Notes under the pieces: model-generated
The model's database searches: none
Told to the model about the DNA's origin: nothing
The model's input: only the letters and a program-made list of their open reading frames with translations
Shown here: positions 1 to 64,000 of the stretch, piece by piece
Layout: every line of letters starts with the position of its first letter
How positions within the stretch are numbered: position 1 is the stretch's first letter
Position numbers and translations under genes: made by a program
From: Zychaea mexicana
Lineage: Eukaryota; Mucoromycota; Mucoromycetes; Mucorales; Lichtheimiaceae
DNA: 64,000 nt
Assembly (NCBI RefSeq): GCF_025766255.1
Contig: NW_026516682.1
Coordinates: forward strand, 434,001-498,000
Direction: 5' to 3'

Positions 1-807
1 AATTACCGATCAGCCATTCTTGACCTATATGACGACACATCATCTTTCGCAAACGACACACACTACAAAGACTTTTTTTCCGCTCTCAACGATCAGACCA
101 TCCGTTCGTTCGACCGACCACGATATGATATACAACCTGTTATCCGCAACATTGTCGACCTTGGCAACAATCTCACTATGTGCGCAATCGATCTCACCTG
201 CAAGCTCTGTTTCCTACTGGCCATTACGGGTTTCCTTCGTCCATCCGACATAGAACGCATTGACGATGGTCGCACCAATGTAACAGACCGTCATTTACGA
301 CTGGTGATTGCTCGCCCAAAGGAAAAGCGCTATCAACAACGCATTGAAAAAGTCATTCATATCCACAGACATGAGACCTCCTTGCTTTGTCTGGTCCAGA
401 CATATGTTGATTATCACACTCGCTTTTGCCAAACGCCTTGTCGCCGTTCTTATCCTTTCAACAATGGTCCACGCCAATATGTTTACAAGCTTATTTGGGT
501 AGTACACAACAACAACACAGCTATCAGTGCAGAGCGCATCAGCAACCACATCAAGCGTTTTCTTGATATGATTCCAAGACCTGAAGGTACCGCACGACCA
601 AAGGCTCGAGCTCTTGGCTCGACCGCAGCGGTGCAAGCGGGGGCGTCTTTAGACGATGTTTTGATCTATGGTTCCTAGCTATCCTCCTCGGTTTTTGACA
701 CTTTCTACTGTATCTCTCGAGAGACGGCTACAGATTTCACTCAGATGGCCCTTCCGACGGTTGTTTCTCTGCATTCACAATCTGAATCAGTGCTAGCCGA
801 AGAATAA
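1..807 (+). pseudogene. DIRS-type tyrosine recombinase, 3' fragment with nonsense mutation
   Basis: One frame is open from base 1 to a TAG at 676-678 and then continues in frame to TAA at 805-807. The fragment lacks its 5' end because the window begins inside it. It resembles the C-terminal catalytic half of the tyrosine recombinases carried by DIRS-like retrotransposons of Mucorales. GFLRPSDIERI holds the first catalytic arginine. ARPKARALGSTAAVQAGAS fits the region of the second conserved Arg. FDTFYCIS fits the nucleophile Tyr segment. The TAG falls where the family usually has Trp (YGS-stop-LSSS), just before the Tyr segment, so this copy should make a recombinase without its nucleophile. 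The inverted repeats that follow fit a DIRS right end. A Crypton-type recombinase is the alternative. Confidence 0.75.
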
Positions 808-1088
808 TAGTCTTCACAGCCGAGGTCGCAGACCGATGGCTTACTATTATTATTCGAGGCATAAGCACTGATTCAGATTGTCCCTCCCTCCTCTCCCTTT
901 TGTTTGTCTGTTTGTTTCCCAGTCGCTTGTATATGATACAGCTATAGCATATATATATCACATATTTTATTTCTTTAGACTTTCGACCCAATAAAGAAAA
1001 AATGGTAACACAACCTGAATCAGTGCTTACGCCTCGAATAATAATAGTAAGCCGTCGGTCTGCGACCTCGGCTGTGAAGACTATTATA
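778..1088. repeat. Inverted repeats at the 3' end of the DIRS-like element
   Basis: A stretch of about 73 nt at 804-876 recurs as its near-perfect reverse complement at 1015-1088, with about 138 nt between the arms. A second, nested perfect 17-nt inverted pair lies at 778-794 and 864-880 (core CTGAATCAGTGCT). DIRS elements are known for inverted terminal repeats plus an internal complementary region instead of LTRs, which fits the recombinase fragment directly upstream. Confidence 0.75.
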
Positions 1089-1798
1089 ATATTAGAAAGA
1101 ATACATTATTAATAAAACGTAAAGCATCAAAAAAACAAAAAGAGTCATCTAAAAATAATTTAAGTAAAGCGAATAATGAAAGAGATATTATTTCTGTTAT
1201 AAAAAGTAAAGAGAAAACATTAAAGGAGGATGTAAAACTAAAGGAAAAATTACATAAATATGAGAAATACTATGAAAATCACAATACATTACCACCAAAA
1301 GAAATAGTTGCTGAAAATTTAAATTTTCAGCAAATTGAAATTCCTCATATTTCAAATACACAAATAAAAGAAACATACACTGAAAAATCAAATTCTCAGC
1401 AACCCTCAAATCCTCATATTTCTGATGCAATGTTAGAAAACACCTCTGGTGCAGATGCCTCATAGGGTGATTCTGAAAATGATGAATGTGAATCAGGTGG
1501 GGGTGAATATATGTATATGATTGCATGTAAGCCCTGTATGGATAAATTAAATGATACTTATAATTGTACTTTTATTGATGACCTTATTTTGAAACTTGAA
1601 AAGGAAAAATATAAGTATGAAAGGTTCTTTAATTCATACTTTAGATATTATATTGATTTAATAAAAGCAAAAGAAACAAATAGGGATGATATTATGCAAA
1701 TATGTCAAGAGCAAATGCAGAAGTTAATCATTGAATATAGTCAGATATATACAGATGAAAATGGAAGTGAAGATGAAGATAGTAATGATTCTGATTAA
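1082..1798 (+). pseudogene. AT-rich lysine/asparagine-rich ORF with one in-frame TAG
   Basis: I do not recognise this protein. One frame stays open from the right arm of the inverted repeat (about 1082) to TAA at 1796-1798, apart from a single TAG at 1463-1465. The part after the stop has an ATG at 1511 and would encode 95 aa. The predicted chain is rich in Lys, Asn and Glu, with a coiled-coil-like stretch (KSKEKTLKEDVKLKEKLHKY) and a very acidic end (ENGSEDEDSNDSD). Codons are almost all A/T-ending, unlike the GC-richer genes elsewhere in the window. The frame begins exactly at the end of the DIRS repeat, so its 5' end may have been removed by that insertion. It may be part of an unrelated mobile element or a transferred segment. 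Confidence 0.4.
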
Positions 1799-2825
1799 AG
1801 TTATATCAGCCATCAATGGCTATACCGGTTAGGACAGGCTTATTAACTATAACAAAATTAATAAACAACTAATAGCTAGACAACTAATAGTAGGACACCT
1901 AAAGGAGGGATATGCTCATTACTATTCTGCTACTATAAGGTTGGGATTAATCAATAAAAAACATTATAATTTTTATGAGTTAAACACATTTATATGGTTT
2001 AAAAAGTTATATATGAATTAAAAACTTTTTTGAAAAAATAAATGAAAAAATAAAAACTAAAAAAATTAAAATAAATACATTTCAATATATAAAATTTTTT
2101 TAAACTATAATATCTGTTTTATTAATGAAACCCTTTTTTTTTATATTATAAGAAGTAGTTCCCTATCTAGGAACATCAATCCACCGTTGATACATTGATG
2201 ACTGTGACCACAGAAGTTTAAAAACAGTTTAAGAGGATCCTGGAAACTACCCAACAAAATAGGCCTACCAACATAAAACTAGTGCAAAGCTTGGTGAGCG
2301 CTGGAATTTTATATACCGAGACATGCCTCCATAAGTACAGAGCTCAAGAGTGCGAGGAAGGTGATTTGATGCCTCCACAAGCACCGCTGCCCCCAAACAT
2401 TCGTGCATTGGAATCGTGGACAGAAAGTTCCATCCTACGTGATACATCGTCTGTGCCACACCTTGACGCATAGAGTGTGGGAGTTAATCATTAATAATTA
2501 AATGTTCAACAAATTTTAATTTGTTAGAACTTTAATTAATTAATATTAACAGTGGATTATAAATAATAAAAATAAAAAAGAAATTAATTTTTTAATTTTT
2601 TATTATTTTAATTCTAAATAATATGTTTTATATAAATGTGTTTAATCCGGAACAGATAACACTATTTATATTTAAACATATAGGCTAGACCTTTACGGTC
2701 GCCACCTTAAGTTCAGATAAATTTCAATGAAATTAGAAATTTACTAGAACGCTTGACACTTAATGATTATTATTAAATTAAATGATTTATCATTTAATTA
2801 ATAAATATAAATTAACTTCCTATAT
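1799..2825. other. AT-rich non-genic stretch
   Basis: This is very AT-rich, with many short A/T runs and small palindromes (for example AACAAATTTTAATTTGTT near 2502-2525). A GC-richer island at about 2220-2473 is open on the plus strand for some 60 codons with no recognisable product. It is probably a relic of an inserted element. Confidence 0.6.
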
Positions 2826-3272
2826 GCAAAACTTGAATTTTGTTCCTAAAAAGAGCAGGAACTAAATTTCACTTAGAGTATCTCACCCTGTATGAGCATA
2901 TGCAGCAGCCAAGTTTATACTTGTCCTTCTCAAGATTCAGCGATCTTCTTTGTCAAAACACCAATCTGCAACAACAGATATTTACTACACGTCAATGCAG
3001 TGCTAGGTCAACCATGATGCACGGCTACTTGGTGACAATGTGCTCAGATTAACCAGCAGCGCAATAGTGTCTTTTATTTTCCACAAGATCTTCCTTCTCT
3101 AATGCAAGCAAACTCTAATTGTCTGTTGTTGCGGATTAGTGTTTTAACAAAGAAGATCGCTGAATTTCGAGAAGGACAAGTATAAGCTTGGCTGCTGCAT
3201 ATGCTCACACAGGTGAAATACTCTAAGTGAAATTCAGTTCCGCTCTTTTTGGGAACAAAATTCAAGTTTTGC
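2826..3272. mobile_element. Foldback/MITE-like element with ~150-bp inverted arms
   Basis: The left arm (2826-2978, beginning GCAAAACTTGAATTTTGTTC) matches the reverse complement of the right arm (3122-3272) over about 150 nt with roughly a dozen differences. The 140-nt centre has no convincing coding content. The structure suits a non-autonomous DNA transposon or foldback element. No clean target-site duplication can be seen. Open frames inside the arms are mirror images of each other and not genes. Confidence 0.7.
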
Positions 3273-3970
3273 TAGAGTAAGTCCATACATTTAAAGAAAA
3301 GTACTTGCAAACACACAAACAAATGAGTTGGAAAGCTTGCTACGAGCAAGGCTTGGCTGATGGACAGTTCAAAGAGTACAAAAGCTGTTCAACGCTAAAA
3401 GGCACTTTCTACTCCATTAACAAGCAACCTAGAAAAAAGTAACTTCTCCCCATTTATTTCTCTCTTCCTACACTTTTTATATATACATATCGAACCTTCA
3501 TATCGCCAAAAAAAAAGGCGGTTTCTTCCTTCTTAACGAAATATATACCATTCGCTTTTCAATTATCCATATTGTTCTATGGCACTCCGAATTCTTCATC
3601 ATGCCAGAATCACTAATAGCAACAATTCTACATACTATTTGGCGATGTAGACTGGCTGACTGTACGATCGGATTGAGGATTCTGTTGATGCTTTTGTAGT
3701 CATGGCCGCCTCAACTGTGTTGGCTGGTTCAGGTGTTGTCATTGTAGACTTAACAGTCATAGTTCACTAGATAGTTGGCGCTACAATCGATACTATGGCA
3801 GAAATAACTGGTGTATATTGTTCAACTACTGTATTGGTGTCATATCTCGGCATACTTCATCCATTGTATGCTTATACAACTCTGCCTCTTTACATCCATT
3901 CCTATTATTCCGACTCCACAGCCGTGTCTATCAACTGGCCCAAGTGCCACTGAAACATTGAAGGACTTGC
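3273..3970. other. Intergenic, no supported gene
   Basis: A 39-codon ORF with an ATG at 3323 and TAA at 3440-3442 is present but too short to support. The rest shows no recognisable coding or RNA features. Confidence 0.5.
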
Positions 3971-4711
3971 TCACAGTAACTCGACTTTGGATATAATCAC
4001 GGATAAGGCTAATGATAAGCATTCGTCCCGATCTTGCTCGCCACGTAACATCCGAGTCAAGTCAACGCCACCATCGAGATCAACTACTGCGTGGCACATG
4101 TGCGGCCATTTGCGAAACATAATATTGTGTTGAAAGCGACAGGTCATGCCCAAACATGCACGCTCTGGGGTCGATACTTTTGACAGGATGCGGTAAAGTA
4201 TTTTGTTTGGCAGCGATTGCACAAAGAGCTGATTCTAATTAATCGCACGATCCAGAACTTAGCCATGTTTCGTAGTAAGCATACATACCACGGTGTGGAT
4301 TCTCTTGAGGAGCAGCTTCTGAGCCTCGTTAATACAAAGATGCAAATTCACGAAATTTCTCTTTCAAAGCAACGCATTGCCAAGAGCAAAATATGGATCG
4401 GGACAAGTCGCGTTGTTATCAGGGTTCGGCGCTCGACCATTTTCCACTGCAAGTTTGTACTTGCTTCGCATATCGTACGCAGCAGCTCGATGACCATATA
4501 TAACCGAAGAAGATCGATCCGTTTGCAAGGCATCAAGAGCACAGGTGTAGTGCTTGACCACGTCGTCATATTTTTGGTCTGCGTAAGCGCGTTTTCCTTT
4601 CTCGACTGACTCGTTCGCGGGGCCAAATTTGAGAGTGGCTACTGTTAGGACGGAATGTGTGTCACCAGGTTTCACCTCTGGAGCTGGGCGGAAAAATACT
4701 GATTGTGTCAT
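3971..4711 (-). pseudogene. Decayed TPR/F-box protein gene
   Basis: The minus strand begins with an ATG at 4709-4711 and encodes a TPR-like segment (GKRAYADQKYDDVVKHYTCA, then VIYGHRAAAYDMRSKYKLAV) before a TGA at 4364. About 140 nt on, after an acceptor-like AATTAG, another frame encodes an F-box (SLPNKILYRILSKVSTPERA) that ends at 3971. N-terminal TPRs followed by an F-box is a very common layout in Mucorales, where such proteins are SCF-type substrate receptors. I found no intron that joins the two parts in phase without ambiguity, and the usual long C-terminal region is absent. It is therefore called a broken copy. A short gene with an unrecognised intron remains possible. Confidence 0.6.
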
Positions 4712-6125
4712 GACAACTGCTTGAATGACACCAGAAAGGAAGAGTGCTGCGTCTGACGGCTTACCTGCGCATGTAGTGCATAAGGAGCCTCGTGTAACTT
4801 TATATTTACGGCTTAGTAAACGAAAATGATCTCTGATGGCAGAACTCGTTTTTACTTCTCATTCTGATCTAAACAATAATATATGCTTATTGTATGATTG
4901 TCACAGTATTTGTTTCGTCCTTTTGTTGTTACAGTATTGTTGTTGTTTTCGTTTATCGTAATGTAAGTCAAGTTATGAAACATGTTAGTTTGGTTGAGTA
5001 GGAAGATGCGATTGTGAAAATGTCGCTTACTTACGTCAGTATATAGTACATGAATGACAACAAGCATTAGTTACCTTTCCTCGACACGTATTGGCATCAA
5101 GCTGTTAATTTTTAACCATACACAACTATAACTGTAATGGTGCGTTACAAGAATGGATTTCCATTATAGCAGCTTTACAACAGAGAGTTTAGTAAACGAT
5201 GTTGAATGCATATTATGTACCGTTTAAGATTTCTAGAGGTGGTCATGATATTGGAAAGTTCAACTCGGATGTGGTACGTAAAAAAAACCACGTGAGCGTA
5301 CACAGAATTGTTTCTTAACTATACTGGTCTTGTCTATAGCACTTAGAACCCTGAAGCTCCTTGGGATCGCCTGTTTTACTGCTAATCTACCCAATTTAAA
5401 TACTAAACCCTAAACAAAGTCATTTAAAGCCGAGAGTCTACCAAGAATTGATGATGTATTAGCACAAATTGTATTTGCAAAAGAAGAAGGGTGTCGATGA
5501 AGAGCATCTTACGTAACAAAGACGCAGGCAAACTGGTCATATTATGATACACTAGCTGTACCAATTCATAGTAAAGGTTGTCTGCCTGTTGTGCTCACGT
5601 AATCTATAGCACTCTAATAAGCACTGTTACATCTACTACGGTGGTCGTCCGTTGACATGCAGAATCTAGTTTCCCTTTTCATTCATGGGACGTTCGCTCC
5701 CGCGCACGCTCCCTTGTTGGGGGTGGAGGGTTTCCCACACCCTGTTACACCGCTTCACTCGTTTACTATGGGTTGCTAGGTAAGAGAAGTGATAAGCAAC
5801 AATAGCAGGCAAAAATGTTTGCAAGTTTTCAAGGCGGATGATATCTTCATATAATAGATATGTAGAATTGTACCTATTACCAGTTTATTCAGAGTTGAGA
5901 AGAATATGGACCCTCTCGCTGGGAAATAAAGTGTGGATTCCAATCAAACATACCGCTACAATTGAGCGTAATTACATGTTGACAAAGTCAAGTATCAGAA
6001 AAGCTGGTTGATATGATGCGAAACTTTAATTGCTGTGTACACAAACCAATCGATCTGCATTGCACGCAGCGCCTAGCACCTGACCGATTTTTCAACTTCA
6101 GAACGGCTGTGTTTTCTTCATTTCT
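4712..6125. other. Intergenic, 1.4 kb without a supported gene
   Basis: No ORF here has recognisable similarity or splice-consistent structure. The part just before 6126 is presumably the VFA1 promoter. Confidence 0.5.
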
Positions 6126-6764
6126 ATGAGCCAGCGAATTCAAAACCTCTACATTGCAAGATTAACGACAAACGAGCGACCGTGCTATATATGTAGCAAA
6201 TTCACAGCAGTCGTATTGACATTGGCAGACAACAGTAATCTCGACTGGTTTTACATCTGTCGGTCGCATTTAGGCGATACCAACTTTTGCACTCGTGTCG
6301 GTGGGTCGAGTGGGACAAAATCGGCTCCGTCTAGCCCAAGGGCAAAGAAACGCTTCGAGGACCGTCCTCCAGAAAGTGACAGTGTCTCAGACCTGGTGGC
6401 CAGCATAGGCTCGGCATGGAATTCATGGCGGAAAAAGCCTTCGCAGGACGATGACGATAAAACTAGCAAGGACAAGAAGGATGGCGAGGACGGGGATAAA
6501 AGAAAAAGTGACGATGGTGACAAGAAAGATGCAAAGGAGAAACAAGACAATGAAGACAAGCAAAAAGGGGAAGATCATAAGGATGACAAGACGGAAGAGC
6601 CCACCACGCCGAAATCGCCGCAACAGCCCGTGCGTTTTGTGCTAAACAGGGACTATTTCTATATGCGACAACGGGAATACACTCGCAAGATTCAGAAGAA
6701 AGAAGCAACCGACAAATTGAAGGATTTGGAGTTTCCAGAAGTACCCAAAACTCAACCAAAATAA
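6126..6764 (+). CDS. VFA1: Vps4-associated protein 1 (Vfa1)
   Basis: A single-exon gene of 212 aa. In yeast, Vfa1 binds the ESCRT AAA-ATPase Vps4 at endosomes and stimulates its ATPase. The N-terminus carries the family's zinc-finger-like region: C20-x2-C23 (CYICSK), then WFYICRSHL with the second Cys/His pair. The middle (about residues 65-165) is a low-complexity chain of Asp, Lys, Glu and Gly, typical of a disordered linker. The C-terminal block (LNRDYFYMRQREYTRKIQKK) is the conserved helical part expected to bind Vps4. The ATG at 6126 is the first in frame and begins the conserved domain directly. Antisense ORFs here are shadows of the DK-rich linker. Confidence 0.88.
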   Translation: MSQRIQNLYIARLTTNERPCYICSKFTAVVLTLADNSNLDWFYICRSHLGDTNFCTRVGGSSGTKSAPSSPRAKKRFEDRPPESDSVSDLVASIGSAWNSWRKKPSQDDDDKTSKDKKDGEDGDKRKSDDGDKKDAKEKQDNEDKQKGEDHKDDKTEEPTTPKSPQQPVRFVLNRDYFYMRQREYTRKIQKKEATDKLKDLEFPEVPKTQPK

Positions 6765-7128
6765 ACAAAATTAATGCTTGGCCTTTGTTGACAAAACAAA
6801 AGAATTTGTGTAAATGGGTTGGTTATTTAGTTCGTTGGCTCGTCACCATAACACGTCCCTATGGTGATAACTATGGCACTATAGCACCAATCTGCTACAA
6901 ACCATTGACTGTAATGGATTTTACAAAGCCTTTACTATCCAAAAGCATTTTCTATCAGATGGAAGAGTTATCTGCTGTAAGCATTGCAATTGTTCGCACC
7001 CACTTAATGCAATCTGGTAGGTCTGCCGGCTGTGTGACTATGTCTGAAATTTACTGGCGCCCGCGGGGAGGGGATATTCCCTGTTGGCCAATCCGCGAAA
7101 TCAAGATTCCCCCTCTTTGTACATCACC
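6765..7128. other. Intergenic between VFA1 and eL24
   Basis: This short spacer probably holds the VFA1 3' end and the eL24 promoter. The plus-strand ORF at 6785-7132 has no recognisable similarity and runs into the eL24 start. Confidence 0.5.
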
Positions 7129-7767
7129 ATGAAGTAACGTATCAGTCCATCCATCCATCCATCCATCCATCTGTTGTATGTAGTGCATATCCATCGACCA
7201 TCCATATTTACCATACTATTCTATTCAGGCTCGAGATTTGCTCGTTCTCCGGTTACAAGATCTACCCTTCCAAGGGCAAAGTTTACGTCCGCAGTGACAG
7301 CAGGTAATTTAACGATGCATGGTGCAACTGTCATTCCCCTTTTTTTCAGCTTGCTAATCATTATAACTCTTCAAATATAATGTAGAGTAAGCACGAACGC
7401 ATTTACGAAAAAATTAACGTACATCGCTCGTTCACGCTATTAACATTTGCATGTTATGAATTAGACTTTCCGCTTCCTCAACGGCAAGGCCGAGTCGTAC
7501 TTCTTGCAGCGCTTGAGCCCTCGCAAGATCCGCTGGACTCAAATCTATCGTCGCCTTAACAAGAAGGGTGTTACCGAACAGATCGTCAAGAAGCGCACCC
7601 GCCGCACCGTCAAGGCTGAGCGTGCTGTTGGTGGCTCCTCGTGGGATGAAATCCGCGCCAAGCGTGCCGAGAAGCCTGAAGTCCGTGCTGCTGCTCGTCA
7701 GGCCGCTATCGAGAAGAGCAAAGAAAAGGCTAAGGCCAAGGGTGCTGCTAAGGCTGCTAAGAAATAA
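7129..7767 (+). CDS. RPL24: 60S ribosomal protein eL24
   Basis: Model: join(7129..7133, 7229..7303, 7386..7386, 7465..7767), 126 codons plus stop. The product is a large-subunit ribosomal protein at the subunit interface. Exon 1 is only ATGAA. Exon 2 gives EICSFSGYKIYPSKGKVYV, with the eukaryotic eL24 signature. The last exon gives FRFLNGKAESYFLQRLSPRK and a basic Ala/Lys tail. Exon 2 ends with two bases of an Arg codon and the last exon starts with a full codon, so one base is missing for the frame. A single A at 7386, flanked by TGTAG and GTAAGC, supplies it exactly and gives SDSRTFRF, matching the family (SDSK-x-FRF). Removing 7304-7464 as one intron would frameshift. The protein is shorter at its C-terminus than yeast eL24 (155 aa). 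Confidence 0.85.
7145..7171. repeat. TCCA microsatellite in eL24 intron 1
   Basis: About six copies of the tetranucleotide TCCA lie in the first intron of eL24. Confidence 0.9.
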
Positions 7768-8426
7768 GCAATAACCGGGTGTAGCTCTGAATAAACCGTT
7801 GCTTTGAAATGCTGAAAACGCCTGATATGTGCCATAACACCTGAATGTACGTTTTTCCGATGGAGCGATATATGCAGATTTAGAGAAGGAAGGATGGAAT
7901 CAAACGGATACTTTTTCAAGTTGTGTTTATGCTTGGGGAGAATGATTTTTTTTATGATACCATTGGCTTCAGGACTGCATAATACCGTCATTTGGAATGT
8001 ATATAGTGTTTCTATGACGGATATACTTACACGTATAAGATCTGTCCCAGAACATATAGGACTTCACGGCGTAGCATAAGCATATCATTTGAATCATAAA
8101 TATACTCACAGTAAATTCTCGGACGCTTATGTCTGTGCTAGTCGTATGCCAATCGTTTGCAAACGTGTAGTAGCCCCCAATATGATAAAGTCTATGTGCT
8201 TAAGAAAAACCTCTACAGGGAGTAATATGCCCAAATATAACGACATTCCTCTCAAAATCGCCGAAATATTACCCGAGTATCAAGTCCAAAATGCAGTGAT
8301 GTTTGAAACTCAAAATTTGTATTCGAAGCACCTGGTACAGCAGAAGAATCACATATTGTGTAGCAGATTAATATATAAAGTCCTTCATTAAAAGCCGTAA
8401 TAGTGTAAGCTGGATCGTCAAGAGTG
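7768..8426. other. Intergenic
   Basis: This holds the eL24 3' region and the promoter of the next gene. The small ORFs on both strands have no recognisable similarity. Confidence 0.5.
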
Positions 8427-10222
8427 ATGAAAATCCATTTAGCTACATCAGTTTTATTTGCTGCTGCAGCAGCTGCGCCGGTTATCCATGCCCTCCCTTT
8501 CTTTGGCGAAACATTAACCCATCTATACGACACAGGCTTACTTCAACGTTCTAGCCTTACAAAGCGTGATTTGACGTCCGTTCCAGATGAATTAGGTGAC
8601 CAGTGTCCCGTCGAGACTGATACCCTTGCTGGTGAAGCGGTGAGCGTCGCTACAAGGCACATTTTAAATCTCATGTGTTCGCTAATTAGCTTTATGTACT
8701 TAAAATGTGTAGTTCTTACATTTTACCGGTATCTTTTTCCATGATTTCATCACGGTAGATATTTCTCTGTTAAATGTCTAGTATATAGATAGTAGAAACT
8801 TACCTGAATGGTTAAAATTTTAGGGTGGTGGTCAAGACATCCTGGGCCCTTTGGCTGTTGGCGATACATTTACTGGTAAGTTTGCTAGCCATAGATAACA
8901 TGCGTGATCCTATAATGATTCTTTTTACTGATTCTGTCGCCACTTTTTAGCACCTGGCTATATCGTTAATGCCAACGAAGAAGTTGTATGTAACGGCGAT
9001 TTTCAGAATTCCTTCGGAAGCCACGGTCTAGTCGTTGGTGGTGTTACCGATACTATCGATACCGACGTACATGGTGATGCTTTCCTTGCAGGCGGTGGAA
9101 CCGTAGACGAAGTTCACGAAGAAGACCCACCTTGTGATGTTTACACTGATCAAGGAACTGCGCATTTCGACTTTGGCGCAGTCGAAGAAGCATCTCGTGA
9201 TATTAATCGCCTTCTTGCCATGATGACACCTAACCTTGTTATGCGCGAGGGAGGGGAGATCGTTTCACTTGGTGGCGATTCACCTTATAAGGTCATGACC
9301 TTCAATACCTGCAACGACCGCAACTGTCCAGTGGATGGAGCCCTCTCCGATCCAACGGGTATCTTCTTCAATGATGGCAACTTTAATGGCCCGTCCGGTG
9401 ATGTACCCAGCCAGGACGACACTATAGTATTTAATGTATGACTTTGGTCTCTATTTTTTTGGTTGCTATATGAGATAACTAATATTAGCAAAAATTCCCT
9501 TTTGCAGATTCCGGTAACCGATGGCAGCACTCTTCGCTTAACCGGCAACCAACCTAGCCAGGGATTCTATGCATGTCGAACTATCTATAACTTTTATCCA
9601 GTCAATGAAGACGGCCAATTTGTTCCTGGTGGTACCTTCACTCTTGTTCGGGAAACCGGCAGTCAATTGGAAGGCTTTTCACTTGCACCACGAGGTAATT
9701 TTTCTTGTTCTTATACTAGGCTCATAGGAACCACTTGAACTTATTTAATGATATTCATCGCTGCTTTTAGGCCACATCCGCGATGGCCTGACGGGTAACT
9801 TTGCTGGTACTATTATTGGTTTGGACTACACATGGGAGTACTTCCCTCAGGGTGTAGAAATCCACGACTACCCCGCTGCCAATTGTGCCAATTTTCAAGG
9901 CTGCCTGCCAATAAATCCAGGCTCTCCAAACACAACCACTACGACAACGACCACGTCGAGGACAACTGACGGTGGCTTGACAGTTACTGCCACCACTACT
10001 AACTCTATTACTATCACTAAACCGACTACTACCACTATCACTGAGAATGACGGGACAACTGTTACAGTAACAGATCAAGAGACAGTGTACATTAACGATC
10101 CTTGGGAGGACGAATGGAAGAAGAAGAAGAAATGGGGCAAAAAGGGCAGCAAATGGGAAAAAGATGACAGCAAATGGGGAAAAGATGACAGCAAATGGGA
10201 AAAAGATGACAGTGAGTGGTGA
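8427..10222 (+). CDS. Secreted choice-of-anchor A domain protein (paralogue A)
   Basis: Model: join(8427..8639, 8824..8875, 8951..9435, 9508..9694, 9771..10222), 462 aa. It has an N-terminal signal peptide (MKIHLATSVLFAAAAAAP), then a Kex2-type KR site (SSLTKR-DL). Next is a choice-of-anchor A-like domain: DILGPLAVGDTFTAPGY, HGLVVGG, LSDPTGIFFNDGNFNGP, SQLEGFSLAP and a Cys-containing end. This domain occurs in bacterial and fungal surface proteins, where it is thought to be adhesive. A Thr-rich linker (about residues 350-400) probably carries O-glycans. The tail repeats a W-K/D unit (SKWEKDDSKWGKDDSKW) and lacks a hydrophobic GPI signal. The downstream paralogue at 12.4 kb shares the domain, KR site and tail, and three of its exon junctions. 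The ATG at 8427 starts the signal peptide. Function is inferred: cell-wall or spore-surface protein. Confidence 0.8.
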
Positions 10223-12416
10223 TAAATTCACCTAGTGCTGTAGAATATATACATTCTTTCTAGACTCTAGCTTATATGTTACCATACTCTCAATAATATT
10301 ATCCGTGTAGTTGAGAAGAACACATCGGCACCGAAAAGAAACATTGCTGCGAATTATAATGAAAAAGTTGTTTTGAGCGATCGAGTAAATCGGGTGCACT
10401 CTTGTTCTTTGTCACACACCGAAGCATACTTACTGCTTCAACTAAAAAATCATAAAGGGTCTCACTCATTTATTCTCTAGATGTCTTTATTAGCACTATG
10501 ATTTAGTTTAATGATCCTTTACCATGCTAAAGTGATCATGTGTGCATTTATGTTTCCAGTTCTCGCTGGTCCAAAAAGTTCTTCGTCAAGCATGTTCCGT
10601 ACAGCATCCCGAACAACGTGGTTGTTTAACAGTAAAAGCTATTTTAATTTAAAAACGAGGTGATAGGTGCTCCATTATCTCGGTTGTAATCCGCACATCC
10701 TTCCTTTATTTGTAATGACTTTTGGTGACAGCAGATTTCGCACAAACGATCTTGAAGAGGATACATAATAATGATGAACAGCAGTGTAGAGATATAACTT
10801 ACATTGGCAGAAGCTGAGGGTTTTGTTCATAGAGAATACAAAGGCAAGTCATGAACAAAAAATCTATTGCCGCAAACGTCACCACAAAAAGTATGTAAGT
10901 ATCGCCTTGCTGCAACTATAGTACATCTGCCTAATGCTCCGGTGCTGTTGCTAGCCTCGGACTGTTATAACAATCGTAAATATTGACCAAGACAGAGTTG
11001 AATAAGTATAATGAGTGAACCTCGTGATTGATATCGCGTGCATACGTATACACATCATATCGCCTACGAGCAACTTGCATCTGTTATAGCTGCTGCGCTC
11101 GTTTATATTGCTGTTGGATTTTATATGTATAATAATAATCGATTGTGTGAGGATACTGAACGTGATTCCCATATCTTCAGTTTGCTAGTTAGCGAATCGC
11201 TCGAGTTGGTTATGTATATTTCAGCCTGCGCCGTACTAATTAGCATTCTGAAGATAGTGGGAGTGTAAAGACAGAGATTGCTCCTGTTGCGCATGTAGAT
11301 TAGTATTCTGAGCAACGCGAACAGGAGTAAAATAAGTTCTGAATGTTGTTATGGCGCAATTGAGAGCTCCCAGAAAGTATTGGTTTGATCAACAAGCGTC
11401 TATGAACGCATATCACGTTAGATATTTAACATCGCGTATCGTAAATGAAGCTACACCGCCTGTGGACGATTGTTCGCTTGTTTGTACGATTCTACTGCTT
11501 TAAAGAACACTTTTACATTTTTTATTTTGGACTGCGTTCGTCGTTCACTCTACAGTAGCTTGTTGATGAAGTCTCGGATAATATTCATTAATGTTTGCGG
11601 CTGTATTGTGTTTGAAAGGGAACAGTTAAAAGTAGCAGTGCTGCGTAATTTATTGGAGGATAGAGCAAGGATATGCCACAAGTATGATATGGATAGTTAA
11701 CAGTGTACGCCTTTACAGGTGTATATAGCTTCGATATCATCCACTATACTCTCAATAGGCGTATATAAACTGTATAGCCTCAATAAATGTAACACTGTCA
11801 TATATACTTCATATAAATCTATGATGTAGGTAGGTAAAGAATTAAATAGCATATCTCTTGTGCTATACGAACTTTTGCCACCAGTATATTTGCTTATAGC
11901 TGTTTCAGGAGCCTGAGATCTATATAAGCTAGTACAGACTATCTCGTTTAGCCGATGTAGAGGCACCAGCTGCTTTGATGGTTTGAAAGATACATATATA
12001 TTATATTGAGTTCTGTTAATTTAATAGTTAGTAGCTGACACATTAACGGAAACCAAACTCAATAGATAACATATAACTACAGCCATATTCATATTGAAAA
12101 ATATCAAACTTCTTGAAGATGATGTGTCTTATTTAAACGTAAATAAATCTTATGTCTGTATTGAAATGTAAAATAAATTGACAGTCAGTGGAAGCACGTA
12201 TGGCGGTGAAATAATTTCTGTTGTGTACCACTGTCATTGCGAAACGATCTGGTACATTCTGCGGAATGCAAGCAGGTTATCATCCTCCCACCAGTCCTGA
12301 AAACATTCTTCTCCCAGATACTGCATTCCTGTTCTTAAGGACAAGCAGAAAAATACTTTCAAGTTACTCTTTTTCAAAACACTGTCTTCCACTTCCTTTA
12401 CTGTAAAATTCGTTAA
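10223..12416. other. Intergenic between the two anchor-A paralogues
   Basis: Over 2 kb separate the paralogues. Small ORFs (for example the minus strand at 11697-11966 and a 50-codon plus ORF near 11351) show no recognisable family. Nothing here can be supported as a gene. Confidence 0.5.
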
Positions 12417-14969
12417 ATGTGGATTAACCACGTCGTCCGAATTACCTTGGCAACAGCAGCCACTGCTGTACTCGCAATCGTCTCTGTTCAGGCAGTGCCA
12501 GATCCAGGGAAATTCTCAGCTGGGAATCTTATTGCCGAGCTTGGAAATCGAAGTGTAAAATCACACCGTCTTGATAAACGAGATGTGCTTGAGGACTTTG
12601 ATCATTTCTGCCCTGCTCAGAGAGAAACTCATGCCGCCGAAGTCGTAAGTTCACGCTGTTTAATGTCAAGGCACTGTTGCGAATCACCTGTTCTTATATA
12701 TGATATGTGTAGTTTAGCCATTTCACCGGAGTTTTCTTTGGAGATTTTATCACTGTAAAAGTCGTTCAAGTATAAAAGTTTCCCTTTTCATGTAGCACGT
12801 AAAACGTCGCTAACACTATTTGTTTGAATAATGGGATGGATATTAGGGCGGTGCTCAAGACATTTTGGGTCCTCTGGCGGTTGGAGGAGCCTTCACTGCA
12901 CCAAATTACCTAGTCAACGCTAATCATGCGCTCAGCTGCAGCGGGTCAAGCATTGTCGACAGATTTGGTTTGGTTATTGGAGGAGAAGTGGATACATACG
13001 ATACCAGAATTCGCGGAAGCGTATTCTATCAGTCTGTCAGTGTCTCTGCAGATTTGAGGCTGCTCTCTGAAGGCGAAGGCTGCTCGCTGTTTACCGATTC
13101 GAGTCCTGTTGATTTCGATGTTGTGGAAAGCGTATCCATTGTGGCCTCGCTACTCCTCTCATCCTTAACGCCCAATGTGCAGCTAAACGCAGACGGCACT
13201 GTCAATGTCCTTGATTCGTCGAGCACGCGATACTCGATCTTCACCTTCAATACTTGCTCCAGCTGTGATCTTCAAGGTACTCTATCCGACCCTTCAGCTA
13301 TTTTTTTCAATCAAGGCAACTGGAACGGCCCTCAAGGTGGCTGGAGCCAAGGCGACGATGAACTTGTTGTTTTCAACGTAAGTAGAAAAGGACCATATTC
13401 TACAGAGTGGGGCTCTCTAGCTCTAATTGAAACACTTATCATTTTCCAATTTCTATTTTAAGATTCCTGTTTTAGCTGGCAGTACGGTTGAGATTAACAG
13501 CAACAATCCAAGCAACGGCTTCAATGCATGCAAGACTATTTACAACATCTACCCAGTGAACCTGAACGGTGAATATAGTGTCACGGGCGAGATCACCTTT
13601 ATTCGAAACACTGCAAGTCAGCTTGAAGGTTTCTCATTGGCACCTCAAGGTATGTGTATATGCTTTCATAGATGTATGACGAAGCCCAAAAAATTCAAGT
13701 ATAAGACGCTAATTATGCTACTTTCCAGCGAACGTACTTGATGGTACAACAGGCGCCTTTGCCGGGAACATCATTGGGCTCAGCTATGGATGGCGATACT
13801 ACCCAACTGGTGTGGAAATTCATGATTATGCTGCTGCTGGCGACGGCTGCGATGAGTTCCAAGATTGTTTACCTGGAAATGGAGGCAGCGGTCCAGGCAA
13901 TGGGGGAGCAACCACAGGCACCACTACTATGGTCGAAGTCGTCACCACAACATACACATCAACTGCAGTGGCTATGACAACGATGACTTACGGACCCGAT
14001 GTTGGCGTACTTACGCTACCTTCCGATTATACCTTCCCTCCAGACTATCATACTACATTTTTTGTGGATGTCGACACTGACTGCGAAGTACAAACTACTG
14101 AAGTAACGGTGACCGAACCGCCAACAACTGTTACAAGCAGAATAGAGATATACGACACAGAAACACTTACCAGCACTGCCACTGATATTTCGACGCAATT
14201 GGTTACGAATACATTGACGTCAACAGAAGTTACTGAAATCGTCATAACCGAACCAGGCACAACCATCACTGTGTCTGACTCGGTAATTACTGTACCTCCT
14301 GAAACAGTAACAACGGAAATCACTCTTATCGATGTGATCACTACCACCGATACGTCCCTAATCACCAACCTTGCTACGAATGTCTATACAACTGTTGAAA
14401 CCTTACTTACTGATATGACCCTTGTCATTCCTGGAGAAACATACACAACGGCCGTGGAAACACTGGTTCAAGTTCCAACAACCGAGACTTTTGTCGTTAC
14501 GTTTAGCGATGAACCTTCAATAGGCACAACTGAATATGTTACATCCTTCTCAGAGCCTACAACTATGATCCTCACAGTAACCGACAGTAATAGAGTGACG
14601 GAGCATGTGACACATGCGACGCAAACGACCAGAACAATTACCTCCTATATGACGCAAACGGACAGACATACAGATTCTCCCATGACAAGCACCACCAGGA
14701 CAAAGACCATCACGACCGATATCCCTGGCATCACTGTCACTTCTGAAGGAACTGAGTATGCTTATTATCTTACTTACCCCTATGACAAGTACCATGGAAA
14801 GGGCAAAAAGAAGATCGGAAAGTGGAACCACGGTGACAAATGGGATAAGGATAGCGACTGGGAAGGAGACGATGATGACTGGGAAGGGGATGATGATGAC
14901 TGGAAAGAAGACGATGGTGACTGGGAAAAGAAGGATGAGAAGACTTGGCACAAGGAGAAATACGATTAA
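12417..14969 (+). CDS. Secreted choice-of-anchor A domain protein (paralogue B)
   Basis: Model: join(12417..12644, 12847..13377, 13463..13649, 13729..14969), 728 aa. The order matches paralogue A: signal peptide, Kex2-type site (RLDKR-DV), anchor-A domain (DILGPLAVGGAFTAPNYLVN, GLVIGGEVDTYD, SDPSAIFFNQGNWNGPQGG, SQLEGFSLAP). A much longer Thr/Val/Glu-rich stalk follows (about residues 365-650, repeated VTE-P-TTVT motifs) and then a Trp/Asp tail (DWEGDDDDWEGDDDDW). Exon junctions at the N-terminal linker, after VFN, and after FSLAP-x are shared with paralogue A. The intron splitting FT-AP in A is absent here. The stalk suggests projection of the domain from the wall. There is no GPI signal, so the charged Trp tail may be the wall-binding part (inference). 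The long stalk is the main divergence after duplication. Confidence 0.8.
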
Positions 14970-15659
14970 CACCATAAACTTCTACTGCGCGCGCGTGTAC
15001 TTAAATTATTGCTTTGTCAAGAGCATATTTTTGCTAATAAATAATATATTTCATATCAACAAGGGATCGCTAGTTGTAGTAATCGCGACGTTTCCAGCAA
15101 AGCTGGCATATTTTACAAACAGTTTTATTATGCGCATCATATATCTTCAACGTACAACTTCCTATCCATCCAAAAAAAAGAGCGGGAATGGCATAGCAAT
15201 GGAAGAAGATAAAGGAAGCAACATATATATGGATTAACGAGCTAACGAACCGATGGTCTCGTTTGCGAAGGCCCAGTCGGTTACAGCTTTGAAAGTTCAC
15301 TACGCTCAACTGATGAAGTAACTGGGCATACAACACAATATGATACCCTTTATATTCTACTTCTTGATGGCAAAGATCAACTGCCTCTCTACTATTAACG
15401 ATGTAAAGTTATTCTAGTAAAATACTACGAAAAATTATTATATATACAATTATTACAGTTAAAGAGACGTAGTACAGTTTTGAAGTATAAAGGGGGCCGT
15501 TACGAGAGTGAAAGCGTGCGTATAATAAAAATGTAAAATGAAAGAGTATAGAAGACTAAAAAGCAATAATAAAAATACAAAAGTGTCCAAAAACGCAGTA
15601 CAGGAAAAAATACAGAGGAGAGGAAAGATGGAGGACAGGGAGAGATATGAAACGTAGAA
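14970..15659. other. Intergenic between convergent genes
   Basis: This AT-rich spacer lies between the 3' ends of paralogue B (plus) and the flippase (minus). No gene or RNA is recognisable. Confidence 0.55.
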
Positions 15660-18600
15660 TTAATTGTCTGTAGTCTTCGTGCTGACGCCAGTCTCTCTGC
15701 CAGTAAGCGATTCACGGCGACCCTTGTGCTGCACCAGCTCGATTTCACGCACGATATCATTATCGTACGGGAAATATATTCGCAAGAAGTAATGCACGGT
15801 GACACGAGGCAAGAAGCTTGCAAAGACGGTCAGGATCAATACGAGCCAGTAGTAACCGACTGCGAAGAGACGGTCGTGGCCAGCGAAAATAAACGTGTTG
15901 AATTGCGCATAGATACCGACAAAGGCATAGTACACCAAGATCGAGAGTGCAATGATACCCACCTGGATCCACGTGTAGCTGTAGAGTGCAAGACCGACAA
16001 ACAAGTTGGCGACAATAACTGCAATGCTTGACATGACTGTGCCGATCTCATAAACACCATTTGAGACGCTATAGCCTGACTTATCCGGATTGCCAGCGAC
16101 CAAGAGCATGTACGGGAAGAAAAAGCAGACAGCTGACTGGAAGATAGAGTCGGCAACGGTGGCCCAGAAGAGCCACATTTTAAACTTGTCGTTACGAAGA
16201 CCCATGCGGTAAAGTTCTGGATAGCGGAGAGATGTCCCGGCATCCAAGTCCTGATCCCAGATGCCCATAAAGATAATAGGTAGAGAGGTGAAAATCAAGT
16301 TGTACAGAGTGACGAGTGAGTAGTCAAAAATCATAGATCCGGTCCACCTAAAATCAAAAGGTTTTTATGCTTAGTTCGTATTCCTACAAGTATGTTTAAG
16401 AGCGGTTTACTTACTGGCAGAAAATCTGGTACCAGAACAAGACGAACGTCCACACAATGTTCTTATAGAAGAAACCCATAACCGTTTCCGCTGTCCGTAT
16501 ATAAGACCATCGACCGTGAACAAGAAGCAGCTTGCGCAGATATCGGAACTGGGCAATAGCGTAGTCTGATGCCATTACAGCCTGACGACCTTCCACACCG
16601 GAAATGCCAATACCGACGTTGGCTTCTTGAATCATGGACACATCATTGGCGCCGTCACCAATAGCCAGAGTCATGACCTTTAATCCCTTCTTGACCAAAG
16701 TTACGACTTGAGCCTTTTGCTTGGGACTGACACGGCAGCAAACGACGCTGGCGCACTTCATACCGATTCTAAGAATAGTCTCACGGGTTGCCGGCTCCAA
16801 GGCGTACTTCAGCGTTGTCCCATCAATAACGAGGGCAATTTTTTGACCTTGAGAACTGTTCACCTGGTGAAGTGCATCATTGAGCTGTTTACTGGTCGAC
16901 TCACGGTCATCGGCCTTGAGAATAATCATGCGCATGTCGTTTGTGATCAGGTTACAAGCGAAGCCAATGTTGATGGCTGTTTCGGTCTTGTCGCCAGTCA
17001 GCACCCATAGTCGAATACCAGACTGAGCCAATTCAGCAATGGTCTCTGGAACGCCCTCTTGGAGTTTGTCCTCAATAGCCGTACCACCCATCAGCAGCAT
17101 ATCCGTTTCGATCTCCTCACAAACCTCGTCGACCTTTTCTTCACGGTTGTAGATACTTGAGCATGCCTCCTGGTAAGTCTTGTTCCACACCTTGTACTCT
17201 TCAGGCGAGATGAACCGATAAGAAAGACATAGCGTACGCAGACCTTCGTTGGCAAACTGTTCGAGATCTCGAGTGGTTGACTCCTGCAATTGCTTTTGGC
17301 TCTTTTCGAGTTCAGTCTGGTCACCAAAATCCGTGCACAGACGCTCGAAAATCACAGAGTCGGCACCTTTGCATAGCATCAAAATACGGTCGCTATCTAG
17401 GGGCTTGACGATAACGCTCATGCGCTTGCGGGTAGAATTGAATTCCAAAGTATTCAACAATTCAAACTGCTGGAGCTCGCCCATGACTTCAACATTAAGC
17501 GTGTTAGCATCTCGGCCGAGGTAGACAAAGCCAAGGTCGCGTGCGGTGGCGACCAAAGCAGCTTCGTCAGGTGATGTCGCTCTGTACTCGATTGCTTCTG
17601 GATTTTCGTCGTCAGGACGTTCGGCAATTACTGTGTGGCACAAGGCCAACGCGGTCATGAAATGGATCATAGCCATGGCATGAGACGACCCTTGGTTTTT
17701 CAAGTCGTCAAAGAACTGCAAGTCACCGAATGTTGGATGCGAACCGACGTGTGTATTCTCAAAGAGAGCTTGCTGCTTTTCGTACATTTGCTTTTTAACA
17801 TGTCCCATTTGATCTTCATCGTCCTGGGACATGCTTACACCAGACTCACTGTCATCCAAGCCTCCGGCAAAGTCCTTTTCACCAGTACCTTGTAGACGCT
17901 TTTGGGCACCCAAAGCAGCTTCGGTTACACCTTGACCATAAGACACTCCATCGATGGTGCACTTCCGGAACTCCATTACGTTCTGCGTGAGCGTGCCAGT
18001 CTTGTCAGAAAAAATGTACTCAATCTGGCCAAGATCGTCTGAAATGTTCCATGTTTTGGGAATGCAAGGGGTGTCCGTTTTTTCGTGGTACATGTCAATG
18101 TCTGCATAAATGAAGTATGCCTATGATCGGACCGTATTTAATTTACAACACGCGTGATAAACAAACATGCCAAGATAAAACTTACTACAAATGTTTTGAC
18201 GATTTCGACGGAAATATACAAAGAGATCGGCACAATGTTCTGGTACAAAATCAAGGTCACCCTGTACAGAGCGAAAGAAATAATTAATGGACTAATTAAC
18301 GGAAACGCCCAAACCAAGAGTGACCATGCGTTACTTATGACACTTACCAAAATGTCATGAAACCATCATACGAAGCGTTATCTCCTCGTATGTTAAAGTC
18401 GAAAAATGGCGCTGACCCGCTATCGTGGAATTGTACACTGTCCAGAACCGAACTGACAATACAGATGATTGCTAGCACGACGAAATTAGCAATAACCTAC
18501 ACGTATTTTGAACAACGTTAACACACTGCAATTTGCGTATCATGTCAACGAAGCAGATCTTACATGAGGATTGGTTTCCTTTTGAATCTTGCTACGCTTG

Positions 18601-20033
18601 GACGGCGTTTTGCCCTGGTTGAGCATAATCTTGGTATCGTCACCAGTGAACACAACAACGCCAATCAGCCAGTCGGTGTTTCTGAGAACACAACCACGCA
18701 GCAAAATGTTGTTGTAGGTCACTGCTTCGGTCTTTTGATGCGACACGGTAGTTTCGTTATCCTCGGGCTGGTCAATGTCCCAGCGCAGCGCACCGCTGTA
18801 TTGGTATAAATTGGCATGCGGTGGCTCACTCTCGATGTAGAACCGGGCACGTTCGCAATCATGGACGGTCTTGAGATCACCCGTTGCGGCCAACCCCTGG
18901 CGAGCCTTCAAATTGGTCTCGCCATCCAAATTCTGGGTCTCGATATAACACAGGTTGTCGGTTTCTGATGTGGACAAAATCACCATATCGGCGGGCACAT
19001 CGTCATTGTTGTGCAGCATGACATAATCGCCCACCATCACATCCTGCCATCGTACTTCTTGCCAAAAAACTTTGCACTTGGGGGCCGGTGCGTCGCCGGG
19101 TGCACGTTCGGCGCATGGGAGCCCGGCGGGATTGACCGAGGAGGCGCGGCGAGTGCTGGCCGTGTCACCAGTGGCAGTACGGTACAGGACAGAATGAGGG
19201 ATGGATCCGGGTCGGTAGGGTCGCCGAGGCTGGACCTTGAACATGTTGCTGAGTTCTGAACGGAACGTGTCTGACCGTTGCCGTACTGTATTCATAAATT
19301 TTTTCGAGCCGTTCTGCTTTGTGTTGTTGGACAATTGGTGCTGCTGTTGACTGGTGCTGGCGGTTGAGGACTCGCCTGTCAATGATCGTCGGGATGGCGC
19401 TTTGCGGTGCTTGATAGGTTTAGCAGCCGGCTTCTTCGTCGTGATCGCCATGCGATATGTGTGTGCGTACTTGTTCTCCACCCCGCCAAGCATGCAAAGG
19501 AATCCAATGCAGACATAGAGCCAATGCCATCGATTGCCTGTGTTATCCTCAATATTGACATTATTCCAATGCGCCAGTTTTGTTACTATGGTGTTGTTGA
19601 CGCGCGCATCGCTCTGGTTGCGCTTCCAGTCTTCAATGCCATCCTTGATACCCGTAATAAGCAGAATAGCCATAAGCGGCAATGCTGACACTGCAGGCTC
19701 GACGACGCCAAAAACAGGTATACACTGCAATACGACAAGCAGCAAGAAGTATAAATTGGCAACATTACGGAATTGTTCAAACAAGTTTTTGGGCACAAAT
19801 GTTAATGGTGTGTATTTGGCGGTACGGATTCGATTGCTGACATAGTGTGAATGGATGCGTTTCCCCTTCTCGTCGAATTCGGTCGACGGCAAGTCCATGT
19901 TGACGTAGATATTCCGACGTTGTTGCATGTACGACGACGTCGAGGCAGTTCGTTGTAACGCATTTTCATCGGTGTCGTCTGCATCTTTCTTTTTGTGGAA
20001 TGCCCGCTTGAGCCGTAACCGTTTATTAACCAT
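15660..20033 (-). CDS. P4-ATPase phospholipid flippase (Dnf-like)
   Basis: Model: complement(join(15660..16347, 16415..18120, 18186..18261, 18348..18496, 18564..20033)), 1362 aa. It moves phospholipids from the outer to the cytosolic leaflet of plasma, Golgi or endosomal membranes and needs a Cdc50-type partner. Visible motifs: DGET in the actuator domain (370-373), PISL in TM4 (551-554), the phosphorylation motif DKTGT (604-608), SPDEAALV in the nucleotide-binding domain, and GDGANDVSMIQEANVGIGIS in the P domain. The C-terminal TM5-10 region follows. Size and motifs fit Dnf1/Dnf2. A Ser/Lys/Gln-rich insert (about 190-315) lies between TM2 and the actuator domain, preceded by an unusual hydrophobic patch (WHWLYVCIGFLCMLGG). 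The start at 20031-20033 (MVNKRLRLKR) is chosen over an upstream non-ATG extension. Confidence 0.93.
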
Positions 20034-20586
20034 TGGGAGGTTAAAGAGAGTTGTGCAAGAGAAAAAGAAAGAGGAAAACACCCCCTGGAGAAAGAACGTG
20101 AATGTGTATGGGGTTATTTCTTTTTTTTTTTGCTGGCTTCGACAGGCTACTGCGACAATAATTAGAATTTTTTCGCTTTAGTTTGTTGTCTTGGAGTACA
20201 AAACTCCTTCACTCATTCCCGAAAGAACAGCCCCTTCAACTTACACTTTTCTTACACAGATATTTTTCGGGACGAAGCTCTCCGTGGGGTTGGAAAACAA
20301 TTAGACTTCTCCAAGGCAACAAGGTAGCGATAGTAACAAACAAAAAAAAAGAGGGTATGCGAGGAAAAGAAGCTCTCGAATTGAAAACTAAACCCCTCCA
20401 AAAATCACAGCATATATTCGGCCCGGCTCATCCGTAGATCCTTTTTCTTTTGCGGCGTTTGCGGACGTAAATTCTGCCGAAGCGGATATACATTTTTTAC
20501 AGAAGAAAAAACACTGCTCTACACTACTTTACACTGCCACATATGGCTACACATGCATTCGATACGGGTGGATTCTGCATAGCAGA
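20034..20586. other. Intergenic, flippase promoter region
   Basis: This spacer lies between the flippase 5' end and the PRMT5 3' end. It includes a T run near 20121-20131. No gene is recognisable. Confidence 0.55.
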
Positions 20587-23228
20587 CTATAAGCCAACCC
20601 AGTACGATCGACCGCCGCTGTTGTGGATTGGACTTATCGCAACATCGCTTCCGTCGGCAGACACCACGTCGGCACTCCACTCATACCACACCTTCTTGGC
20701 GTCTGTCGCACGCCAAAAGTCTAGTGTCACCGTGGAACCTCGAGGAACTTGTACAGGCGTGCGCAGTGGGAAAAAGATAGGGAACCAGCTAAACATGTCA
20801 GGCGAGTGCGTGTCAGGATGTATCGAGATCATGACGTCCTTGTACAGCACCGACTCAAAGTAGCCCGCAACGCCGTGCATAATCATGTCCTGGTCGGCTA
20901 ATTGGAACTTGGCTTGGCTGTACCGGGTGTTGTGCAGGTTGTTTTGAGGGTCATCGTCAATTGCTTTGTTTGGATGCTCAAATGTCCACACCGGCTTGGA
21001 TGGAGCCAGTTCGCACACTTGCTGAAACATGACCACATAGGGCGTTTCAAAATGGACCAAGTCCTTGTAGGCAGCCACTTCGTTGTACAGTTTCGATGAT
21101 GATAATGGCGTTACATAGGCAGTGTATGAGGCGGGAATCGATATGCCATCCTCTAAAAATGAAGAAAAATTAATTAGTTTCTTTTTAGCTCCAAAACACC
21201 CAAGAGCAAATTTACCCTTCAGGAACTTTTGTGCGCCATCCAGACACTCGGGTGATAATTCATTGTCTCCAAATGAGCCCAAGAGCTCGCTGACGAGGAT
21301 ATCGCACTGTATTTGTCGCATTAGTAATCCATCCTGCAGTTCCATTCTTTCTTATAGCTCCTGCTTACCTTTGTCTTTGGCTTCCATTTTCGCATATCGG
21401 CAAATACCAGGGTCACCTTGTCGTGCCATACGTCTGCCTTGGCGTTTTGTAATCTAATAATACACTCTTTGTCAGTCGCGCGAAAGCATAAGCTAAAAAA
21501 AGATGCTATGAATGAACACGAACGTGACAAAGGCGTTGGGGTTCTTCTCCAGTGCATAGAGGTGTACTTTGCGTTCTGCTTTTTCGGCTGCGCGCAAACA
21601 ACAATTCACCAAGGGGCCGCGTCCAGCGCCCACCACCATAATCGTGCTAGTAATGTTTGTTGACGTGGCTGTTAACATTGATAATCTGCTTGCACATTCC
21701 AGTGTGTGTGTGTGTGTGTGTAACGAGCACTTACGAAACATAATCTGAACCGTGCTCAACCCTATCCAACAGCGCGTGATAGACTGCCTATTTTTGTACA
21801 TGGTCATGGGAAATCAGTTACTCCTTTTCCTTGTTGTGAATAGGATTTGCTACCGCCTTGCGATGTACCTTTTCATATTGTTGATACTTGATTGGATCTC
21901 GTTCAAAAGTTTCATACATTGAATTATCCAAATTATCCATCAGCGGCTGCAAGGGTGCCTGCAAGTAATCATGATAGCCTGCAGCAAAGCGTTCGACATC
22001 GTTGAGCTCTGGCAGATTTCGATTAAGGTATTGGATGTATTCTTGGTAGGATGACGGTGTAGCAGATGCATGTAGCTTTGTCTCTGGTAACGTGACGATA
22101 ACCTGTGGTTGCATCTAATAGCAAGCCAGTTGTTACTCCTCTCTGTTTCCCACTTGCTTCTTGATCTTTCCAACCTTGATTACTTACGCGGTGCATCAGT
22201 TTCTTTAAAAACGCTTGATGTGGCTTCGGAAGTACAGGGTAGCCCTTGTTATTGCTGATGAATACGTCGGCTGGAACAATTACCGTCTTGATTGGCTCGG
22301 CAAACCATGTATCCAAAAGCAAACCATCCTCAGGAAGTTCTTTGGGCAATTGAAGTGCTAAACAAACTCCCTATTATTAACCCATTCTCTTCTGGAGTAA
22401 CAGCAGTAATTTCAGACAGCACGACATCACTTACCAGCATAAATTTTGGGATTGTGTTCAGCCAGAGCATGGAACTTGTTCCACTGTTTCCATGCTTTGT
22501 TGCTTCCATCTAACAGGACACGCACCCACATCTAAATCCATGATTTGTTTTTATCCGTCTTGGAGAACTGATCCGTGATGAGTAGCATAGATAGATTTAG
22601 AGTTCTTACCTGGGTTACAGACATTGAACCCACGTTGTGGTTGACCACGCGCGCCAGGTTGGATAAGCTGGTTTCTGACAAAGCAGGTGTCATGACAGCA
22701 AACAACCCGAGATGACAGGCCCAAGCTAACTCCTGCTTCAGTGCCTATATACATCATATTCGGTTGATTATCAGTATAGCTGATAGCACGCATTGCATTT
22801 TATTTCTATTTATCATAACGCTTACCAGCTCGGAATTGATGCGTGTATTTGCATCGGAAGAGTCCAGCTCTAGCCAATTTGACAAGGTGCCGACAATAGC
22901 ATCCGACCAACCTGTGATTTTTCATTATTTACACCAAATTTATTCAACAGTAATCAGCTTCCACGTTCTCATTCTAGAGATATTCTCATACAACCAACTT
23001 ACTTGGCTTGCGAACAACTAGATCGTCACGTTCGTAGACTGGAACGTTTCTCCAACTGTCGTTATCCTTTGTTTTCAAAACACGGCTATAACGCGGATGC
23101 ACGATAGGTGTTGCAACGAAATCGTGACCAGAATCAATGGCTTCTTCAATGAATGACTCGACATTGTCGTAGTGGTCGGCAGTGAGTAGACCGATCGCAC
23201 ATGCACGCGTTGCCTCTTGATCACCCAT
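20587..23228 (-). CDS. SKB1: Protein arginine N-methyltransferase 5 (Skb1/Hsl7)
   Basis: Model: complement(join(20587..21152, 21216..21306, 21369..21453, 21524..21646, 21735..21787, 21869..22114, 22188..22357, 22435..22531, 22610..22744, 22826..22911, 23003..23228)), 625 aa, close to human PRMT5 (637). It makes symmetric dimethylarginine on substrates such as Sm proteins and histones. In fungi it also acts in cell-cycle and polarity control. The N-terminal TIM-barrel is present ([27 protein letters not shown]). The SAM site is VVGAGRGPL (about 342-349). The double-E loop is [15 protein letters not shown] with E414 and E423. The C-terminal beta-barrel ends the protein. All eleven exons join in phase and each junction falls within conserved sequence. 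The acceptor before CDILVSELL was preferred over one 15 nt upstream of it because it fits the family length. Confidence 0.94.
21702..21721. repeat. GT microsatellite in a PRMT5 intron
   Basis: Ten GT dinucleotides lie in the intron between 21646 and 21735. Confidence 0.9.
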
Positions 23229-25600
23229 CTGTAACGAGTTTGATCAAACAGACGAAAAAAAAAACCGAGTTGTCGCTTTCCAAATCCGGCCATTCCCGCT
23301 TTTCACTTTTTGCAGAGCGACAATTGGAGCATCCCTTGCCCATGACACTCGCTTTATTGGCTGGAACTAGATGTTAATATACTTCAAGATAGGATAGTAA
23401 CAGATATATATATATATATGTATAATAGCTTGTTTGTGTCTGTGTGAATTCGTTCGTATCAACCACAATAAACAAGCGAGCACGTATGCGTACAAGAAAG
23501 CATGCACGCATTGTGTCTGTAAAGTAAAAATATGTATACATTACGGTTATTACCATTGCACTTGTTTCTTCGACTTAATCCACTTTTCCGCGACATGATC
23601 ATTAATAGCAACAAGTTAACAAGGACGGTAGTAGAAGAAGCACAAACTGAGAAGAGGTTCTTGTGTGGAGAAAGAAAACAGCGATACAAGGAAATAGGAT
23701 CAAGCAGTGCGTCTTAAGGCAAAGCAGCACTGAATTTTTCTTCATCATAAGAAGATAAATGTGAAAACGAAGTACAAATTTTACATAAGATGTTCATATG
23801 ATATGGTGTTAGTAGTGTTCCGCGCAGGGGCTACTTGACAAAGAATACATCTTCCAATGTAACCAAATCCAACTATCCCAATCTATTTATGGAAAATTGA
23901 AAGGTGTCTCCAAAGGAGATCATCGCCTTCGTTGAAATGACGATCCTGGCTTCTTAATTGAAGGAAAGGGAAGAGGATTGGTTATTTCATTGATTTTGTT
24001 ACTGTACTTCTCTTTTTCTTATTCTTTCCACATAAACTAAATGTATTAATTATAAAAATTGTCAGTACCATCGTATTCTATACACTAGGTCGCCGTTAAT
24101 TGCAGCCAAAAATGGTGGTAATTGACGGATAATGAATTAATAAGCTTTTTACCAAGCACCTATAGCAATTGTATCGGAAATCGTTGTAATCAGTGAGGGC
24201 TGCGATTATCGAGGGTGTATACATTTATGGTGATTTACTGTATAACGTGTATATCCTATCATATGTTTTATTATAAGCAGAATTTGAGATCGATTTATTA
24301 GAGTGAATGTACCAAATCATGACACTTGTATTGTCATTGTACTCTTTTTGAATCGTAGCGAATAGTCATCATACAGCCATTTTCAGCCTTTCTGAAGCAT
24401 TATGATTACCAAATATTACTACGCACAAATCTAGTCAGTGACAGATTGTTCTGTGCAAGCACGGTAATACTATTGTTGTCTGATATGATTCAATGCTTGT
24501 GTCTCCAAATGTGCTGCTACAAGCCCCGAAGATGCACATCAATCACCTGTGTTTAGCCCGCGCTACTCCTGCCAAATCTCTTTTAAAAGATACCCATGCG
24601 CAGGGAAAGAAAAAAAGTACTATTTAGTACGTAGCAGAACGCTATCTATGCAGTATGTACAGCTCTGTCAGAGTACTTTTGCTGCGTTACTGTTCGCTTA
24701 CATTAGACTAATCATCTCTAGATTCTTTTATATCACTTGGTAGAAAGACTCTTGTAACCCAAATTAATGCATAAATTTTACTTCTTTTATATTAAGCAAA
24801 GGAAATAACACATGCTTTGCGCTGTTGTTGTTCGTTATCTTTTACAGCTAATTTTTTTCCCCGGAATCAATGCTGAAAAAACACTCACCCTTGCTGTCTC
24901 TCTTTCAGACTATCTACTCTGCAATTTGTTCGGCTACAACGTGTTTCATCAATTGTTCGATAACATTATGGGGAAAGGGCACGCCTTGCTTGAGCGCTGA
25001 TTGATACCGCAAGGCGTAATTATCAGCGTGTCCAGCCACGTACAGGATGAAATTGAACTTCCACGTACAGTAACAACATTGAGCGGCGTGTATGATCGAT
25101 GAGATGATGGTGCAAAGACGGGAAGCACCGCATTTAAAAATGTAGATGATAGTTGCCATGGTTTTCTTGCCCAAATATATGACGTTTCTTTTCCAATGGT
25201 TGTTGGAGAGATTTCATGATTATCCTCATTATATCTAAAATCGATTCAACGCAAGTTTAAAATGTTGACCAACGTCGGCAGATCACGTTGTGATTTATTT
25301 ATTTCCACCGCCCATCTTGTTCCTTAGATTATGTATTTGATGATATGTTACTGTCCACACAGTTATATGACCAAACGATTCCCCAAATATCATAATCCAT
25401 TGTTGGGAAAACTTCCATTGAAAAGTATTTCTGTCAAGCGACGATCCCTATTGGGGGGTACAGATAGTCATTTCGACGCTCATTATCAGTCGTCGCTCAC
25501 GGTATACAGTGCCTTTGAAAGCAATCCAGAGACTAAGTCCTTCTTGACCTATTGGTAAAGGTGACATGAGCTTGGTGAACATTCCTGTACGCTGGCCGGA
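23229..25600. other. AT-rich intergenic, 2.4 kb
   Basis: I see no supported gene. It contains a short TA run near 23405-23418. ORFs at 23459-23717 (both strands), 24812-25174 and 25331-25558 have no recognisable similarity or consistent splice structure. The part near 23229 is the PRMT5 promoter. Confidence 0.5.
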
Positions 25601-25834
25601 TCAGTGGCTCAAACCGAAAACGTAACCTTGGAGCGTCCATTTTACGGCAAGCCCTACATACAGACGCATGTAGTCCAAGAGCAAACACTTATTACTATCC
25701 CTGCCAACTTTAATTGATATGCCACCTTGCCACCAGTCAACACACCAGTCGTGAATAGAATTACTGCTGAGAGAAGTCTTGTAGCGAAGAAGCTGCTCGT
25801 CCCCAGCACACTTTTCTGTGGCATCTAAAGACAA
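25601..25834 (-). CDS. Unidentified ORF, possible exon
   Basis: A 77-codon minus frame begins close to an acceptor-like TTGTCTTTAG. I do not firmly recognise it. The stretch WWQGGISIKVGRDSNK, followed by LYVGLAVKWTLQGY, is loosely like the W-x-G-x-I-x-VG repeat pattern of the farnesoic acid O-methyltransferase/DM9-type domain (PF12248). The similarity is weak and no partner exons were found, so it may be a lone exon, a relic or chance. Confidence 0.22.
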   Translation of the reverse strand: MSLDATEKCAGDEQLLRYKTSLSSNSIHDWCVDWWQGGISIKVGRDSNKCLLLDYMRLYVGLAVKWTLQGYVFGLSH

Positions 25835-28800
25835 GACATAATAAAATATTAAGCGGATCGTAATTTATACCAAAAAGGGCTATATGTTAAGGTAAGTGGG
25901 ACGTAATACACAGTAAACGGTGCTCTTAACTTGTATAAAAAGCAACTGCAAAAGAGCAGGATTTTTCTCTCGGGCTTTTATAATAACATCATTAATTCGG
26001 AAACGACAAGCAGTCTGCAAAGAGACAATCAGAGGCATAATAATGTGTATTTTGCTGTGAAAATAGTAGGTAACAATAGGGGAAAATTCGCTACGTCTCT
26101 CTTTTTTTATATTATCACATAACGAAGGCTCCGATCACGTACGCACAAACCCACACTAACGACAAGCATAAAGGATGTAATTCAGCAGGAAGCAAAGGTA
26201 GTCTAGGAATGAGGAAATCAGGAAGAGCGCAACACAGATCTTTCTTTTGTGGATAGTGACGAAGTTACGCGTGTGTCAAACCTTGAACGTTCCAACAGCT
26301 TTCCCCTGAAACGAAAACTATGTAGAGTGAAAGCGCATTGTGACGCAACGATTTGGCCAATTGACTTTGCACTCGAAATGCACAAAGGGATGGCGAGTGA
26401 ACAAGGTAATAAAGGGAGCAACGAATCACGCGCAAAAGTGTCAAAGCTGGAGGAAGTCATCGTTTGTAGTGTTATTCTACTGATCGTCCCCATGGATCTT
26501 GAACGCTGCTCAAGAGTACGTAGAACCGCACAAAATCAAACGAACTGATTTACTTTATCGGCAGCAATGAAAAACAATGAAGGATGAGTCGATTTCACTA
26601 GCGGCAGCGTATACTCATCATGAGCGGGCCAACTTGTCTGCAGCAGCACATACTTGGGATGAGGATGGAATTTTCGCAGCAGCAGCATAAACTGAGATGG
26701 AGGGTGGGCACCTCCTCACCAGCAGCAGTATAAATTCGAGACGGAGGGAAGAGGTGACACGGCGTAGTTCAAAGAACTGTTCTTGGCGGATGGCGAAAAT
26801 GGTTGACGAGCACAGTTTAAGATAAAAGGCAACGGGTCTTTTTCATTTAGTGCAGCGTTGGGGTCAAGTGTGTGTTGTATCTATGCCCGCACACGCACAA
26901 CATTATGCACCACAGATACAATCAAAAGATACTAATAAAATGGAATAGTCTGTGGGCTACGCTATATACACATGTTGTTGCCTTGATGGGTGAAGGAATG
27001 GAAACTGGCTGCTGGGAGGATCGTGTTCTTGATGTTTACTAATGCTGCATCAGGAACAACTGATGCCGGGGAATCTGTTAAGTTGTTTACTTTGTCAGTC
27101 ATTCTTATATTGCCATTTTATTTCTCGCAGAGAAGCGCTTTTTCCGTGATTCTACGTGCTCATTCGCATTCGTGTCTTTGTTTTTGCTTGACACGGTGCC
27201 GTGCACGGCCCACTCACAAACAAGCGCCGATACCATCGGAGGGTACAGCTCCGCATGGTGAGAGACACGTACCACTACCGCCGAAGCACGCTAGTCTACT
27301 TGACCATCGGGTATACCATTCCTTTCATTTCCTTTGGTGCTGTATGTTTTGTTATGTCATAGTAGGCAACCCACAAGTTGACTCGCAATCCGTTATCCGG
27401 GCCAATGAGAATTCACGGGGATTTGAAGTCCCGAACGAGAAAAAATGTCTATATAAAGCGAGCAATTTCGCCTTTCTTTTTTCTCTTCTCTTCAGTTCGT
27501 TTTGGTACAGCTTTGATCTGTAGTACAGATTCACTGTTTGGTGCCATGATCGGGTCATTGCTTGTGCTGGCGATTGTCAAGAGGAGTCTGAGGATTGGCC
27601 GGATTCAGTGGTCCGGTCATAGGAAATCTTTTGCAATGTACTAGTGGGAATGTGGACACGTACCTTCGGGTATGTGGTGGGATAATTAAAACGAACTTTT
27701 TATTTTTTATTAAACACAAATAAACAAAATGATAAACAAAATAAAACAATCTTTTTCTTTTCGCACTCTTCTCATAAACGTTTTACCGCTTTATATTTTT
27801 TGCTTTGCCTTTTTTTCATGTGCTTGACAAGTTCCTTATTTTTTTGCCCACCCACAGCTCTGTGCTAAACAAAGCGGAGAACAATCTGTATCGTAGCCAA
27901 CAGTAACACGATCACAACGCGCTTTATCACACTTTGACACTCCTTTTCTTCACTTTCTGTGTTCGCCTAAATTGCTTGTTACCGCGGATATGGTGCGACC
28001 CTTTTTGTGAAAAGGGGTTATTTTTTAAGAGGCAACATCAGAGCATACGCCAACAGGCATGTATAACTGCCAGATCTTCAAATTCGGAAAGTCTGTTTCA
28101 GCTGCTCGTCTCTCTCTCTCTTTTCCTGCACGTAGCTTATCACAACAGGAGTTTCGTATCATTTTGGTTCTTTTAAAGCGTGATTCTTGGACCAAACGTC
28201 ACTTCCAAGAGGCGACAAGAAGGCGATAAAGCTTGCGCAATGACCGTGCAAATAGTTCTTATGCATGTTGACCGCGTTGTAAACTCTTTGGTCTGCTCGA
28301 ATTTGTATCCTTTGCGTAGATCGATGATGACGTCTGTAGTTTGATGTTACTGAGTGGTTCTTATGTCAGTGTGCTAAGAAAACATTAAAGGGAAACAAAG
28401 AATCGGCAGTGCTAAGGCCAATCATAATGAGTAGATCTCGCTTGCATACTTTGATTTATGTATAGTACTGCTTAATGAATTTACTGAAGTTTGAGGGGCG
28501 CAAATGGACGCCTTCAAACCAACAAGCCATCTACGAACGGAGTCATCTTGCTCGACTTTTCCTATTTCTTCTTCTTCCAAATGAACTTTCACCTGATGAA
28601 TATGTGATTCCATTACTGCAGTGGTATTATCGTTGCTGTCTGGATTCTTCTAGTTGTTTTGCTTCTTAAATTGAGCTATCATCGCTACCATCTGATAATT
28701 TATAAATTTGATCATATGTAAGCTCGACACATCTTTAACCATCATCAGGACAAATATGACACGTCTTAAGAAATCCCACTGGTAATACATAATGCTATAG

Positions 28801-28986
28801 AGTATGCAGACTGCGTGTGAGCAATGATAACGTTACCTTGCTGCGATTTCATAATGATGCACCCGATAGGGTCTCTTACTAAATGTTCATACGCGCGAAA
28901 CATTTTCTGCGCCATCTAACTACAGCATCTATAATACAAGTTGGGTTGAAAGAAAAAAGTATTGTGTACATGTGTCGTTTAGCCAT
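25835..28986. other. Gene-poor intergenic, 3.1 kb
   Basis: No recognisable gene was found. A TATATAAAG box-like site lies near 27451 and C/T-rich tracts follow, but no convincing ORF starts there. Plus ORF 26990-27523 and minus ORF 28422-28613 lack similarity. A degenerate minisatellite is listed separately. Confidence 0.45.
26576..26760. repeat. Degenerate ~40-bp tandem repeat with CAGCAG cores
   Basis: Four imperfect units of about 40 bp, each with a GCAGCAGC-like core and ending GATGAG, GATGGAG or GACGGAG. The units differ too much for a recent array. Confidence 0.45.
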
Positions 28987-29079
28987 TTAATCGTCCAGTT
29001 TGACAGGAACAACAGCTTGCACAACTTTGACAACAATGTCAGTACCGTATGGTTCGGGTGCTAGTGAACTCACTGTCAT
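28987..29079 (-). CDS. Very short ORF, possible terminal exon
   Basis: Thirty codons on the minus strand (MTVSSLAPEPYGTDIVVKVV, then a Val-rich end and KLDD) with regular codon use. An acceptor-like GCGTATAG lies directly upstream. I do not recognise a family. It could be the last exon of an unmodelled gene or chance. Confidence 0.18.
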   Translation of the reverse strand: MTVSSLAPEPYGTDIVVKVVQAVVPVKLDD

Positions 29080-29331
29080 GGTGCGTGCTATACGCCGGAA
29101 CGAAAGAAAAAAAAAAGACTAACCTGCTGGCATTTATTACTATAAAGAGGTTACATAGGAAAGCGTGCGTGTGGTGTGGCAGCGAAAAAACAGGTATATA
29201 ACGTGCATGGATTCAAGATGTGCATTATCATAAATTTCGTGCTTTAGGTTTATTTCCTGAGAACTCTGTGCTAGAGTGGAAAATCCGTCCTGCTACATTA
29301 CATATAGTATTACCACTACGTCTATAGTGCT

Positions 29332-29352
29332 AGCAGCAGCAGCAGCAGCAGC
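29332..29352. repeat. AGC trinucleotide repeat
   Basis: Seven perfect AGC units in non-genic DNA. Confidence 0.9.
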
Positions 29353-31260
29353 AACGGATGGTATCACGGTAACAAAAACAATACCTCGCTGATTAAGCAA
29401 TGTATGATTTAGATGAAGCTCTTGTCATTTGCCTTGTGCATCGTCAACTGCACGATGGCCTAAACTATACTTTAAAGTATCGTAACAGGTCCTCAGCTTA
29501 TGACCAAGCTCTTTGTCGGTTCAAGATGTGCCCATTGGTATCGTATTGCATAGCAAGAGCTGCAACTTACGATACATGTAGCAGCCCGTCTTCGACAATA
29601 GTGCCAAGAATGACCATTTGGAAGAAAAAAGCTTTGCGTATGATACACACTTTCTTTCACTTTTAACGCCTCACCCCTCACCCCCTTGCTTGGCTCATCT
29701 GGTATCATCCAGCACCTCTGAAAGTTATGATGTCAACGGGACTTGTTGGAAAATATTATACATGCAAGCACGGGCATGTATGATACAGGTAATAATATGC
29801 ACCGTGTTCTTAGAATAGCTCACATTCGTACACAGGATATAACGCCGACGACCCCGTGTACCACGAATATAGCATCCTGCTGTTGCTGTTTCGTAGATCA
29901 AGTAGGAAAAGGTCGATGGACCGCCTCTCTTATTGTGTCTTTGAGAGCGCGCTCAAAAAGGACATTAATCGTCCTAGGAGAGAAGAGATCTTTTTATTTT
30001 AAACCAGCCTTCTTTTCCTATGCCATGATAGTTAGCCATTCCGCCTTTTCTCTTAAAGCACTTTGGAGCTTATTTCATAATTCGTAAAGTGAGTGACATG
30101 CGCACGGTACCGCCACCAAAAGCACAAACTTTGATTCCTGCAGCAGCAGCTCATACTGCATGCATATCATGCCACATACAGTATTGTAAGTTTGAATCGT
30201 ATTCTTCAGAGTTCCTCACGGTTTCCTCCTAATGTACTGTTGTACTTAGCAGAGATAGTCCATACCATCCACAATGCCATATAGTCTTCGTTGGTGGCAT
30301 CTCTTTGTATTAATGTAACTGTAATATCGGCAAGAGAGATCTACATTAACTGTATCTATAACTTAAGCTTCTTGATAGGTTGTTAATGAGCACGTCACAA
30401 TGGATTGAATGCGCTGCTATATGATATTCATCAAGGGTAACTGAGGCTTGAACATACCTATTATTAAACTTATATGAGTCAGTAAATACTTTCAGTAGAA
30501 GTAAAGTTTTCCTTATGGACAAATGGAGCATATAGATGAGAACTCTTTGTTGGTCATTAGGCAGTGAAGTTGTTAAACTACATATACACTGTTCTTCCAT
30601 GTATGTACAGGCTGTTAGCAGTTGTGACAATTGATGGTTTGATATTTCCGACGATGATAATTATGTACTACTGTAAATGTTGTCCATGCAAGATAAGTCG
30701 ATGATGATCTACATGACACTGAAGGAGGGAACAGGCATAAAAACAGAGGTGTGATATATATATACAAATTATGGAGAAAAAGAATGTTCAGTTTCTAGAA
30801 CATAATATCATTGCTTTTCTTTTTGTTGGAACTGAGAGCTTGAGCACTTGATGGAACTTGCTTTGGACCATGATGAGTCTGCAGTGGGCACAGAACTTGG
30901 TAGAAGAGGCACAAGTACATCCACTCTTACATGGCTCTTTCCTGCTGATTTATCACTTGTATGCGAAAAGTTGTAGATGTCCTATTCAGAATATATACGG
31001 AGAAACAACCAGCGGCGTAAACCATATTTCAAATCAAACACCATACACGTTGTATGTATCTCATACTTATTTAACTACCACGAGCAATTGCTTTAACGTA
31101 TCTTTAAAGAAAGATACTAGATTAGTCGTATTTAGACATTGGATAGGGATTTTATGAAAGTAGACACTGAATTTAGAATTCATAATAATGTATAGCAGTA
31201 GTTGGTATTATGTACAAAAAGAAAAGAATGTATGAAATCTCCAGGACCATCACGCGACTA
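29353..31260. other. Intergenic, no supported gene
   Basis: ORFs at 29400-29708, 29743-30087, 30346-30630 and 30858-31157 show no family resemblance I can defend. Confidence 0.45.
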
Positions 31261-32491
<1,231 letters not shown>

Positions 32492-32680
32492 ACGTAACGA
32501 ATCGTTTTTTTTTGCGTTTCTGTCAAGAAATAATTTCTGCTGGCACGCATGCGACCCAAAGACTCGATTAACCCAGCGGTGTTTCAAACTCAATGTGTTA
32601 CCATATTCAATGGTGCTCTCAAGGTTTCATTCTTCCACCTTTTCTTTTTGCCAAGCTTTATTACTGATACGAACCCCGTA
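32492..32680. promoter_or_regulatory. Divergent promoter region, SIW14 / Bsd2-like gene
   Basis: Only 189 bp separate the two opposed start codons, so both promoters must lie here or overlap the 5' ends. No specific box is recognisable. Confidence 0.5.
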
Positions 32681-34008
32681 ATGACGAGTCGATATCAAAG
32701 AGTAATTGTTCAACCCGTTTCTTTCGACATTCTATAAATTGAGAGGCTAATCGTTTTGTTATTTTTTTGATTAGGTGCCAACTGCCGATGATCCACTCGA
32801 GGCACATCTCGTCGACAACCGAACGTCAGAAGCACAACAGCAACAACAGTTACCCAGCTATGATGCAGAACAACGACCGAATTCTCGACCTCCACTACCC
32901 AGTCGTCAACGAAACGATTTAGAGGAAACGTTTGGAGAAAGTTTAGACGACGACGATGACGACGATGACAACCATACAGAATCTCAACGGCTGTTAAACG
33001 CACCACAACCACACGTTGGAAGTTACCCGTCGAGCAGTAGTGTAAATACCTCCGCACATAGTAGCTCAAGGCCGGCAATATTGCCTGTTACGAACGATGG
33101 CGTATTTTCCAACATGTCTGCAAAACCGGACAGAGAAGGAAACAAGCTAGATGAGACACCACCGGTACGTATCGACGTAACAATTATCATACTCAAATGG
33201 ACTTCTGTTATTATTTTACGTTACTCATCCGCCATCCTATTCGTCTAAATTCTCGATTAATTAGGCATATGAGGACGCCGCAGCAGACGCCACACCTCCA
33301 TACTGGCAAACGACAATCATTGCACCGCCTGGCATGGGTGACATCATTTTAGTGGAAAGCATGCCCGTCGGTAATTTGTTCAACTTTGCATGGAACCTTC
33401 TAGGTAAGCAGGAAGAGGAAAGGCTAATTTATCGACGCCTTGGTGTATGTGTGTGAAAGAGCGATGATGTTGGTGAGAGTCTCCTGTACTAAATGGGTAT
33501 ATGACCTTGTTTGTAGTTTCTGCAAGCTTTCAGTTTGTCGGTTTCATGTTGACTTATTTACTCCATACATCGCATGCAGCAAAGGTAGCCATTACTACTA
33601 AGTTTAAACTACCAGTTAATGATACTGACTTTGTTTTTGTTTGCTACTTTTACAGCAAGGATCGCGAGCAGGTCTTGGAATTACTTTTGTTCAATATGGC
33701 TTTTATATTCGAAGTCGTAAGTTTACTGTTGAGGCTCATTTTACTACCATCTATATTATGTGATAGCTCAAACCCTTATTCTATATACAGGAGGATCCTT
33801 GGACGACTTTGAGTTAGCGGACGACGGTGGCGACGGCAACAGCGACACAAACAATAGCGATCAAGATAGTACAAACGCCGATATCATTGCGTACATCCTC
33901 ATGTTGCTAGGATGGTTTATCATCATCCGAGCGATTGGTGATTACATACGGGCACGAAAGATGGAGGGTATCATTGCCCAAGAACCATCACCTGAAAATA
34001 TCGTCTAG
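32681..34008 (+). CDS. Bsd2/Ndfip-like ubiquitin-ligase adaptor
   Basis: Model: join(32681..32701, 32775..33164, 33265..33403, 33517..33584, 33656..33716, 33767..34008), 306 aa. This family bridges Rsp5/Nedd4 HECT ligases to membrane cargo in Golgi and endosomes. Yeast Bsd2 sends metal transporters to the vacuole. The N-terminal half is disordered with LPSYD and TPPYW, which resemble the PPxY-type motifs that WW domains bind, and an Asp run (SLDDDDDDDD). Three hydrophobic segments follow: FNFAWNLLVSASFQFVGFML, the GLGITFVQYGFYI segment, and DIIAYILMLLGWFIIIRAIG. An acidic linker (DDFELADDGGDG) precedes the third. Exon 1 encodes only MTSRYQR. All junctions are in phase. The exact orthologue (Bsd2 versus Tre1-like partner) was not decided. 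Confidence 0.85.
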
Positions 34009-34362
34009 ATTCATCTCTTCCTACCTACCCTTCCTTCCTCCTCCACCTTTTCTATCCGTCTACTTCTTTACTCACTATAACAAACATCCCCATCTATTTC
34101 AACTCGCATATCACTTGTCTTCCCACTCCCTTGTTATATTCCTCTCACGATCCCATCATCCTACATGCACTCCTCCACTTGTTTCTGGTACTTGTTTATT
34201 GAAGTAATAATATTCACATTGTCACAGTTTTTCTGCAAAAAATAGTTTAAAAATTATATGTATATGTATAGCTTGTTAACGGTAAAGAGAAGGTACTTTT
34301 GTACATGTACGAAGGTTTTGTGAATGGAAAGGGGAATATAGCAGGATGAAAAGAAAGGAAAA
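34009..34362. other. Intergenic between convergent genes
   Basis: A C/T-rich 3' region of the Bsd2-like gene, then AT-rich sequence. No gene is seen. Confidence 0.55.
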
Positions 34363-34634
34363 CTACTTGCGGTAGTTTTTGGATTCTTTTTCAAGATTTT
34401 CCTTGAATGCCTTTACAAAATCATTGCTCACTTGGGAACCTAGCATAACAATCATTTTAGTTAGTAATGAATTAAAGCTGGGGCAGGAACCTTTGTTGAC
34501 AACTTACCCTTGTTAGTTACACCGGAAACATGCTTGTGGGTAGTAGCAGCCATGCGATGGAATGTTGGGCTTGAAAGAAGTTTTTCAGTAATGAAGGTGG
34601 AGACCCAGTAATTGACAATTCTTTGGAAGACCAT
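34363..34634 (-). CDS. Small protein, probably mitochondrial
   Basis: Model: complement(join(34363..34439, 34508..34634)), 67 aa. I do not recognise a named family. The chain starts MVFQRIVNYWVSTFITEKLL, then SSPTFHRMAATTHKHVSG, and ends with a charged helix (NDFVKAFKENLEKESKNYRK). The basic, hydroxylated, acid-free N-terminus suggests mitochondrial targeting, and the size and layout recall small fungal inner-membrane or respiratory-complex accessory proteins (inference). The intron has a clean GTAAGT donor and TAG acceptor and joins in phase. Head-to-head placement 201 bp from RLI1 supports a real expressed gene. Confidence 0.6.
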
Positions 34635-34835
34635 TCTTTTGTTATTGTTGGAGAGAACAAAAAAGGTTTAAAGTGCCACTCCCACTCATGTCTGCAGTGA
34701 ACCTTTTTTGACGTGACACCGCCAGGTGGACGCTGCGGGACATAAAAATTTTTTGTTCGTTTGTTTTATCCAGTCAATACCAACTCTTTACTCTCTTCAC
34801 GCCAACTCCCCACTCAACCTGATTCGCCATTAACG
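34635..34835. promoter_or_regulatory. Divergent promoter region, small gene / RLI1
   Basis: 201 bp lie between two opposed ATGs. A pyrimidine-rich stretch (34761-34825) directly before the RLI1 start is typical of fungal core promoters or 5' UTRs. Confidence 0.5.
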
Positions 34836-37050
34836 ATGAGCGACAAATTGACTCGTATTGCCATTATCAATGCCGACAAGTGCAAACCCAAGAAATGTCG
34901 GCAAGAATGGTAAGACTGTTACTCAGTGGCTCGATTCGCTGGATCTAACCCGATTGTTGCGTTCTTTTTTATTTTCGTTGTACAGTAAAAAGTCGTGTCC
35001 CGTGAACCGCATGGGTACGTATCTATGGGGTTTGCTGGATTAAAAAAAACAGGGGGTGGTGGTGTTATTGCCACGCAAAAAGCACGTCGCAGATTAACGA
35101 GTGATTGGATATTGTAGGTAAATTCTGTATCGAAGTCGAGCCCACGTCAAAGATCGCGTTCATTTCCGAGACACTGTGTATTGGTTGCGGTATTTGTCCC
35201 AAAAAATGCCCATTCGACGCTATTTCGATTATCAACTTGCCCACCAACCTCGAGTCCGAAGTCACTCATCGTTACTCGGCCAACTCGTTCAAGCTGCATC
35301 GTCTGCCTGTGCCTCGTCCTGGTCAGGTCCTTGGTTTGGTCGGCACCAACGGTATTGGTAAATCCACCGCTCTCAAGATCCTTTCAGGCAAAATGAAGCC
35401 CAACTTGGGCCGATTCGACAACCCACCTGACTGGCAGGATATCCTCAAGCACTTCCGTGGTTCTGAATTGCAGAACTACTTTACCAAAATTTTGGAAGAT
35501 AACTTGAAGGCTATCATCAAGCCCCAGTATGTCGATCACATCCCCAAGGTCGTTAGTGGTAAGGTCGGCCAATTGCTTGAGGATAAGCTCGAGCGCAACA
35601 ACTTTGATGAAATGATCGAGGAACTCGGTAAGTTGAGACTTTTGCAGAGGGATAGAGATCAGAAGCAATGTGATAGCTTACAATATGCCCTGTAATTAAT
35701 TCTACCGTATAGAGCTTAAGGGTGTCTTGTCGCGTGAGGTTGGCCAGCTTTCTGGTGGTGAACTGCAGCGTTTCGCAATTGGTGTCGTGGCTGTGCAAAA
35801 GGCTGACGTGTACATGTTTGACGAGCCTTCCTCTTATTTGGATGTCAAGCAGCGTTTGAATGCTGCCAGAGTCATCCGATCGTTGATCTCTTCTGAAACG
35901 TATGTGTGGGGAACCTGTGTTCTGGTTTATAGCTTGGATTGCAATGTAACAGTCAGACTTATCCCTTGTTACATCATAGTTATATTATTGCCGTAGAGCA
36001 CGATTTGTCCGTATTGGATTACCTTTCCGATTACGTTTGTATTTTGTACGGTATTCCATCCGTTTATGGTGTTGTTACCCTGCCTGCCTCTGTTCGTGAC
36101 GGTATCAACATTTTCTTGGACGGTACGATCAGAACCGAAAACTTGCGTTTCCGTGATGAATCGTTGACTTTCAAGATTGCCGAGCAAACTGACGATGTTT
36201 TGCTTGAGAAAAACCGCAACTACCAATATCCCGATATGACAAAGAAGCTCGGTAAGTTTCAAACTTTCGTAGTCTTGGAGTAGATGGATCTGTGCTCTAA
36301 TAGCGAGTATGCGATTATATAGGTGACTTCCAGCTTGACGTCAAGTCTGGCGACTTTACGGATTCTGAAATTGTGGTCATGTTGGGTCAGAACGGTACCG
36401 GTAAGACGACCTTCATCCGTCTGTTGGCCGGTCTTTTGAAGCCAGACGGCGGTCAAAGCGTCCCTGAATTGAACGTCTCGTACAAGCCCCAGAAGATTTC
36501 GCCCAAGTTTAAGGGCACTGTGCGCATGCTGTTCATCAAGAAGATCAAGGCTGCTTTCTTGAACCCTCAGTTTCAAACCGATGTTGTCAAGCCGCTCAAC
36601 GTGGAGGCCGTTCTCGATCAAGAAGTTACCCACTTGTCTGGTGGTGAATTGCAACGTGTCGCCATCATTCTTGCCCTCGGTCAGCCTGCTGACATTTATC
36701 TTATTGATGAGCCTTCTGCCTACCTCGATTCCGAACAGCGTATCATTGCTGCCAAGGTTATCAAGCGCTTCATTGTCCACTTTAAGCGCACTGCATTCAT
36801 TGTTGAGCACGATTTCATCATGGCTACATATTTGGCTGATCGTGTGGTTGTCTACGATGGTAAGCCCTCCGTGCACGCCGTTGCCAACACGCCCCAGTCC
36901 TTGCTGTCTGGTATGAACAAGTTCTTGGCATCTCTCCAAATTACCTTCCGTCGTGACCCTACCAACTTCCGACCAAGAATCAACAAGATGGACTCCCAAA
37001 TGGATCAGGAACAGAAGTCTTCTGGCAACTATTTCTTCCTTGAACAGTAG
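34836..37050 (+). CDS. RLI1: ABC protein Rli1/ABCE1, ribosome recycling factor
   Basis: Model: join(34836..34909, 34986..35014, 35118..35627, 35713..35899, 35980..36251, 36323..37050), 599 aa, the same length as human ABCE1. This iron-sulfur ABC ATPase splits 80S ribosomes after termination and helps ribosome export and initiation. Two 4Fe-4S motifs are visible: [16 protein letters not shown] and [15 protein letters not shown]1 has Walker [10 protein letters not shown] (about 110-118), signature [12 protein letters not shown] and Walker [16 protein letters not shown]2 has [20 protein letters not shown] and [12 protein letters not shown]. Exons 1 and 2 split the first iron-sulfur motif. Strong codon bias fits high expression. 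The long antisense frame at 36259-37092 is a shadow. Confidence 0.98.
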
Positions 37051-37459
37051 ATCTAAAAAGATATTATATATACTCACATCCCACATACACACACACTCTC
37101 TCTCTCTATCTCTCTATCTCTTTCTTTATCAACACGCACGCACGCACGCACGCACGTACTTACCCTTTTCTTGTCCCTCCCCTCTAACATTGCATAATAC
37201 AAGTATATAGTCGTTTGCTTTTTTGTTTTATCATCACATCGACACTCTAAAAAACAAAAACAAAAGTACAACAAGCAAGCTGCAACTCCTTTTTTTCCTC
37301 GCAGTATAATTTTTTCTACAATTATTTTTTACATACTTTATACTATGGATTTTATATAACTCATGTTCTTGACAAGACGACTAAATCATACAAGTAAACG
37401 AATAAGGTTACACACACGAAAGCAGCATGCATGAAATTGAACCACTGCAGTTGCCATTA
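37051..37459. repeat. 3' intergenic with simple repeats (CA/CT, CACG)
   Basis: Just after RLI1 lie a CA then CT/TATC tract (37082-37128) and about six CACG units (37133-37157), followed by AT-rich DNA up to the convergent transporter gene. These are simple-sequence tracts with no gene. Confidence 0.8.
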
Positions 37460-39550
37460 TTACGGCAGGTGCCGTCGCTGTTCAGCAAATGCTTCCTGAC
37501 GTCGCATCGGTCCTTTGTAGAATGAACTAAGAACAACAGAGACACCGGCCATGGCCGCTTGAAAAACCAGGCCACGAAACATGTTGTCTGATGGATTGCC
37601 GTTGGGGTCACGGAACTTGTCTAGAACAAGCACTAGAATAAATCCAACGATTTGTGCGGCCTGCCAGAGAATCGAAGTTGATATGGATTCGGGTATCGGA
37701 TGTGATACTAAATTTTTGTTGTCATACATTGTTGTAAGCCTCGTGAACAAACGTTTGTGCTATATTAGATGCAGATCAATTGAAAGGCTACCTTCTACGC
37801 CGAGTTCAACAACAACAGGCACCATGAACGACAAGAAGAAGTTGTTCAATGCATTCACGTACAGAATACCAGCAAAGGAGTCGCGTTGTACTATCATCCA
37901 TATGAGGGTCAGCGGTTCTGATCGTGTTTGTACAGCAGCATACAATTGTAAGGAAGAGCGACTCAACTGATAAATATAAGCGCAACGTACGTGCTGCACA
38001 TAAACGGCGCCATCAACTTGAGGAATAACTTGTGTTGCTTAGTCAGATCAAGCATTGGGCCAGCGGTAACTACAGACGGGTATTTTGTTACTTTTCAGTT
38101 GTTTTCTATGCTGCTTTGTGTAATAGAAGCTCTATAACAACGTTGATGTCAACTTTGCATATCTATCTGTCGACGTACGTGCTCCAATGGCACCTGCTGC
38201 CATGGCAACTGCAACTATGTTACCGGATTGTGCATCAGAGTATCCATAGGGTGCGAGTGCTTGGTTCAATAGAGCGCCCCAAGCAATACTGAGACCGACG
38301 TTGATGCCATGAATTCCACACAACATCCAAAAGTGTACGCTTTTCATCAAGGTCAATGTGCAATGCAAGAAGGACACATTTGCCCTTTCAGTATCAGCAT
38401 CCTTTTCACCAGCTGTAACACTATGGCTGCCTCCTGGCGGTTTAGCTGGCAAAAAGAACTGTGGTAGAACGGCACCTGTACAAATTGCAGCTACCATGAT
38501 AATCTAGTAGTAAACGAGAATATCGTGTGATGCGGTCAAAGTCCTGCACTTAGTAAACGTGAAAATTACTGTTTAATAACGTCTGAAGTGAAAGTAGAGG
38601 CTTACCGTCATTTCAATCTTATCTTCGCCGGTAGCCACAGCTGGCATTAGAAACATGGCAATAATACCACCGTAATTGGAAGCTAAATGTAGTGTGTGGT
38701 AAGCGATCAAGTAACGGTGGGTGCTGCGTGGTGAGCAATAGTTATATTACCAACGAACATTCCGGCCGTCGCTCTTCTGTTTTCTGGAAACCAAACTGCT
38801 GCGAACTATTTGAATTATGTAAGCATCTGAAAAAGAATATCAAACCATTGTATGACATACACTAATTTTTACCTTTGTCATAATATTGAGTGTTAAAGGA
38901 CTTCCTACCGAAGCAATCACTTGGCCAACCATCATGATCGGATACGAAGGTGGGTGAGTTACGACGGCAACAAGACGTATCCAACATCCTGCAGCAGTAA
39001 TAACACCAGCAATGATAAGCTATATTTATGAATAGACAATGTACTTTTGTTAAAAATATCAAAGTTATATATCAAAATGACAATTATAAGGGCAGAAACT
39101 TTCTTCTTTAATTCACTTTTTCGCTTTTGCAAGTATACTTACCGATCTTTTCGTCCCGAGTCGCTCAAACATCCAGCCGGTAATAAAACTTAACACTATA
39201 TAAACAACGGCCTGGATGTTAAACAGCCAATTGACTTCTGTCAAACTGACATTCAAGTAATCGGCCACTATATTCGGGATAGGACTAAAGGTGTTTTGAA
39301 AGATCGAGACCGAAGACCGTAAGACGACGAGAAAGAACAATCCGATCCACGCCAATGGGTGAGTTCGAGTGGACGATGTTGCTGAAAAATAAGAGGTTGA
39401 AGAGTCTTTTTCGTCAATTGGAGCTTGATTTTCTTTAAAATGCAGTCGCTGAATCTTTTCATCGTTTTCAACGTTTTGCGTCGAGGAAGAGACGATAATA
39501 GTATCTCGGCCGTCAGTGCTTGTCGAGGAGTGAGACCGTCCTATATGCAT
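37460..39550 (-). CDS. MFS transporter, SLC49 (FLVCR/DIRC2)-like
   Basis: Model: complement(join(37460..37707, 37792..37890, 37968..38069, 38179..38503, 38606..38682, 38751..38805, 38873..39019, 39143..39550)), 486 aa. It is a 12-TM major facilitator. The closest fit is SLC49: VNWLFNIQAVVYIVLSFITG, a loop ERLGTKRSLIIAG after TM2, WFPENRRATAGM, then SNYGGIIAMFLMPAV. SLC49 members move heme, choline, ethanolamine or related solutes. The substrate cannot be read from sequence. The N-terminus (about 65 aa) is a cytosolic Ser/Thr-rich tail. The sixth intron uses a weak GTTGAG donor, chosen because it alone keeps phase and yields YVALIFIIQRDSFAGILY, which aligns with the family. The ATG at 39548-39550 is first in frame. 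Confidence 0.82.
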
Positions 39551-40926
39551 TATATAATATTGTATGTAATGTTATTGATAGCAAGAATGGGATGTAGACA
39601 CACACACAAAGAATTAAAAAGTAAGAAGAGAAAGGGAAAGCTTAGAAGAGTCAAAACACTAACAACACAGGAATATTTTAAGCAGTAACCCCCCGGAAGG
39701 AAAAGAAACCTAATGGTGAGCTGGATGTGCGAGAGTGCGGGCTAGGATGGGTCGACATGATATGAAGCGGAAAAACTTGGCGCTCCATGACGATGGGGTT
39801 TTTGGTCCTATATTGTCTCTTCTCTCTGGTTTTTTTTTTTGTTTTACTGTTACCCCTACTTTTGCATTAATAAATAACTGTGTGTTTTGATTTGCATTAA
39901 TGATGATGTCGGAAAGCCGAATTATATAGTAAGGTTGTTCCGAATACGAGTATGTATGTAACCGAGCACCAAAAAAAAAAACTTCTTTAACAAATACAGC
40001 ATCATGTCTTTTTCTGGGGGGAGGGCGATAAAGCAGACAAATACGGACTTAATAGGAGGATGAATGCGAGAGAACGACAATGGAAATTTGAATGACCGGG
40101 TAAGTACGAAGAAGCAGGTTCTGCGGTGTCGCATCCAAGTAGCCCACCCCTACAATTGTATGGAGCCAACTCTCGCTACTGCTACTCTCATAATTTCCTT
40201 TCATTTGGGATTAGTGCGACGATATATAAAGATATCGATTCTTATGTTAACCAGCGATATTGAAACGATCAGTCAGTTACCTTGTCAATACCTTTTATCT
40301 TGTTTGTTGGTAGGGTTGAAGTTTTAAGGAGGATGTTGTAAAGGACATCGATTTCTTGCTGCTCAGATTTTTTTCTAGGTGTCAAAGGCTTTACTTGTTG
40401 GTATAAACATTCAAAATGTCGAGTATGTACAGTATATGTGAAGCGTCATTTATCAAGTGAGCATTTCCACTTTTTATTCTTGTTGATCTGTTGACTCTCC
40501 CTACAGGTACTGTCATTCGCCGTAGCATTCGTACTGTACTATAGATATTGTGTAGCTGTATATTTGTAGTATTGTAGGTACTTTTCGTAGCGATGGATGT
40601 GAAGATAGCATGTTACATTATGATACCCTCAAACCATATACCCGTTGTTCCTCACTGCCCCAGCCATAACCGATTCTTTCAATATGTGATCCTATGACAT
40701 ATATGCTTTTACTTTTCTTCTTCCTCTTTTTTTTGGAGACGTAAAATATTCTGGTTAAAACAACGGTAATAGCATGACGTATCTTGTATCAATGTTAGTA
40801 ACAGTAACTGATGACAAGACTAGCATCACTTGATATCATATTTACTTATCAGCCTATGCAGGTATTCTTGTAAAAACATGATCACATTCGAACTTTGCCC
40901 GAAATGTAAGCTACTCAAGTTCCAAT
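39551..40926. other. Intergenic, 1.4 kb; possible relic exons
   Basis: No supported gene. A 12-codon first-exon-like ORF (40064-40099, followed by GTAAGT) and a segment after TTTTTTTCTAG (about 40379) reading VSKALLVGINIQNV, loosely like a metacaspase start, cannot be joined into a sensible protein. A two-exon mini-ORF at 40416-40543 is discussed in the findings. Confidence 0.4.
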
Positions 40927-41862
40927 TTATTGAATTGCACGCTCTTGATAAAGCGCTTCAGCCCAAGCTTTGACAGCTGGATGCTTGAACTTGCCTTGGG
41001 TTGAATCAAAGAACGATTGAAGTGATTTTTTATCGGCTGTTATAAAAAGAAGTAAAAAGTCATTATGTGTAAAAGCAAGTACTATCGCTCTATACCAAAC
41101 TCACATTTTTCATATTCTAACGCTTGCACGATCATTTCGAACTTGTCGAGGTCCTTGACCAGCAAGGCTTCTGGAGTCTGTGCATCTTCATATTCTTGCC
41201 ACAAGTTTACGATTTCACGAACCATGGCAGTATCACCCAACAGAGCTTGGAAATCACGCATTGCAGTCTGGATATTTGAAAAATATGAGACAGTGTTCTA
41301 TTAAGAATCGCCAATTATACCCAAGAAAAGAATAAGCAGTCATAAGTAGACTTACGCTTTCCATGTTGTACTTGTCTTCTTTGCATACACCAGCATGAGG
41401 AGTAATATCGCCCTAATAAATAATGGGGACTATCATGAGTTGCCTCGATTAAAAGGCGCTACAGGAGAAGCGTTTTTAAAAGTACAAACCACGACAGCTT
41501 CTGCTAGATCGTGTACGATCGCCATTTTGATACACCTGTGTAATTTAGTTTAAGTCTTGTTAACAGACTATACTGCGACGACGAATGATAACATATGCAG
41601 AAAAGACTCTTACTTGTCGCGATTCAACGAAGGATCGTCTATTAGCATTGCCATGATACCCATGCGATGCATGTGATCGGCAATGGACTCAGGTTGCTTG
41701 ATTCCATTATCCACCCAACCCGTTCGTTTGGTTTTCTTATTGTTGCGCATTCAGTCATTTAGCGTTAATCGACGCGCGATTATTTTCTGGATATTGAATA
41801 GTTGTTACCTTAAGATTTTGGATAATATGCAAGAAGCGAAGGACACCGGCAGGGCTGCTCAT
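40927..41862 (-). CDS. HD-domain 5'-deoxynucleotidase, HDDC2/YfbR-like
   Basis: Model: complement(join(40927..41036, 41105..41267, 41356..41412, 41490..41535, 41614..41735, 41809..41862)), 183 aa. HDDC2 and yeast Ygk1-type enzymes dephosphorylate deoxynucleoside monophosphates. Metal ligands expected for the HD fold are present: His39 in [12 protein letters not shown], His67-Asp68 in [15 protein letters not shown], and the later Asp in [12 protein letters not shown]. The C-terminus ([19 protein letters not shown]) matches the family. Exons join in phase throughout. The start ATG at 41860-41862 gives [18 protein letters not shown], the usual short leader, followed by KTKRTGW. Confidence 0.92.
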
Positions 41863-42369
41863 ATTTCTTCTTGGTGAAGCAAAAAGGTCTTTAGACGGCA
41901 AGGAAAATAAAAATCAAACCACCCTCAGTACCGTCAGCTATCGCTGATATTGGAACTGCGGTCAGAATGATACGTCTATCAGTTACTGCTGCAACCAGCT
42001 TCTGTCCATGAACACGCAATTGATGAAAGCCAAAGTGTACAGTTGTGTTAAAAGTTGCTGTATACATACATACGGAAATACCGTTGCTGGAAAGAAAAGT
42101 AGCATAAAATTGTTGTGGTTGCGAATAACACACTTTAAGACTCGAACGCGTACATATCTCATCTTTACCGTGGCTAAGCTCTGTATAATCATCATTGTCA
42201 AAGTTATCGTCATCGTATCAGAAAATCTGATCTAGTGTTTCCAATGATGACCTACTATGAGAGGAAATGTTCAGTGCGTTTACATTTTACATGAGGGTAT
42301 GCTCCATACTTAATTCAGTCGGAGCACTGGCAAACACTGACCCATTTACACACTCTTTCTGCGCTGATC
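41863..42369. other. Intergenic upstream of EMC5
   Basis: A minus frame at 41891-42133 contains HGQKLVAAVTDRRIILTAVP, which looks more protein-like than average. No family, start or partner exons could be assigned, so it is not called as a gene. Confidence 0.4.
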
Positions 42370-42896
42370 ATGAGCCAATCTGCTGGCAAGGTCATTGCCC
42401 TCATCAGTACTTTGTTCCTGGCCCACTCTGCGTTTTCGACATATGAGCGTACGTTCTATATAAATAACAAGTGCTAAGAATTTGTTTGTTAAAGGACCAT
42501 GTTTAGATCTTTCGTACCTGAAAGCGGTAGAGCAAGCTGAATCAGTCTTGCCGATCGAGGTAAAATAAGTGAAGCTTGGTAGTGAATCCCGAAAGAAACG
42601 AAAGCTAACACTTTTCAATCGCATTAGATTGTTGTCGAATGTTTATTATCAGCACTAGCAACACTGTTTGGAGTTATCATATCAGCAGCACCTTTCAAAA
42701 ACATTGCATTGGAATCACAAATGTCGACAATGTAAGCTTTTGGAGAGCGCGCGCACGCGTTTCCCTCTTTTCGTATCTCACATGCTTATTTTCGTACAGG
42801 ACCATTGATAAATTTGATACTCGGCCATCTTTTGTCGGATTCAACCATCGCAAAATCGTTTCCACACAAGGTCAGCTGGAAAGACGATTACGATAA
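42370..42896 (+). CDS. EMC5: ER membrane protein complex subunit 5 (EMC5/MMGT)
   Basis: Model: join(42370..42448, 42507..42559, 42628..42731, 42800..42896), 110 aa. EMC inserts and chaperones multipass and tail-anchored proteins in the ER. Subunit 5 is a small core subunit with two TM helices. The first is GKVIALISTLFLAHSAFSTY. HLSYLKAVEQAE forms the conserved loop. The second is VECLLSALATLFGVIISAAP. Then comes the diagnostic end FKNIALESQMSTMTIDKFDT, with RPSFVGFNHR. All exon junctions fall in conserved sequence and in phase. It is convergent with the Furry-like gene 224 bp downstream. Confidence 0.95.
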
Positions 42897-43120
42897 ACGA
42901 CGTGTGGAAGAGGATCCGAGGATAATCTTTGTAATCTCTCTTATAATACTACTATACTACACTTCCCACGTCAAAATACCAATTTCCTATAAAAACATAA
43001 AGTATCGGCTATATGAAGGATATAGATTCGAAGAAACGTGGTCAATGGATTAGTCATTAACAAAGTAATGTATGTACAAGTGAATGAATATTGGAAGATG
43101 TTTATTATGTATGATGAATG

Positions 43121-46100
43121 CTATTGTATATCGTAATCTTCTTCATTATCAGAATCAAATCCAATACCAGAGTTGCGGGATTCTGGGCCTAATATGTTAA
43201 TACGAGAAGAGGAGCTGGATGGGGACAATGATGTTTCTACGTCTTCGTTAAAGAAATCATCAAGATCCTTGAGTGCGTTAATCAGTTCCTCTCCGTAAGC
43301 GGGACGTGCGACAGCTGTAGTAGCAGCCGTGGCGGTTGTGGATGTGGTTGGCACCTCGACTTCATCTGAAATTGAATCAGTTTGGTCTTCTTGTCGCGGC
43401 GGCTCTCCCGTGAGTAGCGAAAAGTCTTCTATGGAAAATTGGATGTTGTGCTCTATCGGCTCTTGATTGGTAACGGATGAACATTCGAATACGACAGCAT
43501 GTACGTTGTGTCGGGTAATCTGTGATGCGAGACTGACAGCTGCGGGTCCAAAGCCCCATAATGCATTGGCTGCGTTGGTGGTATTGCTGGGTGCGCGCTC
43601 AGTGCCTGCACTATGCGCTGATGTCGGTGTTGAAGGGTCTTTGATGATGGAAGGTGGTTGTGGGATATTGGCAACAGGAATGCCGGCGTTCAGTATGCTG
43701 AGTGCCTTGTCTGCATACTCGGTTTGGACGAGGTTTAATAAAGAGCTAAGGGTTGCAATGTCGATGGGTATTGTGGATGTAGCGGCCCCAGTATTATTAC
43801 CACCCGGTATTGCTGTTGCTGTTGTTGTTGTTGCTGTTAATGCAGATCGCGGGTCGCTCTTTTTAACATAGGGTATAAGATTTTCTACAATCATGAGTCC
43901 TTTCTCGCGATAGTAGGATCGTTTGTTCTTGACCAGCAAGAGCGCGAACATCGTGGCTTGGTTGGCGTATTTGTTCAGGAAAACATCTCGAATTGAGCCC
44001 AATAGCTGTTTGAGATAGTCTTCTTGGAACTTGCTCTTTTGCTTGGGGTATGTCGCAAGTATTCTGTGAACGTCGGGTAGCGAGTACCATTCGAAAAGTC
44101 GCGCGAGCTCATCTGCAAGCTTGATAGCAAAGGCATCCGGTTTGTCAGAGGATTCGCTGACATCAAGTCCATGCAATAGCCTGCATAAAGAACCGAGTAA
44201 GAGGTAAAGTAGCCTTGTTTCTGAGGGATCAATTAGAGGAGGGTTCTCGATAAGCATGATAGACGACAAAATCGAAAATGTCTTCTCCTCGGCCGATTCA
44301 AACTGCAACCCTTTTAGCAATAGCGGCTGCAGACCTTCGAACTCGCTCGCCCAGTTCTTAGGGAAGCATCCGGCCAAATCATTGCAGAATCCATACTTTT
44401 CCAGCACGACCTCGAGCAGCACCAGCGCCTCAGTGTGCTCTGCTTCATATGGACTGTAGAGACACCCAACCGCAGCCCAAAATATTTGCGGAAATTGCTC
44501 CATCTGCGCTCGGTCCATGCTTTTCGTCACCTTTGTCAGCGTCAGGATGATCTCCAGTGCAAAGCCTCGTATTTCATCGGACTTGTCTGCGATTGTGTTG
44601 GATAGTCGTGCTAGCATATCGGCAAGCATGTGTTGATTGAATGCCGGCATCAGTGTACGAAAACATTCGAAAGATCGGCAGGCGATATGACGAACAGAGC
44701 AGCAAGTTGCCCACTTGAGCGCAGTCTCGCCCCATTTTTGCCGGAGGTCCGGATCTTCGTGAGAGAACACGTCGACTACTTTATGTAAAAGATCACCGAG
44801 TTCCTCTGCGCTCTGCAAGTGCCGGTTCTTGGGTGTGATGTTTTCGTATGCCCAAAGCCGCTTGCCTTCCTTGGCAGTAAGCCATTGGATCAGTTCGGTC
44901 GCCTTGGCGGAAGCCTCTGAATCCATGGATTGGCGTATAACGATGGAATGGATCAAGTTGATAAGGAAACATCGAGACTGGTCGCAAATGATACTTGTCA
45001 AATGATCTAGTTGTACAAAGATTGTATGCAATAACAATGGCAAATGGGGTGCTAAATCTGCCCCAGCTTCGATCGCCAAGTCGACGAGGAACACCATTGC
45101 CAACTGGCCCTTTGAGAAAACGGGTCGTTTCGAGTATTTTGGCAGCGCCTTCATTATGTCGGCGACGTACAGTAACGGAAATGCTTGCGTATACTTGCTA
45201 CTGATTTCCTTCAGCTGGGGAACCATCGAGCGAGGTGTAATCTCAGCAATAGTTTCTTCCACCACCCGACTGAATGCCGGTGTTCGACCGAGACAGACGA
45301 AAACTCGCTTTGCATGGATGAGAAACCATGGATTCCTCATCTCGAGGCCCATGTCCAAGAGAAACATGATAATGGCTCGAGTGTTCCGACCATGGTCGAC
45401 CAGTTGGCTCCATAAAGCACCGATCTCCTTGACATAGTTATCCCCAAACTTGATTGTTAGGTAAAAAATATTCGATAACACCATATATGCAGAGGCGCTT
45501 AGTTCGGTATCCTGTGGGCCAACAGACAGGTCGATCTTGCGCAACCAGGGGAGCATGTACACAAGCACCTCACGTTGGCTATTGGAACTGATGTTGTCGA
45601 AGCGCTGCGTGATTTCGGAAAGCATTGAGAACGTCTGCTCCGGATGATCTACTGCCAGTCTTGCAGAGAGCAAAGTTTGCGTATGCTTGTAAATGGTCGG
45701 TAAATTGCTCGTAATACCGATTTCGTACTCCTTTGCGCATGAATCGGCAAACACCCGGTCTTCGATCACTCGCAGAAGGTTGATGGCCGACTTGCGAATA
45801 GTCTTTTTAGCGTCCCCCGCCTTGAATAATGCTAGGCTTATGATCTGATGAATGTGGCACGGATAGTCTTCGACCTTGGTAACGATATCTGCCAGTGCAA
45901 GAAAGTAACCTTGAGTGAATTCGAGCTTCGGATTGCCTGCATAGCATTGCTCAATGATGTCGTCCAGCAGAAGCGGTTGGTCTTGATTGTAAATTAATAC
46001 AGCTTCCAGAGCCCGTCTAAATAGAAAGAATTCGAAACAGCCCGTTTAGGATAAGAAATAATCGAGAATGATTACACATTACAAACAAGGAAAATCATCA

Positions 46101-49100
46101 TCTTGTTTACCTAGCAATGGGATGGTATTTGGGATCTGGACTTTCAAACACAGCATCAATCCATTTCAGTACGTTCAACATATCAAACTGGATAACAGCC
46201 TGTCGTGCCTTCTTTTGACCGAGGAATGCATAAAGTGGACCACGCTTTAAACAAAGGATAGTTAATAGACCATCCGATCCTTTCTTTTTTTTTGTTTCAA
46301 ATAAAAGAGACTTACACATAACATTGCCATCGCACTTAAAGATGCCGTCTCCAAAGCCTTACGTTCTTCTTCCATCAATTGAGTGGCATTCGCTCGTTCT
46401 TGGCTATCCTTGCATTGCTCAAGCACGTCTCTCATCATTGCGGCTTCCCGGCTCCGTGTCGCGTTCGCACATATACCGTATCCGCACCATTCTTCAAACA
46501 TCTTATACAAGCTCAGTCTTGTTTCAAACGACATAATGCTTGTGGGATCATCCAGCCCCATCAGCCTCTCATAAAGCTTTTCAACAAGACCACAAAGATA
46601 CACTCGCAGCTTGTGATACTCCCATTCGAGTTGTATCTCGCTGTCTGCCAAGAACGATTTTGTCTCCTTGATATAGCTCATTATGACATTCATAACGTCC
46701 TTGTCCTCCAAATACTTTCTGTGGTGCAGACACCCGGCCGTCAATTCGAGTACATGCATCAGTGATATGCGTAAACGATCGTGCTTTTTGCTTCGCTTGT
46801 TTTGATACGGCTTTTGATTATTTCGTTGTTTTCCATCGTCTAGAATAATCCGGACATGACTCTGTAGGTCGGTTACCAGGATTTTGTATGCGTCGCTATT
46901 AACGTTGCCGAGGCCCTGTAGGGCAGCCTCTCGAATTGGTCGGTGCTCCCAAGTAAGATACTGGAGCGTCATTCGAAACAGGTCGTGCGCGGATGCAATT
47001 TTTTGGACTACAGCAGAGCCTTTCCTGCCGCTGCTAGCCCATGTTGCTACAGGTGAACGGTCCTCGGACAAGGTTGCGGTGGCACATGCAAACACAATGT
47101 ACATTTTCCATTGCTCGATCGTCTCACTACTGGCAATCTTTTGGCTCGTACTGCTTTTGCTCATGCTCAGCGTACCCGCCGTCCCCGCCTTGACAGTCTC
47201 AAGTGATCCTTGAATAGACGGTTGGATCTGCAGCAGTCGCGTACAGATATTTTGCCGACATAAGGCCACTGTACCAGGGAAGTGACGGAAACTCTGCTTA
47301 AAGATCTCTGGATAGCAGATGCTCCATATTGCCAAGTCACATAGATGGTCGCTTTCTATGATCTGGATCAATACACTAGGCGACGCACGTCGCTGATGCT
47401 GCTGTATGCGGATTCTTGTTTCGACGGTCAATTTGGATCCAAGCAACATGTTGGTGTCCTTGTCAAACTTAAGCATATCTTGACCAGCGGATTCCAAAAA
47501 GTTGTAAAGGCGGTTGTATTTGCACTCGGTAGGAAAGTGCTTGACCAGCTGTTTGGCCAGTTCAGATTCATTATCCTGGGTCAGTTCTCGTAATCGCGTC
47601 TCAAGGTCGGCAGCAAGCTTGATGATTTGTATAGCCGACCGTCGCATGGCTGACGATTGGTTGCACAGGAACAATAGACCGTTGGCTTCCGTTTCCTCCA
47701 CCATACTAAACAGACGAGAGACATCAGAGTGAACATCCGCCGCAAGATCGCCAGCTGCATTGCCTTCCCCATTACAGCCATGAGGCTCCCCGTTCGACGA
47801 CGATGTGATGTCCAGCTCCCTTAGCGGTGTCAAGTCAATACGATCCACCCAAGTGGCGAGTAAATCCACATACAGTTTCATCACGCCCCCATTTCCATTA
47901 TGATTGCCTCCTGTCAATGGACCACCCGCTAGCGACGTAAGGATATCACAGAACTTGTCTTCGATGCGATACACAAAACGTGCATAGCCCGTTACCACGG
48001 TTTGACTGTCAATTTGTTCGGCAATGCGTAACAATGCTTGTGATGCCGATTGGATCAATTCTGGATCTGCATGAACAGTGTAACGTGACAGCATTTCAAC
48101 CAGTTTTGGTAGCGGAATCCCGGCGGGCATGAGTCGTGGCATTGAGTCAAAGATTGCCTTGATAACGTCCAAATAAGCCTGCTTATCCTTGGAGTAGGAC
48201 ACGGCAAATGTGGAATACTGATGTTGAACTTGTGGACCACCATCTGATGCGCCTGATATACCGACGCTATTGACAAACATTGGGACGGAATAGTTGCCAC
48301 TACCAAGACCACTACTACTGGTGTTTGAGCTCATGCTTCCAGGTGCTTTTTGTACAACCATCTTTTCATCCAGAACAATGAGACGCCCAAACGCTTGGTC
48401 CAGACTCAGCAACGATTTGTGCGTGATTTCTTCGATTCGGTCAATGACATCCGGTTTGACTGAGCGAATAGGTCCAGAAAACATATTGGCACTGCATTGC
48501 ATGGAAATACCAGTGCCAAGCATATCGGGATCGCTTGGAAATGGTGGTCGGTTGCTCCCTCGTTCGTGATCATAAAGCATCATGCGGAAAGCGCGAAAGG
48601 CAACAATCATTCGTTCAGGGTTGATATACTCCCAGTGTAAAGTTGTGGCTACGTTGTCGGCGTTCAGGAGGTAATAGACGACGCTTTTCATGGCTGTATC
48701 GACATCTCGCATGAGCATAAAATAGGTGATGAGGATGAAGTGATCTAATGGTGTTTCGGATGGGTATATAGCTCGTCGAAAGGGCGGAAATAGTGTTTTG
48801 ATGATTCCATCGAGCTTTTTGAACGTAATTGCGGAACTTTCAGTACACCGGAAAAGATAAGTCCAAACAAGGCGGGAAACGCATCCAAGCGCTAATAGTC
48901 GGGTATATTTGTCCTAAATTGTTACCCTCAATGTTAATTAAGCTATTGCTATTTGTATGCACACTGTAGCTTAAATCTTTGTTGTTTTACCTTGCTGAAT
49001 TTTTGGTAACAACTCTCAACATTAGCCATCCAATTAGCAGCAAAGAACTCTTTTCTACTGACGCATAATAATGTAGTCACAAGGGGATATCCAGCCTGTA

Positions 49101-51089
49101 CATATAAGGTGGTTATTGCGCTGTTTATCTGATTGTTGTACTTAATGTGCATATCACCGTTCCGTTTCACGTACCAACACATGACGGGGTTTAAGCGTCA
49201 TCTTCAACGCTCTAGGGTATACGAGATCAACTGCTTTTGCCCATGCAGGGAAGTTTACTTCGGCGACAGCTACCTAGAAGCATGAATGAGTGAACATGAT
49301 TCCCCTTTGGCCTTATTACTTTTCTTGATCTTCTATAAACGTACCCCAGCTATCGGTAAAAGTAATTGCACGAATAGTTTTGCATAGCTATGCTTGACTT
49401 TAGCGCCATGCGCATTTTTAAAGAAACTTGCACAACTTGACAAAAAGTCTGCCGTCTCTTCCAACGCATCTAGTGGGTATATCTGCACCATATCACAGAA
49501 CATGAAATCCATTGATTAATCCTCGTCTCTCTTCGATTTTTTAGAAAGATACCAAAACTCACTTTAATCTTTAAGAACCTCATCCCGCGAATCAACATTT
49601 CCATATGAGTCTGCCGTTCTTTCATAATCGTTTGACTGTTGTACTTCTCGAGCTCCGCAATAAATCGATCACTGACGGATGCAAAGCGTACGTTGGATAG
49701 TTCACCAATTAATTCTGCAAATAAGTCCATACTTGCTGTTCTGTTTTTTGATCGCCTAATCGCTTCCCTATATACAATTGTTTCAGAGCGCAATGATAGT
49801 TAGATTATTGAAAGCCAACTGCTACGAGCTAGTAAAAATAACATCTATTCCTAAACTTACGGGTCTGCTTTCTTTAACTGATTGAATACAATCTCCTCCA
49901 AGTTTTCTCCCAAGTCCTCCGGCAAAGTTTCTGGAGTGAATGATTTAACTATTTCTATCAATGCCCGGCATAAGATATAGACTGATGCAAGCTGTAATGA
50001 TATATATTCGAAAATAAGTAACCTTTTCATTACACAGATGTATGTGTTCCTTTTACTAACCGATTGTCGTTCTTTGAGAATCGAGCTGACATCTTTAGTA
50101 CGCGACAGTGGTGCCGATTCACTAATACCCATACATACGTAGTATCATTGAGTTATAAGAACCTAGAGCTTTTATTTTACCCTCTTTAACCTCATCTCCT
50201 TCCCCCTCTCATGCCAATTACCTTACACGACGTAGAAGAGCAGGGTCAAGAGGCTCGATCTTTGCCCGGCGCCATCGCATCACTGCATCAATAACTTGCT
50301 TTTGTTGGGATGCAGCAAGAGATGACAGTGACTTTATTAGCTTATCGAAGGTCGGGTCGGCGCCGGACGCTAAGAGTTTCCGAAAATCTACTTCAGCATC
50401 CTAAAAAAGAAATAAAAATGTCTTAGCGTCCATTCAACTTCTTTTGGTGTATCTTCTCTCTCTGTTTGTGAAGATACTCTTCCAAAGCCTCCTACAAGAT
50501 CCCCCCTATACGCATGAAGTTCCTTTCTACAGTAACTTACCACACCCATATTTAAAATCAATTCCATTTTTTTATCAGCAATATTTTCGAATTGAGTAAA
50601 CACGACGCTTAGTGCATAATCCGAGCTCTTTGCTGCTTTTCGACCGGGTACCGTTCTCCGTAACTGTTGTGTTGGTTGCCGTGTCATTGGTGATTGTTGT
50701 TGTAGCCGTTGTTGTTGGTGGTGGTGCTGTTCCTCAACGGGGGATCCTTCAAAGGGATTGCTAGGTGAACCAGCACCACTACTGCTGTCTCGAGGCCCAA
50801 GTGACCGAGGCGAAGAATGAAATTCACTTGCTGAACCTGCGCTTAAATTACGGCTATTGTGGTGAAGTCGACGAGTTCCAGTGGATGGTATATTGATAGG
50901 GGAAGGAGAAGAAGACGACGCCAGTACCATACTGTTGTCTACGAGAGTGGATGAGGACGAGAACTGAGACGATGTAAATTGAAGCAGTGCTGGGTCACGA
51001 TTGACTTGTAAACGAGCATTGTTGAGATTGGAGGAGGTTGCTGCACTCGCCTGTGGTGGTGGTGGAGGTGGAGGGCGACGATTAGGCAT
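43121..51089 (-). CDS. TAO3: Furry/Tao3/Mor2 cell-morphogenesis scaffold
   Basis: Model: complement(join(43121..46016, 46111..46244, 46316..48913, 48991..49095, 49175..49273, 49345..49482, 49563..49767, 49861..49991, 50061..50121, 50222..50400, 50541..51089)), 2364 aa, close to yeast Tao3 (2376). This giant HEAT/ARM-like scaffold works with NDR/LATS kinases (the RAM/Orb6 pathway) in polarized growth and cytokinesis. The N-terminus is disordered and Pro/Ser/Gln-rich (RRPPPPPPPQ). The conserved domain begins at SSDYALSVVFTQFENIADKK. Later conserved stretches include CVSRKEFFAANWMANVESCY and RRAIYPSETPLDHFILITYF. Two very large exons hold most of the helical repeats, and the C-terminus is acidic and Ser-rich. 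The first in-frame ATG is at 51087-51089. Frame continuity through two exons over 2.5 kb argues against a pseudogene. Confidence 0.93.
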
Positions 51090-51846
51090 CGGCAAAACTC
51101 CCAAAAAGTTGGTTGAGTGTGTATATGAATGAGTGTAAGTGTGGATTTATTGCCTCGCCTCAAAAAACCGTGTGTGAAAGGGCATCACACTCCGACAACA
51201 AGCATTTTGAAGGCGTAATCTGGATCGTTTCCTCCCAGTTATTTTGTGATCATATATATTATAGTGGGAAAGTGAGTTCCTTTTCTCTTATTACTGTAAG
51301 ACAGTATATCACAGGATTTTAGCGAGCTACATAACGCTCGCGCTGGATATGGCATCTAAGATAGTAGAGAAGAAGATAGATTGCGCCACGGAAAAGCCGT
51401 TTCTCTATTGGGTTGTACCGCCGTTTTTCGATATAAACTCACGAGGCACGAGGTAAGCGCCATGCCAAAGTACTGGATCACCTAATTAACAAGAAACGAG
51501 GCTTTGTCTAAAATATAATGACAATATGTTATAGTCACTGATATAGACGGTACTAGAAGAAGCCATTTGGGCATATACGACAGAATAATTATTATCTTTT
51601 AGTAGCACTTGTATCTGATAGGACATCATGAAGAGACAGCAATTATCGTATTTTCTACAAAATGCTTTATTACAGATACTAGATTCTTTCTTTTTGCTAC
51701 TTTTACTTTGCTGCCTGTTCTCGGGCCAAGCGTCTTTGCTTGACGTCCCAGTTGTAGATACGTGCAGTATCTACAGCACGATTTCATTTGCAAAATCAGT
51801 CAGTAACTCGATTCTTTCTCTTTCATTTTGCAGACAAGAAGGGTAC
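51090..51846. other. Intergenic
   Basis: The Furry-like promoter region and prefoldin 3' region. A plus ORF at 51628-51987 overlaps the last prefoldin exon antisense and is a shadow. Confidence 0.55.
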
Positions 51847-52585
51847 TTATCGATACGTACTGACTTCCATGGTGGTAATCTGATCCCGCAAGAATTCAAG
51901 GTCTTCGATTGTGTTTCGAAGCGACGTTTTTGCAGTATCGAATTTGGATGTGAGCAAGTCTTTCGCTTCTTCAAAGGTATATTCTAACATGACATTGGCC
52001 TAATATTATAAAACATACGGTGAGCCCTGTGACTTATCGAACGAGATGGCGATGGCAAAGAACATCCATCCACTTACACCGAGCCACAGATAGACGGTAC
52101 CAGAGGTTTCCACCTTGGCCTTTGCATACAGTGTATCGTTCAATTCGTAATCAGTATAGACAGGCTCGTTGACCTCCTGTTTTTCAATCAAGAAATCGAC
52201 CATGGCGATCGTTTTTTCAATTTCTGGTATTTTTTCTTCCAATACTTTTCGACGCTGCAGCATATTGACTTCCATAAATTTGTATTTGCTGTATATATGT
52301 GTAAGTTACACTCGCTTCCGCTCCTACATATTTGGTGCTTTATCCAAGTATACAAATTGAGGACACTTGCCTAATGGTTTCTTGGAATTTGCGCAACACG
52401 ACATCGGCCGGTTCGGCATCAGAGACATAATCTTCTACGCGTTCCTGTCGTTATGGTAAAAATAAAGAAGCATTTAGATCGCCCAACTTTTGAAGTTTTA
52501 AATCAACTTTAACAGGTAAAGTCAGACGTACGACAAAAGGAGATCGAGGAATGCCCCGAGGATTAGCTTCCATCTTTGCTGCCAT
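51847..52585 (-). CDS. PAC10: Prefoldin subunit 3 (VBP1/Pac10)
   Basis: Model: complement(join(51847..51999, 52078..52288, 52371..52444, 52532..52585)), 163 aa. It is an alpha-type subunit of the hexameric prefoldin chaperone, which passes nascent tubulin and actin to the CCT chaperonin. MEANPRGIPRSPFV and ERVEDYVSDAE start the protein. The first coiled-coil helix runs through KYKFMEVNMLQRRKVLEEKI. YAKAKVETSGTVYLWLGANV is the diagnostic beta-hairpin segment. The second helix ends at ITTMEVSTYR. The second intron starts with GC (AG-GCAAGT) rather than GT. That choice restores Ser and the conserved phase (ETI-SKYKF). It is slightly shorter than human VBP1 (197). Confidence 0.94.
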
Positions 52586-52993
52586 GTCAGATTAAAAGAA
52601 AAAAAGACTGAATGGTTCTGTCTGTGTCAAAGAGTGCCGAACTAAGTAAGGAACTTAAGCGGAGAAGAAAAAAGGCAGCGAGAAAGAGAAAGAGCTTTTT
52701 TGTGTACTGTGAATGATTCTAAAGTCGCCAAATGGGAACCAGCACTTGGACAAAAGGTTTTAATATGATATGCGTATAGTTGTTGTTGTTGTTGTGTGCA
52801 AAACTTTTTCAAGAGTTATTAAGCTTCGCTCATGGAGAAAATAAAAAGAGAAGGAAAATGATGATACTTTACAAAAAGAAGGAAAGAAAGGAATGGGGGT
52901 TGATAAGAAGACATTGTTATACGGAGTAATAGTAGTAGAAGAAGAGGTAATATATAAAATCGTCTGCTATCTGGCTTATCGAATTATATATGT
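52586..52993. other. Intergenic
   Basis: Prefoldin promoter and protease-like 3' region, with a GTT simple repeat near 52781-52797. No gene. Confidence 0.55.
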
Positions 52994-54907
52994 TTAATCT
53001 TGGGACTTGTCAATCAATTTGAGGCCATCATTCTTCTGACCCTTCTTAAGTGCCAAACCAAGCTTCTCTTCAAGAGGGTCAAAGGTGGTATAGAAAAGGT
53101 TGGTAAAGCTGGTACCGAGAATCCAGTCGCGGTCCGACTCGCCACGGGCAATACGGGTAGCACAGCAGTCAGTGGGAGCATCAACGACACGAGTCCAGTA
53201 CTGTGCAGGGACTTCGACTGCCCAGTCGCCCAAATAAAGCTTCAAGCGAGGCATGTCCTTGATCTTACTGCACTTGACTTTGTACGTCTTTGTGCTTTCT
53301 TGGAACTTGCCGCCAAACACTTCGTGGAAGATATCGGCTTGGTCGTAGGGCATGTAAATGAAGTTTTGCGAGGTGCTAATCAGTGCCTTGGCATGCTTCT
53401 TTTGTTGCAAGATGAGATCCATGTCGAAACGCACAAGCGAGATGGGCACTTCCCAGTTGGCACTGCCGGAGCTGCTGTCAACAAGGTCAATGTATGCAAC
53501 TTTACCCTTGATGGCGCTTTTATCAATACCGCCTATATAATCGGATTTAATGAAAGAGTCGCAGACGAGTTTAGCAAACGGATACTCTCTTAATACTTGC
53601 GGGAAAGAACGATAGTCTATTGCTGCGTTACAACTTACCAAGAACCAAGTAACCGGCAGGTTCATCATAGTGACGCTTAAAGAAACCAAAACCACCGGAT
53701 GTGACTTCTGAAGTAGAAGAATCACCGCTCGTTTGGTCTTCAGCAGGCTGTTCTGTGTCGGCAGGTTGGGCAGGTTGAGCAGGTTCGGTCGAGTTGTTGG
53801 CGGGCAAGGTCGAGTTAGTGGCGGGATTTTCGACAGGTGTAGAAGGATTCGTGGCATCGCCGTCGGACGTGGCATCGTCTTCAGTTACAGCGCCGGAGCT
53901 GCCGAATCCGTTGTCGCTTGAACCAGTGGTGAACATGCCGAACTGAGCACTCTCCATACCAGTGCCTTGCTGATAAGCGTTGCCGACGAATGAAGAGGCG
54001 GGCAAATCACGACGTGCAAGGCCTTGTGCTGCGCTCGAGTAAATATGCGTTTTGTTGAAATCGACGCTGCGGCCAAGACCAAGGTAACCATCTATTAGGA
54101 GCCAAATTTTATTTATTTTTCGCTGGAGTTAGTCAAGATGTCTCGGATTTCTATATAACACATATATTTTTACGTGCTCTTTTTCATCAGCACTAACTGG
54201 TTTTTGTTTAATTTACCAAAGCCTGCATCGAAGCCAGTCATTCTATAAGCGCCACCAAAAGGCATGTTTTCAACTGAAAGACCGCCAAACTCAACAGTAT
54301 CAAGATAAATGGTCGTCTCAACGCACGCTTCACCGTACTTGACCTTCAACTTCTGGCCAGTTGAAGTGACGGTTTCTGATCGACGGGCGTAGTACGTGCA
54401 GCGATCGAGACAGTTTTCGCTCTTACACTAAAATGAATGATCAACAGTGAGCAACCCTATGAAAAAAACAATCGGCTAAACGACAAATAAAGTTCAAACA
54501 TACACGAGAGCCGCGCACCCACGAGAAACCGGTGTCTGTAAGAGAACAACACATAAGCAATCAACACATATTTGAAAGATATGTCATGTTACACAACAAC
54601 AACAACAACAAAACTTACTGGTATCGAAGGCCATGGTGAACTCTTGAGGTGGTGTACCGATGAGCACCTTGCCACCGAGCTATATATTTTGCACAAAGCT
54701 TAATGTTAGGCGATGAATCTTCCTGCTAAAGTTGGCGGATTATATGAGCACAGAAAGCCGTGGACATACCACACCACTATCGAGTTCATCTGCAGCGGCA
54801 CGAATGATACCGCTATCGTCGCTTCGACGGAAAAGTGGGATCGTAGTAAGAGGATCAGCAACAGCGGACGCTGTCAGCGCCGCAATCCAGAGCAGAGTAT
54901 GACGCAT
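52994..54907 (-). CDS. Secreted pepsin-fold protein lacking catalytic motifs
   Basis: Model: complement(join(52994..53532, 53639..54091, 54217..54427, 54504..54535, 54619..54679, 54770..54907)), 477 aa. A signal peptide (MRHTLLWIAALTASAVA) precedes a pepsin-like (A1) fold: LGGKVLIGTPPQEFTMAFDT, then WVRGSRVCKSENC, GFDGYLGLGR, and the end WILGTSFTNLFYTTFDPLEE. Expected active-site motifs are altered. The first DTG reads D65-T-N (FDTNTGFSW) and the second reads ISTSQNFIYMP, with Ser351 replacing the catalytic Asp. It should therefore not work as a normal aspartic protease. A 100-residue Pro/Ser/Thr/Asn-rich insert (about 195-270) looks glycosylated and disordered. Exons are intact and in phase, so this looks like a maintained gene, possibly a binding or inhibitory pseudo-protease. 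Confidence 0.82.
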
Positions 54908-56075
54908 CACTTGAGAAAGGTAGTGTGTGTGTATAAAGTCGAAGGTGTTTACGAAAGGAAGAAAGGGGATGTATCAAGGAAAAAGGAAAGGCTGGTTGAA
55001 AGAGAAGAAAGAAAGAAGAAGGAAAACGAAACGAGAGGCTAGTAGGAAGAAGAAGGAAGAAAAAAGAGGCGGACGTCGAATGGAAACTATAAAAACGTGT
55101 GCACTGTGGTAGAATGTGTAATGGATGCACCAAAGGGAGTTTCTTTTTTATGGGCGATAAATCATAAATGCAATTTAGCAAGAAACGTTTGATGCCAGCG
55201 TTTTTATTATATTCCATGGTACACACTTGAGTAGTGCTATTTTCGGCAGCCCCTATCAACGGCTTCAAATGCGTGATGTCGGATCATCTCTAACACTCGC
55301 AGCACTTGTCGTTGCCCTTGACAACTAGCCCGCTCATTTCTGCCATGGAAACCAAGCCCAGATCCTACTAATGAAGGTTCCAGATTTTGGATTATCTTGG
55401 CAACAGTAACCATGGTTACCCATATTGCTTACAGTGGATTCCACTCGTAGCAACCATGCAAATTAGATATCACCTTTAACAGGGTTTTTTCAATGTCCGT
55501 TTGGCACATGGAATTCTGAGCGAGCCTTCATTTCGATCGTACTCATCATTTTTGCAACGTCCAAATACTATATATAGTAGACCCAACGACCTTTTTTTTT
55601 ATTGATCCCCCTCTGAGCACAGTTTGTCATTTTTGCTTCATTTGACTTTTGTTCTTCCGCCATGACAATAAAAATAGCATCTATTCTTGTATTGTAACAA
55701 AGAAGCCATTCCAGCCCTTTGTGCTTTTTTGTATTAGCATTTGTTTTACGTAGAATGAGATATTGGGCCCTTTCGGCTGGAAATGAATGTTTGTGTTTGT
55801 ATGTACAAAGGCAATAGCTGGGTTATATTACCCGGTATATGTTACAGACTGATGTAGTACACGTGCTTGCTTACCCAAACATGTTTTTCGTTGTACGGAT
55901 TCGTGAAGCACAAGAGTCTCGCCCATTTGCAGGGCATTATAATGAATCCCATCATCGGTTGTAAGCGTTCCTCTCTCCCTCTTTATCCTTGTGCGTGTGT
56001 GGACGAGTCTTTTTTCTTTTTTTAAAACATAAAAGCCAGGGGCGCTTACTAGGGCGGGAACTGCTTCTTGCTTTT
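54908..56075. other. Intergenic, 1.2 kb
   Basis: The promoter side of the pepsin-like gene (A/G-rich on the plus strand, 54950-55080) and the 3' side of ARP6. ORFs on either strand in the purine-rich part are low complexity. No gene is supported. Confidence 0.55.
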
Positions 56076-57968
56076 CTAAAGGGTTCCGAACTTGCGCCGG
56101 CAAATTTCACTTCCATATTCGAGATATTCTCTTCGCTGGACAAATTTCTTTTGCAAATCGGACTTGCTACTCAGCGCAACGAACCGCTGTCCACCCGCCC
56201 ATGCATAGTCCGTAGGGCTATTATACACAACGGGAATAGCGTCATTGCCACATGCAACATATCAAAGTTAGCATTTGTCATGGTAAGAGGGACATAATTC
56301 CCCTTTCGTACGTGGGTGCATGCGTGTATGGTATCTTACCTTGGTGGTTGAGCCACGCGTACATCGTATTCGCTGGGTACCATCATTTGCAGATCATTCG
56401 TTCTAGAATATCCATAGCTTAGTATTAAAAGCAGTAATAACGATAATAGGATGAAACAGGACCGTGTGGATCGGTTCTTTTCTCTTTCTTCCTCTTCTCT
56501 CTGTGTGGCTAGTTTTTTCCTACTCACATCCGTTCGCAGTATCCTTCAAAAAGCGTGTTGCCACCCACTAACACAATGTTTGAATAAAGTAATCCGTGCA
56601 TCTCTACGTGACACGGCCACCCGAATTATGTTAATTTAGTATATCCTATTTCGTGCATTCGTCACCAGTACCAACCTGGTTCGCAAGCGTTTACGCTTTG
56701 TGTAATGGCCTCGGCTAATCCGGCCTGCTGGATCCCAATATCGGAAGGATGCATCAAGATCTCCGGAATCATGAACCGCTCATTATTCATCGTCAGGATT
56801 TGCTCGGCGTCTTGCTGTTGTCGTGACATGGCTGCTTGGCGCGTTTGTTTCGGTCGTACATGACCTCGATAAGTGTTAATATAATCGGGTAGCACGTATT
56901 CTTGCACAATCGAGTTTTTTTGGTACGGCTTTTTGCAGATATCCAAGTCGCCATAAACATCTTGCGAGACATAACAACATTCTTCTTTGACTTGGTTGAT
57001 GATATGTGTCTCCTCCATCATATCATAGTATCTTTACATATCCACAGAAAATACTGAATATGAGTTCACCTTTATCACACACAGCTTCTTTTGCCCTGAT
57101 TTTAATTTCCTCACCTGAACGAAACGATTTCTTTTAATTGATTCGTCAATAGCTTGCCACCGACATTAATTCGACGAATAGCTTTGGACACGGGCCTGCC
57201 TTTGAAAAAAGGTACAATGTGGGTAAATGAGTAACCGGAATCAACAATCAGGGCACAATCCGGAATAGATCCAGGGCGGTCGCCAAATAATAACGCGACA
57301 TCATTGAATGTGCATAGTTCAGGTGCAATCGTTCTGTAACACGATGCGAACTCGTATTCTTCGAAAATCATTTGATCGTAGGCTTCTTGAATATTGGCCA
57401 GATTAAAACATGGCTCTGTGATTAGTAGCCGGCTTTCCTTTGGTTCAGTCTAATTGTTACCCGAACGAACCAGCATATCATTAGCTTCTTCTCTCCCTTT
57501 CCAAATACAAGTATTCAAATAGTAGCAGCAGCAGCAGTACCTGAAGAACATTGTCAAATACACGGTTCCATATTGTTCGTTCCACGTCCCAATTGGTGAG
57601 AAAACCCTGAAGACAGACACGCATTATTTTCTATGAGCCTTTCCGCTTTTTACATATGCTAAGAATCCTTTTTTTGCGTTCTAACCCGTTCAAAAGGAAG
57701 TCGATAATATAATGAGGAAAAATCAGTGCATTGTTCAACTTGATCACCAACATAGTTCCGTCGATCGGTTCGTCCACGAATGATCGCGTTTGGTATTACA
57801 CTTTTTTTCAGTTTACAACAATAAGCATTTAAGTAAACAAAGTAAGATCATAATATAGAAAACATATAAACATTTGCTCAGGCTTCTTAATTACCGCGGT
57901 TCTTCATAGTCGACAGTGTTTACTTTGATCATGGACGCGCCATTATCCAAAATGACTGTATTGCCCAT
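56076..57968 (-). CDS. ARP6: Actin-related protein 6 (SWR1/SRCAP subunit)
   Basis: Model: complement(join(56076..56217, 56340..56402, 56528..56603, 56676..57031, 57115..57449, 57541..57606, 57686..57800, 57895..57968)), 408 aa. Arp6 is a nuclear actin-fold subunit of the complex that deposits histone H2A.Z. The nucleotide-fold start is TVILDNGASMIKV. The SWI-type conserved core is clear: GFLTNWDVERTIWNRVFDNV, LLITEPCFNLANIQEAYDQM, ALIVDSGYSFTHIVPFFKGR, RRINVGGKLLTNQLKEIVSF, and THIINQVKEECCYVSQD. NIVLVGGNTLFEGYCERM and PTDYAWAGGQRF complete it. Eight exons join in phase. The last part was placed from family alignment. The ATG at 57966-57968 is the only good start. Confidence 0.93.
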
Positions 57969-58451
57969 ATTTTATGTGCTGCTGCTGAGGAGACAAGACA
58001 AAGTTTTTGTAACTGTGTCTGGAGTCGAAACTAATGTGCGAACTCGTACCAAAAAGAGTCGCCTGGTTTAATCGTTCCATTTACAAGTATCTCAAATGTG
58101 CAAAAGGTAGTGTAGTATAGAAACTTTTTTTTTCACCAAGAATATAACAGCTGTTCTATGATCAATGATTTCTAGAGAAACGCTGACTCTTTCTAACTGT
58201 TTCTCTTGAAGAAAAAATGAGGTTTCCAATAGTTATACGTCGGACCACTCAGCCGTGTATTGGCTAGCAGTGTTAAGATGAAGTGCTATTATATAGAAAT
58301 CATTTCTCTCTTTCTCGTCCGCTTTATTGAAAAGATATATGAATGTTCTTGAACTCACGTGGACAACATTGTTGTCCATGCTCCTTGTCTTAAATGCCCA
58401 TCACTATAGCATTTATGTCCACAAAATTAACGTCATATGTAGTGGTCGCTA
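57969..58451. other. Intergenic
   Basis: ARP6 promoter region and AT-rich sequence, without recognisable genes. Confidence 0.5.
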
Positions 58452-59204
58452 CTACAATATAAAGTTGTCGATGAAGCCTTGGATTGTCGTTTTACGGACT
58501 GTGCTGTCTAACTGATTTGCCACAGGACGTATAAATTCACAAGGTATCTGGTCGAGAGGAAAAAGGAGGCTCCTGCTCCAGCCTGCCGTAATACAACAAT
58601 TAACGTATTCTTGCGTACAATAGTACCACCTTTTGTAATTATGAATATGTAGCAAGTTTTTCAGCAAGTTATTTGATGTTAAGAACATTGCTTTGATTGT
58701 TGAGCAGTCGCAGAGGGCTATTCTTAGCGTTGTATACGTAGGCGGTTCCAGGACTACTTGTAAGAAATTATTTCGCGCAGTAGTACGTAGTCGACCACAT
58801 ATCTGGTCACCGATATCTAAGAAGCGTATGCCAGAATTTGCATGTCTACAGCAGTAATCAATCGCAATCATATATTGAAAGCAGCGACAAGACCCTGGAA
58901 ATTATCGCTTACGGAAGGCGTTGTATAATTTATCGTTTGCGACAATCGAGTTCTGCTATGAGATTGAGATGTTGCTAATACAGCAAGTAGGACGTTTGCA
59001 TCAATACAGCATGCATCAGGACGGTCATATCGTTGCTTTGGTTCGCCTGTGAACAGTCGTTAAGCGTATTTTTATAAGCGCGCAACTGATGTTGAGCTAC
59101 TTCCCGAGATGGAAAAAAAAGTGACCGGTCATACTTGCAGTGAGGCAAGAGCTTGCGAGTATAGTTCAATCGCTTCATTGTAGTTCTGCACTGCGTAAGC
59201 TTGT
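58452..59204 (-). pseudogene. Second decayed TPR/F-box-type gene
   Basis: On the minus strand, reading from about 59204, one frame encodes a TPR unit (KQAYAVQNYNEAIELYSQAL) and stops with TGA at about 59130. The following TPR half (REVAQHQLRAYKNTLNDCSQ) is in another frame and ends at 58975. A third frame, open from 58871 to 58452 (139 aa), has no recognisable motif but is where the C-terminal part would lie. Each break is a stop or frameshift rather than a clean intron, so this is read as a decaying copy of the family also seen at 3.97-4.71 kb. A 17-nt A run (minus strand) sits directly before the TPR segment. Confidence 0.5.
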
Positions 59205-59420
59205 TTTTTTTTTTTTTTTTTGTTTAAACGCGTTTCGAGCTGTGATGAGATCAAAATGAGTCAATGTGAAGTGCTTTCATATATTCATAAAGGTGAGATA
59301 CGTAAGTCAAAATCAGAAAGAAGGGCCTACATTCTACATCATAGATTCTTGCTACAAAAAGAAAAATCATTGCATAAAAAAACCTTGCTATCATGTAAAA
59401 CTGAATTCGGTTTGTGTTTT

Positions 59421-60710
59421 TTAGATGGACATAGTATTGTGATGATGCTGTTGCTTCATAATTGGCGAAGTATTATTATTCTGGACATGGCGGCATGGTC
59501 TTCTAAAGACCGAGCACCTTCTTGGAATAGGTGGTATACGTAAGGCTGAAATGGCGCTACCACGAGGATTAGACATGCTGCTACGGAATGGGTTGGTCGA
59601 TGCTGTTGAAGCTGAGCGTGCTACTGTACTACCGCCAGCGCTTGCTAATGCGTCGTCCCATAACATTCTTCCTTCGTTATTATTGCTGTTAACGTCAGAA
59701 TCTGTTTGAATGTGTTGAGGTCTCTGCTGCTTAAATTCGTCAGTGGTATTAATGGTAGAACTATCGTTATTGACACTGCTTGCATCGGTCGTTGCTGTGA
59801 TGCCAGATGCACGTGCGCCCGTTGCCGACCCTTGCTGCCATCATACCGCAGTTTCCTTCAAGAGCCAGCTTCCTCGCTTGCCACCGTTGCCGCCGCCGCC
59901 GTCTCCAAAAGCATCCATCTCAGGTGAATTACGTGATGGAGATTGTTATAGGCGGATTCGCGAATGACAGTAGTAGGAGGTCGCTCGACTGATGGAACTG
60001 CTGCAGAAGCTCGATGTGGTTGTGTAGCGTAGTTGTATGCAGCTGCTGTACCGAAAGGATCGATGGCGGATGCTTGAGACAACCAGCTAGCATGTGGATT
60101 GGGTCGATATGGATCATATTGCTCCTGTTGCTCCTGTTGTCCTGCCTGAACTCTATTGTTGTCATGGTTATCCGCAATGGCGTGCGTCGGAGAAGAAGGT
60201 CCAATAGTCGTTGCCATAGTACTGTTAATGTTCAAATGTTGCGGAATCCACAGGCTGTTCTTCCACCTTGGGTTGCCGGTGTTTAATGTTGTTGTATGTA
60301 GCAACAGCCAGTCGGTCAGCTCCAGCAGCGCCGGCCATACCTGTAGCTGCTGATGAAGATGGTAGTGGCGGTCATTGTAGCGATCACTCAGATATGCCTG
60401 GTTGAGAACCACCAAGCAAATAATCCTGGCTCTCCATACTGCCTAAACGTGACAACGAGCGACCCACAGCTATACCTGTCGTGAGCGATACCAAAATACT
60501 GTGCTTTAAAGTCTATGGTTACTGTGAATGGCGTTGCGTATCACACGCCCACAGCTTTGAGGTCGTCCTCTGCTGGCGTCTTCTGTTCGACTCTGTTCAA
60601 CCTCGTGCGCTCGGGTACTGACTTGACGCGATCGTCGTTTTTGACGAGGGCATATACAAGAATAATTGCACTTGTAGCTGGGCCAGCAGTAACATCAGCA
60701 ATCCGTTCAC
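59421..60710 (-). CDS. Unidentified multi-exon gene, model incomplete
   Basis: I do not recognise the protein. Three coding-looking blocks on the minus strand share one style. Block 1 (60547-60710) reads AIILVYALVKNDDRVKSVPE and ends at a GTGTGA donor-like site. Block 2 starts after CGACAG at 60475 (GIAVGRSLSRLGSMESQDYL). Block 3 (about 59858-60230) is Gln/Asn/Pro-rich (QQEQQEQYDPYRPNPHASWL, DPFGTAAAYNYATQ). A last block (59421-59800) is Ser/Thr/Asn-rich (SNPRGSAISALRIPPIP). The exon joins between blocks 2 and 3 could not be fixed in phase. The upstream 5' part, perhaps beyond 60900, is unclear. Low-complexity C-terminal parts suggest a regulatory or peripheral-membrane protein, but no function is claimed. 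Confidence 0.4.
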
Positions 60711-61310
60711 CTCATAAATTGGCTGCAGTTGTACAAATGCTTCTCAGCATCTTCACACTCGCCAGTTCCTTATTAGTTTTTAATTTCCAGGATATCCAAT
60801 TCTACCGGACATTGATTAAAGGATCTTTTACTCAATAAATTGACGACCGCAGGCTGCATCCGTTGAGGTATCATTAGGAATAACGAGCGCTCTATGCACG
60901 TAAACTGTACGATCCATACAAGCATAATGCTGCTGTGGTGCTTCAGCTTAACACACAGTTTGTCCAACGGTAAAATGAAAAAAATACTCTTTTTATATCG
61001 CCGGTTCTTTGTTCCATTAAAGCGCACAGACCCGCCGCCGACAATTGTTGGATCAGAGCGGAGCACGGCAAGCGGAGCCGCATAGTGATACGCACCATAA
61101 GAAAAAGACACTAGCATGACAGTCGTCAGACTACAACGATAATTATCATCAAGGCACTTCTTCACATTGCTGCAGTTCACTGGCTCTTTAGGGCAGTAGT
61201 GACAACAAAATTTCTAAGCTCCGTCATTTTGTTTATCGGGCTCATGAAAAAAAAGAATCGACTGCGCGTTTTGCCCTTTATTCTTTTCTTTAGTCTTCAT
61301 ATTCATCTTT

Positions 61311-61581
61311 GTACATTTGCAGTGTTTCTTTCATTATCACTTTTTACCTTTCTTTTATTTTTCATCCCGCTCGAGTGTCCCTGTGGGTGTGCATAGTTGA
61401 AGGGAGCTAGTCGTGCACGACTGGCTCTTGCTCATCTTTTGTACATTTGCAGTGTTTCTTTCATTATCACTTTTTACCTTTCATTTATTTTTCATCCCGC
61501 TCGAGTGTCCCTGTGGGTGTGCATAGTTGAAGGGAGCTAGTCGTGCACGACTGGCTCTTGCTCATCTTTTGTACATTTGCA
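61311..61581. repeat. Two tandem 130-bp repeats plus a partial third
   Basis: Units at 61311-61440 and 61441-61570 differ by about one base. A third begins at 61571 (GTACATTTGCA) and then diverges. Each unit contains a strong palindrome (core AGTCGTGCACGACT at 61409-61422, extended by GAGC/GCTC) followed within about ten bases by CATCTTTT. Each unit also begins TTTTGTACATTTGCAG, an acceptor-like sequence. Confidence 0.9.
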
Positions 61582-61648
61582 AAGTTCTTTGTTTCATCTT
61601 GGTTTTTTATCTTCCTCAAAAACTGAAAGCGAGAGTGTGTGCAAAGAG

Positions 61649-62697
61649 GTACGTATATGTTCGCCGCTGACAGACCTTTGTGCTATTTCTTTTATTTGTA
61701 GGAACTGTGGAGGAGTAGGTTCTGTCGGGAACTGAGGCTTGTGGACAAGAAAGGGAGAGGTGTAGGTTCTGCCGGGAACTGAGGCTTGCGGAAAACAAGG
61801 GAGGGCAACCTCCCTTGTGGGTACGTATATGTTCGCCGCTGACAGACCTTTGTGCTATCATATTTCTTTTATTTGTAGGAACTGTGGAGGAGTAGGTTCT
61901 GTCGGGAACTGAGGCTTGTGGACAAGAAAGGGAAAGGTGTAGGTTCTGCCGGGAACTGAGGCTTGCGGAAAACAAGGGAGGGCAACCTGCCTTGTGGGTA
62001 CGTATATGTTCGCCGCTGACAGACCTTTGTGCTATTTCTTTTATCTGTAGGAACTGTGGAGGAGTAGGTTCTGTCGGGAACTGAGGCTTGTGGACAAGAA
62101 AGGGAAAGGTGTAGGTTCTGCCGGGAACTGAGGCTTGCGGAAAACAAGGGAGGGCAACCTCCCTTGTGGGTACGTATATGTTCGCCGCTGACAGACCTTT
62201 GTGCTATCATATTTCTTTTATTTGTAGGAACTGTGGAGGAGTAGGTTCTGTCGGGAACTGAGGCTTGTGGACAAGAAAGGGAAAGGTGTAGGTTCTGCCG
62301 GGAACTGAGGCTTGCGGAAAACAAGGGAGGGCAACCTCCCTTGTGGGTACGTATATGTTCGCCGCTGACAGACCTTTGTGCTATCATATTTCTTTTATTT
62401 GTAGGAACTGTGGAGGAGTAGGTTCTGTCGGGAACTGAGGCTTGTGGACAAGAAAGGGAAAGGTGTAGGTTCTGCCGGGAACTGAGGCTTGCGGAAAACA
62501 AGGGAGGGCAACCTCCCTTGTGGGTACGTATATGTTCGCCGCTGACAGACCTTTGTGCTATCATATTTCTTTTATTTGTAGGAACTGTGGAGGAGTAGGT
62601 TCTGTCGGGAACTGAGGCTTGTGGACAAGAAAGGGAGAGGTGTAGGTTCTGCCGGGAACTGAGGCTTGCGGAAAACAAGGGAGGGCAACCTCCCTTG
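61649..62697 (+). repeat. Six-unit tandem array; each unit is intron-like plus a 119-nt exon-like block
   Basis: Units start at 61649, 61821, 61998, 62170, 62347 and 62524 (periods 172 or 177 nt). Each opens with a donor-like GTACGTATATG, carries a branch-like GCTGAC, a pyrimidine tract and TTTGTAG, giving intron-like segments of 53 nt (units 1 and 3) or 58 nt (units 2, 4, 5, 6). The following block is 119 nt in units 1-5 and itself holds two copies of a ~46-nt subrepeat (TAGGTTCTGYCGGGAACTGA) and a terminal hairpin (GGGAGGGCAACCTCCC). The last unit ends GAGGAACG without a new donor. All three plus frames of the block contain stops. The minus strand is open through the 177-nt units. Near-identity suggests recent expansion or homogenisation. 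Confidence 0.92.
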
Positions 62698-64000
62698 AGG
62701 AACGAAGGATTCATAAAAGTCGGTCGACGTGTCAGGCAACATCAAATAAACTTGGTTTCTTATTGTACTTTCTTAAATAATGTAATTGTAACTATTGGGC
62801 AGATCGAGTGACGATTGTAATAAACGCGATCTTTATTTTTACATCTTCCTACTGCCATTGCGCTTGGTACTTGTTGGTGCTTTCTCTGGAGCAGTTATGT
62901 AGTTGCAAATGAGCCTTTTTGTGCTTGAGTCGTCGAGAAAACCGTAGGCTGTGCATTCGCATGTGTGCTCTCAAAAACAATACAGCTGGTTTACCTTCAC
63001 GACTATACCAACAATGATTGCAAATTGCTGGTGGCAAAATAAAAAACCGTATCGCAAAGCAAACAGATCATCCTCATATTCACATATACACGAACCAGAT
63101 CGCCAACCCAAACTTGCCTTGATTTCTTTGCAGTATAAAAGGCCCAGTACATAAGCTCACTAGGGAAGTTACATCATCCGACTTCTTGGGTCTTGCCACT
63201 AATCTCTCATGCTACTGTCTCTCGACATTATTACCACTGATACACGTACAGTATACATACAAAGCTCATGCCTCGTCTACATATTCTTGCAATCAGACAA
63301 AACGATACGTTTGCATATGAAATAGTAGCTTTGAATTTCGAACCAAATGTGATGTGATTTGATGCTCTCTTGGGCTGTTGCCCTGCTAGTTCTTTCCCTT
63401 TCAGACCCAAATACTACATGATGTATCAGAGCGATCAGAGAGGATGATGTAAGGGAGTTTTGCAATGGCAAGGGATTCAAGCAAACGTTTTTTACTATTT
63501 GATTTCATCACCTTCACGGAATCATCGTTCATGTCTTTACAGGGCGAGCACTTGTGGCGTTGTTACATGGCTTAGAATCTTTGGATGACCTGAATAACTT
63601 TCTTTACAATCGGGTTGGTCACCCAGTCTTGCAGGTTGTGTAAATGCGTTTCGCAGTTGATGGCTAATTTATGTCACACCAGAACCTGCGGTATGTAACC
63701 GAATAATAAAAAACAGAATTGGCGCTGGTGTGGGCGGCACCTTCTTATGCTAGAAAATGCTAATCTTTCCGGGCTCTTTGCTTATCGCAGATATTCCCCT
63801 GAGACTACATTGAAGAACTTTCTGTCGCCCTAACCCAGAAAAAAAAAAGATAGAAAAAAATTCAGGTCAGTCCAGGAGGATGGATAACATTCATGTATGA
63901 CAGCATGCCGATAGTAATGGCACCCTCAGTCTGAGCTCCAAGAGTGAGGAGTGTTCTTAATTGCCGTTTCTCTCAACGTAGGCAGCAGACGCTCTATGTC
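62698..64000. other. Intergenic; possible BED-finger relic
   Basis: A minus ORF at 62849-63037 begins MPPAICNHCWYSREG and ends KKAHLQLHNCSRES, recalling a Cys2/His-Cys BED-type finger of hAT transposases with an insertion between the halves. It is short and isolated, so it is noted only as a possible relic. Nothing else to the window end can be supported. Confidence 0.35.

Follow-up and report, generated by a model that had tools for sequence, protein, structure and literature searches.

The gene for the ribosomal protein eL24 in Zychaea mexicana (Mucorales, Lichtheimiaceae) raises the question of how its reading frame is kept across the last coding junction. Because exon 2 stops in phase 2 and the last exon begins in phase 0, a join that leaves out the lone A at position 7386 is short of one base, or of one base and a further multiple of three. 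The gene lies in the window, by which we mean the whole 64,000-nucleotide stretch analysed (C101:434001-498000 of the 50.3-Mb, 305-contig genome). Taken as a whole, the best explanation appears to be that A7386 is a constitutive single-nucleotide exon, to which we give a probability of about 0.93. Included in this way, A7386 completes Arg27 of SDSRTFRF and sets the reading frame for the remainder of eL24.

Structure of the eL24 gene and the frame at A7386

An earlier note on this DNA had proposed the one-base exon, and its coordinates for exon 2, the lone A, the last exon and the introns all held on recheck (Table 1). All introns are GT-AG. Exon 2 terminates at 7303 with ...AGTGACAGCAG, and the last exon opens at 7465 with ACTTTCCGC. 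When the two are joined without A7386, the sequence reads SDSRLSASSTARPSRTSCSA and translation ends after 43 residues, which confirms that direct joining shifts the frame and soon stops. The position of the lone A between an acceptor and a GTAAGC donor was also correct (ATGTAG/A/GTAAGC; slashes mark junctions). The two flanking introns had been called normal for the window, and four introns of the adjoining flippase gene, delimited by eye, agree with this at 65-86 nt. The intron upstream of A7386 contains a branch-like CTAAT starting 32 nt before its 3' end; no CTRAY/TTRAY branch-like site was found in the upstream intron of the paralog described below or in intron 1 of the window gene. A TCCA tandem repeat occupies 7146-7171 of the window, within intron 1.

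Table 1. Parts of the eL24 gene in the window (window coordinates; U1 duplex energies in kcal/mol)
Feature	Position	Strand	Basis
Coding exon 1, ATGAA, 5 coding bases	7129..7133	+	Joined product equals deposited Zychaea eL24
Intron 1, GTAACG...TTCAG, 95 nt, with TCCA repeat	7134..7228	+	Read from sequence
Exon 2, ends in phase 2 with AG of Arg codon (...SDS-AG)	7229..7303	+	Read from sequence
Intron 5' of lone base, GTAATT...CTAAT...ATGTAG, 82 nt; donor CAG/GTAATT	7304..7385	+	U1 duplex -8.1
Probable single-nucleotide exon, A, third base of Arg27 codon AGA	7386..7386	+	Parse enumeration, paralog layout, deposited protein
Intron 3' of lone base, GTAAGC...AATTAG, 78 nt; donor AGA/GTAAGC	7387..7464	+	U1 duplex -5.3
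Last exon, phase 0 start at ACT (TFRFLNGK...), to stop TAA	7465..7767	+	Read from sequence

The flanking exons are one base out of phase, and inclusion of A7386 restores the conserved protein as a 127-aa eL24 product. This product is identical to the deposited Zychaea mexicana protein at 127/127 residues, including Arg27, which is supplied via the lone base. The two exon pieces match PF01246 (Ribosomal_L24e) with 49.4 and 41.1 bits (cut-off 27), and the chain 9axt_Bi, named eL24B, matches residues 1-125 of the window eL24 with 141.2 bits. All four solved-structure alignments listed are ungapped at the A7386 junction. Because AGG also encodes arginine, the protein does not show whether the extra base is A or G; it is identified as A from splice rules and from the paralog.

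The second eL24 gene and the possible splice parses

A profile search of the Zychaea genome gave six L24e matches at three loci. Contig C22 carries a second eL24 gene (locus L007) with the layout GACAGCAG, 93 nt, A, 144 nt, ACCTTC. Its exon 2 ends ...CGCAGCGACAGCAG and is followed by the intron GTAAAT...AAATAG; the lone A stands between AAATAG and the consensus donor GTGAGT, and the intron GTGAGT...TTATTAG then leads to ACCTTCCGTTTCCTC. The coding sequences of the two genes are identical at 338/369 bases, with a dS of 0.46 (NG86) and differences at 20/60 four-fold sites. Shuffles scored at least as high as the real pairs of introns in 180/300 and 273/300 cases; the two copies therefore have no alignable intron similarity. 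At the DNA level, the one-base exon is thus kept in the one other eL24 gene of the genome (1/1), and from the shared layout we infer that it is older than the duplication behind the two Zychaea copies. Compared by eye, the C-terminal end of the C22 copy resembles Phascolomyces P0002 and that of the window gene resembles P0003, which suggests a correspondence that probably places the duplication before the Zychaea/Phascolomyces split. The third L24e locus, on C240, is RLP24-like by eye, has other introns and lacks the one-base layout, and was not used as an eL24 copy. The C22 gene also shows an apparent extra intron, GTATAG...TTTAG, near its C-terminus, absent from the window gene (by eye).

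All in-frame GT-AG parses from exon 2 to the last exon were enumerated under three limits: no intron shorter than 45 nt, at most one middle exon of no more than 40 nt, and no acceptor further than 60 nt inside the last exon. The window gene gave 30 parses (6 with a single intron) and the paralog 9 (4 with a single intron). In each copy exactly one parse keeps every eL24 residue, and it is the one with the one-base exon; the claim of the earlier note that including A7386 fits eL24 is borne out in both genes. Donors were scored by U1 duplex energy rather than by a splice-site weight matrix trained on the Zychaea genome. By mean donor score the same parse ranks top in both copies, with -8.1/-5.3 kcal/mol in the window gene and -8.3/-6.0 kcal/mol in the paralog, and nine other donors of the genome range from -1.9 to -8.6. 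Its only ties are with variants (two for the window gene, one for the paralog) that contain the lone A and use a later acceptor inside the last exon. One other parse of the window gene has equal length by chance, through a 31-nt exon that displaces conserved residues. An AG-N-GTRAG with room for introns on both sides occurred in 0.16% of 5000 dinucleotide shuffles for the window gene and in 0.06% for the paralog. The AG-A-GTRAG arrangement in eL24 is not due to chance.

Deposited eL24 proteins of relatives and alternative readings

The earlier note had named conservation among Mucorales as a check. This was found at the DNA level in the paralog only, and for other species it is read from irregular deposited proteins. 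An eL24 protein search of genome-contig and viral-contig collections found no DNA of relatives. Fifty-eight deposits, assigned to Mucoromycotina by their genus names (Zychaea and Umbelopsis were checked), came from the best 120 of 212 matches to a regular query, so the ranking favours regular deposits. Among the matches listed, 39 of these 58 are irregular at or ahead of the junction, compared with 2 of 157 other proteins, which include 95 new matches listed from a further protein search (Fisher p = 5e-26, with entries treated as independent, which shared ancestry and shared pipelines contradict). The 58 consist of 19 regular deposits, 11 without VR.D.R, 12 with an insertion straight after DS and 16 broken otherwise. 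The irregularity lies directly at the junction in 23 of the 39 and within or ahead of the stretch in 16; in some of the 16 otherwise-broken deposits the cause may be the 5-base first exon and not the lone base. Among the 157 others, 148 fit the regular pattern, 7 are regular by eye, P0082 is truncated and P0103 (Thamnocephalis) lacks six residues. P0082 is 91% identical to the query and perhaps itself belongs to Mucoromycotina.

Another search (best 120 of 998) used an Umbelopsis query without the six residues; it is biased for that reason and was left out of the 58. It added 8 Mucoromycotina-named deposits, 0/8 of them regular, which brings the combined tally to 19/66 regular. Umbelopsis deposits were regular in 0/6 cases, three of these from the biased search, and the irregular P0219, 96% identical to the Umbelopsis query, was counted in neither group. 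Twenty-three of the 25 other new proteins from this search are regular (22 by pattern, P0228 by eye). Site-matched losses outside Mucoromycotina were seen in P0103 and P0233 (Saitozyma; six residues each) and in P0236 (Ustilago trichophora; one residue), for which mis-annotation or other micro-exons are candidate readings. In P0121-P0136 (Mortierella and kin), the junction is regular in all 16 deposits. Their N-termini look mis-predicted in at least 12/16, with varied leaders before IEICAFSG, as would follow from a very short first coding exon like the 5-base ATGAA.

The kind of damage was compared in 18 irregular deposits in which DS is retained, 15 from among the 39 and 3 from the biased search. 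P0242 (Rhizopus arrhizus) reads DSRLSVSST, and the computed direct joins of the two Zychaea genes read RLSASST and RPSVSST; to judge from these strings, P0242 is the out-of-frame last exon joined directly to AG. R-V-R, R-V-S or R-V-C occurs in 8/18, and the computed read-on through the donor of the lone base in Zychaea gives RVSTNAF and RVSNSTI. The R-V deposits would thus be the lone base read on into its donor, a footprint that would fit equally a species with the lone base fused to exon 2 in a complete AGR codon. P0017 and P0026 show R-Y, which is what reading on through the first donor would give. P0048, P0240 and P0024 resemble models that jump to an acceptor within the last exon, a reading that at the level of bases is inferred, and P0004, P0022, P0028 and P0040 carry other short insertions. 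The exon 2 of the C22 gene contains a strong cryptic donor, AAGG/GTAAGG (U1 duplex -9.4), and donors of this kind may explain the Mucorales deposits with exon 2 in the wrong frame (GLRFAPSP...LPR-TFRF). The pattern of damage suggests that the phase mismatch is probably common to Rhizopus, Mucor, Lichtheimia and others, and possibly occurs in Umbelopsis as well.

A single 160-nt non-canonical intron would leave the protein identical, with a flank supplying the missing base and the codon being AGG. Exon 2 would be one base longer (CAGG/TAATTT, TA-AG) or the last exon would start one base earlier (GT...TTA/GACTTT). In each gene copy either flank could provide the extra G, and AGG and AGA cannot be told apart from the deposited protein. 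This is nevertheless very unlikely, as it requires TA-AG or GT-TA boundaries and does not account for the AG-A-GTRAG found in both copies at shuffle frequencies of 0.0016 and 0.0006. In addition, R-V-R and R-V-S in relatives indicate a donor just after the base that completes the arginine codon.

Less probable again is the use of a donor inside exon 2 together with the acceptor of the last exon, so that eL24 would lack VRSDSR or more. The candidates, TAC/GTCCGC and AAA/GTTTAC in the window gene and TAC/GTTCGC and AAG/GTTTAC in the paralog, are in frame in both copies, and deposits lacking VR.D.R follow such a model in 11 of the 58, including P0003 (Phascolomyces). However, the single-intron parses lose at least six conserved residues, which are retained in 155 of the 157 other deposits among the matches listed and by the deposited Zychaea protein. 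Their donors score +0.8 or -1.2 in the window gene, where the donor just downstream reaches -8.1, and +0.8 or -4.1 in the paralog, where the corresponding donor reaches -8.3. The U1 score of the AAG/GTTTAC donor in the paralog (-4.1) is usable and lies inside the range of the nine other genome donors; this donor is disfavoured because of the conserved residues lost and the stronger donor just downstream. The best account of the deposits without VR.D.R is that gene predictors chose such a model to restore the frame.

A direct exon join rescued by a -1 ribosomal frameshift on AGC AGA C, with the A reread to give SRTFRF, would by arithmetic yield the same protein after AGA, but is scarcely credible: inspection by eye shows no slippery heptamer, near-complete shifting would be required for a ribosomal protein that is highly expressed, and coincidence would have to account for a lone A between splice sites in both copies. 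A false frame break from an assembly or sequencing indel in exon 2 or the last exon would look alike if a base were missing, but its chance is negligible, since two genes on different contigs with different sequence have the same phases and both flanks match eL24 residue by residue up to the junction. The one-base exon in eL24 is very probably real, old and common to much of Mucorales. The deposited proteins suggest that it probably dates to the common ancestor of Mucorales, and possibly as far back as the Mucoromycotina ancestor.

Splicing order, known one-base exons and possible role

The acceptor TAG and the donor GTAAGC are one base apart, so that exon definition is implausible for A7386, as is simultaneous occupancy by U2AF and U1. 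The two short GT-AG introns would therefore be removed by intron definition, one after the other. The likeliest order would be 5'-first: the 82-nt intron would be taken out and exon 2 joined to the A, and the new junction CAG-A/GTAAGC would then serve as the donor from which the 78-nt intron is removed. Such a scheme is a recursive-splicing ratchet that advances by one base. Because AG forms the end of exon 2 as well as of the first intron, the donor context AGA/GT is equal before and after the first step in both copies. The U1 score of the second donor likewise does not change when the first intron is taken out, and a 5'-first ratchet is thus possible. Short fungal introns are spliced co-transcriptionally, which is our ground for preferring this order.

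One-base exons had been called extremely rare in the earlier note, with a plant APC11 gene as its example. That case stands, but not as the sole one, since plant VPS55 and Fusarium CYP621A have also been reported. The single-nucleotide exon of Arabidopsis APC11 is nuclear and constitutive and lies between two introns, and its authors, Guo and Liu, considered exon definition implausible and favoured intron definition combined with recursive splicing (PMC4674806). APC11 and Zychaea eL24 are alike in one nuclear base between two introns, whereas APC11 is a plant cell-cycle gene studied with GFP fusion constructs and eL24 is a fungal ribosomal protein gene known from sequence. The 1-nt microexon of plant VPS55 is described as conserved across diverse land plants and absent from reference annotations (PMC8831610). 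It resembles eL24 in its one base, followed in VPS55 by a GTRAGT donor, but flowering plants carry it in only one of two paralogue clades, whereas both Zychaea copies have it. The one-nucleotide exon of Fusarium CYP621A was called the first for a fungal gene by its authors (PMC12940212). Like eL24, it concerns one base in a fungal nuclear gene, and for CYP621A the exon was inferred from a phase mismatch and an AG-N-GT shared by orthologs. CYP621A has a lone G in a rarely expressed P450 gene of Ascomycota, with SRA reads, and eL24 a lone A in a housekeeping gene of Mucoromycota. The mitochondrial one-base exons of placozoan cox1 (PMC5436844) and Ophiostoma rnl (PMC12308204) also lie between two introns, which are, unlike those of eL24, group I or group II and not spliceosomal. 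No report of a one-base exon in Mucoromycota, in eL24 or in any ribosomal protein gene was found in the titles and abstracts of the papers listed by searches of the open-licence PMC literature. The Zychaea eL24 exon would join the few known nuclear one-base exons (APC11, VPS55, CYP621A).

A one-base exon offers a natural way to test intron definition and recursive splicing, because simultaneous use of its acceptor and donor is hardly possible. The eL24 gene is a housekeeping gene that needs accurate and abundant splicing. The exon is present in two copies whose introns have fully diverged, and it should be easy to follow experimentally. Annotation pipelines that overlook one-base exons would explain the 39 of 58 Mucoromycotina-named eL24 deposits that are irregular among the matches listed. 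A speculative and rather unlikely idea is that the exon is an ancient, Mucoromycotina-wide frame gate in which the balance of inclusion and skipping regulates eL24 supply. Inclusion would yield eL24, and skipping would yield a dead end of 43 residues destined for degradation; the balance might be used, for example, when free eL24 is in excess. If true, this would explain why such an awkward architecture was retained in both copies and not lost.

Elsewhere in the window, a gene for Vfa1 (Vps4-associated protein 1) lies at 6084-6761, upstream of eL24 and on the same strand, and the ORFs at 8932-9438 and 12847-13458 match pAdhesive_15, a putative ice-binding-like adhesive domain.
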